DNA of 64,000 bases from Lysobacterales bacterium PRO7. Its GTDB lineage: Bacteria > Pseudomonadota > Gammaproteobacteria > Xanthomonadales > Rhodanobacteraceae. The notes below the pieces were generated by a model. The model was not told the origin of the DNA. It worked only from the letters and a program-made list of their open reading frames with translations, and did no database searches. Of this stretch, positions 1 through 64,000 are shown piece after piece. Position numbers and translations under genes: made by a program. The DNA lies in the NCBI GenBank assembly GCA_021404785.1, contig QWHH01000014.1, forward strand, positions 19,997 to 83,996, given 5' to 3'. The stretch's first letter is position 1, and the number at the start of each line of letters is the position of its first letter.

Positions 1-2
1 GC

Positions 3-272
3 GCGACGGTGGAACGCGACGGTGCGCTCATCGTGGTCGATGATCCGAAGCGCATGCGTTTTCGCCCGGGAGAATCCGTCGCCGAGAAGACCGTCCGGTT
101 TCGAACGCTGGGTTGCTGGCCCGTCACCGGCGCGATCGAGTCCGGCGCGACGGATCTGGCCCAGGTGCTGCGCGAGACGCAATCGGCTTCGCGATCCGAG
201 CGGCAAGGCCGGATCGCCGACCAGGACGCCGGCGGATCGCTCGAACGGCAAAAACGCGAGGGCTATTTCTGA
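3..272 (+). CDS. cysD: Sulfate adenylyltransferase subunit 2, C-terminal part (5' end outside window)
   Basis: About 90 C-terminal residues of the ATP-sulfurylase small subunit, which with the GTPase CysN forms adenosine 5'-phosphosulfate from sulfate and ATP in assimilatory sulfate activation. The family's C-terminal signature is clear: [17 protein letters not shown], then [15 protein letters not shown] and the terminal KREGYF. The N-terminal PP-loop lies to the left of the window. A coding GTG at 9 is internal, not the start. CysD is usually followed directly by cysN or cysNC, but here a small unrelated gene begins at the next base, so cysN must be upstream or elsewhere. Confidence 0.93.
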
Positions 273-554
273 ATGAGCGATTCCAGCATGAAAACAGAAC
301 TCGCCACTTGTGAGGCCAGGGTCCGCCTGGCAGAAGAAAACATTGCCTGGATACTGGATCGTCCCGCGTTCAGCGGGTGGCTCAAGGACGCGTTGGGCGG
401 TGCGATCGTGCGCGATCCCGAGCGCGTGGCCAACGATCTGGAGATTCTTGCCCACGTGCTTCGCGGCTGGACCACGGCGCGCATCGACCGGGACCTGCTG
501 CAGCCGCGCGACGCGAATGAAAGGGCTTGCGCGAATTCCGGCTCGGGAGGATAG
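273..554 (+). CDS. Small protein of unknown function downstream of cysD
   Basis: A 93-residue ORF whose ATG immediately follows the cysD TGA, so it is probably translationally coupled to it. The first 80 residues look like a compact acidic, mostly helical protein (EARVRLAEENIAWILDRPAF, then ERVANDLEILAHVLRGW). The last 15 residues are low in character. There is no signal peptide, membrane segment or cysteine motif, and I do not recognise a family. Position suggests a link to sulfate assimilation, but nothing in the sequence proves it. Confidence 0.6.
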   Translation: MSDSSMKTELATCEARVRLAEENIAWILDRPAFSGWLKDALGGAIVRDPERVANDLEILAHVLRGWTTARIDRDLLQPRDANERACANSGSGG

Positions 555-687
555 CGGGATTGGGCATGCTGAGCGTTTGCGCCGCCGCATGCCTTCTCGG
601 TGCTTGTCGGTTCGCCGTGCCGGCATGTGCCGCCTGCCAAGCAGTCCATCTGCGGCTAGGGGTGTCGGCATCCATCGGCTGCGGGCG

Positions 688-1671
688 TCAGGATTGCGGC
701 TGAACCTCTTCCGCGGCAGCTCGCCGGAGTCGATCGGCGATCGCGCTGCCCAAGCCGCGCTCGTCCGGCAAGGTCGCGAATATGAGATCACAGCGTGCGT
801 TGTCGAAATCCCGGAACCACCGGTACAGCCGATGCGCGTACTCCTCTAGCGCGGACGGCGCCGTAACCGCCAGCATTCGAGCGTCGGCCTTCAGCACGAT
901 TCCCTGTGGCGCGATCACTCCGACCGTCAATCCCCGGGCCAGCGCGGCTTCGACCGACGCAGCGAGGTCTGCAGGTTGCGACAGCGTGACCTTCGCCCGA
1001 GGGGAATAATGCCGCGGGTGCTGGCCCGGAACGCGCGGTGCATCCGGGCGTTCGCCGCCGAGCTCGCATCCGGTCAGGCTCTCGAGCGCCTCGCGGGTGA
1101 TTCCGCCAGGACGCAGCAACGCGGGTCGAGGTCCGGAAAGATCCAGGATCGTCGACTCGACTCCTACCGTGCAGTCGCCGCCGTCGAGGACGTAATCGAC
1201 GCCGCCGGATGCGGCGAACATCTCGCGAACATCGTCGGCACGGGTCGGACTGACGGCGCCAAAGGGATTCGCCGACGGCGCGGCGATCCCGCCGTCAAAC
1301 GCTTCGAGCAAGTCCAAGGTGACCGGGTGCCGCGGAACGCGGACGGCAACCGTATCCTGGCCGCCAGTGATCAAAGGAGACACGTCGGCAGCGCGGCGCA
1401 GCACCAGGGTGAGCGGACCCGGCCAGAATCGGCGCGCCAGATCCCATGCGATCGGCGGCACATCGCGCGCCCAGCCTTCGAGGCTGGCAGCGCTGGCAAT
1501 GTGCACGATCAGGGGATGCCGGGCTGGCCGGCCCTTGACCTCGAAGATGCGCCTTATCGCCGCTTCGTTCCGCGCATCGGCAGCCAATCCGTAAACGGTT
1601 TCCGTCGGCACCGCCACCAGTCCGCCATTGCGCAGCACGCGTGCGGCATGCGCCACTGCTTCGTCGCGCAT
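688..1671 (-). CDS. sua5: L-threonylcarbamoyladenylate synthase, Sua5 type
   Basis: Makes threonylcarbamoyl-AMP from threonine, bicarbonate and ATP, the first step of the universal t6A37 modification of ANN-decoding tRNAs. At 327 residues it is the long Sua5 form: an N-terminal YrdC domain (VPTETVYGLAADARN, the KGRPARHPLIVHI substrate-binding loop, SANPFGAVSPTRADDV) and a C-terminal Sua5 domain starting around PGGITREALESLTG. The short TsaC form lacks that second domain. The ATG lies 1 base after the folE stop, so the two genes form an operon. The 3' end faces the gene at 273-554. Confidence 0.92.
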   Translation of the reverse strand: MRDEAVAHAARVLRNGGLVAVPTETVYGLAADARNEAAIRRIFEVKGRPARHPLIVHIASAASLEGWARDVPPIAWDLARRFWPGPLTLVLRRAADVSPLITGGQDTVAVRVPRHPVTLDLLEAFDGGIAAPSANPFGAVSPTRADDVREMFAASGGVDYVLDGGDCTVGVESTILDLSGPRPALLRPGGITREALESLTGCELGGERPDAPRVPGQHPRHYSPRAKVTLSQPADLAASVEAALARGLTVGVIAPQGIVLKADARMLAVTAPSALEEYAHRLYRWFRDFDNARCDLIFATLPDERGLGSAIADRLRRAAAEEVQPQS

Positions 1672-1672
1672 G

Positions 1673-2398
1673 TCAGGTTGCGTTCCGCGGCAGCAATGAC
1701 AGGAATTCGCCGCGCAGCGACGAATCGGTCAGGAATCTGCCGCGCATGACGCTGTTCACCATCCTGGACTGATCGTCCTTCACGCCTCGCCAGCGCATGC
1801 AGTAGTGGTCGGCTTCCAGCACCACCGCAATCCCGTCCGGTTCGAGGCGCTGCTCCAGCAAATTGGCGACTTGGCTGACCGCCTCCTCCTGGATCTGCGG
1901 GCGACTCATGATCCAGTTGACCAGCCGGGCGTACTTCGACAAGCCGATCAGGTTCGACCCGGCGCTCGGAATCACGCCGATCCAAATGCGCCCGATGATC
2001 GGGCACAGGTGATGCGAGCAAGCACTGCGTACGCTCAGGGGGCCGACGATCATCAGTTCGTTCAGCCGCTCGACGTTCGGGAACTCGGTGACGGCGGGTG
2101 CATGCTCGTAGCGTCCGCAGAACAGCTCGCGCACGAACATCTTGGCCAAGCGTTTGGCGGTATCCCGCGAGTTGTGGTCGCTGTCCACATCGATGACGAG
2201 TGCGCGCAGCATTTCCCGTGCCCTGGCCTCGACTTCGCGCTCGATTTCCTCTATGTCACCGAGTTCAAGGTGGTCCGCGATGTTGTCGTTGGCGTGAAAG
2301 CGTGCGCCCGAAGCTTTCAGGCGCTCGCGAATTCGCTCTGACGCGGGCATCGAGCCGAATTGCCTGAGGCAGGGTGCTTCGCGCATGGTTTGGAGCAT
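1673..2398 (-). CDS. folE: GTP cyclohydrolase I
   Basis: Converts GTP to 7,8-dihydroneopterin triphosphate, the first step of tetrahydrofolate synthesis. Zinc ligands are visible in SACSHHLCPI (Cys and His) and EADHYCMRWRGV (Cys). The RDTAKRLAKMF and NLIGLSKYARLVNW blocks match the family. It has 241 residues, slightly longer than the E. coli enzyme, with an N-terminal extension before SERIRERL. The core deviates from the usual STCEHH wording, so it belongs to a more distant FolE branch, but the ligands are kept. It leads an operon with sua5. Confidence 0.9.
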   Translation of the reverse strand: MLQTMREAPCLRQFGSMPASERIRERLKASGARFHANDNIADHLELGDIEEIEREVEARAREMLRALVIDVDSDHNSRDTAKRLAKMFVRELFCGRYEHAPAVTEFPNVERLNELMIVGPLSVRSACSHHLCPIIGRIWIGVIPSAGSNLIGLSKYARLVNWIMSRPQIQEEAVSQVANLLEQRLEPDGIAVVLEADHYCMRWRGVKDDQSRMVNSVMRGRFLTDSSLRGEFLSLLPRNAT

Positions 2399-2822
2399 GA
2401 TATTTCCAATTCAATTGCCGAAGTTAAGCTCGGATCCGGCCGTCGCACCGGGAGGCGGATTCTCGCGCGGGCACGGCGCGGATCAATCGATACGCGCATC
2501 AACTGCGGTACTTTGACCCGGGCGCGATGAAGAAACCGTCAAATTCGCCGGATCACGACCGGAAGAATCACCGCTCGGCTATGCCAACGCGAGAAGCTTG
2601 CGTGCGCTCGCGATTGAGTGGCGCATCTCGGCGATATCGCAACGATGGGAAAAGCCGCCACGCAAGAAGGGTTGAAGACTGGCTACGAGCTTCATCCAAT
2701 CTTCACGTGAAATCGCGGATCGTTGCAAATAAATGCATTTTGAGCCGGTCGCCGCGGTGGCTGTCAAGACGCCGGGCCGTTTGCGTCGCCCTGCAGCAAC
2801 ATCGACGTCCGGAGGCCCAATC
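2399..2822. other. Intergenic region between divergent folE and dehydrogenase gene
   Basis: 424 bases without a convincing gene. Short open frames occur on both strands, but they overlap each other, have no ribosome-binding site and give arginine/serine-rich translations unlike the neighbouring proteins. The region should hold the promoters of folE (minus) and the 2823 gene (plus). I saw no clear -35/-10 pair, operator, terminator or repeat. The only strong signal is the GGAGG a few bases before the ATG at 2823. Confidence 0.5.
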
Positions 2823-3491
2823 ATGGTCAAAAGCGTCCTGCTCGTCGGCGCCAGCGGATTGGTCGGTCAAGGCGTGTTCCGATCGCTTCGGCGATCTGCT
2901 GGCATTGGCGAGATCGTTTTGCTCGTGCGCAGGCCGATTGCCATCGCTGATGATCGGGTGCGGGTTCTCCAGGTCGATGCGTTCTCCGGCGACAACCTGA
3001 ACAAATTCGATTTAAGCGGACTGGCTGCCTGCGTCCATTGCGCGGGACCGCTGCCTTTGGGAATGAGCGCGCGGGCTTATCGCGAAGCGACGGTCGAACT
3101 TACGCGTTGCGTGGCGACCGCGTATGCTGCCGCGAATCCGCATGGACGCCTGATCTATGTCTCCGGCATGGGCGCCGATGCGCGAAGCCGGTTGGCGCCT
3201 TTCAAGATCAAGGGCGAGGCCGAACTAATGCTCCGTGGGCTAGGCATTCCCTCGACAAGCCTGCGGCCAGGAGTGATACGCCCGGTGCAGGGCGAGATCT
3301 CGCCGCATCGCTTCCGTCGCTTTGCGTATCGACTCGGCGATCCGCTTCTCGCGCTTGGCTGCGCCATTTGCCCCTCTGTATTCACGACGACGCGCGCCGT
3401 CGGCGAGGCGGTGGCGCAACTTGTATTGGCCACGTCCCCGCCGCACTTTCTAGGGAACGCCGCCATCAACTCAATGGATTCAGCGGATTAG
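2823..3491 (+). CDS. NAD(P)-binding oxidoreductase, NAD-dependent epimerase/dehydratase-like
   Basis: A 222-residue single-domain Rossmann protein. The dinucleotide-binding glycine motif is at the N-terminus (LLVGASGLVGQGVFRSL, residues 6-22), followed by CVHCAGPLPLG and YVSGMGADARS, where the extended-SDR Tyr-x3-Lys catalytic pair would be expected but is replaced. This resembles the atypical SDR group (HTATIP2/YwnB-like NAD(P)-binding proteins), usually reductases of unknown substrate. The ATG at 2823 is chosen over an earlier in-frame start because GGAGG lies just upstream and the Rossmann strand begins here. It stands alone between non-coding stretches. Confidence 0.75.
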   Translation: MVKSVLLVGASGLVGQGVFRSLRRSAGIGEIVLLVRRPIAIADDRVRVLQVDAFSGDNLNKFDLSGLAACVHCAGPLPLGMSARAYREATVELTRCVATAYAAANPHGRLIYVSGMGADARSRLAPFKIKGEAELMLRGLGIPSTSLRPGVIRPVQGEISPHRFRRFAYRLGDPLLALGCAICPSVFTTTRAVGEAVAQLVLATSPPHFLGNAAINSMDSAD

Positions 3492-3559
3492 TCCGGTCGC
3501 CACGAGCTGGTAAGGCGACAACCGTCGTTCCATGACGATCGAAATCGCATCCTGTGGGC

Positions 3560-3577
3560 CTGTCACATTCCCGTAAT
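3560..3577 (+). promoter_or_regulatory. Possible Pho box upstream of porin gene
   Basis: CTGTCAC, four bases, then CCGTAAT matches the 7-4-7 direct-repeat layout of PhoB boxes (CTGTCAT-N4-CTGTCAT): the first half fits at 6 of 7 positions, the second at 5 of 7. It lies about 130 bases before the porin start. One imperfect match in GC-rich DNA may be chance. Confidence 0.3.
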
Positions 3578-3705
3578 CGGATTAGCGCGGGTCTGTAGCA
3601 ATCGGCGGGGATACTGCGCACCTGCGTGGACCGGGGCCATGGGTTGTCGCCGCGGTGCGCGCGAGGTCATCCATCCACGCAATCACACGCCGGAGTCATA
3701 CAAAA

Positions 3706-4734
3706 ATGCGCCATACCCCGATTGCCGCCGCGCTCGCCGCGGTCCTGCTTGCCTCTGCGGCGGCCGCCCACGCGGACGCCATGACCGACACCACGTTGAG
3801 CGGCAAGACCTACATCGATTTCACCAACCTCGACCAGACCAAGAACGGCAGCGACACCGCCAATGCCGGCACCGGCCTGGACGTGAAGCGTTTTTACCTG
3901 ACCGTCGACCACAAGTTCGACGATTTCTGGTCCGCCAGCATCACCACCGACTTCAACTACACCGCGAGCAGCGGCGAAACCCAGCTGTTCGTGAAGAAAG
4001 CATGGGTGCAGGCGAACTTCAGCGACGCGTTCAAGGTGCGCGCCGGTGCCGACGACATGCCGTGGATTCCCTTCGTCGAAGGCCTGTACAACCTGCGCTA
4101 CGTCGAGAACACCCTGACCGACCGCCTGAAATACGGCACCTCGTCCGACTGGGGCCTGCACGCGTTCGGCAGCGGCGACAACCTGTGGAACTACAACGTC
4201 GCCGTGGTCAACGGCGCCGGTTACAAGAATCCGACGCGCAGCAACAGCGTCGACGTCGAAGGCCGCTTCGGCGTGACCCCGCTGCCGGGCCTGACCTTCG
4301 CGGTCGGCGGCTACAGCGGCGAACTGGGCAAGGACACGGCGAATCTTCCGTCGGGATCCACGCGCACGGCGAACCGCCTGGACTTCGTCGCCGCCTATGT
4401 CAATCCGCAATTGCGCCTCGGTGCCGAATATTTCCGTCAGGACAACTGGAACAACGTGCTGACCACGGGACCGAAGGATTCGGCCGACGGCTATTCGGTC
4501 TGGGGCCAGTACAAGTTCGCACCGGAATACTCCGTCTTCGCGCGTTACGATCACGCCAACCAGAGCAAGGACATCAATCCGCAACTCAAGGACACCTACT
4601 ACAACGCCGGCGTGGAATGGAATGCGCGCAAGGGCGTACGTCTCGCAGCGGTGTTCAAGCATGAAAAGCTTGCCGACGCCGTCAATACGACCAAGAGCAA
4701 CGAAATCGGCGTGTGGGCGGAAATCGCATTCTGA
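3706..4734 (+). CDS. Outer-membrane porin, phosphate-selective OprO/OprP-like
   Basis: A 342-residue protein with a clear signal peptide (MRHTPIAAALAAVLLASAAA, cleavage near AHADA), followed by alternating amphipathic strands rich in aromatic residues and ending in WAEIAF, the terminal phenylalanine typical of outer-membrane beta-barrels. Repeated YxxxxxF strand patterns fit a 16-strand trimeric porin; the opening DVKRFYLTVDHKFDDFWSA resembles Xanthomonadales porins related to the OprO/OprP group. The ATG at 3706 is preferred to an earlier GTG because it starts the signal peptide and has CGGAG upstream. A strong terminator follows. Substrate specificity is inferred only. Confidence 0.75.
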   Translation: MRHTPIAAALAAVLLASAAAAHADAMTDTTLSGKTYIDFTNLDQTKNGSDTANAGTGLDVKRFYLTVDHKFDDFWSASITTDFNYTASSGETQLFVKKAWVQANFSDAFKVRAGADDMPWIPFVEGLYNLRYVENTLTDRLKYGTSSDWGLHAFGSGDNLWNYNVAVVNGAGYKNPTRSNSVDVEGRFGVTPLPGLTFAVGGYSGELGKDTANLPSGSTRTANRLDFVAAYVNPQLRLGAEYFRQDNWNNVLTTGPKDSADGYSVWGQYKFAPEYSVFARYDHANQSKDINPQLKDTYYNAGVEWNARKGVRLAAVFKHEKLADAVNTTKSNEIGVWAEIAF

Positions 4735-4764
4735 CGATCGGGTCACTCTCCTCGATCGGGGTTG

Positions 4765-4793
4765 ACGGGCGCTACGGCGCCCGTATTTTTTTT
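4765..4793 (+). terminator. Rho-independent terminator of the porin gene
   Basis: Perfect 8-bp stem ACGGGCGC/GCGCCCGT with a TACG tetraloop, followed by an A and eight T residues. It lies 30 bases after the porin stop. Confidence 0.92.
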
Positions 4794-4806
4794 GCCGCGA
4801 TTTTTT

Positions 4807-5289
4807 TTAATGGCGCTCGGCCGGAAGCACGTGCGCGAGTTCGCCGACGCCTTCGACCGAGAGCGTCCAGCCATTGAGCAGGCCCGGCTCGATGATGACT
4901 TTCGGCGAATGCAGGCGCGCACTCACCGGCTCCTCGTCGCGCACTTCCCAGCGCTGGCCGTTTTCAAGGACCAGCACCGTGCCGTGGCGCCAACCGTCGA
5001 ATTCGCCGGCGATGCGGCTTTCGATGCGCTTGGCTTCAGGCTTCGCGAAGGAATTGGCAGCGGCAGTCGGTGCGGACGCAGGCGCCGCGGCCACGGCGCA
5101 GGTGGCGCCGTGCGCGCGAACCCAGGCATCCAGCCCATGCCGCTGTTCCGGCGTGAGCTTGTCCAGGCCGAGGCCGACGAAATCCTTGTAGGACATGCAT
5201 TCGTCGAGCGATGAAAACGACGTGTCTGCGTGGGCATTGATGCCGAGTGCGCACAGGGTGAGCGCAAAAAGGGTGGTGCGGCTCTGCAT
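4807..5289 (-). CDS. Exported protein of unknown function
   Basis: 160 residues with a signal peptide (MQSRTTLFALTLCALGINAHA). The mature part has two pieces: a helical region (SFSSLDECMSYKDFVGLG, KLTPEQRHGLDAWVRAHGATC) with two cysteines that could pair, then after an Ala/Pro linker a beta-rich region (EFDGWRHGTVLVLENGQRWE to GLLNGWTLSVEG) that reads like a small barrel. It looks periplasmic or surface-associated. I do not recognise a named family. Its gene ends just beyond the porin terminator on the opposite strand and starts 68 bases from the nth stop. Confidence 0.72.
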   Translation of the reverse strand: MQSRTTLFALTLCALGINAHADTSFSSLDECMSYKDFVGLGLDKLTPEQRHGLDAWVRAHGATCAVAAAPASAPTAAANSFAKPEAKRIESRIAGEFDGWRHGTVLVLENGQRWEVRDEEPVSARLHSPKVIIEPGLLNGWTLSVEGVGELAHVLPAERH

Positions 5290-5357
5290 GGTCTGTCTCG
5301 CGAATATGGAGGTTTCGTGACGATAGTCCCCCCGCATGACAGTGGCGTGACGAATGC

Positions 5358-5996
5358 TTATCCCGCCGGCGTCTTGTGCCGGTATTCGCACAGGTCGCGG
5401 ATGATGCAGTTCGGGCAATCCGGCTTGCGCGCCTTGCACACGTAACGCCCATGCAGGATCAGCCAGTGGTGCGCGTCGCGCTTGAATTCGGCCGGTACGG
5501 TTTTCTCGAGCTTGTCCTCGACCGCGCGCACGGTCTTGCCCGGCGCAAGTCCGGTGCGATTGGCGACGCGGAAGATGTGCGTGTCCACCGCAATGGTCGG
5601 CTCGCCGAAAGCTGTATTCAAGATCACGTTCGCGGTCTTGCGGCCGACGCCGGGCAGGGCTTCGAGTGCTTCGCGCGAACACGGCACTTCGCCGCCATGT
5701 TGATCGACGAGAATCGCGCAGGTGGCGATCACGTTCTTCGCCTTGGTGTTGAAAAGCCCGATCGTGGCAATGTGCGTCTTCAGCTTTTCCTCGCCGAGAG
5801 CGAGGATCGCGTGCGCCGTGCCGGCCACGTGGAAAAGTCTGCGCGTGGCCTTGTTCACGCCCACGTCGGTGGCCTGCGCCGACAGCATCACCGCGACCAG
5901 CAACTGGAACGGCGTGGCGTATTCGAGTTCCGTCGTCGGATTCGGATTCGCCTCGCGCAGACGGCGGAAGATTTCGGCGCGCTTTTGCGCGTTCAT
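5358..5996 (-). CDS. nth: Endonuclease III, DNA glycosylase/AP lyase
   Basis: Base-excision repair enzyme that removes oxidised pyrimidines and nicks the abasic site. 212 residues, the family's normal length. Visible are the helix-hairpin-helix [14 protein letters not shown] with the catalytic lysine, the catalytic aspartate in [13 protein letters not shown], and the C-terminal [4Fe-4S] ligands spaced C-x6-C-x2-C-x5-C ([17 protein letters not shown]). The start [10 protein letters not shown] overlaps the rsxB stop as ATGA, so translation is coupled. The nth/rsxB neighbourhood recalls the enterobacterial rsx-nth operon, in which RsxB and Nth are both Fe-S proteins. Confidence 0.95.
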
Positions 5997-6586
5997 GCGT
6001 CGCCGGTCTTCTTCGCCCGCACACGCGCCAGCGCCGCGGCGACAGCGTCGCCGGTATCGACACGGCTCTTGCGCGCGGCCAGTTCCGCCGCGTGTTCGGC
6101 AATCCAACGCGCGCGGCGTTCGTTGTGTGTCATGTAACGCGCGCGATATTTATCCGCGTCAGCCGGAACAGTCGCTGGAATCATGGCGATGCAGTCGACC
6201 GGACACGGCGCGATGCACAGCTCGCAGCCGCTGCATTCGTCGGCGAGGATCGTGTGCATGAGTTTAGACGCGCCGACGATGGCGTCGACCGGGCATGCCT
6301 GTATGCATTTGGTGCAACCGATGCAGACCGCCTCGTCGATGTATGCGATCTCGCGCGGCTTCTCCACGCCGTTGGCGGGATTCAGTGGTTTGGCGGCACG
6401 TCCGAGCAGCGCGGCCAGTGCGGCAATGCCTACCGCGCCGCCGGGCGGGCATTGGTTGATGTCGGCCTCATCGTTTGCGATTGCGTGCGCGTAGTCCATG
6501 CACGCCGGATAGCCGCAACGCGTGCATTGCGTCTGCGGCAGCAGGGCGTCGATGTGTTCGGCGAGATTCATGCCGAGTTGATCCAC
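5993..6586 (-). CDS. rsxB: RnfB/RsxB-type electron transport protein, ferredoxin-like
   Basis: 197 residues with an N-terminal cluster motif ([15 protein letters not shown]...CPPGG) of the RnfB type and two classical [4Fe-4S] ferredoxin motifs ([16 protein letters not shown] and [16 protein letters not shown]). It then has a charged Ala/Arg-rich tail of about 45 residues. Unlike E. coli RsxB it lacks the N-terminal membrane anchor, and no other rnf/rsx subunit is nearby, so it may be a soluble electron carrier rather than part of a full Rnf pump. The start [11 protein letters not shown] is provisional; the second Met (residue 6) is possible. It sits between metG and nth on the same strand. 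Confidence 0.85.
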
Positions 6587-6589
6587 CCG

Positions 6590-8656
6590 CTACTTCACCG
6601 GCATGCCCGACTTCGCGCCAGCGTCGGCATCGAGCAGGTGCAGATCGCTGCCGCCGGAGCCCGCAGAAAGGATCATGCCTTCGGAGACGCCGAAGCGCAT
6701 CTTGCGCGGCGCGAGGTTGGCAATGAACACGACTTTGCGGCCGACAAGTTTTTCGGGCTCGCCGTAACTGGCGCGAATACCGGAAAAAATCTGGCGCTGG
6801 CCAAGATCGCCGGCGTCGAGGAGAAAGCGCAGCAGCTTGTCCGAGCCTTCAACGAAACCGCATTCGAGCACGGTGCCGATGCGCAGGTCGAGCTTGGCGA
6901 AGTCATCGATCGAGATGGTTGCGACCGTGGCTTGCGGAGCTGGCGTGGGGGCGGCGGGCGTCGCCGGAGCGACGGCTTGCAGATTTTCCTTCGAGGCTTC
7001 GATCATGGCTTCGATCTTGTTGGTGTCGATGCGCGTTGCGAGCGCGGAAAATTCGCGGATGGATGCGCCAAGGCGGGGCTGGATCGCCGCGTCGAAACGC
7101 GTGGGAGATTCGCCGAGGAAGGCAAACGCGCGTGCGGCGGTGGCCGGCACAACCGGTGCAAGCCAGACCGTGAGCAGGCGAAAATAATTGATCGCCAGCG
7201 TGCAGACGACATGCAGCGCATCGCGTTTGGATTCGTCCTTCGCCATCGTCCACGGCGCGTTCGTGGCGACGTAGGCATTGGCCTCGTCGGCGACTTCGAT
7301 GATCGCACGCATCGCGGCGGCGTAGTCGCGAGCCTCATACAGCGCGGCGCACGTCGACAATTTCTGCGCGGCGGCGGCGTAGGCGGCGGATTCGCTCGCG
7401 GGCATTTGCGCGGCGAGCTTGCCGCCGAAAAATTTGTGCACGAATCCCGCGCAGCGGCTGGCGATGTTCACCCACTTGCCGACGAGGTGCGAATTGACGC
7501 GATCCTCGAATGCCTTCATGTCGAGGTCGACGTCGGCCAGGGAGGGAACAAGTTGCGTGGCGAAAAAGTAGCGCAAGTAATCCGGATCCAGGTGATCCAG
7601 GTACGTGCGCGCCTCGATGAAAGTGCCGCGCGACTTGGACATCTTCGCGCCGTTCACGGTGAGGAAGCCGTGAACGTTCACGGCGCTCGGCGTGCGCAAG
7701 CCGGCGCCGTGCAGCATTGCCGGCCAGAACAGGGTATGGAAGTAGATGATGTCCTTGCCGATGAAGTGGACCATCTCCGTTTTCGAATCGGCGCGGATGA
7801 AGCGTTCCAGATCGTCGGGCCTCAGTCCATTGCGACCGCTGTCGCACAATTCCTTGAACGCGGCGAGGTAGCCGACCGGTGCGTCGACCCAGACGTAGAA
7901 AAACTTGCCCGGCGCGTCGGGAATCTCGAATCCGAAATACGGTGCGTCGCGCGACACGTCCCAACTGCGCAGACCGTCGGCGAACCATTCCTGCAACTTG
8001 TTGACGACTTCTGCCTGCAAGCCGCCGGCATCGCGGCGCTGCGCGAGCCAGCCTTTGAGCATCACCTCGAAATCGGCCAGCTTGACGAAGAAGTGCGTGG
8101 ATTCCTTCAGTTCCGGCGTCGCGCCCGACACCACCGAATACGGATTGATCAGATCCGCCGGCGTGTAGGCCGTGCCGCAGACCTCGCAGCCGTCGCCGTA
8201 CTGATCCTTCGAATGGCACTTCGGACATTCGCCCTTGATGTAGCGATCCGGCAGGAACATGGCCTTGACCGGATCGTACAGCTGCTTCACCGGCCGCGAT
8301 TGCGTGTGGCCGGCGGCCTTGAGCGCCAGCCAGATGCGCGCAGTCAGTTCGCGGTTCGCGTCGGTGTGCGTGGACGAGTAATGATCGTAGGCGACGCCGA
8401 AATCGCGAAATGCCGAGCTGTGTTCCTTCCACACGGCATCGATCAGCGCCTGCGGCGTAATCCCTTCCTTCTCCGCGCGCAACATGATCGCGCTGCCGTG
8501 GGCGTCGTCGGCGCAAACGTAGTGCACGGTGTGCCCGGCCATCCGCATCGCGCGCACCCAGATATCCGACTGGATGTGCTCGAGCATGTGGCCCAGGTGA
8601 ATCGCGCCATTGGCGTAAGGCAGGGCGGAAGTAACGAGGATTTCGCGCGTGGTCAT
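6590..8656 (-). CDS. metG: Methionine--tRNA ligase
   Basis: Charges tRNA-Met and initiator tRNA. 688 residues, matching the long dimeric form. The ATP-binding HIGH-type motif is PYANGAIHLGH near residue 14, the zinc site is CPKC...CEVC near residues 150-165, and the KMSKSRG loop is near residue 340. The C-terminus carries the EMAPII/Trbp111-like tRNA-binding and dimerisation domain (DDFAKLDLRIGTVLECGF). An Ala/Pro linker joins the anticodon-binding and C-terminal domains. The start MTTREILVTSALPYANG is the only one that fits the N-terminus; an ORF extension upstream has no homology. rsxB begins 3 bases downstream. Confidence 0.97.
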   Translation of the reverse strand: MTTREILVTSALPYANGAIHLGHMLEHIQSDIWVRAMRMAGHTVHYVCADDAHGSAIMLRAEKEGITPQALIDAVWKEHSSAFRDFGVAYDHYSSTHTDANRELTARIWLALKAAGHTQSRPVKQLYDPVKAMFLPDRYIKGECPKCHSKDQYGDGCEVCGTAYTPADLINPYSVVSGATPELKESTHFFVKLADFEVMLKGWLAQRRDAGGLQAEVVNKLQEWFADGLRSWDVSRDAPYFGFEIPDAPGKFFYVWVDAPVGYLAAFKELCDSGRNGLRPDDLERFIRADSKTEMVHFIGKDIIYFHTLFWPAMLHGAGLRTPSAVNVHGFLTVNGAKMSKSRGTFIEARTYLDHLDPDYLRYFFATQLVPSLADVDLDMKAFEDRVNSHLVGKWVNIASRCAGFVHKFFGGKLAAQMPASESAAYAAAAQKLSTCAALYEARDYAAAMRAIIEVADEANAYVATNAPWTMAKDESKRDALHVVCTLAINYFRLLTVWLAPVVPATAARAFAFLGESPTRFDAAIQPRLGASIREFSALATRIDTNKIEAMIEASKENLQAVAPATPAAPTPAPQATVATISIDDFAKLDLRIGTVLECGFVEGSDKLLRFLLDAGDLGQRQIFSGIRASYGEPEKLVGRKVVFIANLAPRKMRFGVSEGMILSAGSGGSDLHLLDADAGAKSGMPVK

Positions 8657-8663
8657 GCCGCGA

Positions 8664-10058
8664 TTATCGCATGGCACGGCGCTTTGCCAGCCAATACAGC
8701 ACGAATCCGGCGACCACGAATCCGATCGCGCCGCCGATGACCTTGAAGAAGAAGTCGGCCTTGTCGCTCGTATCCGATGGTGGTACGAGCGCCAGCGCGA
8801 TGGCGCCAACGGTGGTGAGAAAACCGATGCCGTTGGCGAATACGCTACCGGCCGCACCGCCGGGTACGACGATCGCTTCGGGCGTATGCGCGATGCGACG
8901 GCGCAATTTAATTGCCGCAGCAAACAGGTAAAGGTAGGGAATGAACGTCAATATCGCGGTGGCATCCACGAGGATCAGGTAGGCCGTGTGCACCGACGTC
9001 CCCTGGTTTGCCGCGACGATGAACAGCGCGCCGAGTGCGCCCTGCACCAGCAGCGCGACATAGGGCGTGTTCCAGCGCGGATGCACGCGCGCGAGCGCGG
9101 GCGGCAGCAGGCGATCCATGCCGCCGACGAACAGCAGGCGCGCGGTGCCGATCATCCACGCGCCGAGTCCGCCGATGCCGGCCAGTGTCATCAGCAGCGC
9201 GACTGGCGACCCCAGCCACGGCATGCCGTGCGCGGCACCCGCTGTGGCAATGGCCTGGTTGATGCCGGCAATGATCGAGATCTTTTCCGGCGGCAGCGCC
9301 CACATCAGGGCCAGCGTGTTGAGGATGTAGATGCCGGCGATGACCAGTCCCGAGATCAGCAGCGCGCGCGGAATCGTGCGCCGCGGTTCGCGGATTTCGC
9401 CGGCGAGGATCAGGGCCAGCTCCAGCCCGGCGAACGCGAAACAGATTTGCGCGAAGAAGATGATCGTGTCGAAGTTCGAAAACGAGGGCGCAAACGATTC
9501 TGCCGGCATCGGCGTGGCCGATCCGTCCGCAAGCAATGCGACCGTGCCGATGAACACCACCACCAGCGAAGGCAGCCATTGCGCGAGGCCGCCCAGGTTT
9601 TGCAGCCAGCGCCCCGCATTGGTGCCGACGGTGTTGCACGCCAACGCAATGGCGAGCAGCAGAAGTGACGCACCGGTGGCGTAGGCGCTGGAATGTTCCA
9701 GTTCCACGAAGCGTCCGTTGAAGATGTACAAGGCAAAGATGGCGGTGCTGAGCGCCAGCGTCGGGAAATACAGCAGGGTTGACGCCCAGTAGACCCAGCC
9801 GGCGATGAAACCCTGGCGTTCGCCGAAGGCCTCGCTGATCCACACATACAGGCCGCCGTCTTTCGGCAATGCGGACGACAGTGTCATCACGCACAGGCCC
9901 TGCGGAATGAAGAAGATCAGCGCTGCCAGCAGCCACAGCGTCAGCGATGACGGACCGGAATGCCCGGCCAGTGCGACCCAGCGCAGGCCGACGACGGCGA
10001 CGGTGTTGAACAGCACCAGGTCGAGCAGGCCCAATGATTTTCCCTGTGCCATCGCCAT
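8664..10058 (-). CDS. APC-superfamily amino acid permease
   Basis: About 464 residues with twelve predicted membrane segments. The first carries the typical APC TM1 unwound region (FNTVAVVGLRWVAL). A cytoplasmic loop EIREPRRTIPRAL after TM6 and AWMIGTARLLFVGGMDRLLP after TM8 are family hallmarks. It is an inner-membrane amino acid/proton symporter or exchanger of unknown specificity. Two starts 6 bases apart are possible; AGGGG sits seven bases before the inner one (10052). An upstream extension to 10094 looks non-native. Its stop lies 7 bases from the metG start. Confidence 0.85.
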   Translation of the reverse strand: MAMAQGKSLGLLDLVLFNTVAVVGLRWVALAGHSGPSSLTLWLLAALIFFIPQGLCVMTLSSALPKDGGLYVWISEAFGERQGFIAGWVYWASTLLYFPTLALSTAIFALYIFNGRFVELEHSSAYATGASLLLLAIALACNTVGTNAGRWLQNLGGLAQWLPSLVVVFIGTVALLADGSATPMPAESFAPSFSNFDTIIFFAQICFAFAGLELALILAGEIREPRRTIPRALLISGLVIAGIYILNTLALMWALPPEKISIIAGINQAIATAGAAHGMPWLGSPVALLMTLAGIGGLGAWMIGTARLLFVGGMDRLLPPALARVHPRWNTPYVALLVQGALGALFIVAANQGTSVHTAYLILVDATAILTFIPYLYLFAAAIKLRRRIAHTPEAIVVPGGAAGSVFANGIGFLTTVGAIALALVPPSDTSDKADFFFKVIGGAIGFVVAGFVLYWLAKRRAMR

Positions 10059-10103
10059 CCCCTGTGCCCGCAACGAATTCGCGCAGCCTAGCACAGGGGG
10101 TGT

Positions 10104-10544
10104 TCAATGGGATTGTCGTTCCCAGGTCTGGCTGCGCCCGAGCAGGGGAATGCCGATGTAGCCGTGCACGACGAGCGTGGCGTCGTCGCGCAAGTGCAGG
10201 GTCGCGCGATAGATGTCGCCACTTTCCGGATCCAGCACTTCGCCGCCGCCCCAGGCGTCGCCGTCGCGATGGAAATTCCAAAGGATTGTCATGCCGACCA
10301 CCCGCTGATTGTGGCGAGCACCTGCGCATTGCGTGCAACGTGGATCGGCGTCGTCATCCGGTGCCGGAAAAAGCTTGACGATACGTCCGCTCAGCGTGCC
10401 GGCGCGTTCGACAATTTCGACCAGAGCTTTTGGCGCGCGCGTATCGTCGTCGAAGGTTTGCCACAGCCCGGCGGGAGAAGCATTTGGCGCTTGCGCGAAC
10501 GCGTGCGCGGCGAATCCGAGCAGGACGATGGCGGCAATGCGCAT
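10104..10544 (-). CDS. Exported DUF2147-family protein
   Basis: 146 residues with a signal peptide (MRIAAIVLLGFAAHAFAQ). The mature part matches the DUF2147 pattern: GLWQTFDDDTRAPKALVEIV at the start, then SGRIVKLFP, DPRCTQCAGARHNQRVVGM, and a lipocalin-like end with GEVLDPESGDIYRATLHL and VHGYIGIPLLGRSQTW. Members are periplasmic proteins of unknown function. The ATG at 10544 is chosen because it begins the signal peptide; the longer reading upstream is arginine-rich and implausible. Confidence 0.85.
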   Translation of the reverse strand: MRIAAIVLLGFAAHAFAQAPNASPAGLWQTFDDDTRAPKALVEIVERAGTLSGRIVKLFPAPDDDADPRCTQCAGARHNQRVVGMTILWNFHRDGDAWGGGEVLDPESGDIYRATLHLRDDATLVVHGYIGIPLLGRSQTWERQSH

Positions 10545-10608
10545 GCGGGCATCATAAACGATCGAGCCGATGTTCCAGTGGGAGGTGGTGGCGGGTCGAG
10601 ATCCCCGG

Positions 10609-11481
10609 TCATCTCGGCAATGACGGTCGTTTCCACCAGTCGGAGGATTCTTCATAGCCGAAGTGCAGCAGGAATGGCGTCCCGCCCTGATCGTGGAAAT
10701 AGCGCTTCGAAGCCGCATCGAACAGATAGCGCCAGTAATCCCCGGTGCGATGGCGCACGAGCAAGTCGTAGATGGAGTCCGGCGATGGTCGGTACAAATA
10801 GCCGTTGTACGGATTCCTCATGTAGGCATCGGATTGCTTTTCCAGGCGCACGCATTCGCCGAGCAGCGAAGGCGGCACCGGCGTGCCGGCGAATTCCAGC
10901 AACTGCCGCAGGAACCATTCCGGTCGCCGGATGAGGTCTTCGTATTTCAGGAACGACACGCGCCGCCCGTTGCCCAGCGTCAGGCCTGCCTGCACATGGC
11001 GAGCCCAGGAACCCTCGTCCACATCGATGTACTGCAACGCGTCGTACAATTCCCGCCGTTCGGAAAAGCGGTGATTCCCGAACAGGAATTTCATGTAAAG
11101 AAAGGAGAGGGTGGCGTTTCTTCCGTCGCGCACCAGATAAACGACGTCGTCGTGTCCGCCCGGCATCTGGTGGCTCTTGATCAGGTCGAGGCCATCCAGG
11201 GCGTTCGTCAGCGGGCCGCCGGATGCGTCGACGACGTCGTCTTTGTACACGCTTGGCTGCGGTCGCCCTTGCAGTAGCGAGAAATATTTACGCACCAGGG
11301 TGCTGCCCGAGCGCGGGTAGGAGACAAGAAAGATTCGTTTCCGGGAGAGCAACAGCGGGTACCGGCGCGAGAGACTGGGACGGTCCACCGAGCTTAGCGA
11401 GCGGGCCGTCACCTCGCAAATCGTGTTTCTTGCCTTATGCGGGGCGGTGTTGCCGGACGCACGCATTTGCATGCGGCGCAT
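10609..11481 (-). CDS. Sulfotransferase-domain protein
   Basis: A PAPS-dependent sulfotransferase fold. The 5'-phosphosulfate-binding loop is FLVSYPRSGSTLVRKY around residue 52 and the 3'-phosphate-binding motif is VYLVRDGRNATLSF around residue 115; a conserved KYEDLIRRP follows near 185. Up to 290 residues. The first 40 or so residues (before LSRKRIFLVSYP) are weakly conserved in character, so the true start may be further in. Such proteins sulfate glycans, lipids or small metabolites; the acceptor cannot be told. PAPS would come from the sulfate-activation pathway, of which cysD is at the left edge. No operon partner is evident. Confidence 0.82.
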   Translation of the reverse strand: MRRMQMRASGNTAPHKARNTICEVTARSLSSVDRPSLSRRYPLLLSRKRIFLVSYPRSGSTLVRKYFSLLQGRPQPSVYKDDVVDASGGPLTNALDGLDLIKSHQMPGGHDDVVYLVRDGRNATLSFLYMKFLFGNHRFSERRELYDALQYIDVDEGSWARHVQAGLTLGNGRRVSFLKYEDLIRRPEWFLRQLLEFAGTPVPPSLLGECVRLEKQSDAYMRNPYNGYLYRPSPDSIYDLLVRHRTGDYWRYLFDAASKRYFHDQGGTPFLLHFGYEESSDWWKRPSLPR

Positions 11482-11493
11482 TGCGTGCTCGGA

Positions 11494-11499
11494 TACAAT
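11494..11499 (+). promoter_or_regulatory. Possible -10 element for mrp
   Basis: TACAAT, 5 of 6 matches to the sigma-70 -10 consensus, 31 bases before the mrp ATG. No good -35 at 16-18 bases is visible, so support is limited. Confidence 0.35.
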
Positions 11500-11530
11500 A
11501 GATGGTCATCATTTCGCGCCAACCCCCACA

Positions 11531-12619
11531 ATGATCCAGCCGACCAAAGAACAGGTCGAGCGCCTGCTCGCCGAAATTGTCGATCCGCATACCGGCCAGG
11601 ACCTCATGGCTTCCGGCGCGGTCAAGGGCGTGGGCGTGGACGGCGGCAAGGTCGCGGTCGACATCGTGCTCGGTTATCCGGCACAGATTTTCGTCGATGC
11701 TTTGGCGCAAACCGTGCGCGCGAAGCTGGCCGCGGCTGGCATTGCAGATGCGACAGTCGGCGTGAGTTGGCGCGTGTTTGCGCACAAGGTGCAGAAAGAC
11801 CTCACGCCGATGCCGGCCGTGAAGAACATCATCGCGGTCGCTTCGGGCAAAGGCGGCGTGGGCAAGTCCACGACCGCGGCGAACCTCGCGCTTGCGCTCG
11901 CCGCCGAAGGCGCGCACGTGGGCGTGCTCGATGCGGACATCTATGGCCCGTCGATGCCGCGCATGCTCGGCGTTTCCGGAAAACCCGATACGAAAGACGG
12001 CCAGCGCATCGAGCCGAAGCTCGCGCACGGCATCCAGGCCATGTCGATCGGCTTCATGATCGACGAGGACACGCCGATGATCTGGCGCGGCCCAATGGTG
12101 ACGCAGGCGCTGACGCAACTGCTCAACGAAACGAACTGGGTGGACCTGGATTACCTCGTCATCGACCTGCCGCCCGGCACCGGCGACATCCAGTTGACGC
12201 TGTGCCAGCGCGTGCCGGTATCCGGCGCGGTGATCGTGACCACGCCGCAGGACATCGCCCTGCTCGATGCGAAGAAAGGCCTGAAGATGTTCGAGAAAGT
12301 CGACGTGCCGGTGCTCGGCATCGTCGAGAACATGGCGCTGCACACCTGCTCGAACTGCGGCCACACCGAACACATTTTCGGCGAAGGTGGCGGCGCGCGC
12401 ATGTCCGTGCAGTATGGCGTGCCGTTGCTGGGATCGTTGCCGCTGGACATTCATATCCGCGAACAGGCCGATGGCGGCACGCCGACGGTCGCGGCCGATC
12501 CTGCCGGAACGATAGCGGCGATGTATCGCGAGATCGCGCGCAAGACTGCGGCGCAACTGGCGCTGCACGCACGCAGCAAGAGCATTCAATTCCCCAAAAT
12601 CGTCATCCAGAATACATGA
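11531..12619 (+). CDS. apbC: Iron-sulfur cluster carrier protein Mrp/ApbC
   Basis: A P-loop ATPase that binds and transfers [4Fe-4S] clusters to apoproteins. 362 residues: an N-terminal MIP18/DUF59 domain (residues 1-85), a deviant Walker [17 protein letters not shown] near 105-120, the [15 protein letters not shown] switch, [18 protein letters not shown], and the cluster-binding CxxC (Cys273 and Cys276, HTCSNCGH). The start [10 protein letters not shown] gives a full-length N-terminal domain; a longer in-frame reading has no support. dcd starts 10 bases downstream. The metG/mrp/dcd neighbourhood recurs in Xanthomonadales, here with four genes inserted between metG and mrp. Confidence 0.95.
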
Positions 12620-12629
12620 GCATCAATTC

Positions 12630-13199
12630 GTGACCATTAAATCGGACCACTGGATCCGCCGTATGGCGGAAAAACACGGCATGATCGAACCGTTCGAGCC
12701 CGCCCAGGTGCGCGTCAACGCCAACGGCGGCAAGCTGATTTCCTACGGCACGTCGAGTTACGGCTATGACGTGCGCTGCGCGAATGAGTTCAAGGTCTTC
12801 ACCAACATCAACTCGACCATCGTCGATCCGAAGGAATTCGACGCGCGCAGCTTCGTCGACGTCAAGGGCGACGAGTGCATCATCCCGCCCAATTCGTTTG
12901 CGCTGGCGCGCACGGTGGAGTACTTTCGCATTCCGCGCAGCGTGCTCACGGTGTGCCTTGGCAAGAGCACATACGCGCGCTGCGGCATCATCGTCAACGT
13001 GACGCCGCTGGAGCCGGAATGGGAAGGCCACGTGACGCTGGAATTTTCCAACACGACGCCGCTGCCGGCGCGGATCTACGCGAACGAAGGCGTGGCGCAG
13101 ATGCTGTTTTTCGAATCCGACGAGGTTTGCGGCACCAGTTACCGCGATCGCGGCGGAAAATACCAGGGCCAGAAGGGTGTCACGCTGCCGAAAGCGTGA
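12630..13199 (+). CDS. dcd: dCTP deaminase
   Basis: Deaminates dCTP to dUTP, feeding thymidylate synthesis. 189 residues, normal length. The trimeric dUTPase-like fold shows [13 protein letters not shown] near residue 40, [20 protein letters not shown] and [19 protein letters not shown] with the catalytic glutamate further on ([11 protein letters not shown]), and the C-terminal [15 protein letters not shown] nucleotide-closing segment. The start is the GTG at 12630: an ATG 14 bases earlier is out of frame, and family members begin M-S/T-IKSD as this one does. It follows mrp closely and is likely cotranscribed. Confidence 0.95.
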
Positions 13200-13216
13200 G
13201 TATTCAGGAGTATACA

Positions 13217-13618
13217 ATGCGTAAAAGTTCCATTTTCCGTGGCGCGCAGGCGCTGATCCTGTTGCTGCTGGTTGCGCTGCTCGGCGCGTGTGGCGGACGC
13301 GACGCCATCAATGAAGGCACGTCCGACATCGCGAGCGCGAACCGGCCGGCGGCGTTCGATTTGACCGTGGCGGCGGACAAGGACAACCAGTTCGAATACG
13401 ACGGCGCCACGCTGACGCGCGAAGACCTGGCCGGGCACCTTCGCTACCTTGCCGAAGTCGGCAAGCCGGTGCATACGATCCTGCTCACGCCCGGCGAAAA
13501 GGAAAAGATCAAAAATGGGCAGGTGGCCGCGCTCGCCGGTATTTGCCGCGACCTGAAGATCACCGGCTATGTGCGCGACAACGACGGACACCTCAAGGTG
13601 ATCCAGGTCGTCGAATGA
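13217..13618 (+). CDS. Small lipoprotein with ExbD/TolR-like periplasmic domain (inferred)
   Basis: 133 residues. The N-terminus is a lipoprotein signal with lipobox LLGAC, predicting a lipid-anchored cysteine at residue 25. The mature domain runs FDLTVAADKDNQFEYDGATL, LAGHLRYLAEVG, HTILLTPGE, VAALAGICRDLKITGYV. This strand-loop-strand-helix-strand-helix-strand order resembles the periplasmic domain of ExbD/TolR, but without that family's membrane helix. CAGGAG lies nine bases before the ATG. The gene follows dcd by 17 bases, and the next gene encodes a similar domain. The fold assignment is inference. Confidence 0.7.
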   Translation: MRKSSIFRGAQALILLLLVALLGACGGRDAINEGTSDIASANRPAAFDLTVAADKDNQFEYDGATLTREDLAGHLRYLAEVGKPVHTILLTPGEKEKIKNGQVAALAGICRDLKITGYVRDNDGHLKVIQVVE

Positions 13619-13651
13619 CCCCGCGCAAGCGGATTTCCCCAGGAGCCAATC

Positions 13652-14023
13652 ATGTACAAATCGCTAGTTGCGGCAATGGCCGCCTCGTTGCTCGTTGCCG
13701 GCGCCGCATTTGCGCGCGATGCCATCGATGATGGACATCTGCAGGTGAGGCCTGCGAAGAACAACATGTTCTCCACCGGCGAATTCATCATGGGCAAGGC
13801 CGAGCTGTACGGTTACCTTGGCGATTTGAAGGACAGCAAGAAGATCACCGGCATCGTGTTGCAGGATGCCGACCGCGCGACGCCGGAACAAAAGCACCTG
13901 CTCGTGATCGCCGCGCAGGCGCAGAAGCTCGATGCTCTGGTGGAAGACCATGGCAAGCTTGAGCCGCTCGTCGATCCGACGGTGCCAACGCCGGTTGTCG
14001 CTCCGTCCGCTCCCGCGCAATAA
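13652..14023 (+). CDS. Small exported protein, diverged paralogue of the preceding lipoprotein
   Basis: 123 residues with a cleavable signal peptide (MYKSLVAAMAASLLVAGAAFA). The mature part (LQVRPAKNNMFSTGEFI, LYGYLGDLKDSKKITGIVLQ, EQKHLLVIAAQAQKLDALV) lines up with the neighbour's domain at the K-[DN]-N-x-F, x-G-x-L and L-x(2)-L positions and in spacing. The C-terminus is a Pro/Val-rich tail (DPTVPTPVVAPSAPAQ). AGGAG precedes the ATG. It lies 33 bases after the lipoprotein stop, so the two are probably one transcript. Function unknown; periplasmic location is likely. Confidence 0.7.
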   Translation: MYKSLVAAMAASLLVAGAAFARDAIDDGHLQVRPAKNNMFSTGEFIMGKAELYGYLGDLKDSKKITGIVLQDADRATPEQKHLLVIAAQAQKLDALVEDHGKLEPLVDPTVPTPVVAPSAPAQ

Positions 14024-14030
14024 ACGCCGA

Positions 14031-14687
14031 TCAATCCAGCGCGCCGGCGGCGTAATGTGCGTCGCTGGTTGTCGTCAGCGCGACCTCAAGACATAGCCGG
14101 ATCGCGGTGATCATCGTTTCCAGCGGCATGCCTGGCGCGCCTGTGTGTCGTGCTGCCTGTTCCGGCAGGTACGGCACATGCACAAAGCCGCCGCGAACGC
14201 CGCGGCGCCGCCGCAGCGCGTGCTGAAGGCCGAAAAAAACCTGGTTGCACACGAATGTGCCAGCGCTTTGCGATAGCGCCGCGGGGATGTTGGCTGCATG
14301 CAATCGTTGCAGTATGGCCTTGATCGGCAATGTGGAAAAATACGCATTTGCCGCTTTGTCCACGATGCGTACATCGACTGGCTGCGATCCCGTGTTGTCC
14401 GGGATGCGCGCATCGATCAGGTTGATGGCGACTCGCTCCAGCGAGATGCCTTCGCGACCTCCGGCCTGGCCAAGCGCAAGCACCAGGGCAGGGCGATGGC
14501 GGCGAAGCAGCGGTTGCAGTGCGGACAGCGATGCGCCGAATTCGGTTGGCAAGACTGCACCGACGACGCGATGCGCGGCGATGGTCTGCCCGTGCAGCGC
14601 CACGGCGATTTGCTGCGAAGGATTGACCGGCTCGCCGCCGAACGGGTCGAATCCGGTCACCAATGCGACGGGCGTGCGCTTGCTCAT
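14031..14687 (-). CDS. pcp: Pyroglutamyl-peptidase I
   Basis: Cysteine peptidase (family C15) that removes N-terminal pyroglutamate from peptides. 218 residues, normal length. The N-terminal TGFDPFGGEPVNPS is diagnostic. The catalytic triad is visible as Glu in ISLERVAIN, Cys in SAGTFVCNQVFF and His in GGFVHVPYLPEQ. The start MSKRTPVALVTGFDPF overlaps the stop of the DUF979 gene by one base (TGATG). Being coupled to DUF969/DUF979 membrane proteins, and 4 kb from a 5-oxoprolinase operon, it is likely part of a pyroglutamate-scavenging route. Confidence 0.94.
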   Translation of the reverse strand: MSKRTPVALVTGFDPFGGEPVNPSQQIAVALHGQTIAAHRVVGAVLPTEFGASLSALQPLLRRHRPALVLALGQAGGREGISLERVAINLIDARIPDNTGSQPVDVRIVDKAANAYFSTLPIKAILQRLHAANIPAALSQSAGTFVCNQVFFGLQHALRRRRGVRGGFVHVPYLPEQAARHTGAPGMPLETMITAIRLCLEVALTTTSDAHYAAGALD

Positions 14688-15661
14688 CAGAATGCAAAAA
14701 ACCAGATCAGCAACAGGTTGATTGCCAGCAACCACAGCGCCGTCGGCACCTGCGCGCGGATCACTCCGTTGGGATCACGCAATTCCAGAAGTGCGGCCGG
14801 CACGATGTTGAAATTCGCGGCCATCGGTGTGAGCAGGGTACCGCAGTAGCCGGTAAGCATGCCGAGTGCACCGAGCGCGGCGGCGTGTGCGTGATGCTGG
14901 CCGATCAGCAGCGGCAGGCCGACGCCGGCCATCATCACCGGAAACGCGGCGAAGGCATTGCCCATGATCACCGTAAACGCGACCATGCCGGCGGCGAAGG
15001 CGAGCACGCAGGCCAGGCGCGACTGCACGGGAATAGCTGCGGCGGTGAGATGTGCGATCGCCTCGCCGACGCCGGTCGCCGCGAACACCGCGCCGAGCAT
15101 GGCCAGCAGCATCGGCAGCAGCGCCGCCCACGACAACGCATCGAGCAGGCGTCCGGTTTCGGCTATAGCGTCGTGCGCGCGTGCGCGCGTGAGCGCGAGC
15201 GCCGCGAACGTGGCGAGCACGCAGGCGAGTCCGAGCGCGAGCAAGGTCGCGTCCGCGCGGCCGAGTTCGCCGATGCCGCCGACATGCACGAACGGTTGCA
15301 GCAGCGTGAAAACCAGGGTGCCGAACGGGATGATCAATGCCGGCACGAACAGGCGGCGGCCGAGGCGCGCGGCGCTGGCGGCGCGGCGTTCGCGATCCGG
15401 CACCGAGTCTGCGACCGGCGCGCGGCGCAGGAAGCCGGCGATCAGTCCCAGAGCGATGACGCCGATGCCGGCAAGTTGCTGCGGCAGTACGCTGCCATGC
15501 GTGGCGGCGGATTTCACCGCATCGCCGAGCAGGAAGATCGCGGCGAGGATTCCCCAGAACGTGGCGTGCGCGAATCGCTTCGCGCGCAATTCGCGCAGAG
15601 CGCAGGCGACGAGCACTAGACCGCATAGCCAGTAGACGTATTCGACGCGAAGGAACGTCAT
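14687..15661 (-). CDS. DUF979-family membrane protein, probable transporter subunit
   Basis: 324 residues with about ten hydrophobic segments. Features include YVYWLCGLVLVACALRELR at the start, IGVIALGLIAGFL, VGGIGELGRADATLLALGLA, and a conserved block near the end: MGNAFAAFPVMMAGVGLPLL then GMLTGYCGTLLTPMAANFN. This has the look of an ion-transporter-superfamily half, with polar breaks inside membrane helices. DUF979 genes almost always accompany DUF969, often beside pcp. The start MTFLRVEY overlaps the DUF969 stop as ATGA. The substrate is unproven; 5-oxoproline or pyroglutamyl peptides are suggested by context. Confidence 0.85.
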   Translation of the reverse strand: MTFLRVEYVYWLCGLVLVACALRELRAKRFAHATFWGILAAIFLLGDAVKSAATHGSVLPQQLAGIGVIALGLIAGFLRRAPVADSVPDRERRAASAARLGRRLFVPALIIPFGTLVFTLLQPFVHVGGIGELGRADATLLALGLACVLATFAALALTRARAHDAIAETGRLLDALSWAALLPMLLAMLGAVFAATGVGEAIAHLTAAAIPVQSRLACVLAFAAGMVAFTVIMGNAFAAFPVMMAGVGLPLLIGQHHAHAAALGALGMLTGYCGTLLTPMAANFNIVPAALLELRDPNGVIRAQVPTALWLLAINLLLIWFFAF

Positions 15662-16347
15662 TCTCGTGATCGTCCTTGATCGCGCTGCGTGTGCAGCCGC
15701 CGCTGGAATTTGATCGCGCGAATGCTCTGCACCACGAATGCCGCGATCGCCGTCGGCGCTGCCCACAGCGCGATGCGGCGCGGATCGAGCACCATGCCGT
15801 TCTGTTCGTAGAAACCGTAGATCAGCAGCACCGCACCGAAGGCAATGAAGATGTCCTCGCCGAAGAACAGGCCGGTGTTGTCGGTCGCCGCGGCGAACGC
15901 GCGGATGCGCACGCGCTCGTCGAGATCAAGGTCCGGATCGATCTTTTCCGCTGCCGCTTCCGCCATCGGCGCGAGCAGCGGACGCACCGTCTGCGCATGT
16001 CCGGCGATGCCGGTCAGGCCGAACATGGAAAGAATCTGGCGTACCGCGAGATAGCCGATCAGCAGGTGCGCGAACGTGAAGTTGCGCATGCGCGCAATCC
16101 AGTTTGCGGCGTGCTCGCGCAAACCCGCGTGTTCGAGCAGGCCAATCGTTGGCAGCGTGAGCAGCAGCACCAGCAGGTTGCGGCTGTCGATGAACTTGGC
16201 GCCGAGCAGGGCCAGCAGATCGGGGATCGACAGGCCGGACAGCAGCGCCGACACGATTGCCGCGACCACGACCACCAGCGCAGGATTGGCGCGCAGCGCG
16301 AATCCCGCGACGACCACGGCGACGCCGAGCAACGGCCAGTAGTTCAT
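15658..16347 (-). CDS. DUF969-family membrane protein, probable transporter subunit
   Basis: 229 residues with five or six membrane segments. The order is MNYWPLLGVAVVVAGFALR, VVVVAAIVSALLSGL, FIDSRNLLVLLLTLPTIGLL and AVRQILSMFGLTGIAGHAQT. After DERVRIRAFAAATDNTGLFF comes a conserved acidic stretch FGEDIFIAFGAVLLI. It is the first gene of a three-gene DUF969-DUF979-pcp unit with overlapping stops and starts. Together the two proteins probably form one inner-membrane carrier. The ATG at 16347 is chosen because the first membrane segment starts there; upstream codons are arginine-rich. Confidence 0.85.
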   Translation of the reverse strand: MNYWPLLGVAVVVAGFALRANPALVVVVAAIVSALLSGLSIPDLLALLGAKFIDSRNLLVLLLTLPTIGLLEHAGLREHAANWIARMRNFTFAHLLIGYLAVRQILSMFGLTGIAGHAQTVRPLLAPMAEAAAEKIDPDLDLDERVRIRAFAAATDNTGLFFGEDIFIAFGAVLLIYGFYEQNGMVLDPRRIALWAAPTAIAAFVVQSIRAIKFQRRLHTQRDQGRSRE

Positions 16348-16403
16348 GCGCGGCAGTATGGCATAGACTGGTGGCGCTTCAGAGCAGCGCAGGAGACGCA
16401 TCC

Positions 16404-16754
16404 ATGAAGTACCAAGGCAGTTGCCATTGCGGCAAGGTGGCGTTCGAGGTTGAAGGCGAAATCAAGGGTGCGATGGACTGCAACTGTTCCATCTGCCAGC
16501 GCGTAGGCGCGCTGCGCTGGTTCGTGCCGCGCAGCGATATGCGCCTGCTCACGCCGGATGAGGCGGCCGGCACCTACACGTTCAACAAGCACGCGATCAA
16601 GCACCGCTTCTGTCCGGCCTGCGGCATCCACGCCTATGGCGAGGGCAAGAACCCGAAGACCGGCGACATGATGGCCGCGATCAACATCCGCTGTCTCGAA
16701 GGCGTCGATCTGGCATCGATTCCGGTGCAGCACTTTGACGGGCGCTCGCTTTGA
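16404..16754 (+). CDS. GFA-family (CENP-V/GFA) zinc protein
   Basis: 116 residues. Zinc ligands follow the family pattern: GSCHCGKVAFEVEG, DCNCSICQR and FCPACGIHAYG. Named for a glutathione-dependent formaldehyde-activating enzyme, most members have no proven reaction. AGGAGA precedes the ATG by about eight bases. The gene is divergent from DUF969 with only 56 bases between the starts, and is followed by an 85-base inverted repeat. Confidence 0.88.
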   Translation: MKYQGSCHCGKVAFEVEGEIKGAMDCNCSICQRVGALRWFVPRSDMRLLTPDEAAGTYTFNKHAIKHRFCPACGIHAYGEGKNPKTGDMMAAINIRCLEGVDLASIPVQHFDGRSL

Positions 16755-16788
16755 ATGGTGGCTTACAGCGCGTTCCTAAATTATTGAC

Positions 16789-16873
16789 GTCATGCCGGCA
16801 TGGATTGCCGGCATCCAGATTGCAGGGATGCCATCCGTGGCGACTGGATTCCGGCATTCCCTGCCGGAATGAC
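16789..16873. repeat. 85-bp inverted-repeat element, copy 1
   Basis: Two 30-base arms (GTCATGCCGGCATGGATTGC... and ...ATTCCCTGCCGGAATGAC) around a 25-base loop. The right arm matches the reverse complement of the left at 26 of 30 positions. It lies between the GFA and RibD-like genes. A second copy of identical arm and loop length is at 62622-62706. It belongs to the GTCATTCCGGC-type palindromes common between genes in many proteobacteria; it may also act as a transcription terminator or mRNA stabiliser. Confidence 0.85.
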
Positions 16874-16902
16874 GAGCAACGAAGATCGTCTGGAGGCAGG
16901 TG

Positions 16903-17550
16903 ATGTCCAAATTGTGCGTGCGAAGTTTCGCGGTTTCCCTCGACGGTTTTGCCGCGGGGCCGGGCCAGAGCCTTGAAAATCCGCTCGGCGTGCGCGGGCC
17001 GGAATTGATGGAATGGTTTTTCCATTCGCGATTCTGGAACGCGATGCACGGCAAGGATGGCGGCGAGACCGGCACCGACAATTCCATCGCCGAACACGGC
17101 TTCGACAACCTCGGCGCGTGGATTCTCGGGCGCAACATGTTCGGGCCGGTGCGCGGGCCGTGGCCGGACGACAACTGGAAAGGCTGGTGGGGCGAAGAGC
17201 CGCCGTACCACGTGCCGGTGTTCGTGCTCACGCATCACGCGCGCAAGCCGCTGGCGATGAAAGGCGGCACCACGTTTTATTTCGTCACCGACGGCATCGC
17301 GTCCGCGCTCGCGCAGGCGCGCGAGGCCGCGAACGGACGCGACGTGCGCCTCGGCGGCGGCGTGGCGACGGTGCGCGAATACCTGCGCGCACGCCTGGTC
17401 GACGAATTGCACCTCGCCGTGCGACCCGTGCTGCTCGGCAGTGGCGAGGCGCTGTTTCATGGCCTCGACTGGCGCGCGCTGGGTTACGAGTGCACCCAGA
17501 GTGTCGCTGGAGAACGCGCGACGCATGTGTTTTTGCAAAGGCGCGGGTGA
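16903..17550 (+). CDS. RibD C-terminal/dihydrofolate reductase-family protein
   Basis: 215 residues of the RibD_C/DHFR-like fold. The N-terminus SFAVSLDGFAAGPGQSLENP, the central AWILGRNMFGPVRGPW and VFVLTHHARKPLAMKGGTTF, then DVRLGGGVATVREYLRARLVDELHLAVRPVLLGSGEALF are standard blocks. Members bind NADPH and reduce pteridine- or pyrimidine-like substrates, but most are uncharacterised. GGAGG precedes the ATG by eight bases; a GTG three bases upstream is in frame but less likely. It begins a run of small plus-strand genes with unrelated products. Confidence 0.88.
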   Translation: MSKLCVRSFAVSLDGFAAGPGQSLENPLGVRGPELMEWFFHSRFWNAMHGKDGGETGTDNSIAEHGFDNLGAWILGRNMFGPVRGPWPDDNWKGWWGEEPPYHVPVFVLTHHARKPLAMKGGTTFYFVTDGIASALAQAREAANGRDVRLGGGVATVREYLRARLVDELHLAVRPVLLGSGEALFHGLDWRALGYECTQSVAGERATHVFLQRRG

Positions 17551-17598
17551 GGTTGAAGAGAGTGGCGATTGTTCGTCGCAGGCATGGAGAATCGGACC

Positions 17599-17991
17599 AT
17601 GAACGGCATCCCGATCGGAACAGAACGAATTCGACCCTTCCTGCCCACGCGCGACTTCGAACTTTCGAAGCGGTTCTACGAGGCGCTCGGTTTCGAGAAG
17701 GTGCTGGACGGCGATGTGGCGATCTTCAATGCCGGCTCTGGCGGCTTCGTTCTGCAGCGGCGTTTCGACGAAGACTGGGCAGGCAATGCCATGATGCAAT
17801 TGATGGTCGACGATCTCAACGCTTGGTGGGAGCATATTCGGTCGCTGCGGTTAGACGATCGTTTCGGCGTGCCTGCGCCGCGCGCACCAGCGATGCAGCC
17901 CTGGGGGTTGCGGATCGCATATGTCGTGGACCCATCCGGGGTGCTCTGGCATGTCGCGCAACGCCGGGACCGCACCGCGCAGGATCGGTAG
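17599..17991 (+). CDS. VOC-family (glyoxalase/bleomycin-resistance-like) protein
   Basis: 130 residues forming the two beta-alpha-beta-beta-beta halves of a vicinal-oxygen-chelate domain: RPFLPTRDFELSKRFYEALG, DVAIFNAGSGGFVLQRRF, then LMVDDLNAWWEHI and LRIAYVVDPSGVLWHVAQR. This resembles bleomycin-resistance/glyoxalase proteins. The classical metal ligands are not obvious, so an enzymatic role is uncertain. GGAGA precedes the ATG at 17599; an in-frame ATG at 17584 would add five residues. Confidence 0.82.
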   Translation: MNGIPIGTERIRPFLPTRDFELSKRFYEALGFEKVLDGDVAIFNAGSGGFVLQRRFDEDWAGNAMMQLMVDDLNAWWEHIRSLRLDDRFGVPAPRAPAMQPWGLRIAYVVDPSGVLWHVAQRRDRTAQDR

Positions 17992-18057
17992 GAACGAGTC
18001 ACTCATCGCTATCGGGAAACTGCCTCTTCAATCACCCCAATTTCTTGGCACGCGCCG

Positions 18058-18432
18058 ATGAGCAAACCCCGCGACGAGTTCAAACACTTCGTTCTCGATC
18101 AGCTCGCGCGCGTGCCGGCGCTGTCGTCGGCGCCGTTTTTCGGCGGAATCGGGCTGCGTTCGGGCGCGATTTTCTTCGGCGTGATCTTTGGCGGCACGCT
18201 GTATTTCTCGACCAGTCCGGCCACACGCGAGGAGTATCAAAACCTCGGCAGCCGCTGTTTTTCCTACATGAAGGAAGACGGCGAGGTACAGGACACCAAG
18301 CTGTTCGAGGTTCCGGCCGAAGTGCTCGACGATGCGGAAACGCTGCTCGTCTGGGCGAACCGGGCCATTGCGGCATCGGGTCAAAAGCGCAAGGCCGGTT
18401 CCGGCCGGAAAAGGCCCGCGCCGAAAGCGTAA
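18058..18432 (+). CDS. TfoX/Sxy N-terminal-domain protein
   Basis: 124 residues. The domain shows FKHFVLDQLARV, SAPFFGGIGLRSGAIFFGVI, GTLYFSTSPATREEY and FSYMKEDGEVQDTKLFEVPA, the fold of the TfoX/Sxy N-terminal domain but without the C-terminal domain needed by the competence regulator. The last 20 residues are Lys/Arg/Pro-rich (KRKAGSGRKRPAPKA), which may bind nucleic acid. Stand-alone proteins like this are widespread and uncharacterised, so a competence role should not be assumed. Confidence 0.8.
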   Translation: MSKPRDEFKHFVLDQLARVPALSSAPFFGGIGLRSGAIFFGVIFGGTLYFSTSPATREEYQNLGSRCFSYMKEDGEVQDTKLFEVPAEVLDDAETLLVWANRAIAASGQKRKAGSGRKRPAPKA

Positions 18433-18514
18433 ACGCACGCGGCGTGTTTCGCGCGCGGTTCGTGCCCGCCTGGGCTAAACTGTGGACAGCGCAACACGCG
18501 CATCGAAACCCGGG

Positions 18515-18937
18515 ATGATGAAGATGCTCAAGAAACCCAAGCTGATCATTTCGTCGCTGGACGCCGAGCGGCTGGAAAAGCTGATCGACGCGCTGCCCGA
18601 TGCGGCGTTTCCCGGCAAGAAGGACCTGGAAGGCGAGCTCGCGCGTGCGCAAATCGTGCAGCCGAAGGACGTCCCGCCCACGGTGGTGACGATGAATTCG
18701 ACCGTGCGCTTTGCCGTCGAATCCTCGCAGGATGAGTTCCAATTGACCTTGGTCTACCCGAAGGACATCGATACGTCGGGCGAGAAGATTTCGATCCTCG
18801 CGCCGGTCGGCAGCGCCTTGCTCGGGTTGTCGCAGGGCGACGAGATCGAATGGCCAAGGCCCGGCGGCGGCGTGCTGCGCGTGCGCATCAAGGAAGTCAC
18901 GTATCAGCCTGAACGCGCCGGCGAGCACTATCGCTAG
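18515..18937 (+). CDS. rnk: Nucleoside diphosphate kinase regulator Rnk
   Basis: 140 residues. Rnk binds RNA polymerase near the secondary channel and resembles the GreA C-terminal domain with a short coiled coil. Seen here are KPKLIISSLDAERLEKLIDA, LEGELARAQIVQPKDVPPTV, VRFAVESSQDEFQLTLVYP and the GreA/B-like ILAPVGSALLGLSQGDEIEWP. The start is either of two adjacent ATGs (18515 or 18518). The TAG stop overlaps the pxpA stop on the other strand (CTAG). Confidence 0.9.
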   Translation: MMKMLKKPKLIISSLDAERLEKLIDALPDAAFPGKKDLEGELARAQIVQPKDVPPTVVTMNSTVRFAVESSQDEFQLTLVYPKDIDTSGEKISILAPVGSALLGLSQGDEIEWPRPGGGVLRVRIKEVTYQPERAGEHYR

Positions 18938-19698
18938 ACGCGTGCGTTGTTCGCAATCGCGATTCCTGCCGCTTCCAGTCCTTCATGCAACGCCTGCGCG
19001 AACCGCGCGGCATCGGGGCGGTCGCCGTGCACGCAGATGGTGTCCGCGCGCAGGGCGAGCGTGCCGCCGCTGCGCATGTCGACGTTTCCCTGTGTGGCGA
19101 TTTTCACGGCCTGCGCAACGGCGACAGCTACGTCTTCGATCACTGCGCCTTGCGTGCCGCGCGGCGTGAGCGATCCGTCGGCTTCGTAGCTGCGATCGGC
19201 GAAGGCTTCGTGCGCGATGGACAGGCCAAGTGCAGCTCCGGCTTTCGGCAGTTCGCTGCCGGCGAGTCCGACCAGGATCAACTTCGCATCGAAATCACGC
19301 ACCGCGCGCGCGATGGCGTCGGCTAGCTTCGCGTCCTTCGCGGCCATGTTGTACAGCGCACCGTGCGGCTTGACGTGTACGACCCGCGTGTCCGCCGCGC
19401 GCGCGAAGGCGGCGAGTGCGCCGATCTGGTACAGCGTCATCGCATGGATTTCATTGGGTGAAACCTTCATCTTGCGGCGGCCGAATCCCTGCAAATCCTG
19501 CAGTGACACATGCGCGCCGATGGCGACGCCGTGCTGTTTCGCCAACAGTACCGTCTTGTGCATTGTGGAAAAATCGCCGGCATGAAAGCCGCAGGCGATG
19601 TTCGCCGACGTGATCCACGGCATCACGCCGGCATCGTCGCCCATGCGCCAGGCGCCGAAGGATTCGCCCATGTCGCAGTTGAGGTCGATGCGGTTCAT
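18934..19698 (-). CDS. pxpA: 5-oxoprolinase subunit A (LamB/YcsF family)
   Basis: Part of the ATP-dependent PxpABC 5-oxoprolinase, which opens pyroglutamate to glutamate. 254 residues with the family's opening IDLNCDMGESFGAWRMGDD, then SANIACGFHAGDF, GVAIGAHVSLQDLQGFGRR, VVHVKPHGALYNMAAKD and ICVHGDRPDAARFAQAL. Metal-binding Asp and His residues sit in these blocks. It is the last gene of a DLH-HIT-pxpB-pxpC-pxpA operon and overlaps pxpC by ATGA. Its stop shares CTAG with rnk. Confidence 0.95.
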   Translation of the reverse strand: MNRIDLNCDMGESFGAWRMGDDAGVMPWITSANIACGFHAGDFSTMHKTVLLAKQHGVAIGAHVSLQDLQGFGRRKMKVSPNEIHAMTLYQIGALAAFARAADTRVVHVKPHGALYNMAAKDAKLADAIARAVRDFDAKLILVGLAGSELPKAGAALGLSIAHEAFADRSYEADGSLTPRGTQGAVIEDVAVAVAQAVKIATQGNVDMRSGGTLALRADTICVHGDRPDAARFAQALHEGLEAAGIAIANNARV

Positions 19699-20687
19699 TG
19701 CAGGCGGTCCTTGATGGTTCGCGCCAGTGCAAGCAGCGCGCGTTCGCGTTCAAGATAGCGCGTTTGCGCTTCATCCAGTGAGATCGGCGTGAAGCGCACG
19801 CTGTCGCCGGGCCGGCGCTGGGCGAGACGTGGCAAGTCGACGGCAATCACATGCCCGATGCGCGGATAGCCACCGCAGGTCGGCGCCTCGGCCATCAGCA
19901 CGATCGGGTCGCCGCTGGGCGGCAGTTGCAGGGTGCCGGGGACGACGCCGGAGGAGACGAGTTCCATTGCTTCGCGCAAGTCCAGGTGGGCGCTGTGCAG
20001 GCGCAGGCCCATGCGGCTGGAATCGCCACCGACGCGGAAAGTCGAATCGAACAGCGCTCGCCGCGCGGCGTCGTTGAGTTGTGCGAAGTGCGCCCCTTCG
20101 ATCACGCCGATCGGGTTGTGCAGATCGAGGTCGAACCACGAACGCGGATTGAGGGACCAATTCGCTGGAAAGACATCCCGATTTCCGGAATCCCCTGTGA
20201 GCGGGCGTGCATGAAACCTGCGCCACAAATCCCGATGTTGAATATGCGACGATTCCAAGATCGGCAACACATCGCCCGCCGCAAGCGCCGCATTGAATCC
20301 CGCGACGATGTCGGTGCTGCGGCTGCCAAGCACCGTCTCGCTTTCGATGCCGCCAGCAACAGCGAGATACGCATACGCGCCACGCTGCATCGTGCCGAAC
20401 GCTATGTCAGTCCCCGCGCGCACGGCTACGGGACGCCACATCGGCAGGCCGTCCAGCGCAGCGCCGGTCAGCGCGACCACGCAGTCGGCATCGAAGCGCA
20501 GGCGCGGCCCGCGCAAGGTGATTTCCAGCGCCGCCGCATTTTCCCCATTGCCTACAAGTATGTTCGCAAGCCGGCGCGAGACGACGTCCATTGCACCGGA
20601 GGCGCCAACGCCGAGCGCGGCGAGTCCGCGGCGGCCGCCGTCCTGCACGCTGGTCTGCCAGCCGGCGGCGAGAACACGAATACTCAT
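19695..20687 (-). CDS. pxpC: 5-oxoprolinase subunit C (KipA-like, biotin-dependent carboxyltransferase family)
   Basis: 330 residues of the KipA/AHS2 (CT_A_B) family. The start GWQTSVQDGGRRGLAALGVG is diagnostic, followed by SGAMDVVSRRLANILVGNGE, ALEITLRGPRLRF, GGIESETVLGSRSTDIVAGF, and near the end SSRMGLRLHS, LVSSGVVPGTLQLPPSGDPI and APTCGGYPRIGHV. PxpC pairs with PxpB to form the ATPase/kinase part of 5-oxoprolinase. It lies between pxpB (63-base gap) and pxpA (4-base overlap). Confidence 0.95.
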   Translation of the reverse strand: MSIRVLAAGWQTSVQDGGRRGLAALGVGASGAMDVVSRRLANILVGNGENAAALEITLRGPRLRFDADCVVALTGAALDGLPMWRPVAVRAGTDIAFGTMQRGAYAYLAVAGGIESETVLGSRSTDIVAGFNAALAAGDVLPILESSHIQHRDLWRRFHARPLTGDSGNRDVFPANWSLNPRSWFDLDLHNPIGVIEGAHFAQLNDAARRALFDSTFRVGGDSSRMGLRLHSAHLDLREAMELVSSGVVPGTLQLPPSGDPIVLMAEAPTCGGYPRIGHVIAVDLPRLAQRRPGDSVRFTPISLDEAQTRYLERERALLALARTIKDRLQ

Positions 20688-20750
20688 AAATTGAGAAGTG
20701 CGGCCAAGGATGGTCGCTTTTTGATTTTCGTATTCATGGACGAATACATT

Positions 20751-21422
20751 TCATATGGCCATGAATCTCACGCGCATGCCCGGAGCGAGCAATGCCGGCG
20801 GGTCGCGGCCTGGATCGAACAGGTTGAATTCGGTGCGCCCGATCAGGTGCCAGCCGCCCGGGGTTTCGCGCGGATACACGCCGGTCTGCGCACCGCCGAT
20901 GGCGACCGATCCGGCGGGCACACGCGTGCGCGGCGTCGCGCGACGCGGCATGCGCAGAACCTCCGGCAGGCCAAGCAGGTAGGCAAATCCCGGCGTAAAG
21001 CCGAGCATGGCAACGCGGTATTCCGTGCCGCAGTGCAGGTCGATCACGGCCTCGCGCATCAGGCCCGCTTGCGTGGCGACGTCGTCCAGATCCGGCCCTG
21101 ATTCACCGCCGTAGGACACCGGGATTTCGATGAGTCCTGCGTCGATCGGCGCGACGGGCTGCGCGTTTTCGACGAGTGCACCCAGGCGCGCCGCGAGCCG
21201 CGCGAATGGCGATTGCGCGTCCGCACCGATCCATGCGCACGGGTCGTAGCGCACGCACACGCTGGCATACGCGGGCGCAATGTCGGTGATGCCGGGAAGA
21301 TTCGCGTCGATCAATGCACGAGCGATCGCCAGCGCCTGTGCATTGACGTCCGCGTCGATGGCATCGCCGCAGTGGATCAGCGCAGCGCAGTCGCCAAGCG
21401 CTTCGATGCGTGGCGCACTCAT
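20751..21422 (-). CDS. pxpB: 5-oxoprolinase subunit B (KipI-like)
   Basis: 223 residues of the KipI/AHS1 (CT_C_D) family: IEALGDCAALIHCGDAID at the N-terminus, ITDIAPAYASVCVRYDP, then IPVSYGGESGPDLDDVA, VAMLGFTPGFAYLLGLPE and GAQTGVYPRETPGGWHLIG, the last two being the most conserved part of the family. The start MSAPRIEALG overlaps the HIT gene stop as ATGA. Together with pxpC and pxpA it completes the prokaryotic 5-oxoprolinase. The 63 bases between pxpB and pxpC hold no visible gene. Confidence 0.95.
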   Translation of the reverse strand: MSAPRIEALGDCAALIHCGDAIDADVNAQALAIARALIDANLPGITDIAPAYASVCVRYDPCAWIGADAQSPFARLAARLGALVENAQPVAPIDAGLIEIPVSYGGESGPDLDDVATQAGLMREAVIDLHCGTEYRVAMLGFTPGFAYLLGLPEVLRMPRRATPRTRVPAGSVAIGGAQTGVYPRETPGGWHLIGRTEFNLFDPGRDPPALLAPGMRVRFMAI

Positions 21423-21847
21423 GCGGTGGGAATATCCAGTGCGCGGCGCAGGGCATCCAGAAGCGCAGCGCGCGCATCCGGCGCGTACGACTCGCGTTCG
21501 CCGAAACCCCAGACCGGACGCGGCCACGCAGCGTCTTGTGTGCGGCGTGCGATGATGTGGACGTGCAGCTGCGCGACCACATTGCCAAGCGCCGCGATGT
21601 TGAGCTTGTCCGGCGTGAACAACGATTGCATGGCGTGTGCGCAGCGATTGATCTCGGATAGCAGGCGCTGTTGTGTGGCGATGTCGAGATCGGTCAGCTC
21701 GCGCAGGTTCGCGTGGCGCGGCACGAGAATCAGCCACGCAAAGCGTGTGTCGTCCATCAGAAGCACGCGCGACAATTCCAGATCGCCGACGAAGTGCGTG
21801 TCTCCTGCCAGGCGCGGATCAAGCGCGAAGTCCTTTCCGTCGTGCAT
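21419..21847 (-). CDS. HIT-family nucleotide hydrolase/transferase
   Basis: 142 residues. The histidine-triad region reads VVAQLHVHIIARR (H-x-H-hydrophobic), where the first position is Gln as in the HIT subgroup with QLHVH. Other family blocks are FVGDLELSRVLLMDDTRFAW and LILVPRHANLRELTDLD. Such proteins hydrolyse AMP-linked substrates; the specific substrate is unknown. It sits between a dienelactone-hydrolase-like gene (2-base gap) and pxpB (4-base overlap) and is likely cotranscribed with both. Confidence 0.87.
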   Translation of the reverse strand: MHDGKDFALDPRLAGDTHFVGDLELSRVLLMDDTRFAWLILVPRHANLRELTDLDIATQQRLLSEINRCAHAMQSLFTPDKLNIAALGNVVAQLHVHIIARRTQDAAWPRPVWGFGERESYAPDARAALLDALRRALDIPTA

Positions 21848-21849
21848 TT

Positions 21850-22518
21850 TCAAGTCAGATTCTTGGCAAACAGATCGAGCGTGCGTTGCAGCGCGAGCTT
21901 CGCTGCCGCCGCGTTGTAGGCGTGCGCGTCCGCATCGCGGTTGAAGGCATGGCCGCAATGTTCGTAGACATGGATTGGTGCACCGGGCCAAGCGGCGCGC
22001 TGCTTGGCGATCGCTTCGGGCGGAATCGAAGGATCGTTCGCGCCGAAGTGGAAGATCGTCGGCGCCTTCAGTGGCTGGTCGAGAAAACCGACATTGCGGG
22101 CGCCGTAGTAACTGGATGCCGGCAGCGCCAGTACCTGCGCCGCGCGTAGCGCGACCGTACCGCCCCAACAATAGCCGACCACGCCGCACTTGCCGCTGGA
22201 ACGAATCGATTCCGCCGCACTGGCCACGGCTTCGACCGCGCGATCCAGACCGACCTCCATCGCCAGGTCGCGGCCCTTGTCGATGCCGGCCTTGTCGTAG
22301 ACGAGTTCCACGTCGTTCTCGACGAAATCGAAGAACGCCGGTGCGATCGCGGTGTAGCCGTGCGCGGCATAGGTGTCGGCGACGCTGCGGATGTGCGCAT
22401 TCACGCCGAAGATTTCCTGCACGACGACCACGCCGCCCTGCGGTTTGCCGGCAGGTTTGGCCAGGTACGCGCCGATGCAGTGCATGCCGGCGGTGTTGAG
22501 CTTGATGCGTTCGCCCAT
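21850..22518 (-). CDS. Dienelactone hydrolase-family protein
   Basis: 222 residues with an alpha/beta-hydrolase fold. The nucleophile elbow is GVVGYCWGG with cysteine as nucleophile; the aspartate is in FHFGANDPSIP and the histidine in YEHCGHAFN. The N-terminal GGVVVVQEIFGVNAHIRSV with its conserved glutamate is typical of the family. The substrate may be a lactone or ester; carboxymethylenebutenolidase activity should not be assumed. It appears to lead the operon that continues with HIT, pxpB, pxpC and pxpA. Confidence 0.88.
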   Translation of the reverse strand: MGERIKLNTAGMHCIGAYLAKPAGKPQGGVVVVQEIFGVNAHIRSVADTYAAHGYTAIAPAFFDFVENDVELVYDKAGIDKGRDLAMEVGLDRAVEAVASAAESIRSSGKCGVVGYCWGGTVALRAAQVLALPASSYYGARNVGFLDQPLKAPTIFHFGANDPSIPPEAIAKQRAAWPGAPIHVYEHCGHAFNRDADAHAYNAAAAKLALQRTLDLFAKNLT

Positions 22519-22596
22519 GATCGTGTCCGTGCGGAGGTTCGCGTCCAGCGTATCCCCGCGGGTCGGGTTGTCAACCACGCGTCGCGCCCGCAATCT

Positions 22597-24696
22597 TCAG
22601 GCGGCGTGAACGACGACGCGGTTGCGGCCTGCACTCTTGGCCGCGTAAACGGCCTTGTCGGCAGCTTCGATCAGGTCTTCCAGCCGTGCCGGTGCCGGCA
22701 TGCGCGACAGCAACGCGATGCCGATGCTGATGGTCGTTGCATCCGGCTCGTCGGGCAGGAGCCCGGCAAGCGCAGCGGCGACGCGCGTGCGTAGACGCTC
22801 GGCCAACTGTCGCACTTCGGCGACGTCGCGCACGCCGGTGGCCACGATGAATTCCTCGCCGCCGTAGCGACCGACGATGTCGTCGACGCTTAGCTGGTCG
22901 CACAGGGCATTCGCACCGGCAACGAGTACGCGGTCGCCGAACTGGTGGCCATGTCTGTCGTTGATCTGCTTGAAGTGATCGAAATCGATCAGCAACGCCG
23001 CCAGTTCGCAGTTGTCGCGTGTGCGCTCGGCAATTCGCGCATCGAGCTGGCGCAACAGATGGCCGCGGTTCGATATGCCGGTGAGCGGATCGCGGATTGC
23101 GGCCTGGAACAGCTCAGTCGCCTGTTGTTGCAGTCGCGTATTGGCGTTGCTCAGGGCGGTACGCTGGGATTCGACTTCCGCGTTGCGCACGGCAAGTTCG
23201 CCATTGAGCTTGCGTACGCTCGCAAACCGCCATGCGAGCAATCCCAATACCATCGTCAGCATGGCGATCAGCGCAAGGCCGCGGTTGCGCTGTGCTTGCC
23301 GCTGCGCAAGCTGCGCGGCCTGTTGCTGGTTGTCCAGGGTCATCTGCGCGAGCTTGTGCTCGGCTTCCGCGCGCTCGTACTGGCTTTCCAGCAGGGCCAG
23401 TGCGCGGCTCGATCGGGTGTTCAGCAGTTCGTCGCGCAAGGCCGAGCGTTTGTGCGCGTAGTCGAGCGCCTGGGCCAGGTTGCCCTGCGCAACGGCGAGC
23501 TTGTCGGCCAGCGCATAGACGGCTACCAGCGTCGGCTTGAATTGCATGGCGCTCGAATCGGCCGATATCTCGTCGAGCAGTGCCCGACTCTGCGCGATGT
23601 CCCCTGCGGCGTACGCGTTTTCGGCAAGCGCGAGCTGGCTGCGCGTGATGATCTCATGCTGCTTGAGCGCTCGCCCGATCGCCAGCGCCTCGACGAGGCG
23701 ATCGCGCGCTTCGTCGGGCCGCTTCAGGCCGGTCAGCGCGCGGCCGCTGTCGAACAGGTCGAAGCCGATGGCCGGTTGGTTGTCGAGGGCGCGCGCCAGC
23801 AGCAATGCCTCGTCCGCGGCGTCGAGCGCAGCCTGATACTCGCCGATGTCGGCGAGCCAGCTCGAATACGTGCCGAGCGCGGACGAGTAGTCGAGGCTGT
23901 CGCCGCGGCTGGCGGCGGTTTCGATCGCACGCGTGAAGTATTTACGCGTCAGTTTGTCGTCGCCGAGGTCGAGGCAGATCAGGGCGAGGTTGCGCAAGGT
24001 GCCGGCCAGATCCACGCCAAGGCGCTCGCGGATTGCCAGCGTGCGCATTTCCAGGTCGAATGCGCTCGAGTAGTCGCCGCGGTCGCGCGCGATCAAGCCC
24101 AGGAACGACAATGCGCGGGCCATGTCGCGCTCGTCGCCGAGCGCGGTCGCCGCCTCCAGCGCACGTTGGGTATGCGCGGTGGCGCTGTCGAGGCGGCCGT
24201 GGCGGCGGTCGACGATGCCGAGAAAATACTCCGCATCGGCGTGTGCGTTCGGCAACCTGGCGCGTTCGGCCAGTTGCGACAATTCGTTGGCTATCCGTTC
24301 CGTGCGGGCGTAGTCGCTGACCGCGGCCTGTTCGCCGCGCTGTTCCAGGATATCCGCTGCCGTACCGGCGTCGCCGTACGCCAGTGCGAGCCGTTGTGCT
24401 TGCAGCCAGTGCGCTTCGGCCAGATCGTAATTGCCGAGCGCGTGTTCGGCGCCTCCGAGCAGACGCTGCCAGACGATTTCGCCGCGCGTGCCGAACAGTG
24501 CCGGAATGGCCGGCGTCAGCGGATCCAGGCCGTGTTCAATCGCGACGCCCAATTGCAGCGCGCGGATCGCCGCCTGTGCGCGTGGATAGGTTTCGGGCAT
24601 CGTGGCGCCATTGGCGCACGCACACGCCAACACGGCGGCGAATCCGAAGCGGCATCGTTGCCGCCAGTTTGCATCCGTCTTGCTGGAATGCTCCAC
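22597..24696 (-). CDS. Diguanylate cyclase with periplasmic TPR sensor region (first of a tandem pair)
   Basis: 699 residues: a signal-like N-terminus, a long array of TPR-like helices (to about residue 440), one membrane helix near 476-492 (LALIAMLTMVLGLLAWRF), a short coiled coil (RTALSNANTRLQQQATELFQ) and a C-terminal GGDEF domain with RYGGEEF at 610-616. The active site is intact, so it should make cyclic di-GMP. The inhibitory RxxD site expected just before it is absent (SVDD instead). The start is the GTG at 24696, preceded by GAGGA. It is about 60% similar by eye to the next gene, from which it probably arose by duplication. Confidence 0.88.
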   Translation of the reverse strand: MEHSSKTDANWRQRCRFGFAAVLACACANGATMPETYPRAQAAIRALQLGVAIEHGLDPLTPAIPALFGTRGEIVWQRLLGGAEHALGNYDLAEAHWLQAQRLALAYGDAGTAADILEQRGEQAAVSDYARTERIANELSQLAERARLPNAHADAEYFLGIVDRRHGRLDSATAHTQRALEAATALGDERDMARALSFLGLIARDRGDYSSAFDLEMRTLAIRERLGVDLAGTLRNLALICLDLGDDKLTRKYFTRAIETAASRGDSLDYSSALGTYSSWLADIGEYQAALDAADEALLLARALDNQPAIGFDLFDSGRALTGLKRPDEARDRLVEALAIGRALKQHEIITRSQLALAENAYAAGDIAQSRALLDEISADSSAMQFKPTLVAVYALADKLAVAQGNLAQALDYAHKRSALRDELLNTRSSRALALLESQYERAEAEHKLAQMTLDNQQQAAQLAQRQAQRNRGLALIAMLTMVLGLLAWRFASVRKLNGELAVRNAEVESQRTALSNANTRLQQQATELFQAAIRDPLTGISNRGHLLRQLDARIAERTRDNCELAALLIDFDHFKQINDRHGHQFGDRVLVAGANALCDQLSVDDIVGRYGGEEFIVATGVRDVAEVRQLAERLRTRVAAALAGLLPDEPDATTISIGIALLSRMPAPARLEDLIEAADKAVYAAKSAGRNRVVVHAA

Positions 24697-24715
24697 GTGC
24701 TGTCCTCGTCGATTC

Positions 24716-24756
24716 CCCTGCGAACCGCGAACGGAACAAGTGTAATCTACGTGGCT
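24716..24756 (-). promoter_or_regulatory. Conserved upstream block of first GGDEF gene, probable promoter
   Basis: On the minus strand it contains GTAGATTACACTTGT and then GTTCGCGGTTCGCAGGGG. The same block, with few changes, precedes the second GGDEF gene (26925-26961). TACACT could be the -10 (43 bases before the GTG). The shared 10-mer TTACACTTGT is exact in both. Confidence 0.45.
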
Positions 24757-24794
24757 TGTCAGCAACACCCCGTAGCGTGGCGCATCCGCAATCT

Positions 24795-26888
24795 TCAGGC
24801 GGCGTGGACGACGACGCGGTTGCGCCCGGCCGACTTCGCCGCGTACACCGCCCTGTCCGCGGCTTCGATCAGCGATTCCAGCCGCGCCGGTTTCGGCAAA
24901 CGTGAAAGCAGGGCGATGCCGATACTTATCGTCACCGCGCCATTCGCCTCGGGAAGAAAGCCGGTCATCGCCTCGGCGACCCGTTCGCGCAGACGCTCGG
25001 CCACCCGGATGGCGTTTGCCGCGTCGCCGCTGACCACCGCGATGAATTCCTCGCCGCCATAGCGTCCGAGCAGATCGCCGGGTTCCAGCCATTGGCGCAG
25101 GGTCTGCACGCCGGCGACCAGCACGCGGTCGCCGTACAGATGTCCATGCGCATCGTTGATCCGCTTGAAGTGATCGAAATCGATCAGCAGCGCCGCCAGT
25201 TCGCCGCCGTTGCGCGCGCAGTCGGCGATGCGTGCGTCAATCTGTCGCATCAGATGCCCGCGGTTGGAAACCCCGGTGAGCGGATCGCTGATCGCAGCCT
25301 GGTACAGTTCGTCGGCTTGTTGTTGCAGGCGGTCGTTGGCGTGACTCAATGCCGCGCGCTGCGATTCGATCTCGGCATTGCGCGTGGCCAGCGCGTTGTT
25401 CAGCCTGCGTACGCCGATGAAACGCCAGCCCAGCAGGAGCAGGATCGCGCCGAGGCCACAGGCGGCGACGATGACGTAGTTGCGCTGCAAGTGCTGTTGC
25501 GCGAGGCGCGTGGCTTGCAACTGGTTTTCCTTGCCGGCCAGCGCGAGCTGCTGGTCGGCCGCCGCGCGCGCGTACTGGCTTTCTTGGGCAGCGAGGCGGC
25601 GGCTTGCACGCGTACCAAGCAATTCCTCACGCAAGGCGGCAGCGGCATGCGCGTAGCCCAGCGCCTGCGCGGGCTTGCCGATTGCAGTGGCGATCTTTTC
25701 GCGCACTTCGTTGACCTCGGCCATCAGCGGCTTGTAGCGCGCAGCTTGCGGGTCGGCGAAAGCGGCTTGCAGCAGGCGGTTCGCCTGGGCAGGATCGCCG
25801 CGAGCCAGCGCCACTTCCGCGAGCGAAACCTGGGCGTGCGCAAGAATCTCGTGCTGGTTGAGTTCGCGTCCGATTGCAAGCGCGCCACGCAGTTGCGAAT
25901 CCGCTTCTTCAAGTCGCTCCATGCCGAGCAATGCGCGGCCGCTGTTGAGCAGGTCGAAACCGACCGACGGGCGGTCGCCGATTGCGGTACTCACAGCGAG
26001 CGATTCCTGTGCGGCCGCCAGGGCCGGTGCGAATTCGCCGGCGTCGACCAGGTATCCCGCCCAGGTGCCGAGAATGGCGGCGTAATTGGCACTGTCACCG
26101 TGTCGCAGCGCGACGTCGAGCGCGCGCTTGAAATAGTCGCGCGCCGCGGCATCGTCGCCGAGGTCGCGATAGACCAGGGCCATGTTGCGCAAAGTCAGTT
26201 CGAGCTGGTCGTCGTTGCGCTCGCGGATCGCCAGCGCCTGGCGAAACAGATCCAGCGCGGCGGCGTAGTCGCCGCGGTCGCGCGCCAGGGTGCCGAGATT
26301 GGATAGCGCCGTGGCGGTGCCGGCTTCCTGTCCCAGTGCGCGTTGCAATGCCAGTGCCCGCTGCGCATGCGCCTGCGCATCATCGAGACGGCCGCGACGT
26401 CGGGCAACGACGCCCAGGTATTCCTCGGCCTTCGCCTGCGCCCACGGCAGGTCGGCGCGCACGCCCAGAAGCATGAGTTCGTTTGACAGTTTTTCGGCGC
26501 GATCATAGTCGCCGATCAGGATGGCGATCTCGCCGCGACTGATCGCACTGGCGGCGGCATCGGCGGGCTTGTTGAAAGCTGTCGCCATTGCTTGTGCACG
26601 ACGATAGTGGATATCGGCGTTGATATACGAATCCAGCGCGAGGAACACGCCGCCGAGCAGGCGCTCGAACCGGATGCCGCCAAGCGGTCCGATCAGCGCG
26701 GGTACGGCGGGTGCCAGCGGCGATAGATTGCGTTCAATCGCAGACGCTAGCTTCTGTGAATCGGCCGCGGCCAGCGCACGCGGGTACGTCGCGGAACCGG
26801 CCGGGGTTTCGGCAAGCGCACTGACGCACAGGACCGACGCCGTGAACAACAGCCAATGCGCGCGACCGGTGGTGACGCCAGCCTTCAT
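24795..26888 (-). CDS. Diguanylate cyclase with periplasmic TPR sensor region (second of a tandem pair)
   Basis: 697 residues with the same build as its neighbour: a signal peptide (HWLLFTASVLCVSALA), TPR-like repeats such as LGTLARDRGDYAAALDLFRQ, a membrane helix near 470-491 (VIVAACGLGAILLLLGWRF) and a GGDEF domain with RYGGEEF at 609-615. The catalytic residues are intact; the RxxD inhibitory site is replaced by EPGD. The two proteins end in the same SAGRNRVVVHAA. Start MKAGVTTGRA; an upstream extension has no support. It is divergent from rimO across 98 bases. The TPR region probably senses a periplasmic protein or peptide. Confidence 0.88.
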   Translation of the reverse strand: MKAGVTTGRAHWLLFTASVLCVSALAETPAGSATYPRALAAADSQKLASAIERNLSPLAPAVPALIGPLGGIRFERLLGGVFLALDSYINADIHYRRAQAMATAFNKPADAAASAISRGEIAILIGDYDRAEKLSNELMLLGVRADLPWAQAKAEEYLGVVARRRGRLDDAQAHAQRALALQRALGQEAGTATALSNLGTLARDRGDYAAALDLFRQALAIRERNDDQLELTLRNMALVYRDLGDDAAARDYFKRALDVALRHGDSANYAAILGTWAGYLVDAGEFAPALAAAQESLAVSTAIGDRPSVGFDLLNSGRALLGMERLEEADSQLRGALAIGRELNQHEILAHAQVSLAEVALARGDPAQANRLLQAAFADPQAARYKPLMAEVNEVREKIATAIGKPAQALGYAHAAAALREELLGTRASRRLAAQESQYARAAADQQLALAGKENQLQATRLAQQHLQRNYVIVAACGLGAILLLLGWRFIGVRRLNNALATRNAEIESQRAALSHANDRLQQQADELYQAAISDPLTGVSNRGHLMRQIDARIADCARNGGELAALLIDFDHFKRINDAHGHLYGDRVLVAGVQTLRQWLEPGDLLGRYGGEEFIAVVSGDAANAIRVAERLRERVAEAMTGFLPEANGAVTISIGIALLSRLPKPARLESLIEAADRAVYAAKSAGRNRVVVHAA

Positions 26889-26924
26889 CGGATCAGCCCC
26901 GTATGCTCCGACCGCGGTCCCCCA

Positions 26925-26961
26925 GCGAAACCGCCAACCGCACAAGTGTAAACTACGCGGC
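26925..26961 (-). promoter_or_regulatory. Conserved upstream block of second GGDEF gene, probable promoter
   Basis: On the minus strand it contains CGTAGTTTACACTTGT and then GGTTGGCGGTTTCGCTGGGG, nearly the same as the block before the first GGDEF gene. TACACT may be the -10, 54 bases from the ATG. The block lies in the intergenic region shared with divergent rimO. Confidence 0.45.
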
Positions 26962-26986
26962 CGATTCGCGGCAAAGCGGCTCCTGA

Positions 26987-28306
26987 ATGTCCAAGACTTC
27001 ACCCAAGGTCGGTTTCGTCAGCCTCGGCTGCCCAAAGGCGCTGGTCGATTCCGAACGCATCCTCACCCAGTTGCGCGTGGAAGGCTACGAAATCGTACCC
27101 AGCTACGGCGCCGCGGACGTGGTCGTGGTCAACACCTGCGGCTTCATCGACGCAGCGGTAAAAGAGTCATTGGACGCGATCGGCGAGGCGCTGGCCGAGA
27201 ACGGCAAGGTCATCGTCACCGGTTGTCTGGGCAAACGTGCCGACGTCATCCGCGAAGCGCATCCCGACGTGCTCGCCATCACCGGTCCGCAGGATTACGC
27301 CAGCGTGATGACGGCAGTGCACAAGCAGGTACCGCACAAGCACGATCCGCATCTGGATCTTGTGCCGGCGCAAGGCATCAAATTGACGCCAAAGCACTAC
27401 GCCTATCTGAAGATTTCCGAAGGCTGCAATCACCGCTGTACTTTTTGCATCATTCCATCGATGCGTGGCGATCTCGTGTCGCGGCCGGTCGACGAAGTGC
27501 TGGTTGAGGCGGAAAAGCTGGTCAAATCCGGCGTGCGCGAATTGCTCGTGATCTCGCAGGACACCAGCGCCTATGGCGTGGATGTGAAGTACGCGGCGCG
27601 CGAATGGCGCGGCAAAAGCTATCGCACGCGCATGACGCAACTGTGCGAAGGACTTGCGGAGTTGGGCGCTTGGGTACGCCTGCACTACGTGTATCCGTAT
27701 CCGCACGTGGACGAGGTGATACCGCTGATGGCCGAAGGCAGGATCCTTGCGTATCTGGACATTCCATTCCAGCATGCCAGTCCGCGTATCCTGAAACTGA
27801 TGAAGCGCCCCGGCGCGGTCGACAAGGTGCTCGCGCGCGTAGCCGCGTGGCGCAAGGCGTGTCCCGACATCACGATTCGCAGCACCTTCATCGTCGGCTT
27901 TCCCGGCGAGACCGAAGCCGAGTTCGAGGAATTGCTCGCGTTCCTGGACGAGGCCCAGCTCGATCGCGTCGGTGCGTTCGCCTATTCGCCGGTCGATGGC
28001 GCGAAAGCGAACGAATTGCCCGCTCCGGTCGACGAGGAAATCAAGCAGGAACGTCTCGAACGTTTCATGGCCAAGCAGGCGGCGATCAGCGCGGCCAAGC
28101 TCAAACGCAAGGTCGGCAAGACGCTCAAGGCCCTGGTCGATCATGCCGATGGCGAAGGCGCGATCGCGCGCACCAGCGCCGATGCGCCGGAAATCGACGG
28201 CGTGCTGCGTATCCGCGACGGGCAGAAACTCAAGCCAGGGCAGTTCGTCGATGCAGTCGTCGAAGCGGCGGATGAACATGATTTGACCGGCCGCGTCGCG
28301 GCCTGA
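26987..28306 (+). CDS. rimO: Ribosomal protein S12 methylthiotransferase
   Basis: Radical-SAM enzyme that adds a methylthio group to Asp88 of ribosomal protein S12. 439 residues in the standard layout: N-terminal UPF0004 domain with cluster cysteines at about 15, 51 and 80 ([30 protein letters not shown]), radical-SAM CNHRCTFC at 147-154, and a C-terminal TRAM domain ([14 protein letters not shown] on). [20 protein letters not shown] is also typical. RimO rather than MiaB is indicated by CPKALVDSE. It is probably cotranscribed with the DUF3025 gene 5 bases downstream. Confidence 0.96.
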
Positions 28307-28311
28307 TCGCC

Positions 28312-29121
28312 ATGCGTTTCGTCGCGCCCGCGCGTGAGGCGGTCGATGCGGACGTCTTCGCCCGCCCGCCGCTGTCGCACTGGAGCAAATTCGAAGATCT
28401 GCTGCGCGGCGGCTGGCCGGACGTTGCGCTGTTGAATGCGTGCCGACCGGATACGTCATTTCGCTTCGTCGCACAAACTCCAGAATTGCTTGCCGACGGC
28501 AAGCACTACGAACAGCGCATCTTCGAGCGTAGTGAGATCGCCACGCGCGAGCGCAATTGGCATGACCTGCTCAATGCGCTGGTCTGGCTGCGCTTTCCCG
28601 AAATCAAGCGCGCGCTCAATGCGCGGCAAGTCGCGGAGATCGCGAAAGCCGGGCCGAAGCAGCGCACGCGTGCGCAATGCGCGTTGACGCATTTCGACGA
28701 GGGCGGCGTTGTCGTGGTCGTGCGCGACCCGCAATTGCTGACGTCATGGGATGCGCACGACTGGCACGGCCTGTTCTGGCGCGAGCGTGGAGCGTGGTCG
28801 GATGGTCGCATCGAAATCGTGGTATTCGGGCACGCCTTGCTCGAGCATGCGCTCGAACCCGCGCAACTGTTGGTCGGCAAGTGTATCGCCGTGATGCATC
28901 AAAGTGGAAATGTGGAAAGTGCAATGCAGGCGGTCGCCGCCGCGATCGGGCGGAGCGAAATCCTGAACGACCCGCAGGAACTGCGCCCTTTGCCATTGTC
29001 CGGTATTCCAGGCTGGCACCCGGACAATGGCCATGAGGATTTTTATCGTTCGGCAGCGTGTTTCCGACCGTTACGTGCGGGACGTGTTTATGCGCCGCCT
29101 TTGTCTGTTGCCTGGTCGTAA
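28312..29121 (+). CDS. DUF3025-family protein
   Basis: 269 residues matching the DUF3025 pattern, notably [20 protein letters not shown] followed by [41 protein letters not shown] and [19 protein letters not shown]. It is a soluble protein of unknown function. It follows rimO by 5 bases on the same strand. The last 34 bases overlap the 3' end of greB on the opposite strand; both stops look genuine. Confidence 0.85.
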
Positions 29122-29609
29122 TTGACGTCGATTACGATAAAGCGCTGCACACCTCCCGGCAATTGCGCTTCGAACTCGTCATCGACGCGTTTTTTCAACG
29201 CCGCGCGCGCCAGCGGCGAATCGATGCTGATGTAGCCCAACGCGGCGTCGGTTTCGTCCGGGCCGACGATGCGGTAGCGGTGCGCGTTGCCGTCGTCGTC
29301 TTCGATCTCGAACCAGGCGCCGAAGAAGATCGCTTCGCGATCGGTGGGCGCACCTTGTGCGACCTTCAACACGGGAATGCGTTTGGACAAATAGCGCACG
29401 CGGCGGTCGATCTCGCTCAGTTGTTTCTTGCGATAGGTGTACTCGGCATTTTCGGAGCGATCACCCTCGGCCGCGGCCGCGGCCAACGCCTTGACGACTT
29501 CGGGACGGCGCACACGCCACAGTTCGTCGAGTTCGGCCTTGAGCCGCTGATGGCCGTCCACGGTGATGATTGCGGTGGAAGCTGCTTGCGGTGGACGCCA
29601 GCGGCTCAC
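29088..29609 (-). CDS. greB: Transcription elongation factor GreB
   Basis: Rescues backtracked RNA polymerase by stimulating transcript cleavage through the secondary channel. 173 residues: the N-terminal coiled coil [20 protein letters not shown], then [20 protein letters not shown] carrying the acidic tip (GDRSENAEY), [14 protein letters not shown] (GreB-type), and the C-terminal FKBP-like domain [36 protein letters not shown]-like. The start is the GTG at 29609 ([11 protein letters not shown]), as in Xanthomonadales GreB, which overlaps the upstream gene's TGA as GTGA. Its 3' end overlaps the DUF3025 gene. Confidence 0.94.
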
Positions 29610-30916
29610 GGTGCGCTGGGCGGCGTGGTCTTCGCCGGCGTCGCGGAAATCTTGTCGAGGAAGGCGAGATAAGCGTCGACTTGCGGAATCACCGGATCGT
29701 TCGGCATCGTCACCTTGATCTGGTTGAGCATGGCGCGCGCCTGCATTTCCTTGTTCATGCGCTCGGCCCACAGCTTTGCGGCGAGCAGGTAATTGCGGGC
29801 GATGTCCGGATGGTTGCGAAAGCGTTTGTGAAAACCCGCGAGCAGGGCGAGCGTGATCTGGGTATGGCCCGCGTCGGCGGCGGCATGGGCGAGGCGAGTG
29901 ATGTCCTCGGGCTTGTCCAGTCTGAACGCGGGGTCGGCGACCTGGCATTCGCGCGCCACGTCGATCGCGCGACGATCCTGGTTTTGCGCCAGAAGTACAG
30001 GAATATACTTTTTCCCGTGCGCGGCGAGTTCAGCCTTGTCGCCGTCCTGGCGCAGCCAGTGCCGGTATTCGTCATGCACCGGCAGCAAGTCCGCATGCGC
30101 AGAAAGTTCGTCGCGCAGCAGCGCCACGGCGCCACGCACGTCGCCGCTGGCGGCGCGTGCGCGCGCGGCGTCCAGGATTGCGCGCGAGGCGTCGGTATGC
30201 GGCACTTCGTCCTGCAATTCCAGGTGCCCGGCATAACCGAGTTCATCGCGATGCTCGTGGATCACGCCGCCGATCAGGTGGAAATTCGCGATCATCAGGT
30301 AGTTGACGATCAGCCACACGAGCAGCGGCCCGACCGGCCAGGGGATGTCGCGCACGATCGCGGCGGCCAGCGCACTTTGCACGATCAGGGCGGCGCAGAA
30401 GAATCCGGCCAGCACGAAATAGTGCCAGCCGAGGCGCGAGGCCAGCATCAGCCACACCAGCGGATTGAGCGCGCGCGCCATGCCTTCTTCCAGTGCGAGG
30501 ATCGTCACCATCGCCGGCATCGCAAACATCAACACGATGCCGATGAGCAGCGCCGACAAGGCTCCCCACCACATCGCAACCAGGATCAGTGCGACTTCAA
30601 TCAGGAGCAAAAGCAGCACCGCGTAGCGGCCGAGATCGTCGCTCACCGTGAGGCTGATTTCCGGAGGTTCGCCGCGGCCGTTCGCGCTCCAGCGCAGTAC
30701 TTCGAAGGCGTACTTGAAGAAGGCCGCCCAGACAATGAGATCGAAAAACCAGCCGACGATGCCCGGAAGCAGGCGCACGACGACGTGCGCAACGGCCAAG
30801 GCGACAATCGTCGACAACGCGGCCATCTGCATCGGATAGCCCAATGCCTGCGGCCAGCGTTCGTGCAGGGGCTTGGGCTCGTTGGCTAGCTGTGGATTGG
30901 CGTCCTGGAAAGTCAT
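29606..30916 (-). CDS. Membrane protein with cytoplasmic helical-repeat region, DUF4013-like
   Basis: 436 residues. Residues 20-230 hold five or six membrane segments ([72 protein letters not shown]). The rest is soluble and TPR-like ([40 protein letters not shown]). The opening resembles DUF4013 proteins, but this is not certain. The gene precedes greB on the same strand with a 4-base overlap. It is divergent from mltD, 116 bases away. Function unknown. Confidence 0.75.
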
Positions 30917-31032
30917 CGTTGATCGAACTGGTGGCCGTGCGTTGCCGCGCATTGTATCGACACGCCGCGCGCGGGGTTGTCGCGGCGCGTCATGCCGGGT
31001 AACGTGCATGCAAATTTTCCGGAGTATCCGTT

Positions 31033-32469
31033 ATGCGCCGCCCGTGCCTAGCTTCCGTTCCATTTCTGCTGCTTGCTGCCTGCGCCGGCCAGCCACCGCA
31101 TCCGCAGGCGAACGCGCCGGATACAGCGGTGACTGCGTTGTATGCGCGACTGGATGCGGATACCGGCAATTATCTGGCGGCGCGCGAAGCGGGTGATGCA
31201 GCGGACAAGGCCAATGCGGCGCTGGATGACTTGCAGGCGGCGGCCGGACAATGCGCAACGACGCACGGTTGCGACAGCGCGCGCTTCTTCGCCGCCTTCG
31301 ACAAACTGCTGCGCGCGCCAGCGAATGCCGCGCCCGGCGCGGCGGACAACGCCGACGAATCGCCGGATGCCGGCGCGGAAGCCGGCGAATCCTCGCCGGT
31401 CGTGGCTGCGTTGCCGCAAGCCGGGCGTTCTGTCGCCTTGCTCAAGGGCCACAAATTGGCCGACATCATCGCGATGAACGATCCGATGAAGGTGGCCATC
31501 GAACAATGGCTGACCCAGTATCGGCCCAACCTGATGCGGGCCTGGGAGAACTATCAGTACCTGCGCCACGAAATGTGGCCGCAGTACGAAAAGGCCGGAC
31601 TGCCCGAGGCGCTGCTGTTCGGCATGCTGGCGCAGGAATCCGGCGGCAAGGTGCACGCGGTGTCGCGCTCCGGCGCCAGCGGTCCGCTGCAATTCATGTC
31701 CGCGACCGGCGCGCGCTTTGGCCTCGGCGTGGTCGATGGATTCGACCAGCGTTTCGATCCGGCGCAGGCGGCACGCGCGAACGCGGCTTACATCAATGAA
31801 CAACTTGGCGTGTTCAACGACAATCTGGAACTGGCGATCGCCGCGTACAACGGCGGCGAAGGCGCGATGCAGCGGCTCGCCCAGCGCAATCCGAATGCGG
31901 CGTTCTGGGATCCGAAAGTCTATTTTTCGGTATCGCAGGAAACGCGCGATTACGTGCCGATGGTGCTGGCGGCGGCGTGGCTGTTCCTGCACCCGGAACG
32001 CTACAACCTGCAATTTCCCCGAATCGACACCGTGCCCGCGCAACTCGTGCTGGCGCGGCCCGCGTCGATTGACGAACTGACCGTGTGCCTGGGCCAGGAT
32101 GGCAACGGCGATGGCTGGTTCCGCACCTTGCGCAACCTGAATCCGGCCTGGGATCCACGCCAGAAACTCGCTGCCGGCACGCGCCTTGACGTGCCCTCAC
32201 CGCTCGCCGCCGATTATGCAAAATTGTGCACAAGTGGAAAATGGGTCGAGCTTGCCGCCGACCTGCATGGCGCCGCGCAGCCTACGGCGCCGGCGCGCCC
32301 CGCGCAGGCCACGCCACGCCGCTATGTGGTGCGCCGAGGCGATACCCTTGGCGGAATCGCGCGCCGGCATGGCTGCTCGAGCGGTGACCTAGCGCAGATC
32401 AATCACTTGAAATCGCCGCATTTTCTGCTGCAGGTGGGTCAGGAGCTTCGGATTTGTTCACAGAGGTGA
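31033..32469 (+). CDS. mltD: Membrane-bound lytic murein transglycosylase D-like lipoprotein
   Basis: Cleaves peptidoglycan between MurNAc and GlcNAc forming 1,6-anhydro ends. 478 residues: a lipoprotein signal (lipobox LLAAC, Cys17), an Ala-rich low-complexity region to about residue 130, an SLT domain (LPEALLFGMLAQESGG with catalytic Glu202, SGASGPLQFMSATG, AIAAYNGGEGAMQRL, YVPMVLAAAWLF), and a C-terminal LysM domain (YVVRRGDTLGGIARRHGCSS). E. coli MltD has two LysM domains; only one is clear here. It stands alone between a divergent gene and a secreted-protein gene. Confidence 0.92.
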   Translation: MRRPCLASVPFLLLAACAGQPPHPQANAPDTAVTALYARLDADTGNYLAAREAGDAADKANAALDDLQAAAGQCATTHGCDSARFFAAFDKLLRAPANAAPGAADNADESPDAGAEAGESSPVVAALPQAGRSVALLKGHKLADIIAMNDPMKVAIEQWLTQYRPNLMRAWENYQYLRHEMWPQYEKAGLPEALLFGMLAQESGGKVHAVSRSGASGPLQFMSATGARFGLGVVDGFDQRFDPAQAARANAAYINEQLGVFNDNLELAIAAYNGGEGAMQRLAQRNPNAAFWDPKVYFSVSQETRDYVPMVLAAAWLFLHPERYNLQFPRIDTVPAQLVLARPASIDELTVCLGQDGNGDGWFRTLRNLNPAWDPRQKLAAGTRLDVPSPLAADYAKLCTSGKWVELAADLHGAAQPTAPARPAQATPRRYVVRRGDTLGGIARRHGCSSGDLAQINHLKSPHFLLQVGQELRICSQR

Positions 32470-32528
32470 CTTCACTATGTAATCGCGTATACGATTTCCT
32501 GAATGACTCTGTAGCCAGCCCATGTCGC

Positions 32529-32537
32529 GGGGGGGGG
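32529..32537. repeat. Run of nine G residues upstream of a secreted-protein gene
   Basis: GGGGGGGGG, then C and GGGG, ending 40 bases before the ATG at 32577. A mononucleotide run of this length is prone to slippage. It lies in the likely promoter or leader of the gene. Confidence 0.8.
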
Positions 32538-32576
32538 CGGGGTCGGACAGACATTCTGGTTGCTGGGGAGTAGCTT

Positions 32577-33536
32577 ATGTCACGTATCCGGTCTATTGAT
32601 CGCTCGCGCCCTCTGCTGGTTCTCATGCTTCTCTCCCCAGCAGTTCATGCCAGCAACTTTCAGCGCAACTACATCATCGACAGCGTGTTCTTGCCTGTCA
32701 GCAACAGTGAAGCGACCACGTATGCCATCGACTTGAATGGCGACGGTCATGTGGACAACAATCTTGGATCCGTGTTTGCTGTGCTCGCAGCTCAGGGCAT
32801 TGATCTGAACGGCTCGACGAATGCTGCGGTTGACAATGGCAGCGTCGTTCATCGAATCGATTTGCAAAGCACGGATGCAAGCTTTACGAGCGATCCCGCC
32901 GCCCAGGCAAGCTGGTGCGTGGGTAGTGCGTTGCCGCAGCCGCCGCTGTTCGACGGCACGGATCAAGCGGCGTGCGATAGTAGCTATGTGCCCGGAACTT
33001 TTGTGGCTGCGCTGTCCGGCGGCAACTTCACATCGGCCAATCCGGTGACCACGACCACACCGGTTACCCTGAACATTTTGATAGCGCTTGGCTCGCAAAC
33101 GGTTGCGTTGCCGTTGAACGGTGCGCGCCTGTCCTTCACCAGCGACAATAGCGGCCCGGGGCATTTGCAGGGTCAACTCAACGGGTCCATCCTCCATGCC
33201 GATGTCAACACCGAGGTATTGCCTGCATTGGCGGCCGCATTCAATTCTCTGATTCAGAACGATCCGACCTCACCCACTGCCAACAGTATCAAGTCACTAT
33301 TCGACACCGGTTGCAGTGGCAATCCGGAGTTTGCGCATGATGGCCAAATCGAAGCTTGCGAATTGTTTGAGAGTAGCCTCATTACCGCTTTGCTGGCGCC
33401 GGATGTGCAGATCTACGATGCGCTAGGCCACTACGCTCCCAATCCGGCCAACACGACTCCCGATTCCAATTCGTTGGGTATTCGATTCACGGCAGTACGT
33501 CGTGACAGAGTGTTCGCAAACGGATTCGAACCATAG
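32577..33536 (+). CDS. Exported protein of unknown function with C-terminal FANGFEP tail
   Basis: 319 residues with a signal peptide (LLVLMLLSPAVHA, cleavage near ASN). The mature protein is low in charge and rich in Ser, Thr, Asn and Asp, with predicted beta-strands and two Asp-rich loops that may bind calcium (AIDLNGDGHVDNN, FAHDGQIEACE). It ends RDRVFANGFEP; a short F-x2-GFE tail recurs at the very end of secreted proteins in related bacteria and may be a sorting or processing signal. No catalytic motif seen. GGGGAGTAG before the ATG could serve as ribosome-binding site. No operon partner. Confidence 0.8.
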   Translation: MSRIRSIDRSRPLLVLMLLSPAVHASNFQRNYIIDSVFLPVSNSEATTYAIDLNGDGHVDNNLGSVFAVLAAQGIDLNGSTNAAVDNGSVVHRIDLQSTDASFTSDPAAQASWCVGSALPQPPLFDGTDQAACDSSYVPGTFVAALSGGNFTSANPVTTTTPVTLNILIALGSQTVALPLNGARLSFTSDNSGPGHLQGQLNGSILHADVNTEVLPALAAAFNSLIQNDPTSPTANSIKSLFDTGCSGNPEFAHDGQIEACELFESSLITALLAPDVQIYDALGHYAPNPANTTPDSNSLGIRFTAVRRDRVFANGFEP

Positions 33537-33563
33537 CCTGGCGATCCATTCGGATCGGCGGAC

Positions 33564-33589
33564 AAAAAAACGCCGGGTCAAGCCCGGCG
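33564..33589 (-). terminator. Rho-independent terminator of the 33621-34070 gene
   Basis: Read on the minus strand: CGCCGGG stem, five-base loop, CCCGGCG stem, then a run of seven T. It ends transcription from the right and lies between two converging genes. Confidence 0.9.
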
Positions 33590-33620
33590 TGTTGAATGTT
33601 ACGACGTTGGAAAGCGTTGC

Positions 33621-34070
33621 TCAGGCGGCGACTTGGCCGTTCTGCTGCGTCGTCCACAACGAATCGGCGGGGTTTGCCGGCATGGATTCCTTGAGCAGGC
33701 GCAGGGTGCGCATCAGGTGGCGATGCAGTTCCTGCATGTCGGTGTAGGTCGATTCCTTGGTTTCGTAGTAGGCGACGGTCAGCCACAACGCAATGCCGCG
33801 CAGTTGCAGGTGCGGGTTGTCGGCCTTCACGCGTGCATAGCCGATATCGGTGCCGTTGCCCCAGGGCTGATAGCGCTGGCCCTGGTCGACCGTCCCGTAC
33901 AGATGCGGGAATTCGCATTTGGCCGCGCTGGCGAACTCGCGCATGGCGATGGCAGCCAATTGGCGGCGCGTGGCCAGCGGCAAATCCGAGATGGTTCTTT
34001 CGATCTCGCGGAACTGGCGGTTGAGCTGGATCGAACGTGTCAAAGCGATGATGCGGGTAACTATGCGCAT
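33621..34070 (-). CDS. Conserved-looking small protein of unknown function
   Basis: 149 residues, soluble and largely helical (NRQFREIERTISDLPLATRR, ELHRHLMRTLRLLKESMP), with an aromatic central section GQRYQPWGNGTDIGYARV. No signal peptide, membrane segment or metal-binding motif. I do not recognise the family; similar unnamed proteins probably occur in other Xanthomonadales. Start MRIVTRIIAL at 34070 is preferred to an ATG 42 bases upstream because AGGGG lies six bases before it. A terminator follows. Confidence 0.65.
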   Translation of the reverse strand: MRIVTRIIALTRSIQLNRQFREIERTISDLPLATRRQLAAIAMREFASAAKCEFPHLYGTVDQGQRYQPWGNGTDIGYARVKADNPHLQLRGIALWLTVAYYETKESTYTDMQELHRHLMRTLRLLKESMPANPADSLWTTQQNGQVAA

Positions 34071-34262
34071 GTGAAGCCCCTGTGGTTTTACGTATGCGGT
34101 GTTCTTGGCCATCGTCAAACTGTATCAGACAGATGCGGTAATACTTGCAAAGTACGTCACATTTAGACGTGGCGCGTCACATTGTGGGGCAAGTCAGGAA
34201 ATTTTGCACGGGGTTTTTCCACATTTGAGCCGACAGGAACAAAAACATTTTCATTCAATGAT

Positions 34263-35108
34263 TTAGTGTGCAATCCGACCGACGGATTGGCCCATGAGCA
34301 CAGGAAGTTGTGCGGACAAACCACTATCCAAGGTCGCGGTTCCGGCGGGCAGCAAGACGATCACCGTGGACCCCATGTTGAAGCGCCCGAGTTCCGCGCC
34401 GCGTTCGAGATGGATGCCCTTGCCGCGCCAATCCTTGCGCACGATCGAACTTGAATACGGCGGGATTTCGATCCCGCTCCAGGTGGTTTCCACGCCCGAA
34501 ACGAGCATGGCGCCGACCATGACCACGGCAAAGGGATCAGCCGTGCTGTCGAAGTGGCAGACCAGGCGTTCGTTGCGGGCGAACAGGCGTGGTACGGCTT
34601 CCACCGCGAATGGCGCGACGCTGAACAGGCGCCCGGGGATATGCAGCGTTTCGCGCAATGTTCCCGCCAGCGGCATGTGCACGCGGTGGTAGTCGCGCGG
34701 CGACAGATAAATGGTGATGAATCGGCCATCTTGGTAAGGCGCCGCCGCAGTCGCGTCACCGAGCAGTTCGGCCACGGAAAAATCCTGGCCCTTGGCCTGG
34801 AAAATCCGACCGTCCCGGATTGCGCCAAACTGACTGATGCGGCCATCCGCAGGGCAGGCGATGGCGGTCGCGTCGGCGGGCAACGGTCGCGCACCGGATT
34901 TCAGCGCACGGGTAAAAAAGGCATTGAAGCTGGCGAATGCAAAAGGGTCGGATTGCTCGGCCTGCGCCATGTCGACCGCATAGGCTTTCACGACGCGTCC
35001 GATCAGGAAGTTCTTCCACGGTCGCCACGTCCAGCGCGTCGCCCAGTACACCAGGCGCGACAGCGCGCGGTGCGGCAGCAGGTACTGCATGAGTACGGCG
35101 AACCGCAT
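34263..35108 (-). CDS. psd: Phosphatidylserine decarboxylase proenzyme
   Basis: Makes phosphatidylethanolamine from phosphatidylserine at the inner membrane. 281 residues. The self-cleavage and pyruvoyl-forming site is FNMGSTVIVLLP near residue 250, with Ser as the future pyruvoyl; the common form is LGST, here MGST, also found in active members. Other blocks are FFTRALKSGARPLP, PADGRISQFGAI, YLSPRDYHRVHMPLAG and PRLFARNERLVCHF. The ATG at 35108 is used; a TTG six bases upstream overlaps the SCO gene's stop. It is the second gene after the SCO-family gene on the minus strand. Confidence 0.95.
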   Translation of the reverse strand: MRFAVLMQYLLPHRALSRLVYWATRWTWRPWKNFLIGRVVKAYAVDMAQAEQSDPFAFASFNAFFTRALKSGARPLPADATAIACPADGRISQFGAIRDGRIFQAKGQDFSVAELLGDATAAAPYQDGRFITIYLSPRDYHRVHMPLAGTLRETLHIPGRLFSVAPFAVEAVPRLFARNERLVCHFDSTADPFAVVMVGAMLVSGVETTWSGIEIPPYSSSIVRKDWRGKGIHLERGAELGRFNMGSTVIVLLPAGTATLDSGLSAQLPVLMGQSVGRIAH

Positions 35109-35110
35109 GG

Positions 35111-35749
35111 TCAATGGTTGGCCGTGAGCATGGCAAGATCGTCCGCGATCGCTTGTGCGGCAAACGGAGGGCGGAAAATGCCGGCCTCGCGACCTTGCGG
35201 ATCCACGATCACGGCCGCGCCGCTGTGTTCGACGGAGATTGCGCCGTTCGCGTCCGTGTTGCGCGCGTACATCAGGCCCAGCGCGCGCGTCAGCGCGGTG
35301 AGCTGGTCGTCGGCGCCCGTCGCGGCGACGAAATCCGGATCGAAGTAACTCACGTATTTGTGCAACACGTCCAGCGTATCACGCTGCGGATCCACCGATA
35401 TGAAATCGAAGCGGGCCTTGTCGGCGATGCCGCGCGCGCGCAAATCCTTCCAGGCCTGCTTGAACGTGGCGAGCGTGGTCGGGCACACGTCCGGGCAAGT
35501 CGTATAGCCGAAATAGACGACGGTCCAACGGCCGCGCCAGTCGGCGAGGGTCAGCGCTTGGCCGTTGGCTTGCGTCAAATGAAATTCCGGAATGACGCGT
35601 GGCGCTGGATACAGCACGGCGTTTTCCAGTTGCGGCGGCGCAGGCGCGGCAAAAAAACGCTGGCCCAGCCACAAGCCGAGCGCCACTGCGAATGCGGCGG
35701 CGACGACCAACCAGATCGGAATCGAGGATGAACTGCGTGGCGTAGTCAT
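35111..35749 (-). CDS. SCO1/SenC-family protein
   Basis: 212 residues with an N-terminal membrane anchor (IPIWLVVAAAFAVALGLWLG) and a thioredoxin-like domain. The copper-binding site is visible as CPDVCPTT (Cys-x3-Cys) with the distal His in ISVEHSGAAVIVD. FGYTTCPDVC and FISVDPQRDTLDVL are typical. SCO proteins deliver copper to cytochrome c oxidase or act as thiol reductases. It sits upstream of psd with a 2-base gap and is divergent from prmB. Confidence 0.92.
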   Translation of the reverse strand: MTTPRSSSSIPIWLVVAAAFAVALGLWLGQRFFAAPAPPQLENAVLYPAPRVIPEFHLTQANGQALTLADWRGRWTVVYFGYTTCPDVCPTTLATFKQAWKDLRARGIADKARFDFISVDPQRDTLDVLHKYVSYFDPDFVAATGADDQLTALTRALGLMYARNTDANGAISVEHSGAAVIVDPQGREAGIFRPPFAAQAIADDLAMLTANH

Positions 35750-35755
35750 CCGCGC

Positions 35756-35761
35756 ATTATA
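35756..35761 (-). promoter_or_regulatory. Perfect -10 hexamer directly before SCO start
   Basis: TATAAT on the minus strand, ending six bases before the SCO ATG, so transcription would start at or next to the ATG and the mRNA would be almost leaderless. The opposite strand has TATACT (35777-35782), 28 bases before prmB. Neither has a strong -35. Confidence 0.4.
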
Positions 35762-35810
35762 GCGGGCGGGTTCGCCTATACTGGCGGCCTTGTTTGGAGC
35801 GGCACAGATA

Positions 35811-36731
35811 GTGACTTCAGAACTTTCCACCATCATCGACTTCATCCGCTACGGCGCCAGCCGATTTTCCGGCGCGGAACTCACGTTCGGGCACAGCTAC
35901 GACAACGCGCTGGACGAGGCCACGCATCTGGTCCTGCACACGCTGCACCTTCCGCACGATTTGTCGCCTGCCTACGGTTCGGCCAGATTGACTGCTGTCG
36001 AGAAAAAAGCCGTGCTCAAGCTGATCGAGCGCCGCGTGAAGGAACACAAACCGGTTGCGTATCTCACCGGCGAGGCGTGGTTCGCCGGGCTCAAGTTCAA
36101 GTCCGACGAACGCGCCCTGGTGCCTCGGTCGCCGATCGCCGAGACGATCCAGAATGGATTTTCGCCCTGGCTCGACGGCACCGTGGTGCAGCGTGCGCTG
36201 GATCTGTGCACGGGCTCCGGTTGCATCGGCATCGCCATGGCCGCGCACAATCCGGATTGGCATGTCGATCTCGTCGACATCAGCGACAAGGCGTTGTCGC
36301 TGGCACGCGAAAACATCCATTTCCAGAACGTCGAAGACCGCGTACGCGCGATCAAATCTGATTTGTTCGCTGGACTGAAAGACGAGGTTTACGACCTGAT
36401 CGTGACCAATCCGCCGTATGTCACCGAGCAGGAATTTGCCGCGCTGCCGCCCGAATACGACCATGAGCCCGCTCTAGGCTTGAAGGCGGGCGCGGACGGA
36501 CTGGATTTCGCGTTGCGTATCCTGGACGAAGCCCCGCGACACTTGAGCGCGAATGGCTGGCTGATCTGCGAAGTGGGCGAAGCCGAACGCGCGCTGGGCG
36601 CGTTGTTGCCGTGTCTGCCGCTGAACTGGATCGAATTCGCGGTCGGGCAGATGGGCGTGTTCGCGATTCCTCGCGCGGACATCGTCAAGCACGCGAAGGC
36701 GATCAAGGCGGCGTTGGCGAAGCGAAAATAA
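35811..36731 (+). CDS. prmB: 50S ribosomal protein L3 glutamine methyltransferase
   Basis: SAM-dependent N5-methylation of a glutamine in ribosomal protein L3. 306 residues. The N-terminal helical domain ([20 protein letters not shown]) distinguishes PrmB from the release-factor enzyme PrmC. The methyltransferase core shows [16 protein letters not shown] (motif I), [14 protein letters not shown] and the substrate-binding NPPY motif in [14 protein letters not shown]. Start GTG at 35811 with GGAGC upstream; an in-frame TTG at 35790 is less likely. Its TAA shares one base with the aroC ATG (TAATG). Confidence 0.93.
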
Positions 36732-37846
36732 TGTCGAGCAATTCCTTCGGAAAACTTTTCACGGTAACCACTTTCGGCGAAAGCCATGGGCCCGCAATTG
36801 GTTGCGTGATCGACGGCTGCCCGCCCGGGCTTGCGATTGTGCCGGAGGAATTTCGCCGCGATCTGACGCGGCGCGCCACAGGCACCTCGAAATACACCTC
36901 GCAGCGCCACGAGACCGATGACGTGGAAATCCTCTCCGGCGTGTTTGAAGGCCAGACGACCGGTACGCCGATCGCATTGCTGATCCGCAACACCGACGCA
37001 CGCTCGAAGGATTACTACGAAATCCACGACGTGTTCCGGCCCGGCCACGCCGATTACACTTACTGGCAGAAATATGGCATCCGCGACCATCGCGGCGGCG
37101 GGCGCGCTTCCGCGCGCGAGACGACCATGCGCGTGGCTGCCGGCGTGATCGCGAAAAAATGGCTGGCGCAGAAATTCGGCATCACGGTACGCGGCTGGCT
37201 CGCGCAGCTCGGGCCGCTGATGCCAAAGGCGTTCGACTGGAATTCCGTGGATGCCAATCCGTTTTTCTGGCCGGACGCAGGCTCGGTTCCGGAACTGGAA
37301 AACTACATCGACGCGTTGCGCAAGGCCGGCGATTCGATCGGTGCGCGCGTGAATGTCGTTGCAGACAACGTGCCGCCGGGTTGGGGCGAACCGATCTACG
37401 GCAAGCTCGATGGCGAACTCGCCGCCGCGTTGATGTCGATCAACGCGGTCAAGGGCGTGGAAATCGGCGCCGGTTTCGAAGCGGTGGTTCAGCGCGGCAG
37501 CGAACATCGCGACGAAATGCGTTTGGACGGCTTTACGTCCAATCACGCAGGCGGTATTCTGGGCGGAATCTCGACCGGGCAAGCCGTGGTTGCCTCGGTC
37601 GCGCTGAAGCCCGCCTCGAGCATCCTGATTCCGGGCCGTACCGTGAACGTGCGCGGCCAAGAAACGGAGGTGCGCACCAAGGGTCGCCATGATCCCTGTG
37701 TCGGCATCCGTGCCACGCCGATTGCCGAGGCGATGGTCGCGCTGGTACTGATGGATCAGGCCCTGCGTCATCGCGCGCAATGCAGCGACGTCGGTGAGGT
37801 GGCCCCGAGAATTCCTGCGCAGAAAAGTACTGGACACAGGCAGTGA
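36731..37846 (+). CDS. aroC: Chorismate synthase
   Basis: Converts 5-enolpyruvylshikimate-3-phosphate to chorismate, the last shikimate step, with reduced FMN. 371 residues. Diagnostic blocks: [19 protein letters not shown] near residue 15, [54 protein letters not shown] and [15 protein letters not shown]. It overlaps prmB by one base and its TGA shares one base with the asd ATG. This places aromatic and aspartate-family biosynthesis in one transcription unit. The chorismate formed feeds the trp genes 5 kb downstream. Confidence 0.97.
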
Positions 37847-38871
37847 TGACGAACAAGACGTACAAAGTGGCGATGGCCGGCGCGACCGGCGCCGTGGGCG
37901 AAACCGTCTTGTCGATCCTGGCCGAGCGCAAATTTCCGGTGTCGGAACTGGTGCCGTTGGCGAGCGAACGATCCGCCGGCGGCAAGGTCGACTTCGCCGG
38001 CAAATCACTGGCTGTGAAAAATCTGGCCGATTACGATTTTTCCGGCGTGGATATCGCGTTTTTTTCCGCCGGTGGCAAGGTCTCGCGCGAGCACGCCCCA
38101 CGCGCGGCCGCGGCGGGCGCGGTCGTCATAGACAACACGTCGGAGTTCCGCTACCAGGACGATATCCCGCTGGTCGTGAGCGAGGTCAATCCCGAAGCGA
38201 TTCGGGGTTATTCCGCGCGAGGTATCATCGCCAATCCGAATTGTTCGACCATGCAGATGCTGGTTGCGCTGGCGCCGATCCATCGCGCGGTTGGCATCAC
38301 CCGCATCAATGTGGCGACCTATCAGTCCGTTTCCGGCGCCGGGCGTTCAGGCATGGAAGAACTCGCCAAACAGACCGCGGCCCTGCTCGGCTTCCAGGAA
38401 ATCTCGCCATCGAAGTTCAGCAAGCAGATCGCGTTCAACGTGATCCCGCACATCGACGACTTCCAGGACAATGGCTACACGAAAGAAGAAATGAAAATGG
38501 TCTGGGAGACGCGAAAGATCCTCGGCGATGCGAGCATCGAAGTGAATCCGACCGCGGTGCGCGTGCCGGTGTTCTACGGCCACGCCGAAGCGGTACACAT
38601 CGAAACGCGCGAGAAGATCAGCGCGGCGCAGGCGCGCGCCTTGCTCGAAAAGGCCCCGGGCCTAAGCGTGGTCGACCGCCGCGAGGCGGGCGGGTATCCG
38701 ACGCCGGTGAGCGATGCCGCCGGCAAGGACGCGGTGTGCGTTGGCCGCATCCGCGAGGACATCTCGCACCCGCGCGGCCTGGACCTTTGGATCGTTGCCG
38801 ACAATATCCGCAAGGGCGCGGCGCTCAATGCCGTGCAGATCGGCGAGATCCTGACCCGCGATTATCTGTAA
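37846..38871 (+). CDS. asd: Aspartate-semialdehyde dehydrogenase
   Basis: Reduces aspartyl phosphate to aspartate semialdehyde for lysine, diaminopimelate, threonine and methionine. 341 residues. NADP-binding VAMAGATGAVGETVLSIL at the N-terminus; catalytic cysteine Cys133 in IIANPNCSTMQML; VATYQSVSGAGRSGMEEL; substrate-binding VPVFYGHAEAVHIET. The presence of the catalytic Cys argues for a true Asd rather than the inactive Usg paralogue found beside truA in some bacteria. Start ATG at 37846, one base overlapping aroC; a GTG three bases upstream is possible. Confidence 0.95.
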   Translation: MTNKTYKVAMAGATGAVGETVLSILAERKFPVSELVPLASERSAGGKVDFAGKSLAVKNLADYDFSGVDIAFFSAGGKVSREHAPRAAAAGAVVIDNTSEFRYQDDIPLVVSEVNPEAIRGYSARGIIANPNCSTMQMLVALAPIHRAVGITRINVATYQSVSGAGRSGMEELAKQTAALLGFQEISPSKFSKQIAFNVIPHIDDFQDNGYTKEEMKMVWETRKILGDASIEVNPTAVRVPVFYGHAEAVHIETREKISAAQARALLEKAPGLSVVDRREAGGYPTPVSDAAGKDAVCVGRIREDISHPRGLDLWIVADNIRKGAALNAVQIGEILTRDYL

Positions 38872-38946
38872 AACACGCCAAATCAAACGCTTGTACAATC
38901 CGATCTCGACTCTCGGAAAATCTGGAAATTGTGAACTTGTCCAAAG

Positions 38947-38975
38947 TTTCCCAATAGTTACGTTTGTGTTATAAG
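38947..38975 (+). promoter_or_regulatory. Possible sigma-70 promoter of fimV
   Basis: TTTCCC, 17 bases, TATAAG. The -10 matches 5 of 6; the -35 is weak. It ends 71 bases before the fimV ATG in a 175-base AT-richer gap. Confidence 0.4.
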
Positions 38976-39046
38976 GAGTTTTCGAGGTTCGGGTCGAGGC
39001 AGGCCATCGTGCCAGCCGCGTTCAAATGGCGTAGGGGAAATACGTT

Positions 39047-41509
39047 ATGAAAGGATCTGCAAAACTGTCGCTGGCGATCACGCTGGCCCTTGCGGGCGGC
39101 AATGTGTTCGCACTTGGCCTCGGAACGATCCAGGTCAGATCCAAACTCAACCAGCCACTGGACGCGGTCATTCCGGTCATCACCGACTCGCCGGCCGAAG
39201 CCAGCGGGCTGGAAGTCGCGCTGGCCAGCGCGGAGGATTTCCAGCGCGTAGGCCTGGACAAATCGCGCGTCGACGTGCCGCTGGAATTCTCTGTTGGCAC
39301 CGATCGCGGCCAGACCGTGGTGCATGTCACGACCAAGGATATCGTGCGTGAGCCGCTGGTCGATTTCCTCATCGTCGCGAACTGGCCCAAGGGCAAATTG
39401 TTGCGCGAATACACGGTGCTGCTCGATCCGCCGATGACCGCTCCCGCCGCCGGCGCAGCTACGTTGAGTCCGGCGCACGAAGCGCCGCGCGCGAAACCGC
39501 AACCGCTCCCGCCGGAACGCGAACATGCTGCGGCAAAGCCCGCGCACGTAAAGACGCCGCGTACGGAATCGGCTGCGCAAGCCAAGCCCGCAGCGGCCAA
39601 GCCCGCGCCCGCCGCCACACGCAGCGCCGGGTCCGGCGAGTATGGGCCGGTCGCGGCCGGTGAAACGCTGTCGGAGATCGCCGGCGCGACGCGTCCGGAC
39701 GACAAGACCAATCTCGACGCGATGATGTTGGCCTTGCTCAAGGCCAACCCCAACGCGTTCTATCGCGACAACATCAACGCGCTCAAGCGCGGGGCGATCC
39801 TGCGCATTCCATCGGCCGACGAGATCAAGGCTGGCGGCAATGCGGCCGCGGTTGCCGCTGCCGTGCGTGAACAAAACCAGGCGTGGGCGTCCAACGCACC
39901 CGTCGCCAAGCCGACCCTCGTCGCCAAGACGGGCGCGCCAAAGGCCGAGCCGGCGGCTACCAAGCCGACCAAGCCGCCGGCGGCGAGCGCCGAGTCTCAT
40001 CTGGCCCTGGTGCCTCCGGGCGCCGGCAAGGGCAAGCAGAATTCCAGTGATCATCCAGGCGCAGCCTCCGGCAGCGGCAATGCGCAAACCGCCGCGGACC
40101 TGGCGCGCACCCGGGAAGCCCTGACCAGTCGCGAGCAGGAGGTCACCGACCTCAAGTCGCGGGTCAAGGATCTGGAGAAGATGAACGATGACGGCAAGCG
40201 CCTGCTCAGCCTGAAGCAGAACGAAATCGCCGAGTTGCAGAACAAGCTCAAGCAACTCGAGGCCGCGGAGGCGGCCAAACCCGCCGCAGTGGCGGCGGCG
40301 ACGCCGGCCGCAAAGCCTGCGGAAGTCAAGCCCGAGGCAGCGAAACCGGCGCCAGCTGCCGCCGCCAAGCCGGGCGAGGCGGCGGCGTCCAAGGAAAACG
40401 CAAAACTCACCGCCAAGGACATCTGGGGCGACATCAACGCTGGCGAGAAGCCTGCCGAAAACAAGGCGGCAGCGCCAGGCGCAACGGCACCTGCCGCGAC
40501 GCCGCCCCCGCAGGCCGAGTCGAAGCCAGCAGAAGCCACGCCCGCGGCAACCGCCGCCGCGGTACCTCCTGCCATTGAGCCGCCCAAGCCGGCCGAAGCC
40601 ACGCCCGCCGAACACAAGCCCGTATCCACGCCGGCAGCGGTCAAACCGCCTGTGCCAACCAAGGTCGAGCCGATCAAGGCGCCGGGATTGCCGTGGTGGC
40701 AGGACAACAACGTCCTGATGGCGGGCGGCGCCGCACTGCTCATCATCGGCCTGCTTGCACTCATGCGTTTCATGCGCAAACCCAAGATGCCGGCCGCCGT
40801 TGCCACCGCCGGAGCGGTGACCGACGAACACTTCGACGCGACGCATGAAGACGAACACCATCTGCTGGATCAGTTGGCCCAGCATCCGGGCGATGCCGCG
40901 CTGTCGTTGCAATTGCTCGATCTGTATTACGCGCAGGGCGACGCATCCAAGTTCGAGGCTGCGGCCGAGGCCATGTACGCGCACATCGCCGACCCGACCT
41001 CGGCCGAGTGGCAGCAGGTGCGCGCGATGGGCGAGCACCTGTGCCCGCATAACCCGCTGTTCGGCGGTGATGAGGATATTGCGACGGCCTTGCACGATGC
41101 GCATAGCGCGACCGAACATGCCGAGCATGATCATCTGCACGCGGATGATCAGCACTCCGCGCATTTCGACGGCGGAGACTTCCACACCCAGCAGATGCCG
41201 CTGCCGGCCGAAGAACACTTCGACTTCGATCTCGCCGATCACACCGCCTCCGTGCATTCCGAGCCCGCGCACGCAGAACCGGCTCCGGCGTATGCGCCAG
41301 CACCCATTCATGCCGAAACGCCGGCGGCCAAGCCGACCGAGGATTTCTTCTCCGGCGAAGACGCCATCGGCACCAAACTCGATCTGGCCAAGGCCTACCT
41401 CGACATGGGCGACCCGGAAGGCGCGCGCTCGATGCTCGACGAAGTCATGGCCGAAGGCAACGACGCGCAGAAAGGCGAAGCGCGCAAACTGCTGGCGGAA
41501 ATCGGATAA
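39047..41509 (+). CDS. fimV: FimV/HubP-family polar landmark protein
   Basis: Inner-membrane protein organising cell poles, type IV pilus assembly and twitching. 820 residues: signal peptide (LSLAITLALAGGNVFA), the FimV N-terminal domain LGLGTIQVRSKLNQPLDAVI, a LysM-like peptidoglycan-binding section near 198-262 (YGPVAAGETLSEIAGATRPD), a coiled coil near 358-408, a long Ala/Pro/Lys-rich linker, one membrane helix near 554-576, an acidic His-rich cytoplasmic part, and the conserved FimV C-terminal TPR motif (LDLAKAYLDMGDPEGARSML). Ahead of truA, as in Pseudomonas and Xanthomonas. A strong terminator follows. Confidence 0.93.
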   Translation: MKGSAKLSLAITLALAGGNVFALGLGTIQVRSKLNQPLDAVIPVITDSPAEASGLEVALASAEDFQRVGLDKSRVDVPLEFSVGTDRGQTVVHVTTKDIVREPLVDFLIVANWPKGKLLREYTVLLDPPMTAPAAGAATLSPAHEAPRAKPQPLPPEREHAAAKPAHVKTPRTESAAQAKPAAAKPAPAATRSAGSGEYGPVAAGETLSEIAGATRPDDKTNLDAMMLALLKANPNAFYRDNINALKRGAILRIPSADEIKAGGNAAAVAAAVREQNQAWASNAPVAKPTLVAKTGAPKAEPAATKPTKPPAASAESHLALVPPGAGKGKQNSSDHPGAASGSGNAQTAADLARTREALTSREQEVTDLKSRVKDLEKMNDDGKRLLSLKQNEIAELQNKLKQLEAAEAAKPAAVAAATPAAKPAEVKPEAAKPAPAAAAKPGEAAASKENAKLTAKDIWGDINAGEKPAENKAAAPGATAPAATPPPQAESKPAEATPAATAAAVPPAIEPPKPAEATPAEHKPVSTPAAVKPPVPTKVEPIKAPGLPWWQDNNVLMAGGAALLIIGLLALMRFMRKPKMPAAVATAGAVTDEHFDATHEDEHHLLDQLAQHPGDAALSLQLLDLYYAQGDASKFEAAAEAMYAHIADPTSAEWQQVRAMGEHLCPHNPLFGGDEDIATALHDAHSATEHAEHDHLHADDQHSAHFDGGDFHTQQMPLPAEEHFDFDLADHTASVHSEPAHAEPAPAYAPAPIHAETPAAKPTEDFFSGEDAIGTKLDLAKAYLDMGDPEGARSMLDEVMAEGNDAQKGEARKLLAEIG

Positions 41510-41536
41510 CGGCGTACTCTCTCCAACGTGTGTGAC

Positions 41537-41563
41537 AGGCCGGGCTTGTCCCGGCCTTTTTTT
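41537..41563 (+). terminator. Rho-independent terminator after fimV
   Basis: Perfect 8-bp stem AGGCCGGG/CCCGGCCT, loop CTTGT, then a run of seven T. It ends 14 bases before truA, so truA probably needs read-through or its own promoter within that gap. Confidence 0.92.
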
Positions 41564-41577
41564 CGGACCTGACTCGG

Positions 41578-42351
41578 ATGCGCATTGCGCTCGGCATCGA
41601 ATACGACGGCACCGACTTCCTCGGTTGGCAGCGCCTGACCCACGGGCCGACCGTACAGGGTGCAGTCGAAGCGGCAGTATCGGATATCGCCGCCGAACCC
41701 GTGCAGGTGATCTGCGCCGGACGCACCGATGCCGGCGTGCATGCGCGCTGCCAGGTGATCCATTTCGACACGCAGGCGCAGCGCACGATGCGCGGCTGGA
41801 CGCTTGGCCCCAATTCACGCTTGCCCGCCAGCGTCGCGGTGCGTTGGGCACGCGCGGTGCGCGAGGATTTCCATGCGCGTTTCTCGGCGTGCGCGCGACG
41901 CTATCGCTACACCATCCTCAATCGCTCGGCGCGTCCGGCGCTGGAAGCGCGTTACGTGTGCTGGGAACGCGCGCCGCTGGACGCCGAGGCGATGCACGCT
42001 GCCGCGCAGATGCTGCTTGGCGAAAATGATTTTTCCGCGTTTCGCACCGCAGCCTGCCAGGCGCGTTCACCCCAGCGCTGCGTTCAGGCGATCTCCGTCA
42101 TGCGCGAGGGTGACCGCGTCGTACTCGACATCCAGGCGAACGCGTTCCTGCATCACATGGTGCGCAACATCGCCGGCAGCCTGCGCGTGGTCGGTCGCCG
42201 CGAGCAGCCCCCGGAATGGATCGCGCAGCTACTCGCCGGGCGCGACCGCAGCGTGGCCGGCCCGACATCCGCAGCGCAGGGCCTGGTCTTCCTCGGGCCG
42301 TTGTATCCTGCCGAATTCGGACTGCCTGCTGACGTCAGCCTGCCATCGTGA
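41578..42351 (+). CDS. truA: tRNA pseudouridine(38-40) synthase
   Basis: Isomerises uridines 38-40 in the anticodon arm of many tRNAs. 257 residues. N-terminal [18 protein letters not shown], catalytic aspartate in [18 protein letters not shown] near residue 53, [34 protein letters not shown]. Normal family length. The TGA overlaps the trpF ATG by one base (TGATG), so trpF is translationally coupled to it, an arrangement shared with pseudomonads. Confidence 0.96.
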
Positions 42352-42983
42352 TGCATCGCACGCGCATCAAGTTTTGCGGCATTACCCGCGCCGAAGACGC
42401 GCTGGCCGCGGTTGCGCTCGGCGTCGACGCGATCGGCCTGGTGTTGACGCGCAAGAGTCCGCGCAGCATCGCGCCGCTGCAGGCACGCGAAATCCGGCGC
42501 ACGTTGCCGCCATTCGTAACGACGGTTGCTTTGCTCATGGACGACGAACCCGGGTTTATCGCCGATGCGATCGCCACCGTGCAGCCGGACCTGCTCCAGT
42601 TTCACGGCAGGGAAACGCAGGACGAATGCCTGCGCTTCGAGATGCCTTACCTGAAAGCCATTGCGATGAATGGCGACAATGCACCCGCGCAGATGCACGA
42701 ACACACGGCTGCCGTCGGATTCGTGTTCGATGCGCATGCGCCGGGCGGGCAGGGCGGTAGTGGTCGCGTTTTCGACTGGTCGCGAATCCCCCGAGATTTG
42801 ATGCGTCCACTCATCCTGGCGGGCGGCTTGAATCTGGCCAATGTGGCCGAAGCGATCGCGACGGTCGCGCCATACGCGATGGATGTATCCAGCGGCATCG
42901 AAGCGGCACCGGGCATCAAGGATGCCGCAAGAATGCGCGCGTTCGTCGATGCCGTTCGTGCCGCCGACGCCGCGCGTGGATGA
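42351..42983 (+). CDS. trpF: Phosphoribosylanthranilate isomerase
   Basis: Third pathway-specific step of tryptophan synthesis, an Amadori rearrangement to CdRP. 210 residues in a TIM barrel. Catalytic cysteine in RIKFCGITRAEDALAA near residue 9 and aspartate in GFVFDAHAPGGQGGSG; phosphate-binding LILAGGLNLANVAEAI and AMDVSSGIEAAPGIKD. Start ATG at 42351 overlapping the truA stop; a GTG three bases upstream is in frame. The gap to trpB is 205 bases and contains only a 27-codon arginine-rich ORF that I do not call. Confidence 0.96.
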   Translation: MHRTRIKFCGITRAEDALAAVALGVDAIGLVLTRKSPRSIAPLQAREIRRTLPPFVTTVALLMDDEPGFIADAIATVQPDLLQFHGRETQDECLRFEMPYLKAIAMNGDNAPAQMHEHTAAVGFVFDAHAPGGQGGSGRVFDWSRIPRDLMRPLILAGGLNLANVAEAIATVAPYAMDVSSGIEAAPGIKDAARMRAFVDAVRAADAARG

Positions 42984-43188
42984 GCGGAGTGGCTGCGCAA
43001 TGCCGCGCGATTGTGTACGCTAGTCCGCAGCCATGAGTCCCTCGCGCCGCGCCAAATCGCCTTTCGGCCGCTCCCTGCGGCGCTGGCGGCGCGTGCCCGC
43101 TGCCGCAGTGCGGTAACGCGCGGCGCGTTGCTTCGTCGCCGCGCATGATCGCGCAGGCATCCCTCGTCGAACTTTTTGGCAGATTTCC

Positions 43189-44394
43189 ATGACAATCGAT
43201 TATTCGCACTATCCTGATTCGCACGGGCGATTCGGGGATTACGGCGGCATCTACGTCGCCGAAACCCTGATCGAGCCGCTGGCTGAATTGACCGCCGCCT
43301 ACACGCGCCTGCGTGATGACCCCGCGTTCATCGCCGAGCTCGACCACGATCTGAAACACTACGTTGGCCGGCCGAGTCCGATCTACCACGCGCAGCGTCT
43401 GTCGAAGAAGATCGGCGGTGCGCAGATCCTGCTCAAGCGCGAGGATTTGAACCACACCGGCGCGCACAAGATCAACAACACGGTCGGACAGGCTCTGGTC
43501 GCGCGACACATGGGCAAGACCCGCATCATCGCCGAGACCGGTGCCGGCCAGCATGGCGTCGCCAGTGCCACCGTCGCCGCGCGCCTGGGTCTCGAATGCG
43601 TCGTCTACATGGGCGCAACCGATATCGAGCGCCAAAAGATCAACGTCTATCGCATGAAACTGCTCGGCGCGCAGGTCGTGCCCGTGACGTCTGGATCGAA
43701 AACCCTGAAGGACGCGCTCAACGAGGCGATGCGCGATTGGGTGACGAATGTCGCCGACACGTTCTACATCATCGGCACCGTGGCCGGGCCGCATCCGTAT
43801 CCGATGATGGTGCGCGATTTCAACGCCGTGGTCGGACGCGAAGCGCGCGCGCAGATGCAATCCGAATACGGCCGCTTGCCGGATGCGCTGGTCGCCTGCG
43901 TCGGCGGCGGTTCGAATGCGATCGGTCTGTTCCACGCGTTTCTCAACGACGCCGACGTGCGCATCGTGGGCGCGGAAGCGGCAGGGGAGGGTATTGCGAC
44001 CGGCCATCATGCGGCTTCGCTCGCCGCCGGGCGTCCCGGTGTGCTGCATGGCAACCGCACCTATGTCTTGTGCGATGACAACGGCCAGATCACGCAAACG
44101 CATTCGGTGTCGGCGGGACTGGATTATCCCGGCGTCGGTCCCGAACATGCGTTCCTGAAAGACACCGGTCGCGCGCAATACGTTGGCATTACCGATGATG
44201 AAGCGCTGGCGGCGTTCCACGAACTGGCGCTCAGCGAAGGCATCCTGGCGGCGCTGGAATCCAGTCACGCGGTGGCGCAAGGCATCAAGCTCGCCCGCGG
44301 AATGGAAAAAGATAAATTGATACTTGTGAATCTTTCCGGTCGTGGCGACAAGGATGTGCATACGATTGCGGCAAGGGAGGGTCTCTCGCTATGA
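43189..44394 (+). CDS. trpB: Tryptophan synthase beta chain
   Basis: PLP enzyme joining indole and serine to tryptophan. 401 residues. PLP lysine Lys94 in [36 protein letters not shown]; phosphate-binding [34 protein letters not shown]. The opening [14 protein letters not shown] is standard. Overlaps trpA by four bases (ATGA), fitting the alpha2-beta2 complex. No trp leader peptide with tandem Trp codons was found upstream, so control is not by a classic attenuator visible here. Confidence 0.97.
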
Positions 44395-45209
44395 ACCGCA
44401 TCGACGCGCGTTTTGCGCAATTGAAAAGCGCGAGCCGCAAGGCACTCGTTCCTTTCATTTCCGCCGGTGATCCCTCGCCGGATGGCGTCGTTGCGCTACT
44501 GCACGCGCTGACCGAATCCGGCGCCGACCTGATCGAGATTGGCGTGCCGTTTTCCGATCCCATGGCCGATGGTCCGGTGATCCAGCATGCCAGCGAACGC
44601 GCACTGGCCAAAGGCGTTGGCCTCGCGCAGATCTTCGGTTGGATCGCGGAATTCCGCAAAACCGACACAACGACGCCGATCGTGCTGATGGGGTATCTGA
44701 ATCCGGTGGAAATCCATGGTTACGAGCGCTTTGCGCACGATGCCGTCGGCGCCGGCGTCGATGGCGTGCTGCTGGTGGATTGCCCGTTGGAAGAGTCGCA
44801 GGCCGTGGGGGCGATCGAGGCCGCCGGCATGCGCAGGATTTTCCTCACCGCGCCGACCACTTCCGCGGCGCGGCTGGCGGCGATGTGCGAGAAAGCGCGC
44901 GGCTTCCTGTACCATGTAGCGTTCGCGGGAATCACGGGAGCGAACCGCTTGAGTCTGGATGCAGTGCGCGAACGCGTGGCGGCAATCAAGGCTCGCACCG
45001 CAACGCCGGTGGCGGTTGGGTTCGGCGTGCGCGACGCGGACTCGGCGGCGGCGATCGCGCGGTTCGCCGATGCGGTCGTGATCGGCAGCGCCCTGGTCGA
45101 AACGCTGGCCGGCGCAGGTTCGGCGCAAGCCGCCTGCGATGCAGCGCGCGCGTTCCTCGCGCCGATCCGCGCGGCGCTGGATGCCGGGAGCGCGGCGCAT
45201 GCCGCGTGA
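44391..45209 (+). CDS. trpA: Tryptophan synthase alpha chain
   Basis: Releases indole from indole-3-glycerol phosphate and channels it to TrpB. 272 residues. Catalytic glutamate in [20 protein letters not shown] near residue 49 and aspartate in [15 protein letters not shown]; phosphate-binding [38 protein letters not shown]-barrel of normal length. Coupled to trpB by a four-base overlap; accD starts 67 bases downstream in the same direction. Confidence 0.97.
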
Positions 45210-45276
45210 TCCGCGCCAGGAACCGCCGGTGCCGGCCGAAGCCGTAGCGCCGTTGGAAACGGGAGAAGTGGACGAC

Positions 45277-46143
45277 ATGAGTTGGCTGCAGAAATTGATG
45301 TCCTCGCGCATCCGCACCGAGGGCACCACGGCCAAGGGCAAGGTGCCCGAAGGGCTTTGGGAAAAATGCGATGGCTGCGGCGCGGTGCTGTACCGGCCCG
45401 AGCTCGAGCGCAATCTCGAGGTCTGCCCGAAGTGCGGCCACCACCATGCCATCGGCGCGCGCAAGCGCCTGGCCGCGCTGTTCGACGAGGGCGTCGGCGA
45501 AGAGTTGTTCGCGAACCTCGAACCCGTCGATGCGCTGAAGTTCCGCGATTCGAAAAAGTACAAGGATCGCCTCATCGCCGCGCAGAAGCAGACCGGCGAG
45601 AAGGATTCGCTCGTCGCCATGCGCGGCCTGCTCAGGGCGCGGCCGCTCGTTGCCGTCGCATTCGAATTCGCTTTCATGGGCGGATCGATGGCGTCGGTCG
45701 GCGGCGAAAAATTCGCGCGCGCGGCGGAACTGGCGCTGGACGAACGCATCCCGTTCTTGTGTTTTTCTGCCAGCGGCGGCATGCGCATGCAAGAAGGTTT
45801 GTTGTCACTGATGCAGATGGCCAAGGTTTCGGCCGCGCTCGCGCGCCTGCGCAGCGCCGGCATTCCGTACATTTCGGTGCTGACCCATCCGACGACCGGC
45901 GGCGTGTCGGCGAGTTTGGGCATGCTTGGTGATCTGAACATTGGCGAGCCCAAGGCGCAGATTGGATTTGCCGGACCGCGCGTAATCGAGCAGACCGTGC
46001 GCGAAACCCTTCCGGAAGGCTTCCAGCGCTCGGAATTCCTGCTCGAGCATGGCGCGATCGACATGATCGTCGACCGCCGCGAGATGCGCGACAAACTTGC
46101 CGACGTGTTCGCCCTGTTGATGCGCCAACCGAAGGCGGCCTGA
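45277..46143 (+). CDS. accD: Acetyl-CoA carboxylase carboxyltransferase subunit beta
   Basis: Forms malonyl-CoA with AccA for fatty-acid synthesis. 288 residues. N-terminal zinc ribbon with Cys31, 34, 50 and 53 ([20 protein letters not shown]), then the crotonase-like core: [73 protein letters not shown]. Start at 45277 ([10 protein letters not shown]) matches the usual N-terminus and has GGGAGAAG upstream; an in-frame ATG at 45199, overlapping trpA, would add 26 residues that look unlike the family. Confidence 0.96.
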
Positions 46144-46152
46144 CCGCAAGAC

Positions 46153-47457
46153 ATGTCCGCCATGACCTTGGCTGACTGGCTCGACTACCAGCAGCGCACT
46201 CACCCGCGCAGCATCGAGCTCGGCCTGGATCGCGTTCGCGAAGTCTGGCGGCGCATGGGGGCGCCGGCGCCCGCGCCGGTCGTCATCACTGTTGGCGGCA
46301 CGAATGGCAAGGGTTCGACGGTCGCGTTTCTCGACGCGATGCTTGTCGCTGCAGGCAAGCGCGTGGGCTGCTACACCTCGCCGCACCTGCTGCGCTACAA
46401 CGAGCGCGTTCGCGTCGCCGGTGTCGATGCCGCCGATGCCACGCTGATCGACGCCTTCGAACGCATCGAGGTGGCGCGCGGCGCCGATTCAAATCAGAAT
46501 GTGCCGCTGACCTATTTCGAATTCGGCACGCTTGCCGCATTGTGGATATTTTCGCAAAGTAAACTCGACGTGGCCGTGCTGGAAGTCGGCCTCGGTGGCA
46601 GGCTCGATGCGGTGAATATCATCGATGCCGATGCCGCCATCGTCGTCACCGTGGATCTGGATCACCAGGACTGGCTCGGCAATGACGTTGACCTCATCGG
46701 CCGCGAAAAGGCCGGCATCTTCCGCAAGCATCGTCCGGCCATCATCGGCATGTGCGAGCCGCCGCGCGGATTGCTTGACGAGGCCACGCGCATTGGCGCA
46801 GGCGTGCTGCGCGCAGACCGCGATTTCCACATCGCGCCGCAGATCGATTGCTGGCGCTGGAAGTGCGGCGAGCATACGCTGCTGCTGCCTGAGCCCGGCC
46901 TTGCGGCGCCTTGCCAGATCGACAATGCGTCCGCGGCGATCATGGCCTTGCACTGCCTGCGCGACCGGATCGGCTGGGATGCGCGTGCGATCGCGCAAGG
47001 TGTGCGCGAGGCGCGCGTGGCAGCTCGCTTGCAGCGCTTGCAAAAGTCCGGCGCGCCAGAACTCGTGATCGACGTCGGCCACAACCCGCAGGCCGCGCGC
47101 GTGCTGGCGCAATGGCTGGCCGAACATCCTCCGCGCGGACGCAACATCGCGGTTTTCGGCGCGCTCGCCGACAAGGACATTACCGGAATCACGATTCCAC
47201 TCGTGGCGCACATTGCGCAGTGGAACTTGTGTGCGCTGGATGCAGACAGCACGCGCGGCCTGAATGCGGCGCAATTGCGCGAGCGGGTTGCGGCGGTGAA
47301 TGCAGATGAACACGCCAGCGTCGAAGCGGCGCTCGAGGCCGCATCCGCACAGGCCGCCATGGACGATCGCATTCTGGCGTTCGGCTCGTTTTTAGTCGCC
47401 GCGCCGGCGCTGGAATGGGCGCGGCGTAACGGATATCGCACGGGCGAGCAGGTATAA
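46153..47457 (+). CDS. folC: Dihydrofolate synthase/folylpolyglutamate synthase
   Basis: Adds glutamate to dihydropteroate and to tetrahydrofolates. 434 residues with Mur-ligase fold. ATP-binding loop VITVGGTNGKGSTVAFLDAM near residue 45, GCYTSPHLLRYNERVRV, LEVGLGGRLDAVNIID, VDLDHQDWLGNDVDLIGREK, and the C-terminal domain VIDVGHNPQAARVLAQWL, VFGALADKDI. Follows accD by nine bases. Works downstream of FolE, which is encoded at the left of the window. Confidence 0.95.
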   Translation: MSAMTLADWLDYQQRTHPRSIELGLDRVREVWRRMGAPAPAPVVITVGGTNGKGSTVAFLDAMLVAAGKRVGCYTSPHLLRYNERVRVAGVDAADATLIDAFERIEVARGADSNQNVPLTYFEFGTLAALWIFSQSKLDVAVLEVGLGGRLDAVNIIDADAAIVVTVDLDHQDWLGNDVDLIGREKAGIFRKHRPAIIGMCEPPRGLLDEATRIGAGVLRADRDFHIAPQIDCWRWKCGEHTLLLPEPGLAAPCQIDNASAAIMALHCLRDRIGWDARAIAQGVREARVAARLQRLQKSGAPELVIDVGHNPQAARVLAQWLAEHPPRGRNIAVFGALADKDITGITIPLVAHIAQWNLCALDADSTRGLNAAQLRERVAAVNADEHASVEAALEAASAQAAMDDRILAFGSFLVAAPALEWARRNGYRTGEQV

Positions 47458-47497
47458 TCGCGCCGATTCGATCGCGTCGGTCGTCGAGGAGCCGCTG

Positions 47498-48412
47498 ATG
47501 GATTCCGCATTGAAGCAACGCCTGATCGGCGCCGCCGTGCTGATCGCGCTGGCCGTGATCCTGGTGCCCATGTTCCTGGGCAACGCGCCGCCGCAGCCAC
47601 AGAATACAACGCTGAATCTGGATATTCCCAAGCCGCCCGACCGCGATTTCCAGACCCGCACGATGCCGGTCAACGGCGCGGAATCGACTCCGGCCCCAGC
47701 CGCGAATCCCGACAAGGTCGTCACCGTGGATACCAAGGCCGCGCCGAAAACCGATGCGCGTCCGCAGGATTCCACGCCTGCGCCAGTAGCCGAACAGCCG
47801 GCCGCGCCGCCCAAGGCGGAGCCCGCCAAGCCGGTTGCCGCGCCAGTTGCTACAGTCGCTCCGCCACCATCGCCAGCCGCCGCAGAGGGCCGCTTCGTCG
47901 TGCATCTGGGCGTTTACGCAGACCGCGGACACGCCGATGCGCTGGTCGCCACGCTGAAGAAACGCGGTTTCGCCGCTTATGACGAAGCCACCGATTATCA
48001 GGGCAAGTCGATGCAGCGCGTGCGCGTCGGGCCGTTTGCGGATCGCGCCGCCGCCGAAACCGCGCGCCTGACGATCAAGCAGGCCGAGCCGAAGGTGCCG
48101 AGCAGCGTGGTCGAGCTCGCCGCCACCGCACAGCCGACAACGGATGCGCCAGCCAGCGCATTGCCGGCCAAGCGCGCCGGTGGCTGGGCCGTGCAGCTTG
48201 GCGCGTTCAAGTCCGAGGCCGAGGCGAACAAATTGCGCGACCGGCTGCGCGGTGCGTCCTTCGCCGGATTCGTCGAACGCGCCGGCAGCGGCGATGCGAC
48301 CTTGTGGAAGGTTCGCGCCGGACCGTATGCGGATCGCGCCGGCGCCGACAAGGCGCGCGCAGACATCGATGCGAAATTGAAAGTGAAAGGGATGATCGTC
48401 ACGCAACCGTAA
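47498..48412 (+). CDS. dedD: DedD-like SPOR-domain cell-division protein
   Basis: 304 residues: a short cytoplasmic start, one membrane helix (LIGAAVLIALAVILVPMFLG), a long periplasmic Pro/Ala-rich linker, and two SPOR domains, near residues 128-205 (GRFVVHLGVYADRGHADALV, MQRVRVGPFADRAAAETARL) and 228-302 (GGWAVQLGAFKSEAEANKLR, LWKVRAGPYADRAGADKARA). SPOR domains bind denuded glycan strands at the septum. E. coli DedD has one SPOR domain; two are seen in this branch. Position between folC and cvpA matches dedD in other gammaproteobacteria. Confidence 0.9.
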   Translation: MDSALKQRLIGAAVLIALAVILVPMFLGNAPPQPQNTTLNLDIPKPPDRDFQTRTMPVNGAESTPAPAANPDKVVTVDTKAAPKTDARPQDSTPAPVAEQPAAPPKAEPAKPVAAPVATVAPPPSPAAAEGRFVVHLGVYADRGHADALVATLKKRGFAAYDEATDYQGKSMQRVRVGPFADRAAAETARLTIKQAEPKVPSSVVELAATAQPTTDAPASALPAKRAGGWAVQLGAFKSEAEANKLRDRLRGASFAGFVERAGSGDATLWKVRAGPYADRAGADKARADIDAKLKVKGMIVTQP

Positions 48413-48413
48413 A

Positions 48414-48968
48414 ATGAACTTCGCCGACTACTGCATCCTCGCCGCAATCGGACTGTCGATCCTGATGGGTCTGGCCCGCGGCTTCATCGGCGAAGTGCTG
48501 GCATTGGCCGGATGGGTGCTGGCGTTCTGGTTTGCGTGGCAATTCGGTGATGCATTAGCGGCGAAGTTCACCGCAATACAGGAAACTTCGATTCGCCTGT
48601 TGCTCGGATACGGTTTGTGTTTCGTGGCGATCCTGCTGGTCGGCGGCATCGTCGGATTCGCGATGCGCAAGGTCGTGGCCGGCGGCGGCTTGTCCGGCAA
48701 CGACCGCCTGCTTGGCATGGTGTTCGGCCTCGTGCGTGGACTGGCGTTGGTAACGATCACGGTGCTGCTGCTCGGCTTCACGCCGCTGCCGCGCGATCCG
48801 TGGTGGCATCAGTCGCAACTGCTGCCGACGTTCCAGGGCTATGCGCGCTGGCTGTCGCAACAATTGCCGCCGGAAGCGGCGAAGTACCTTGATTGGCGCA
48901 GCATCGTTCCCCAGATTCCGGTCGCACCGCAAAAGTCGGCGGATCCTCAGCATCATTCGGCAGTCTGA
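48414..48968 (+). CDS. cvpA: CvpA-family inner membrane protein
   Basis: 184 residues with four membrane segments ([77 protein letters not shown]). The family motif [15 protein letters not shown] is present. Named for colicin V production but widespread, and linked to envelope stress; its immediate upstream position relative to purF is conserved in many bacteria. It starts one base after the dedD stop. The last 45 residues are cytoplasmic and variable. Confidence 0.92.
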
Positions 48969-48987
48969 TCGAAAAGGCGAAACATCC

Positions 48988-50463
48988 ATGTGCGGGATCA
49001 TCGGGATCGTCGGCAAATCCGAAGTCGCGGCGTCGTTGTACGACGCACTGACCGTGTTGCAGCATCGTGGTCAGGATGCCGCCGGCATCGCCACGGTCGA
49101 TGGCGAACGCCTGCGCCTGCACAAGGGTGCGGGACTGGTGCGCGACGTGTTCGGCAGCGCCGACATGCTCAAGCTGCGCGGCCGCATCGGCATCGGCCAC
49201 TGCCGCTATCCGACGGCGGGCTCGGAAAGTACGGCCGAGGCCCAGCCCTTCTATGTCAATTCGCCCTATGGCATCGCGCTTGGCCACAACGGCAACCTGG
49301 TGAACACCGCGACACTGCGCCGCGAGATGTTCGAGGACGACCGCCGCCATATCAACACGGATTCGGATTCGGAGATCCTGCTCAACATCCTTGCCCACGA
49401 ACTGCAGATCCAGGAACGCCATGCCTTGACACCGGATCACATCTTCAAGGCCGTCGCCGGCGTGCATGCGCGCGCGCGCGGCGGCTATGCCATCGTCTCG
49501 CTGCTGCTCGGCTACGGCATCGTCGCGTTCCGCGACCCGTACGGAATCCGCCCGCTCGTGCTGGGCGAGCGCAATACGGACGAGGGCAAGGAATACGCGG
49601 TGGCGTCCGAGTCGGTGGCGCTCGACATCCTCGGCTTCAAGCGTCTTCGCGATGTTGCGCCGGGCGAGGCGGTGCTGTTGACGCAAGATGGCCAGCTGCA
49701 CAGCCGCCATTGCGCCGAAGGCTATCCGCATGCGCCGTGCATCTTCGAATACGTGTACCTGGCGCGGCCGGATTCGATGATCGAAGACGTTTCCGTGTAC
49801 AAGGCGCGCCTGCGCATGGGCGAGCGTCTCGCCGCGAAGATCGCGCGCCTGCAGCCCGAGCACGACATCGACGCGGTGATTCCGATTCCGGATACCGCAC
49901 GTACGGCGGCCAGTTCATTGGCGCTCACGCTCGGCATCCCGATGCGCGAAGGCTTCGTCAAGAACCGCTACATAGGCCGCACCTTCATCATGCCGGGACA
50001 GAGCGAGCGGGTGAAATCGGTGCGCCGCAAGTTGAACGCGATCGAACTGGAATTCCGCAACAAGGTCGTGCTGCTGGTCGACGATTCCATCGTGCGCGGC
50101 ACGACCTCCAAGCAGATCATCCAGATGGCGCGCGAAGCCGGCGCGAAAAAAGTCTACTTCGCTTCGGCCGCGCCGCCGGTGCGCTTTCCGAATGTCTACG
50201 GCATCGACATGCCGGCGCCGGCGGAACTGGTCGCGCACGATCGCACCGAACGGCAGGTGCAGGACCTGATCGGCGCCGACTGGCTGGTCTACCAGGATCT
50301 CGCTGACCTTGAGGCCGCGGTCGCCGAAGGCAATGACAAGCTCACCCGCTTCGACAGTTCGTGCTTCAATGGCGAATACGTCACTGGCGTGGAGCCGACC
50401 TACCTGCGCGATCTGGAATTCGCCCGATCGGATACCGCCAAGAGCCAACGCCGCGCTTCGTGA
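48988..50463 (+). CDS. purF: Amidophosphoribosyltransferase
   Basis: First step of purine synthesis: PRPP and glutamine to phosphoribosylamine. 491 residues. The N-terminal nucleophile is Cys2 ([16 protein letters not shown]), with no propeptide, as in E. coli. Glutaminase blocks: [42 protein letters not shown]-binding [18 protein letters not shown] near residue 365. [16 protein letters not shown] and [14 protein letters not shown] are also typical. Its TGA overlaps the following ATG by one base. Confidence 0.97.
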
Positions 50464-51263
50464 TGGACGGTGTGCATGCCAGCGCCGAATATTGTCTGCG
50501 GCTGGCCGATCCCGCCACGAAACTCGCGGCGACCGCTCGCGCTGCGCATGATTTCGCCGCTGGCCTGCTCATTATCGATGTCGATGCGCCGCCGCCGGCG
50601 CCGATTAGCGCGCCGGGACGTCCGCCGTACCCGCGTCTGGTTTCGCCGCGCGCATTGCCACGACGCGGACTCGGCACACCGGAAGGCCGTCTCGCCCTGC
50701 TGCACGCCGTCGCGCATATCGAATTCAACGCGATCAATCTGGCCTGGGATGCGGTTTACCGATTTCGCGGCATGCCCGAGGAATACTACCGCGACTGGGT
50801 CGGCGTCGCAGCCGACGAGGCGCGGCACTTTTCACTGGTGCAGGCGCGCATGGCCGAGCTTGGCGGCAATTACGGTGATTTAGACGCCCACGACGGCTTG
50901 TGGGAGATGGCGGTAAAGACGGCCGATTCGTGCCTCGCGCGCATGGCCCTGGTGCCACGCGTGCTCGAGGCGCGCGGCTTGGATGTCACGCCGGGCATGA
51001 TCGCGCGTTTGCGCGACGTCGGCGATGCCGCCAGCGCTGCCATTCTCGAGATCATCCTGCGCGAGGAAGTCGCGCATGTCGCCGCCGGTTCGCGCTGGTT
51101 CGCGCATCTGTGTGCGCTCGAGGGCCGTGATCCAGACGCCACGTTTGCCGCGCTCGTTGCCGAACACGTACGCGGCGCGATCAAGGGGCCGTTCAACCTC
51201 GACGCACGTCTCGCCGCCGGGTTTTCCGCGGCAGAATTGGCTCGCATGGAAGCCGCCGCATGA
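50463..51263 (+). CDS. DUF455-family ferritin-like protein
   Basis: 266 residues, helical, with the carboxylate and histidine pattern of a di-iron ferritin-like domain: AVAHIEFNAINLAWDAVYRF, VAADEARHFSLVQARMAELG and IILREEVAHVAAGSRWF. An N-terminal part carries PGRPPYPRLVSPRALPRRGL, the usual DUF455 lead-in. Related to MiaE-type hydroxylases by fold, but its reaction is unknown. It is coupled to purF (TGATG) and to the next gene (ATGA), so it lies in the middle of one operon. Confidence 0.87.
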   Translation: MDGVHASAEYCLRLADPATKLAATARAAHDFAAGLLIIDVDAPPPAPISAPGRPPYPRLVSPRALPRRGLGTPEGRLALLHAVAHIEFNAINLAWDAVYRFRGMPEEYYRDWVGVAADEARHFSLVQARMAELGGNYGDLDAHDGLWEMAVKTADSCLARMALVPRVLEARGLDVTPGMIARLRDVGDAASAAILEIILREEVAHVAAGSRWFAHLCALEGRDPDATFAALVAEHVRGAIKGPFNLDARLAAGFSAAELARMEAAA

Positions 51264-52438
51264 TCCGCCGCGTCGCGTGCGCCGTCGTGTTGGTGCTGGT
51301 GTGGATTCTCGTGCTGGGCTGGGCCGCGGGGTTGTCGTGGAACACGCCAGTGCATCCGCCGCACACGAAAATACTGGCCGGCGATGCGTTCCGCGTCGTA
51401 CTCGGCGCCGGCGTCCAGGACGAAAGCAGCTTGCGTGTCGGCGCGGTCGGCGACGACGGCAATGCCCTGCAGTCGACCACGCTGGATGAAATCCGCGCTG
51501 CCGATTTTCCAATCCTGCGCTATCGCTTCGACGGATTTCCGCAGACGCTGGAACTGTCGCTGGTGTTTCGCCGCGCCGATTCGCCGAATGACGTGCACAG
51601 CATCACGGTGCCGTGGCCGGGCGCGGGCTGGCAGACCATCGATTTGCGCAAGCTTCCGGATTGGCAGGGCGACATCGTCGAGTTGGGATTTGCCGAATAC
51701 GCAACCGCTCAACTGGTGCCGCCGAGCGTCGCATTCAGGCCGTTTCGTTTCGATCGCGCGGAATTGCAGTCGCTGTCGTGGCATGGCGGCCTTGCCACTT
51801 TGGGCACATCCTGGTTTGCGTATGTGCCGTGGGCACTGCATTCGATCAGCGCATTGGTGCCAGATCGCGCCACTTACGGCACCGCCTCGCCGTTGCCGAT
51901 TCTTGGCACCGGCATCGTGTTGAGCGTTTTCGTTCTGGCAACGATCCTGCGCTGGCCGTGGCAACGGCATGTGCGCGGCATTGCGCTGGGAGCGCTGGCA
52001 TTGTGGGCCGCGCTGGATGCGCGCTGGCTGCACGATTTTTCCAGGCGCCATGCGTTGACCGAGCACTTGTATGCGGACAAGACCTGGGATGAGCGCCAGC
52101 GCCTGTTGCCGGATCAGGATCTGGCCTTCATGGCTGCGCAGGTGGCCGGTTGGCTGGATTCGCAACCACCCGGACAACGTCTGCTCGTGGCGGCGGATTC
52201 GAACTACGTGTTCCTGCGCCTGATCTACCTGTTGCTGCCGCACAATGTCGCGCTGCTGCAGTCGGCGGGCGATGCGCCGCTTCCGCGCGCAAGCCTGATC
52301 CTGCTGTATTCCAGCGCGCGGTGGCGTTACGACGAGAACCGCGCAGCGATCGTCGGTGGCGCGCGCGACTATCCGGCAGACCCGGTTTTCGAAAGTGGGC
52401 TGGCGCATGTGTACCGCTTGCGGAGCAGCGCGCCATGA
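51260..52438 (+). CDS. Membrane protein of unknown function, first of a pair
   Basis: 392 residues. One membrane helix at the N-terminus (AVVLVLVWILVLGWAAGL), then about 190 periplasmic residues with beta-strand character (ILRYRFDGFPQTLELSLVFR, WQTIDLRKLPDWQGDIVELG), resembling a carbohydrate-binding or jelly-roll domain. Two further helices follow near residues 215-260 (ILGTGIVLSVFVLATIL, ALGALALWAALDA). The C-terminal part (LPDQDLAFMAAQVAGWLDS, RLLVAADSNYVFLRLIYLL) is soluble. I do not recognise the family. Four-base overlaps on both sides tie it to DUF455 and the next membrane protein. Confidence 0.75.
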   Translation: MIRRVACAVVLVLVWILVLGWAAGLSWNTPVHPPHTKILAGDAFRVVLGAGVQDESSLRVGAVGDDGNALQSTTLDEIRAADFPILRYRFDGFPQTLELSLVFRRADSPNDVHSITVPWPGAGWQTIDLRKLPDWQGDIVELGFAEYATAQLVPPSVAFRPFRFDRAELQSLSWHGGLATLGTSWFAYVPWALHSISALVPDRATYGTASPLPILGTGIVLSVFVLATILRWPWQRHVRGIALGALALWAALDARWLHDFSRRHALTEHLYADKTWDERQRLLPDQDLAFMAAQVAGWLDSQPPGQRLLVAADSNYVFLRLIYLLLPHNVALLQSAGDAPLPRASLILLYSSARWRYDENRAAIVGGARDYPADPVFESGLAHVYRLRSSAP

Positions 52439-53865
52439 ACATGATGATCGCGTGGCTGCTGCCGCTCGCCGCGGGAATCGCATTGTGGCTGGCGTTTACT
52501 CCGCGCCGCAGCCCTGGCTGGCTCGCCGCTGCCGCTGGCTACGGCAGCATCTTCGGCTTGCTGCTGGCCGCGCTGGCGACCGCATGTTTTGCACGCGCCG
52601 ACACCGCGCACGCGTGGACGCACGCGTCCTTGCCGCTGGCGATCTTTGCGGCACTGGTGGCGCTCGTGGCGTGGCGGCGCATGCGTGGACAAGCGGCTGT
52701 TGCTGTCGAAAAAGTGGAAAATGCGAACAAGTGGATTATTGGGTTGCTTGCGCTGGCGCTGGCGTCGCTGGTGTTCCGCGGCTGGCTGATGCTGCGCGAA
52801 ATCTGGTTGCGCCCGACCTTCCCGTGGGATGCCTGGGATGCCTGGGCAGTCAAGTCCAAGACCTGGTTCCTGCTCGGCCACTACGCGCCATTCGTATCCA
52901 TGCCTGACTGGCTCGCGCATCCGGCGCGGGAGCTGTACACCGGCATCGCCTGGGCTTATCCGGCCACGCTGGCGTGGATGCAGGTATGGTTCGCGAGCGC
53001 TGCCGGCGGCTGGATCGAGCCGCAGGTCAACCTGCCGTGGTTCGCCCTGTGGATCGGCCTGTTGCTCGGCCACTACGGGCAATGGCGAGCGCTCGGGGTG
53101 TCGCGGGTCATCGCGCTGACCGCACTGTATGGACTCGGCTCGCTGCCCTTGCTCGATGTGCACGTTGCGTTGGCCGGCTACGCGGACCTGTGGCTGGCGA
53201 CGATCCTCGGTTTCGCCGCACTGGCCTGGCTGCGCTGGCGGCGCGAACGCGCTTTCGGACAACTCGCCATCGCCATCGTTTGCGCCGCATTGCTTCCAGT
53301 GATCAAGCTCGAAGGCGCAATCTGGTTGCTGCTGTGCACCGCGGTCGTGATTTACGACGCCCTGCCGCGGCGTTGGCGGCGCTGGGCTTTGGCTGTGTCG
53401 GCGGCGGTCGCGCTGTTGCTGGTTTTCGCCAGTCGCATCGATCTGCCCGTTCCGGGACTGGGTTGGGTGGAGCTAAGCCACAGCCGCATCGTGGTTCCCG
53501 CGCTCGGCGAATACGTATTGGCCTTCCATGCGGAAGCATTGTCGAGCGTGCTCAATGCGCTGTTCGTGCAGCCGAACTGGCATCTGCTGTGGTGGCTGGC
53601 GCCGTGCATCGCGTTGTGGCGCTGGCGCACGCTGCGCGACAACGCTGCGCTGCGCCACCTCGGCGCATTCGTGCTGCTGGGTTTCGGATTCCTCGTGTTC
53701 CTGTTCGTGTTTACCGACGCGTCGCGCTGGGCGGAAAGCTATACCGCGGTCAATCGCCTGATCCTGCAGCTGGTGCCGGCGACGGTCACAGTGCTGGCGA
53801 TGTTGTGTCGCGCAGAACCTCACGGTACAGCTGCGTCACCTGTGGCGCGATCGCAGCCAGGGTAA
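52435..53865 (+). CDS. Polytopic membrane protein, GT-C glycosyltransferase-like
   Basis: 476 residues with about twelve membrane segments. After the third helix comes FPWDAWDAWAVKSKTWFLLG, an acidic loop placed as in GT-C enzymes that use lipid-linked sugars. Later segments include LATILGFAALAWLRWRR, AALLPVIKLEGAIWLLLC (the KLEG motif recurs in this group) and LGAFVLLGFGFLVFLFVF. Activity is inferred from topology only. The start overlaps the previous gene as ATGA. Its last 80 bases overlap the 3' end of the GT4 gene on the opposite strand, so the final 25 residues are the least certain part. Confidence 0.75.
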   Translation: MNMMIAWLLPLAAGIALWLAFTPRRSPGWLAAAAGYGSIFGLLLAALATACFARADTAHAWTHASLPLAIFAALVALVAWRRMRGQAAVAVEKVENANKWIIGLLALALASLVFRGWLMLREIWLRPTFPWDAWDAWAVKSKTWFLLGHYAPFVSMPDWLAHPARELYTGIAWAYPATLAWMQVWFASAAGGWIEPQVNLPWFALWIGLLLGHYGQWRALGVSRVIALTALYGLGSLPLLDVHVALAGYADLWLATILGFAALAWLRWRRERAFGQLAIAIVCAALLPVIKLEGAIWLLLCTAVVIYDALPRRWRRWALAVSAAVALLLVFASRIDLPVPGLGWVELSHSRIVVPALGEYVLAFHAEALSSVLNALFVQPNWHLLWWLAPCIALWRWRTLRDNAALRHLGAFVLLGFGFLVFLFVFTDASRWAESYTAVNRLILQLVPATVTVLAMLCRAEPHGTAASPVARSQPG

Positions 53866-54976
53866 AGTTTTCCGCGAAACGTTGCGCGCCGGCGGCACCC
53901 ATTCGCGTTCGCAGACCGGCATCGGCCGTCAGGCGCTGGATCGCCGTTGCCAGCGCATCGGCGTCGCTCGGTGCAACCAACAATCCGGTTTCGCCATCGC
54001 GTACCACGAATCCTGCGCCCGACCCGGGAATGTCGCTGGCGATGGTTGGCAGTCCCGCGCGCATGGCCTCGAGCAGCACGATGCCGAACGATTCGGCGCG
54101 TTCGGTCGAGGGCAGGCAGAACACGTCGGCCCGCGCGTACAGCGCCGCAAGATCGGTTCGACCCGCATCATCCATGTCGATGCGTCCGGCGAAGCGCACG
54201 CGTGCTTCGACACCCAGCTCACGCGCAAGCGCGCGCAGCGCGTCGGCGCATTCGCCATCGCCGACGAGGACGAGGTTCGCGTCCGGCACACGCGCCAGTG
54301 CGCGCAGCAGCACGTCGAAGCCCTTGAAATAACTCAGGCGTCCCACGGCAAGAATGCGCAGGCCCGGATTTTCCCCCCACCCTAACCATCCCCCGCAGGC
54401 GGGGGAGGGGATATCTGTAATCCCCAGCGGAATCACCCGCACCTTGTCCCGCCACGGCCGCAATGCTTGGCTGGAATCCGCGTACGGCTGCGAGGTCGCG
54501 ATCACCGCACGTGCACGCCGCAGCAGCGCCTGTTCCCACGGACGGTAAAGCCGGTACGCCAGACGCAGCGCGCGCCGTCGAGAATCCAGAGGAATGTCCG
54601 CATGCCAGTGCACGACCCACGGCAGGCGTCGTGCGGCAGGCGAGAGCAGCGCCCAGAACGCCGACGTGTTCGGCACATGGATATGCAACACATCCGGTTT
54701 GAACTCGCGGATCGCGCGCGCGAGCAGGCGCGGAAACGCCGGACTCACCGGCGCGTACACGAACTGGCCGTGACAAGCGGCGAGATCGACTTCCACATCG
54801 CCGGCGCGAAAATGTCGGCTGCTCCAACTTCCCGGCTCGGCATGCGCCAGCACCCGCACGGCCATGCCTTGCGCGACCTGCGCCGCAGCCAGATCCGCCA
54901 CGAAACGCTCGATGCCGCCCGGATGCGGCGGAAAGAATTTGCCGAGGTGGAGAACGCGAATCGGCGTCTCACCCAT
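53786..54976 (-). CDS. GT4-family glycosyltransferase with in-frame repeat insertion
   Basis: 396 residues in the GT-B fold. N-terminal LHLGKFFPPHPGGIERFVAD, central ILAVGRLSYFKGFDVLLRAL, donor-binding ERAESFGIVLLEAMRAGLPT (E-x7-E motif) near residue 298. It transfers a sugar from a nucleotide donor to a lipid or glycan acceptor, probably in the cytoplasm for surface polysaccharide. Residues about 189-202 (PSPACGGWLGWGENPG region) are encoded by a palindromic repeat inserted in frame in the linker between the two halves. Its start overlaps the DUF2304 stop by eight bases. Confidence 0.88.
   Translation of the reverse strand: MGETPIRVLHLGKFFPPHPGGIERFVADLAAAQVAQGMAVRVLAHAEPGSWSSRHFRAGDVEVDLAACHGQFVYAPVSPAFPRLLARAIREFKPDVLHIHVPNTSAFWALLSPAARRLPWVVHWHADIPLDSRRRALRLAYRLYRPWEQALLRRARAVIATSQPYADSSQALRPWRDKVRVIPLGITDIPSPACGGWLGWGENPGLRILAVGRLSYFKGFDVLLRALARVPDANLVLVGDGECADALRALARELGVEARVRFAGRIDMDDAGRTDLAALYARADVFCLPSTERAESFGIVLLEAMRAGLPTIASDIPGSGAGFVVRDGETGLLVAPSDADALATAIQRLTADAGLRTRMGAAGAQRFAENFTLAAIAPQVTQLYREVLRDTTSPAL
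54373..54411. repeat. Palindromic repeat inside the GT4 coding sequence
   Basis: CCCCCCACCCTAACCATCCC followed by CCGCAGGCGGGGGAGGGGA. The CCCCCGC and GCGGGGG arms form a hairpin. This wording (CCCTAACC next to a C-rich/G-rich hairpin) is that of a dispersed repeat common between genes in Xanthomonadales and other proteobacteria. Length does not disturb the reading frame. Confidence 0.8.
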
Positions 54977-55379
54977 CGCCCGACTTCGGCAGCGGGATCA
55001 CCTTGGCGCCCTTGCCGGAGAACTTGCGCGGCTTGTCGCGGCGCAGTTGTGCCAGGTCCTGTTCCAGGATCGCGAGCTTTTGCGTCAGTCGGCGCAGTTG
55101 GCGTTCGTTGCGTGAGCGGCCGATGTCCATCGTCAGCAGGCGTACCAGGATCATGCCGATGCCGATGACGATCGGCAGCACCGGCGGATAGTGGATGCCG
55201 GTGACGTGGCCCAGCCAGTCGATCGCGGGCGGAAAGATGCCCAGGACCAGGATTGCGCCGGCCACCGCGAACCACCACAGCGCGTAACTGCCGTGCAGGT
55301 GGTTGCGCCGCACCAGCAGCAGGATGGTGCCGGCCAGCAGCGCGCCGATGATAGCGGCGGTGATCTGCACGGCGTTCAT
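54969..55379 (-). CDS. DUF2304-family membrane protein
   Basis: 136 residues with three membrane segments (ITAAIIGALLAGTILLLV, LWWFAVAGAILVLGIFPPAI, LPIVIGIGMILVRLLTMDIG) and a charged C-terminal coiled coil (NERQLRRLTQKLAILEQDLA). DUF2304 proteins usually lie next to a GT2 glycosyltransferase, as here, and are thought to assist polyprenyl-phosphate sugar transfer. Start overlaps the GT2 stop as ATGA; its end overlaps the GT4 start. Confidence 0.88.
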   Translation of the reverse strand: MNAVQITAAIIGALLAGTILLLVRRNHLHGSYALWWFAVAGAILVLGIFPPAIDWLGHVTGIHYPPVLPIVIGIGMILVRLLTMDIGRSRNERQLRRLTQKLAILEQDLAQLRRDKPRKFSGKGAKVIPLPKSGDG

Positions 55380-56080
55380 GCGCGCGCTCCGGCGCGGCCC
55401 GCGCCGATCTGCGCGAAACACAACACCGAGGTGTGCAGCATGTAGCGCAGCACGGTGGGCCAGGACGAAAACACGCGCGAGCCACCGTTGCGACGCTGCG
55501 ACATCGGCGTAGGCACTTCCGCCAGTTTCAGGCCGTAACTGCGCAACAGCATGAGCACGCCCAGGTCCTGGTAATCGAGCAGGCTGGCCTCGCGCGCGGC
55601 CAGGGCGCGGATCGCGCGACGGTCGTACACGCGCAAACCGGAGGTGAAATCCTGCACGCCGATACCGGTGATGAGGTGAAAATAACCCGCGGCCAGGCGC
55701 TTGGCCTTCGACAGGCGCTGCGGAAACGTGCCGATCGCCACGTTCGCGCCGCTGGCCAGCCAGGCGGCGACCAGTCGCGGCAATTCTTCGGGATGATGCT
55801 GGCCGTCGGCGTCGAGCGTCAGCGCCACCGCATAACGGTTGCGCCGCGCGTAGCGCAGACCGGTTTGCGCCGCGCCCCATGCGCCCAGACGCAGCGGCAA
55901 GTCGAGCACCACTGCGCCCGCGCACCGCGCCTGCGTGGAAGTCTCGTCGTCGCTGGCATCGTTGACCACCAGCACGTCGCCGCCCACCGCCGCGCGCACG
56001 CGGCGCACGATTTCGCCCACGGTCGCCGCTTCGTTGCGCGCGGGGATCACGGTGAGCAGGTTGGCGGCGTAGTCGGGCAC
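55376..56080 (-). CDS. GT2-family glycosyltransferase, dolichol-phosphate mannosyltransferase-like
   Basis: 234 residues of the GT-A fold without membrane helices. N-terminal LLTVIPARNEAATVGEIVRR, VLVVNDASDDETSTQARCAG, and the metal-binding ALTLDADGQHHPEELPRLVA; later DFTSGLRVYDRRAI and PTPMSQRRNGGSR. It resembles polyprenyl-phosphate hexose synthases, which make lipid-linked sugars used by GT-C enzymes. The start is GTG at 56078-56080. First gene of GT2-DUF2304-GT4; a TATACA about 17 bases before the GTG may be its -10. Confidence 0.88.
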   Translation of the reverse strand: MPDYAANLLTVIPARNEAATVGEIVRRVRAAVGGDVLVVNDASDDETSTQARCAGAVVLDLPLRLGAWGAAQTGLRYARRNRYAVALTLDADGQHHPEELPRLVAAWLASGANVAIGTFPQRLSKAKRLAAGYFHLITGIGVQDFTSGLRVYDRRAIRALAAREASLLDYQDLGVLMLLRSYGLKLAEVPTPMSQRRNGGSRVFSSWPTVLRYMLHTSVLCFAQIGAGRAGARA

Positions 56081-56182
56081 GGCAAAATCCAGTTGTATAC
56101 GCGCATTGTCGGGTGGCCATCAGAAGGCGTCAATGCGGTGCGAGCAATGTTTGGACTACATCCGTGCATAAATCGAAGTGAT

Positions 56183-56200
56183 TGCAATACGTGTATTGCA
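56183..56200. promoter_or_regulatory. Palindromic operator candidate of the RelE/ParE-type toxin-antitoxin module
   Basis: TGCAATAC-GT-GTATTGCA, a perfect 8-2-8 inverted repeat, 37 bases before the antitoxin ATG. It overlaps a possible promoter: TTGCAA (56182), 17 bases, TAGTCT (56205). This is where a ribbon-helix-helix antitoxin would autoregulate. Confidence 0.65.
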
Positions 56201-56237
56201 GTGATAGTCTGGCCACAACCCGACTGCGTAGACCGTC

Positions 56238-56462
56238 ATGCTTGCCGTGAGATTGCCGGAAATCATCGAAAAACGCCTCGATGCGCTGGCCAAGCGCACC
56301 GGGCGCACCAAGACGTTTTATGTACGCGAAGCGCTGGTCGAACATCTGGCGGATCTGGAAGACTTGTACCTTGCCGAGCGCGAGCTCGACCGGGTTCGCG
56401 CTGGTCGCAGCGCAACCGTTCCGCTCGATGCGCTGATGCGCGACTATGGCCTGGCGGATTGA
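56238..56462 (+). CDS. Ribbon-helix-helix antitoxin of a RelE/ParE-type module
   Basis: 74 residues. The N-terminus VRLPEIIEKRLDALAKRTGR and KTFYVREALVEHLADLEDLY is a ribbon-helix-helix DNA-binding domain of the RelB/StbD/DUF6290 kind (a short strand followed by two helices). The C-terminal part (LDRVRAGRSATVPLDALMRD) would bind and block the toxin. It overlaps the toxin gene by 17 bases. A perfect palindrome upstream is the expected operator. Confidence 0.9.
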   Translation: MLAVRLPEIIEKRLDALAKRTGRTKTFYVREALVEHLADLEDLYLAERELDRVRAGRSATVPLDALMRDYGLAD

Positions 56463-56715
56463 ATTATCGGCATTGGCGCACAAGACCCTGCGCAGCCTCG
56501 ACCGCGCCGTCGCCCAGCGCATCCTGCGGTTTCTGCACGAACGCATTGCCCCTGCGCACGACCCGCGAAGTGTTGGCGAAGCGCTCAAAGGTTCGAAACT
56601 CGGCGGTTTCTGGAAATATCGGGTCGGCGATTATCGATTGATCGCCCATATCGACGATGGGGTGGCGCTTGTCCTGGTCCTGCGCATCGGGCACCGGCGC
56701 GAGGTTTACCGCTAA
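56446..56715 (+). CDS. RelE/ParE-family toxin
   Basis: 89 residues. WRIELSALAHKTLRSLDRAV at the start, ILRFLHERIA, then GSKLGGFWKYRVGDYRLIAH and LVLVLRIGHRREVYR at the end, a good match to RelE-type toxins, whose conserved C-terminal Arg/Lys/Tyr residues (YRVGDYRL, GHRREVYR) cut mRNA on the ribosome. Whether it is RelE-like (ribonuclease) or ParE-like (gyrase) cannot be settled here; the GHRREVY ending favours RelE. Coupled to the antitoxin by a 17-base overlap. Confidence 0.92.
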   Translation: MAWRIELSALAHKTLRSLDRAVAQRILRFLHERIAPAHDPRSVGEALKGSKLGGFWKYRVGDYRLIAHIDDGVALVLVLRIGHRREVYR

Positions 56716-56839
56716 GGTCATCCTGACCTGTCCGCTTTCCCCCTTCTTTTGCGTTCTTGTACCCGAGTGCTCGTAGGGGCATGGATTTTGGGTTCCGGTA
56801 ACCGCGTCACAGTCCGCCTGAGCAATCCGCGCCAAGCTA

Positions 56840-56868
56840 TTGACCGGATTGAGCAAGCACTCTAGACT
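56840..56868 (+). promoter_or_regulatory. Sigma-70 promoter of the 56937 gene
   Basis: TTGACC, 17 bases, TAGACT. Each box matches the consensus at 4-5 of 6 positions with ideal spacing. The start codon lies 69 bases downstream, behind CGGGAGA. Confidence 0.6.
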
Positions 56869-56936
56869 CGGCAAAATCGGGCAATCAGGCAGCGGGGCAG
56901 GGGCCTAGGCCACCCCCGATCGAACGGGAGATAAGC

Positions 56937-57731
56937 ATGAAATCGTTTCAGATGAAGGCGTTGGCTCTGGCTACGCTCGGTTTGGGCGGTCTGGTGATGG
57001 CGGGCAGCGCGTTTGCGGCGACTTGCCCGACAGGCGTTGCCCAGGCAGATGGTGGCGCATGGAGTGGAAAGAACGTGGTTGCGGGAACAATGACTGTCGT
57101 TAACGGCGGGTTGGAGTCCCCGACCCCGAGCTCGTGTGCGATGAGTTCCACTATCACGTCATTCAATCCGTTTGCGGCTGCGGCTGCGGTCGATAATTCA
57201 CCGCAGAACGAAGTTACTTATCGTGCTCAATTTCTCATTAACGCTGGCGCAATAGTCAACCTAGGCCCGTTCAACAGCGTACAAATTTTTGGTGCAAACG
57301 CTGCCAATTCAGCATCGACCAATAACCCCACGACGCAGATTCTGAAGATGACTCTGAGTGGGTCGGGTGCAAATAACACAGTGAATTTTATCGCAGCGTG
57401 TTCGAATGGCAGTAACGATCGCTGCTCTACGAGTGCGCCGCTTGCAGCCGGGGTTAATCGAATCGAGATCCAGATCATCATGGGTTCGGGTACCGGCGCG
57501 CAGTTGAATTATTGGATCAACAATACAAACTCCGCCAGCCCGACTGGCAGCATCCAGGCTGCTCTGGGCGTCGCTGGCTTTGATAACTCGGCTTGGGTAG
57601 GAGTCAAAGCGGCGGTGCTTGGATTGATCAATCCGACCAATGGTTTTATGACAGGCGGATCTTCGCAGCTTAACCACGCCGTTTTGTTTGATGCATTCGA
57701 TTCGCGGCGTCAAACGTTTATCGGTGGCTGA
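56937..57731 (+). CDS. Exported protein of unknown function, SRRQTFIG C-terminus
   Basis: 264 residues with a signal peptide (LALATLGLGGLVMAGSAFA). The mature protein is rich in Asn, Ser, Thr and Gly with predicted beta-strands and two cysteine pairs (TCPTG...SSCAM, ACSNGSNDRC). A hydrophobic strand at VTYRAQFLINAGAIVNLGPF is conspicuous. It ends LNHAVLFDAFDSRRQTFIGG. Codons are notably richer in A and T than in the housekeeping genes. I do not recognise a family; extracellular or outer-surface location is likely. Strong promoter upstream; the next secreted gene is 61 bases on. Confidence 0.78.
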   Translation: MKSFQMKALALATLGLGGLVMAGSAFAATCPTGVAQADGGAWSGKNVVAGTMTVVNGGLESPTPSSCAMSSTITSFNPFAAAAAVDNSPQNEVTYRAQFLINAGAIVNLGPFNSVQIFGANAANSASTNNPTTQILKMTLSGSGANNTVNFIAACSNGSNDRCSTSAPLAAGVNRIEIQIIMGSGTGAQLNYWINNTNSASPTGSIQAALGVAGFDNSAWVGVKAAVLGLINPTNGFMTGGSSQLNHAVLFDAFDSRRQTFIGG

Positions 57732-57792
57732 CGGTCCCATACGCTCAAAAAGCTGTTGTCGAACCAGTTGTATTTATTTTTGGAGAACTCAA

Positions 57793-58314
57793 ATGAGAAA
57801 TTTGCTGTTGACCGCTTGCGCCGGGATGCTCTTGTTTTCGGCGGCTGCGTCTGCCCAGACTTGCACAGCCCCACCGCCCTTCGACCTTAACGCGAATCAA
57901 GGCCTGAGTGGGCAAGATACCTGTAGCGGGTCGAATATTGCCGGAACCCTCTGTGGTGGTGTTTCTGCCCCGGAAAAAGATATTTTCTATTCGGTGACCT
58001 TGGCGCCGGGCTATACGGCGACTTCCATTGATTTGACAAACGCCCAGTCCGGCGCAGAGGTCTTTCAACCCGCCATGGTGCTGTATACGGGCGCTTGTGC
58101 GAACGGCGGTCCGGCATCTGGTTGCACGGCGACCGCGTTTGCTGCCTCAAATGGCGCTAACACCAGCCTGTCGTTGTCGGGCGTGCCAGCCGGATCTTAT
58201 TTTCTTGACGTGACATCATTTCCTGGTGTCGGTGCCGGCAACTGTGGTGCATACAATTTGGCCATCACTGGCGGTACCTTGCCAGTCAAACTGCAAAAGT
58301 TCTCCGTAAACTGA
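57793..58314 (+). CDS. Exported protein with PPC-like domain, LPVKLQKFSVN C-terminus
   Basis: 173 residues with a signal peptide (LLLTACAGMLLFSAAASAQ). The mature part matches a pre-peptidase C-terminal (PPC) beta-sandwich: DIFYSVTLAPGYTATSIDLT, ASNGANTSLSLSGVPAGSYF, FLDVTSFPGVGAGNCGAYNL. Such domains are usually fused to secreted enzymes; here it stands alone. It ends TLPVKLQKFSVN, a tail seen in other exported proteins of related bacteria. TGGAGA precedes the ATG. A terminator follows. Function unknown. Confidence 0.8.
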   Translation: MRNLLLTACAGMLLFSAAASAQTCTAPPPFDLNANQGLSGQDTCSGSNIAGTLCGGVSAPEKDIFYSVTLAPGYTATSIDLTNAQSGAEVFQPAMVLYTGACANGGPASGCTATAFAASNGANTSLSLSGVPAGSYFLDVTSFPGVGAGNCGAYNLAITGGTLPVKLQKFSVN

Positions 58315-58338
58315 GTTTTCGCAAGTGAAATACCCTCG

Positions 58339-58368
58339 AACCCCGCCCCGCGCGGGGTTCGGTTTTTT
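58339..58368 (+). terminator. Rho-independent terminator
   Basis: Perfect 8-bp stem AACCCCGC/GCGGGGTT, five-base loop, then CGG and six T. It follows the PPC-protein gene by 24 bases. Confidence 0.92.
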
Positions 58369-58446
58369 GGGGCTCATCTAAAGAGCGGGCACTACGCACC
58401 ATTCCAGCTAGAATGGCGTGCTTGCGTCACTTATTCGGAATCTATC

Positions 58447-59817
58447 GTGTTGAAAGCCATACTAGCTGTTTTGTCGTCACTGTTCGCCGCTTCGGCGTAT
58501 GCGCAAGTGACGCTCGAAGCGCAGGATGTAGGCGAAATCTACCAAGGCAATACTGGCCACTCGGCCATCCTGTTCAATAACACTAGCAATAAGTCTATAA
58601 AGATTCTGTTGGTCACGCCGGCCTTCGAAAAGGACGGCGTTGGCGAATTCAAGCTGCCGGCTACGGTAGCGTCGAAAACCAGCGTCAACATTCCGGTGAC
58701 GGTGTTCAGCGGCATGGATGCGGGCGATCACCGCCATATCTTCAACATCGAAACCGATGCGCCAAAGAGTCCGCGCGTGTCAACATTGGTGCATCTGTTT
58801 GGGCTGTCGGTACTGGATGACGCTGCGCCAAATGTCGACTTGGGCACGGTGAATACGAATACCGCGCCACCAAGCAAGACTGTGACGCTTTCCAGCCGTG
58901 AGGTGCCGAATTTCCACATTACGCGCATTGTTGAAATGCCCGATTTCGTCACGGCAAAAATCGAACCCGACGGACGCACGGTTTCGATCAGCGGCAAGTC
59001 GGACGCCGGTTGGGGCCTTCACGACGGCTACGTCAAGGTGGCGCTGAATTCGACGGTGCAGCCGCAAGCATGGATTGCCGTCACCGCCGACGTGCATGGC
59101 GATGTGATTCCTTCGGCCAATCCGGTCGAGATGGGGTCATTTCGAAACACCAAGCAGCCTTTTTTAGTGCAGTTGAAGAGTCGGGACGGTATTCCAGTCA
59201 AACTCGGCAAGGTCACCCTCGAAGGGTTCATGGGCACCGTGACGAAGGGGCCTTGTATCGGCAATACGGTGGGTTGTGCGCAGATCTCCGTCGCAGTTGC
59301 AAAAAACCTTGCCAGCGGCATCGTGCGGGGCAAGCTGCTTGTTGAGCTTCCGGCATATCATCGCGCCCTTCCAATTGCGATTGGGGGCTTCTACTTGCCC
59401 GAAAGCGCGAAGGTCATTTCGTTAAATCAGGCGATGGAAAGAGGGCCCAAGAGCAGCGCCGAACCCCCGCCGTTGGACCTCAAATCAGCGCTGCAGAATT
59501 CCACGCAAGCCGATTCCGCGCTACCACCGACCGATCCACCCGGCCATGGCCCGTTGCTCAAATGGCAGGTGTCGAACGAGAACAACATCTACGGCTATCT
59601 GGTTTATCGCGGCGATGCCGAAAATGGCCCGTTCCTGCGCGTGAACAAGGACATCGTGCACGTCGGCGCCGACAAGGGCGACGGCATCACTTCGTCGTAC
59701 GCCTGGCGCGACGATTCCGCGACGGCCGGAAAAACCTACTGGTACTACATCGGCATGCTCAACCGCGACGGCAGCAAGCAGCAGCTGAGTGGCCCGCAGG
59801 AAGTCAAGGCCAAGTAA
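58447..59817 (+). CDS. Exported multi-domain protein with Ig-like folds
   Basis: 456 residues with a signal peptide (LKAILAVLSSLFAASAYAQ). About three Ig-like/DUF1573-like repeats follow, with patterns such as GEIYQGNTGHSAILFNNTSN, NIPVTVFSGMDAGDHRHIFN, DLGTVNTNTAPPSKTVTLSS. After a Pro/Ser linker near residue 345 comes a fibronectin-III-like domain (LLKWQVSNENNIYGYLVYRG, YAWRDDSATAGKTYWYYIGM). These are adhesion- or matrix-type modules; no enzyme motif. Start GTG at 58447 followed by TTG. Has its own terminator. Probably periplasmic or surface. Confidence 0.8.
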   Translation: MLKAILAVLSSLFAASAYAQVTLEAQDVGEIYQGNTGHSAILFNNTSNKSIKILLVTPAFEKDGVGEFKLPATVASKTSVNIPVTVFSGMDAGDHRHIFNIETDAPKSPRVSTLVHLFGLSVLDDAAPNVDLGTVNTNTAPPSKTVTLSSREVPNFHITRIVEMPDFVTAKIEPDGRTVSISGKSDAGWGLHDGYVKVALNSTVQPQAWIAVTADVHGDVIPSANPVEMGSFRNTKQPFLVQLKSRDGIPVKLGKVTLEGFMGTVTKGPCIGNTVGCAQISVAVAKNLASGIVRGKLLVELPAYHRALPIAIGGFYLPESAKVISLNQAMERGPKSSAEPPPLDLKSALQNSTQADSALPPTDPPGHGPLLKWQVSNENNIYGYLVYRGDAENGPFLRVNKDIVHVGADKGDGITSSYAWRDDSATAGKTYWYYIGMLNRDGSKQQLSGPQEVKAK

Positions 59818-59846
59818 GCGCAGGTTTTTCACCATCTGCCGAGTTG

Positions 59847-59881
59847 CCAAACCCCGCCGCGCGCGGGGTTTGGTTTTTTTT
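59847..59881 (+). terminator. Rho-independent terminator
   Basis: Perfect 11-bp stem CCAAACCCCGC/GCGGGGTTTGG, loop CGCGC, then a run of eight T. It is built from the same AACCCCGC core as the terminator at 58339. Confidence 0.93.
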
Positions 59882-59885
59882 CGGG

Positions 59886-59929
59886 TTGACAGCCGCGCTC
59901 ACCCATCCTAGTATCTACAATGTAGATAC
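59886..59929 (+). promoter_or_regulatory. mazEF promoter with palindromic operator
   Basis: TTGACA (59886-59891), 17 bases, TAGTAT (59909-59914). A perfect palindrome GTATCTACA-A-TGTAGATAC (59911-59929) overlaps the -10 and start site, so a bound MazE-MazF complex would block RNA polymerase. The mazE ATG is 22 bases beyond. Confidence 0.8.
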
Positions 59930-59950
59930 TCCTCATGGCACGGGAACATC

Positions 59951-60193
59951 ATGCGTACCGAAATCAAAAAATGGGGCAACAGCGCATCACTGCGCATTCC
60001 CGCCGCGGTGCTGGCAGCGGCGAATCTGCGTGTCGACGCATCCGTCGATGTGCGCGAAGAAGGTGGCCGCATCGTGATAGATCCGGTGCGCGATGAGGCG
60101 GTTTCGCTGGATTCGCTGCTCGCGCGCATCGTGCCCGACAACCTTCACGACGAAGCGGACTTTGGCGCGCCGGTCGGCAGGGAATTGTTGTAA
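59951..60193 (+). CDS. mazE: MazE-type (AbrB-fold) antitoxin
   Basis: 80 residues. The N-terminal swapped-hairpin AbrB/MazE DNA-binding domain reads TEIKKWGNSASLRIPAAVLA and VDVREEGGRIVIDPVRD. The C-terminal VSLDSLLARIVPDNLHDEAD is the acidic toxin-binding tail. It would neutralise MazF and repress the module by binding the palindrome upstream. It lies 2 bases before mazF. Confidence 0.93.
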   Translation: MRTEIKKWGNSASLRIPAAVLAAANLRVDASVDVREEGGRIVIDPVRDEAVSLDSLLARIVPDNLHDEADFGAPVGRELL

Positions 60194-60195
60194 GC

Positions 60196-60531
60196 ATGCG
60201 CCGTTTTGTGCCCGACGCCGGCGACGTGGTGTGGTTGCGCTTCGATCCGCAAAGCGGGCGCGAGCAGGCCGGCCACAGGCCTGCCCTGGTGTTGAGCCCG
60301 GCTGCGTACAACGACAAGACCAGTCTTATGCTGTGCTGTCCCTTGACTACAAAAATCAAGGGCTATCCTTTTGAAGTTCCCATTGCCGGTGTGCGCAGCG
60401 GGGTGGCACTGGCGGATCAGATCAAGAGTCTCGATTGGCGTACCCGCGCCGCTTCGCGCAAAGGCCGGGCAACCGCGGCAGAATTGGCGAGCGTACGTCG
60501 ACTCGCCATCGCACTGATCGGCGAACCCTGA
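60196..60531 (+). CDS. mazF: MazF-type endoribonuclease toxin
   Basis: 111 residues of the PemK/MazF fold. PDAGDVVWLRFDPQSGREQA at the start, HRPALVLSPAAYNDKTSLML with the catalytic arginine in the REQAGHRPALV segment, PLTTKIKGYPFEVPI (with the conserved Thr), and VALADQIKSLDWRTRAAS. It cleaves mRNA at short specific sites; the site is not predictable here. Its stop is 6 bases from that of lpxH on the other strand. Confidence 0.94.
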   Translation: MRRFVPDAGDVVWLRFDPQSGREQAGHRPALVLSPAAYNDKTSLMLCCPLTTKIKGYPFEVPIAGVRSGVALADQIKSLDWRTRAASRKGRATAAELASVRRLAIALIGEP

Positions 60532-60537
60532 AGCCGG

Positions 60538-61227
60538 TCAAGGCAAAGCAAGCGAACTCGCCTGCTCGTACCAATCGCCGAGCACGATGCGCTCGGCTTT
60601 GTTTCCGCCCATGTCGAAACGATGCGTGGCAGGTCGGTGCGTGTGGCCATGGATCAGGCGGCGCACTGCGTGTTGGCGCATTGCCGCTTCGACCGCAGCC
60701 TGATTTACATCCATGATCTCCGGCTTCGCGTTCGCGGTGTGCTTGCGGCTTTCCCCGCGCGCCTGCGCGGCGAAGGCGCGGCGCTCGGCCAGCGGCTTGG
60801 CGAGAAAGGCGCGCTGCCAGACCGGATCGCGCACGAGTTTGCGAAACTGCAAATAGGCGGCATCGTCGGTGCACAGGGTGTCGCCGTGCATCAGCAGCGT
60901 CGGCTCGCCGCCGAGTTCGACCACCGTTGGAACGGGGAGCAGGGTCATGCCGGCGCGCGCGGCATAATCTTCGCCGAGCAGGAAATCGCGGTTGCCGTGC
61001 ATGAAGTACACCGGCACGCCCGCTGCACGAACCTTGCGCGTGGCGCGCGCCACGCGCGCATTCAGCGGTGCATCGTCGTCGTCGCCGATGTAGCTTTCGA
61101 ACAGGTCGCCGAGGATGTACAGCGCCTGTACTGCGCGGGCTTCACCGGCAAGCAAATCCTCGAACGCATCGACGAGATGCGGACGCGCTTCGTCCAGGTG
61201 CAGGTCGGAGATGAAAAGTGTTGCCAT
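60538..61227 (-). CDS. lpxH: UDP-2,3-diacylglucosamine diphosphatase
   Basis: Makes lipid X in lipid A synthesis. 229 residues. Calcineurin-like metal ligands are clear: FISDLHLDEARPH, LYILGDLFESYIGDDD, YFMHGNRDFLLG, LMHGDTLCTDDAAYLQFR and RLIHGHTHRPATH. In E. coli and relatives lpxH directly follows the cyclophilin gene ppiB. Here a cyclophilin gene also lies upstream, but higBA lies between them, ending 10 bases before lpxH, so lpxH may now be read from the higBA promoter. Confidence 0.95.
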   Translation of the reverse strand: MATLFISDLHLDEARPHLVDAFEDLLAGEARAVQALYILGDLFESYIGDDDDAPLNARVARATRKVRAAGVPVYFMHGNRDFLLGEDYAARAGMTLLPVPTVVELGGEPTLLMHGDTLCTDDAAYLQFRKLVRDPVWQRAFLAKPLAERRAFAAQARGESRKHTANAKPEIMDVNQAAVEAAMRQHAVRRLIHGHTHRPATHRFDMGGNKAERIVLGDWYEQASSLALP

Positions 61228-61237
61228 GCGCTGCCGG

Positions 61238-61531
61238 TCAGGCGGCGCGCAGCGGCGTGATGCGCTTCAAATCGTCATGCAGCCGCTCGCGGGCGATTTC
61301 TGTATCGAATTTCGCCTGCAATCGCAGCCACCATCCATCAGACAAGCCAAAGAATCGACACATGCGCAGGTCCGTGTCGGCTGTTATGGAGCGGCGTCCG
61401 GCGACGATTTCGCCGATCCGCTGCGCAGGCACGCCGATTTCCTTGGCTAAACGGTATTGGCTCATGCCCAATGGCGCGAGAAATTCTTGCGAGAGCATTT
61501 CGCCGGGGGAAACTGGTGGAATCGCACGCAT
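61238..61531 (-). CDS. higA: HigA-family antitoxin
   Basis: 97 residues with an XRE-type helix-turn-helix: SPGEMLSQEFLAPLGMSQYR, LAKEIGVPAQRIGEIVAGRR, SITADTDLRMCRFFGLSDGW, WWLRLQAKFDTEIARE. The whole is the standard HigA/VapI domain. As usual for this group, the antitoxin follows the toxin (higB-higA, 14-base gap). It represses its own operon by binding upstream of higB. Confidence 0.94.
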   Translation of the reverse strand: MRAIPPVSPGEMLSQEFLAPLGMSQYRLAKEIGVPAQRIGEIVAGRRSITADTDLRMCRFFGLSDGWWLRLQAKFDTEIARERLHDDLKRITPLRAA

Positions 61532-61545
61532 GGACGTCTTCTATG

Positions 61546-61824
61546 TCAGTGATAATCGACGATTTGGACATCGAGCGCATTGCCGCGCTCAAACCGGAAG
61601 CAGACACGCCATTGGTCGTTGATGCGCACGCTCCATTGGCCGGCACGGTCGCCGTGCAGTTTCTCCAGCCTGTTGCCAGGCGGAGCGCGCATGTCCTCGA
61701 TGCGCGTGGCCAGGTCCAACTGTTCGAGCTTGCGCAAGGCAACCCGCTCGATTGGCGTCCAGCGCCGCACCCGGCGTCGTTGAAAAAGAGCTTCCGTATC
61801 GGAATCGCGGAAGCTCTCGATCAT
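61546..61824 (-). CDS. higB: HigB-family toxin
   Basis: 92 residues of the RelE superfamily plasmid-maintenance killer group. IESFRDSDTEALFQRRRVRR, LRKLEQLDLATRIEDMRAPP, GNRLEKLHGDRAGQWSVRIN, DQWRVCFRF and VDYH at the end match HigB well. It is a ribosome-dependent mRNA endonuclease. The ATG at 61824 gives the standard length; the reading continues open upstream but has no homology. It is preceded by direct repeats and a plausible promoter. Confidence 0.94.
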   Translation of the reverse strand: MIESFRDSDTEALFQRRRVRRWTPIERVALRKLEQLDLATRIEDMRAPPGNRLEKLHGDRAGQWSVRINDQWRVCFRFERGNALDVQIVDYH

Positions 61825-61843
61825 TGGGCAATGATAACGTCTC

Positions 61844-61869
61844 GCGTGATTAACGTCAAGCGTGATTAA
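61844..61869 (-). promoter_or_regulatory. higBA promoter/operator with 10-bp direct repeats
   Basis: GCGTGATTAA occurs at 61844-61853 and 61860-61869 (minus strand TTAATCACGC), 16 bases apart start to start. On the minus strand TTGACG between the repeats, 16 bases, TTATCA is a fair promoter. A HigA dimer binding each repeat would cover it. Confidence 0.6.
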
Positions 61870-61877
61870 ACGAAGCC

Positions 61878-62525
61878 TTACGGCACCACGCTCGCCTTCT
61901 CGATCACGATCGGCGTCTTCGGCACGTCGCTGACGAACGGGCCCTGCGGACCGGTTTCCACGGCCTTGATCTTGTCGACCACGTCCATGCCGTCGATGAC
62001 CTTGCCGAACACGGTGTAGCCCCACGACACGGTGCCGTTGGCATCGGCGATGTAGTCCAGGCGCTTGTTGTCGACCACGTTGACGAAGAACTCCGCCGCC
62101 GCCGAGTTCGGATCGGCGGTACGCGCCATCGCGACCGTGCCGCGCAGGTTGGACAGGCCGTTGTTGGCCTCGTTGCGCACCGGCGCGCGCGTGCGCTTGC
62201 GCTGCAGGTCTTTCGTCCAGCCGCCGCCCTGCACCATGAAATTGTTGATCACGCGATGGAACACGGTGCCGTCGTAGAAGCCGTCCTTGACGTATTGCAG
62301 GAAGTTCTCGACCGTCTTCGGCGCCTTGTCCGGATACAGTTCCAGCGTGATGTCGCCCATGCTGGTATGCAGCAGTACCTTGGGATTGGCGGCTGCGGGC
62401 GTTGGCGCGACGTCGCCGGTCTTGGCCGGTTCGGCGGCTTTGGCCGCCGGCTTGGCGGCGGGCGCAGCGGCAAACGCGGCGATCGGGATGAGCAGGGCGA
62501 GGGCGCAGATCAGACGCTTGAACAT
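61878..62525 (-). CDS. Exported cyclophilin-type peptidyl-prolyl isomerase
   Basis: 215 residues: a signal peptide (FKRLICALALLIPIAAFAAA), an Ala/Lys/Pro linker of about 30 residues, then a cyclophilin domain: VLLHTSMGDITLELYPDKAP, KTVENFLQYVKDGFYDGTVF, HRVINNFMVQGGG with the catalytic Arg, and NSAAAEFFVNVVDNKRLDYI. The Gln-Gly-Gly and FF blocks are intact. The signal peptide puts it in the periplasm, like PpiA, but its place upstream of lpxH recalls ppiB. Between them lies higBA. ppx lies upstream. Confidence 0.94.
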   Translation of the reverse strand: MFKRLICALALLIPIAAFAAAPAAKPAAKAAEPAKTGDVAPTPAAANPKVLLHTSMGDITLELYPDKAPKTVENFLQYVKDGFYDGTVFHRVINNFMVQGGGWTKDLQRKRTRAPVRNEANNGLSNLRGTVAMARTADPNSAAAEFFVNVVDNKRLDYIADANGTVSWGYTVFGKVIDGMDVVDKIKAVETGPQGPFVSDVPKTPIVIEKASVVP

Positions 62526-62621
62526 GGCGGACTCCAAAGGCCGGTTAGCGGAACCCGAATGATACGCAAACAGGCGCGCACGTGCGCGAATTTCGCGTTA
62601 GGGGAAACGCTGACCAAACCT

Positions 62622-62706
62622 GTCATTCCGGCAGGGATTGCCGGAATCCAGTTGCCAAGGACGGCATCCATGCAGTCTGGATACCGGCATTCCCTGCCGG
62701 TATGAC
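62622..62706. repeat. 85-bp inverted-repeat element, copy 2
   Basis: Two 30-base arms (GTCATTCCGGCAGGGATTGC... and ...ATTCCCTGCCGGTATGAC) and a 25-base loop; 27 of 30 arm positions pair. It has exactly the same arm and loop lengths as the copy at 16789-16873. It ends 1 base before the ppx stop codon and so lies between ppx and the isomerase gene, where it could act as a terminator. Confidence 0.88.
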
Positions 62707-62707
62707 G

Positions 62708-64000
62708 TTACTTGTTTACACAAGACTCCGTAGCGCCGACGTGCAGCTTGATATCCAGCGCCTTGAGGTAGCCGCGTTCCTGATCCAGATCCGCGCGCGT
62801 GAGCGGGTGGGTGTCCAGCCAGGCGCGCGCGATGTCCATGCCGAGCACGCCGGCATCGGCATGCAGGGTGATTGGCGCTGGCCGCGCGTCGCCGGCGCGA
62901 CCGAGCAGGATCGCCAGCCGCAGCAACGCGACGATGCGCGCGACCGGCAGGCGCAGGCGCTCGGGCAAGGCGCGCAGGGCAGAGGGATCGGGCTTGCGCC
63001 GCTGGCAGCGCAGCAACACGGCCAGCACTAGTTGCTCGTGGCGCGCGAATCCGGCCATATCGGAATGTTCGACGATGTAGGCGCCGTGCTTGTGGTATTG
63101 GCTGTGCGCGATGGCGAGGCCGATTTCGTGGATGCGCGCGGCCCAGGCGAGCCAGTCGCGCTCGGCCGGGCCGAGTTGCCACGCGGCGGCGACTTCATCG
63201 AACAAGGCCAGTGCGCAGGCTTCCACGCGCGCGGCATGGGTGCGGTCGACGGCGTAGCGGTGCGCCAGTGCGTCGATGCTGGCGTCACGCGGATCGCGAT
63301 GCGCGGCGCGACCGATCATGTCGTAGAGCAGGCCCTCGCGCATCGAGGTTTCCGCCACGCGCATGTGTTCGAGTTCAAGCGCGGCAAATGCCGCTTCCAG
63401 GATCGCGACGCCGCCGGCGAAAATGCCGGCGCGATCCGCGCTCAATCCGGGGAAGGCGATGTTGTCCACGTTGCCGCAGGCGAGTACCGCGTCGCGCAGG
63501 CGCGCGAGCGCGGCGCGGGTGATACCGGCATCGCTCCAGCCGGTGTCGCGCAGCACGGCGTCGATCGCGCGGATCGTGCCTGACGAGCCGATCGCTTCGC
63601 GCCAGCCGAAGGCGCGGTAGGCGCCGACGAATTGCTGCAATTCCACCGCGATCTCGGTTTGCGCCTGCTGCCAGCGTTTGGGCGTGAGCTTGCCGTCGGG
63701 GAAAAAGTGCAGCGTGCTGGCGATGCAGCCGACCTGCAGGCTTTCCGTCTTCAGCGGTTCGAGATGTTCGCCGATGATGAACTCGGTGCTGCCGCCGCCG
63801 ATGTCGATGACGAGGCGGCGGCCGGGCGTGTCGGGAATGCCGTGGGCGACACCGAGATAGATCAGACGCGCTTCCTCGCGTCCGGAAACCACTTCGATGG
63901 CGTGGCCCAGCGCGGCTTCGGCCGGCGCCAGGAATTGCTCGGGCGCGCGCAGCCGGCGCACCGCATTCGTGGCCACGGCGCGCACGCGCTGCGGCGGCAG
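62708..64000 (-). CDS. ppx: Exopolyphosphatase (Ppx/GppA family), 5' end outside window
   Basis: 431 residues seen, lacking roughly the first 70-90 of the family's about 500. Acetate-kinase-like fold: VVSGREEARLIYLGVAHGIP, VIDIGGGSTEFIIGE (phosphate-2 motif), GSSGTIRAIDAVLR, then the HD-like C-terminal domain with AARIHEIGLAIAHSQYHKHG. Hydrolyses terminal phosphates of polyphosphate or pppGpp. The long C-terminal part favours Ppx over GppA, though the two cannot be told apart safely. In E. coli ppx follows ppk; that neighbour would be outside the window to the right. Confidence 0.92.
   Translation of the reverse strand: MPPQRVRAVATNAVRRLRAPEQFLAPAEAALGHAIEVVSGREEARLIYLGVAHGIPDTPGRRLVIDIGGGSTEFIIGEHLEPLKTESLQVGCIASTLHFFPDGKLTPKRWQQAQTEIAVELQQFVGAYRAFGWREAIGSSGTIRAIDAVLRDTGWSDAGITRAALARLRDAVLACGNVDNIAFPGLSADRAGIFAGGVAILEAAFAALELEHMRVAETSMREGLLYDMIGRAAHRDPRDASIDALAHRYAVDRTHAARVEACALALFDEVAAAWQLGPAERDWLAWAARIHEIGLAIAHSQYHKHGAYIVEHSDMAGFARHEQLVLAVLLRCQRRKPDPSALRALPERLRLPVARIVALLRLAILLGRAGDARPAPITLHADAGVLGMDIARAWLDTHPLTRADLDQERGYLKALDIKLHVGATESCVNK

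Follow-up and report, generated by a model that had tools for sequence, protein, structure and literature searches.

The 64,000-nucleotide stretch of Lysobacterales bacterium PRO7 DNA that was analysed here (the window, in whose positions all coordinates are given) carries three unrelated type II toxin-antitoxin (TA) modules within 5.6 kb. The question that this locus raises is how such small gene pairs came to lie together between the same few genes.

Three modules in a gene string

Each of the three pairs is a predicted type II module, as the sequence-only reading had claimed, and every member scored above its Pfam cut-off. The first (56238-56715), of the ParE/RelE class, is an overlapping antitoxin-toxin pair on the plus strand, in which an RHH antitoxin gene (56238-56462; TraY-type RHH, 38.6 bits in Pfam; RelB-like antitoxin NF048017, 106.7 bits in NCBIfam) overlaps by 17 bp with a ParE/RelE-type toxin gene (56446-56715; ParE_toxin, PF05016, 56.1 bits). 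The second (59951-60531, plus strand) is of MazEF/PemIK type, with a MazE-type antitoxin (59951-60193; Pfam MazE, 39.4 bits) followed by a PemK/MazF toxin (60196-60531; Pfam PemK, 85.9 bits). The third, HigBA (61238-61824, minus strand), has a HigB-like toxin gene (61546-61824; PF05015, 66.2 bits) ahead of an HTH antitoxin gene (61238-61531; HTH_3, 36.0 bits; HigA in NCBIfam, TIGR02607, 99.3 bits). The ParE and MazE proteins of the window fell below their own NCBIfam cut-offs. An operator-like repeat had been proposed for every module; palindromes indeed precede the ParE pair (56183-56200) and MazEF (59910-59930), but in the case of HigBA the signal is limited to a weak inverted repeat together with an operator-like direct repeat of 16 bp (88%) before higB (61835-61866). 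Rfam gave no match within the window, and PADLOC gave none for the window's toxins and exported proteins.

The modules sit in the gene string GT2-exp1-exp2-exp3-LpxH-PPI. The left border of junction J1 is an ORF, syntenic in relatives, which from its sequence we take to be a GT2 glycosyltransferase-type gene (55376-56080, minus strand). The right border of junction J4 is an ORF kept beside LpxH in relatives and, likewise judged from its sequence, presumably a peptidyl-prolyl isomerase-type gene (PPI; 61878-62537, minus strand). Between J3 and J4 lies the conserved LpxH-type phosphoesterase gene (60538-61227, minus strand; PF00149), which 16 of the 17 genus genomes carry. The exported-type proteins exp1 (56937-57731), exp2 (57793-58314) and exp3 (58447-59817), all on the plus strand, gave no Pfam or NCBIfam match, and alignment among relatives showed variable bodies in exp1 and exp2. 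Terminator-like hairpins with T-runs, 93% identical to each other, follow exp2 (58339-58368, plus strand) and exp3 (59850-59879, plus strand). A dispersed terminator as the insertion target was rejected, as this hairpin has one other copy in the genome, with 2 mismatches.

The lower GC that had been noticed for the three exported-protein genes amid the TA modules was borne out, with 55.9% for the block of exported-type ORFs against 63.5% for the window. Sliding windows of 5.8 kb in 500-bp steps, with starts up to 53,001, reached a minimum of 60.7%, and the TA genes themselves are just slightly low in GC (59.5-62.8%). In agreement with the earlier reading, no transposase or integrase was recognised among the ORFs of this locus and of its counterparts in relatives, which were read by eye; Pfam was run only on the probable TA genes and a handful of further ORFs. 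In the whole 2.81-Mb genome 16 toxins, in four families, were found; three toxins fell within 5.6 kb in 0.6% of random placements with 16 toxins, in 2.6% with 25 and in 10% with 40. Chance clustering is therefore not decisive, and it is the relatives that carry the hot-spot claim.

Junction content among genus relatives

The comparison set comprised 17 genus genomes, most of the relatives being fragmented drafts. TA genes were found at the locus junctions in nine of the 16 LpxH-bearing genomes, 26 modules of eight families altogether. One slot holds differing TA families in different relatives, and empty slots measure 50-96 bp. What had been set to refute the earlier reading, a shared position of the three modules throughout the close relatives, was not seen: the ParE pair occupies the same junction in three (G008, G012 and G013) of the six other genomes readable at that point, HigBA (92-95%) does so in one of 14 readable at its junction (G009), and a relative of MazEF (93-95%) lies at a different junction in G015, at J2 there and at J3 in the window. 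The MazEF unit common to the window (59909-60532, plus strand, operator palindrome included) and G015 shows 85% identity over 624 bp. When the window's own genome was left out, 13 of 138 HigB, PemK and PIN toxins lay in the locus, which makes up about 0.1% of the DNA, against 0.13 expected (an enrichment of about 99-fold). These comparisons support the reading of the locus as a probable landing zone, occupied by differing TA pairs in related species. The place had been described as an accessory islet or a hot spot for insertion; the hot spot stands, as the slots vary among relatives, and a single contiguous islet does not, because LpxH parts MazEF from HigBA, so that separate gene junctions were filled. 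"Hot spot" is thus supported as the apter term for a conserved gene string whose junctions were filled independently. A tree of LpxH, PPI and Ppx was used for orientation only, since those genes may be recombined themselves.

Duplicated gene ends and routes of insertion

Seven of the 26 locus modules lie between repeated stretches of 19-156 bp that stem from the end of an adjacent gene or from a boundary; the other 19, the window's three among them, lack this scar. Counted from a length of 20 bp upwards, such repeats flank 6 of the 26 modules in the locus, compared with 1 among 77 control points (P 0.0009; one 19-bp case makes seven), and 8 of 100 outside the locus, a weak excess over the same controls (P 0.04), these P values being soft because the pattern was first noticed in these loci and modules of the same genome are not independent. 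Two of the eight outside cases were judged to be gene 3' ends (L221 clear, L244 plausible); four more (L224, L230, L231 and L265) were set aside because they are probably paralogues or gene 5' ends, and L171 and L184 because they were ambiguous. Self-BLAST of the 22 control windows yielded 19 repeat pairs; inspected by eye, these were taken for paralogues, repetitive genes or dispersed repeats.

The gene order in G008 is exp3, a nucleotidyltransferase-HEPN module, a 156-bp exp3 end, HigBA, a 79-87-bp exp3 end and LpxH. Its middle copy together with HigBA aligns with G009 across 784 columns; in G009 it is exp3 proper that stands ahead of HigBA. Of the 10 sites that separate this copy from the intact exp3 end, 9 are third codon positions (P 0.0004); the copy's sole amino-acid change is also found in G013 and G015, and the copy bears the history of another allele. 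For the second copy 3 of 4 differences are at third codon positions (P 0.11), and the codon-position test is decisive for one copy only. In G012, copies of the PPI, LpxH and BrnA ends adjoin its modules. Long target copies bracket inserts in G008 (79-156 bp) and G012 (34-44 bp), but not the window's own modules. The copies at J1 measure 19-23 bp. A 14-bp J1 boundary sequence upstream of exp1 (56727-56740, plus strand) has one copy in the window, two in G007 and three in G008; it takes a variant form in G013, and none was seen in G012 and G016. It was absent outside J1 among the 268 sequence records compared, for which reason a role as a general recombinase site was rejected.

The duplicated ends suggest additive, homology-anchored recombination with relatives' DNA rather than a self-mobilising enzyme. 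Our main reading of these sequences, to which we give a probability of roughly 55%, is that the string GT2-exp1-exp2-exp3-LpxH-PPI is a hot spot whose TA pairs were gained by one-sided recombination with the DNA of relatives. At each junction, as a slot of its own, small addictive pairs would be gained, lost and swapped independently. As we infer the order of events, a module would arrive by uptake of DNA from a related species, in which its neighbour is this same conserved gene or boundary. Homologous recombination within that gene would make one of the two joints, and the other would form nearby with little or no homology. In this way the module would be gained while the conserved gene retains an intact end, and a fragment of the former end would be left on the far side. 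Repeated events would stack modules, the newest adjoining the full-length gene, and a slot could be emptied again by recombination between end copies. Units of two genes may fit between genes harmlessly and, being addictive, would tend to be retained. ComEC was found in 16 of 17 genus genomes, but 10 of the 14 control genomes, E. coli among them, have it as well; as it is widespread in the controls too, competence is only possible. No donor genome was found.

The duplicated ends could also be ordinary local duplications, by slippage or staggered-break repair, that accompanied a foreign insertion, with no need for a homologous donor. This is a rather unlikely explanation: it fits the variable copy length, the 19-23-bp J1 copies could be of this kind, and the LpxH, PPI and BrnA copies are too short for the codon-position test, but the middle copy of G008 speaks against it, since nearly all its differences from the intact end fall on third codon positions and it shares the arrangement of G009. 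We consider it unlikely that the locus is simply old and TA-rich, its modules being largely ancestral and lost lineage by lineage with little recent gain. In its favour, the VapBC of J4 can be aligned along with PPI between G008 and G012 and, across LpxH and PPI, between G008 and G013 and between G013 and G016; J1 ParE is common to four genomes, and J4 HigBA is contiguous in G000 and G009. The different families in one slot, the two positions of MazEF, and the duplicated ends between modules argue the other way, and of the 26 loci whose LpxH is no more than 70% identical, one had a J4 gap of more than 300 bp. Quite improbable, in our judgement, is that a TA module and a conserved host gene end form a mobile unit without a recombinase, in which homologous recombination between duplicated ends would free a small circle, a single crossover with that gene end in a related cell would insert the circle, keep the gene intact and re-duplicate the end, and addiction would retain the unit. 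If true, such gene-end cassettes could be a general route for the spread of chromosomal TA modules among relatives.

Mobilisation in trans by an undetected transposon or site-specific integrase is very unlikely: the modules are compact and bounded and the slots are reused, but the duplications come from different genes and vary from 19 to 156 bp instead of being of constant length, the modules showed no terminal repeat in common, the 14-bp boundary sequence was restricted to J1 among the 268 records compared, and no recombinase gene was recognised among the ORFs of the loci read by eye. TA cassettes in integrons are known. They are also cited in part of PMC7167474. As in chromosomal integrons, many TA modules lie side by side here, and an integron origin is tempting because 12 of 17 genomes, that of the window included, have an integron integrase scoring above the cut-off of its family, with an attC-like array adjoining the integrase of G000. 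That this integrase placed TA cassettes at secondary sites whose attC sites later decayed is nevertheless the least credible explanation: a simple scan, which found several sites in the G000 integron (the positive control) but none near the G008 integrase and so is of limited sensitivity, detected no attC-like site in 49,953 bp of the nine TA-bearing loci, no integrase was recognised beside the modules, the MazEF unit of the window stops one base past the mazF stop codon and so leaves no room for attC, and integrons do not produce gene-end duplications.

Known systems and what the locus may tell

The one-sided recombination that we favour resembles homology-facilitated illegitimate recombination, a laboratory process in transformation that de Vries and Wackernagel reportedly described in 2002. 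One homologous and one non-homologous joint would yield the product seen here; unlike in the laboratory, the process would here be read from old scars, and the history of the copy fits it. In Helicobacter pylori, restriction-modification genes were inserted with a long target duplication (Nobusato et al. 2000, as described in parts of PMC1643837 and PMC3154945). That case is similar in that an addictive gene unit lies beside a long duplicated target; here TA modules take the place of restriction-modification genes, the insertions are serial, and one duplicate bears another allele's history. Parts of PMC7167474 and PMC7232551 describe plastic TA loci of enterobacteria, folA-apaH with ccd and relA-mazG with mazEF or parDE, where, as here, TA pairs lie between conserved genes and the content varies per site; those loci have no recombinase, and none was recognised here among the ORFs read by eye. 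Unlike those loci, the present one uses several adjoining junctions, stacks modules and has gene-end copies left behind. The review of the enterobacterial loci calls the integration mechanism unelucidated in the parts cited (PMC7167474, PMC7232551). Gene-end copies around TA modules were unreported in the titles and abstract openings of the open-licence papers searched, and this footprint is the new element of the present analysis.

The locus seems to hold the stages of insertion, with the same slots empty, singly filled or stacked, and with scars between modules. It makes the question of TA insertion testable, and the scar offers a simple criterion for spotting recent TA insertions in other genomes.

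Composition and junctions of the locus

The window belongs to contig C12 of a 2.81 Mb genome, whose nearest named relatives are Lysobacterales and Rhodanobacteraceae MAGs, one of them named Rudaea sp. The three toxin-antitoxin (TA) pairs of the sequence-only reading, RHH-ParE (56238-56715), MazEF (59951-60531) and HigBA (61238-61824, minus strand), all gave Pfam family matches, and the RelB-like antitoxin and HigA were backed by NCBIfam. Three exported-type ORFs (exp1-exp3), without family match, do sit among them. The modules are close together as proposed, but they are not a single block, because the phosphoesterase-type gene LpxH stands between MazEF and HigBA. The GC content of 56081-61880 is 58.2%, and this low value is due mainly to the exp1-exp3 block (55.9%), not to the TA genes (59.5-62.8%).

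Gene order was read in the 16 of 17 genus genomes that carry LpxH. The string of GT2 (glycosyltransferase-type), exp1, exp2, exp3, LpxH and PPI (peptidyl-prolyl isomerase-type) is syntenic in the window's genome (G000) and in G008, G012, G013, G015 and G016; in G007 and G009, contig ends show part of it. Four junctions serve as slots, namely GT2/exp1 (J1, readable in 7 genomes), exp2/exp3 (J2), exp3/LpxH (J3) and LpxH/PPI (J4, readable in 15). J1 holds ParE in G000 and G013; in G008 ParE is joined by HicB and a HicA-like partner, and in G012 by BrnT/CopG. In G015 the slot has BrnT with a small unmatched partner, and in G007 it has VapBC, BrnTA and a pair of ParE-like/Unstab_antitox type (ParE and CopG matches below the cut-off); it is empty in G016. 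The HicA-like protein matched nothing in Pfam or NCBIfam, and its name, taken from its position, is tentative. J2 is occupied by MazEF in G015. J3 carries MazEF in G000 and VapBC in G007. HigBA occupies it in G009 and, together with nucleotidyltransferase-HEPN, in G008. A beta-helix-type protein lies there in G015 (Pfam match), G012 and G016 (both by eye), and in G012 HigBA and a HicB-like gene come after it; J3 is empty (80 bp) in G013. J4 contains HigBA in G000 and G009, VapBC in G008, G013 and G016 (antitoxin ORF read by eye in the last), VapBC plus PemK in G012 (PemK split across two matches), PemIK in G014, which has a Gp49-type toxin on the far side of LpxH, and an unmatched 140-aa protein in G003, and is empty (50-96 bp) in G001, G002, G004, G005, G006, G010 and G015. 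The slots are thus independent, with families exchanged and some sites empty.

The LpxH tail is short and differs in nearly every exp-bearing genome; in the exp-less G001-G006, LpxH is of equal length with similar tails in five of six. This pattern fits joints at the extreme ends of genes.

Exp1 and exp2 (56937-58314) share 31-42% identity across species, the flanking genes being far more alike. The N-terminal start and DEFDSRRQTFIG-like C-terminal tail of exp1 and the C-terminal tail LPVKLQKFSV of exp2 are nearly invariant; the bodies thus vary while the ends are fixed, perhaps through a sorting tail and allele shuffling. Near-identical terminator-like hairpins lie 3' of exp2 (58339-58368) and exp3 (59850-59879). 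A similar hairpin follows exp3 in G008, upstream of its insert, and the sequence has no copy in G013, where J3 is empty. Elsewhere in the window, a low-GC, 319-aa exported-type protein ending VFANGFEP (32577-33536; no NCBIfam match) lies in a stretch missing from G008, and a dispersed repeat (62622-62707) recurs several times in the neighbourhood of GT1 and GT2 in relatives, e.g. in record L007. Outside the window, contig C2 of G000 (L166 670-6064) carries an integron integrase with an adjoining attC-like array near the contig end.

Toxin density

The genus-wide count took in three toxin families, with 35 HigB, 95 PIN and 20 PemK matches across the 17 genomes; the PemK matches represent 19 genes, as one gene is split. 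Fifteen of these 149 toxins fall in the locus, which is 0.10% of the DNA. With the window's genome left out, since the locus was chosen from it, 13 of 138 toxins lie in the locus against 0.13 expected, about 99-fold (genome sizes rounded). Eight gaps of at least 500 bp between the window and G008 were inspected outside the region, and one holds a PIN-type toxin. Where LpxH is no more than 70% identical, the J4 gap exceeds 300 bp at 1 of 26 loci.

Duplicated gene ends

Self-comparison of the nine TA-bearing loci revealed duplicated gene ends. The order in G008 is intact exp3, nucleotidyltransferase-HEPN, an exp3-end copy (156 bp, 94%), HigBA, a shorter exp3-end copy and LpxH; the shorter copy matches the intact end over 79 bp (99%) and the longer copy over 87 bp (94%). 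G012 has a PPI-end copy (39 bp, 97%) between PemK and VapBC, a BrnA-end copy (44 bp, 91%) after ParE, and two LpxH-end copies (34 bp each; 94% and 85%) around HigBA. Upstream of exp1 lies a 14-bp boundary sequence at J1, of which G000 and G015 have one copy each. G007 has two, one on each side of its ParE-like pair and identical over 23 bp, and G008 has three, two of which flank HicB and are identical over 19 bp. Allowing one mismatch, the sequence was found nowhere but at J1 among 268 records (2.3 Mb in total, many overlapping). Between two boundary copies of G008, a tandem block of ~240-bp repeats adjoins ParE and HicB (L098 10877-11297).

A repeat of at least 20 bp spanning the toxin brackets 6 of 26 locus modules; at control points the count is 1 of 77 (P 0.0009). 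The 19-bp HicB case brings these to seven; the other 19, the window's three among them, have no bracketing repeat. For toxins elsewhere the figure is 8 of 100 against the same 1 of 77 (P 0.04), and by inspection one of the eight (L221) is a clear gene 3' end and another (L244) plausible, which lends weak support to such footprints being general. In L221 (2374-3091, G016) a PIN toxin is bracketed by the final 28 bp of a 468-aa gene, presumably serine dehydratase, and the copy differs as if derived from another allele.

The HigBA-adjacent copy of G008, together with HigBA, aligns over 784 columns (76%) to G009, in which exp3 itself precedes HigBA. The fragment was therefore probably once a working exp3 end, later displaced by an insert carrying another exp3 end. 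Nine of its 10 differences from the intact end are at third codon positions (P 0.0004), or 8 of 9 without the one in the stop codon, and the sole amino-acid change, I to V, is common to G013 and G015. Decay of a local copy after duplication is expected to be neutral to codon position. The other G008 copy has 3 of 4 differences at third positions (P 0.11, too few sites), and this test needs longer copies than those of G012. Ends are thus duplicated, and in one case the copy shows an allele history.

A proposed route of insertion

Plastic TA loci have been described at folA-apaH and relA-mazG (PMC7167474, PMC7232551), and citing papers credit Nobusato et al. (2000) with describing long target duplication at restriction-modification genes. 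Among the titles and abstract openings searched in the open-licence literature we found no account of TA modules stacked at gene ends with such duplications.

The window's MazEF unit extends from the operator to one base beyond the mazF stop; G015 has it too, but at a different junction (85% identity over 624 bp). ComEC is encoded in 16 of 17 genus genomes and is common in controls too (10 of 14, E. coli among them), so competence in the genus is no more than possible. Homology-facilitated illegitimate recombination is a known process. As the most likely route, we propose that DNA of relatives would be taken up and joined by one homologous and one illegitimate joint, and that the module would then be kept through addiction.
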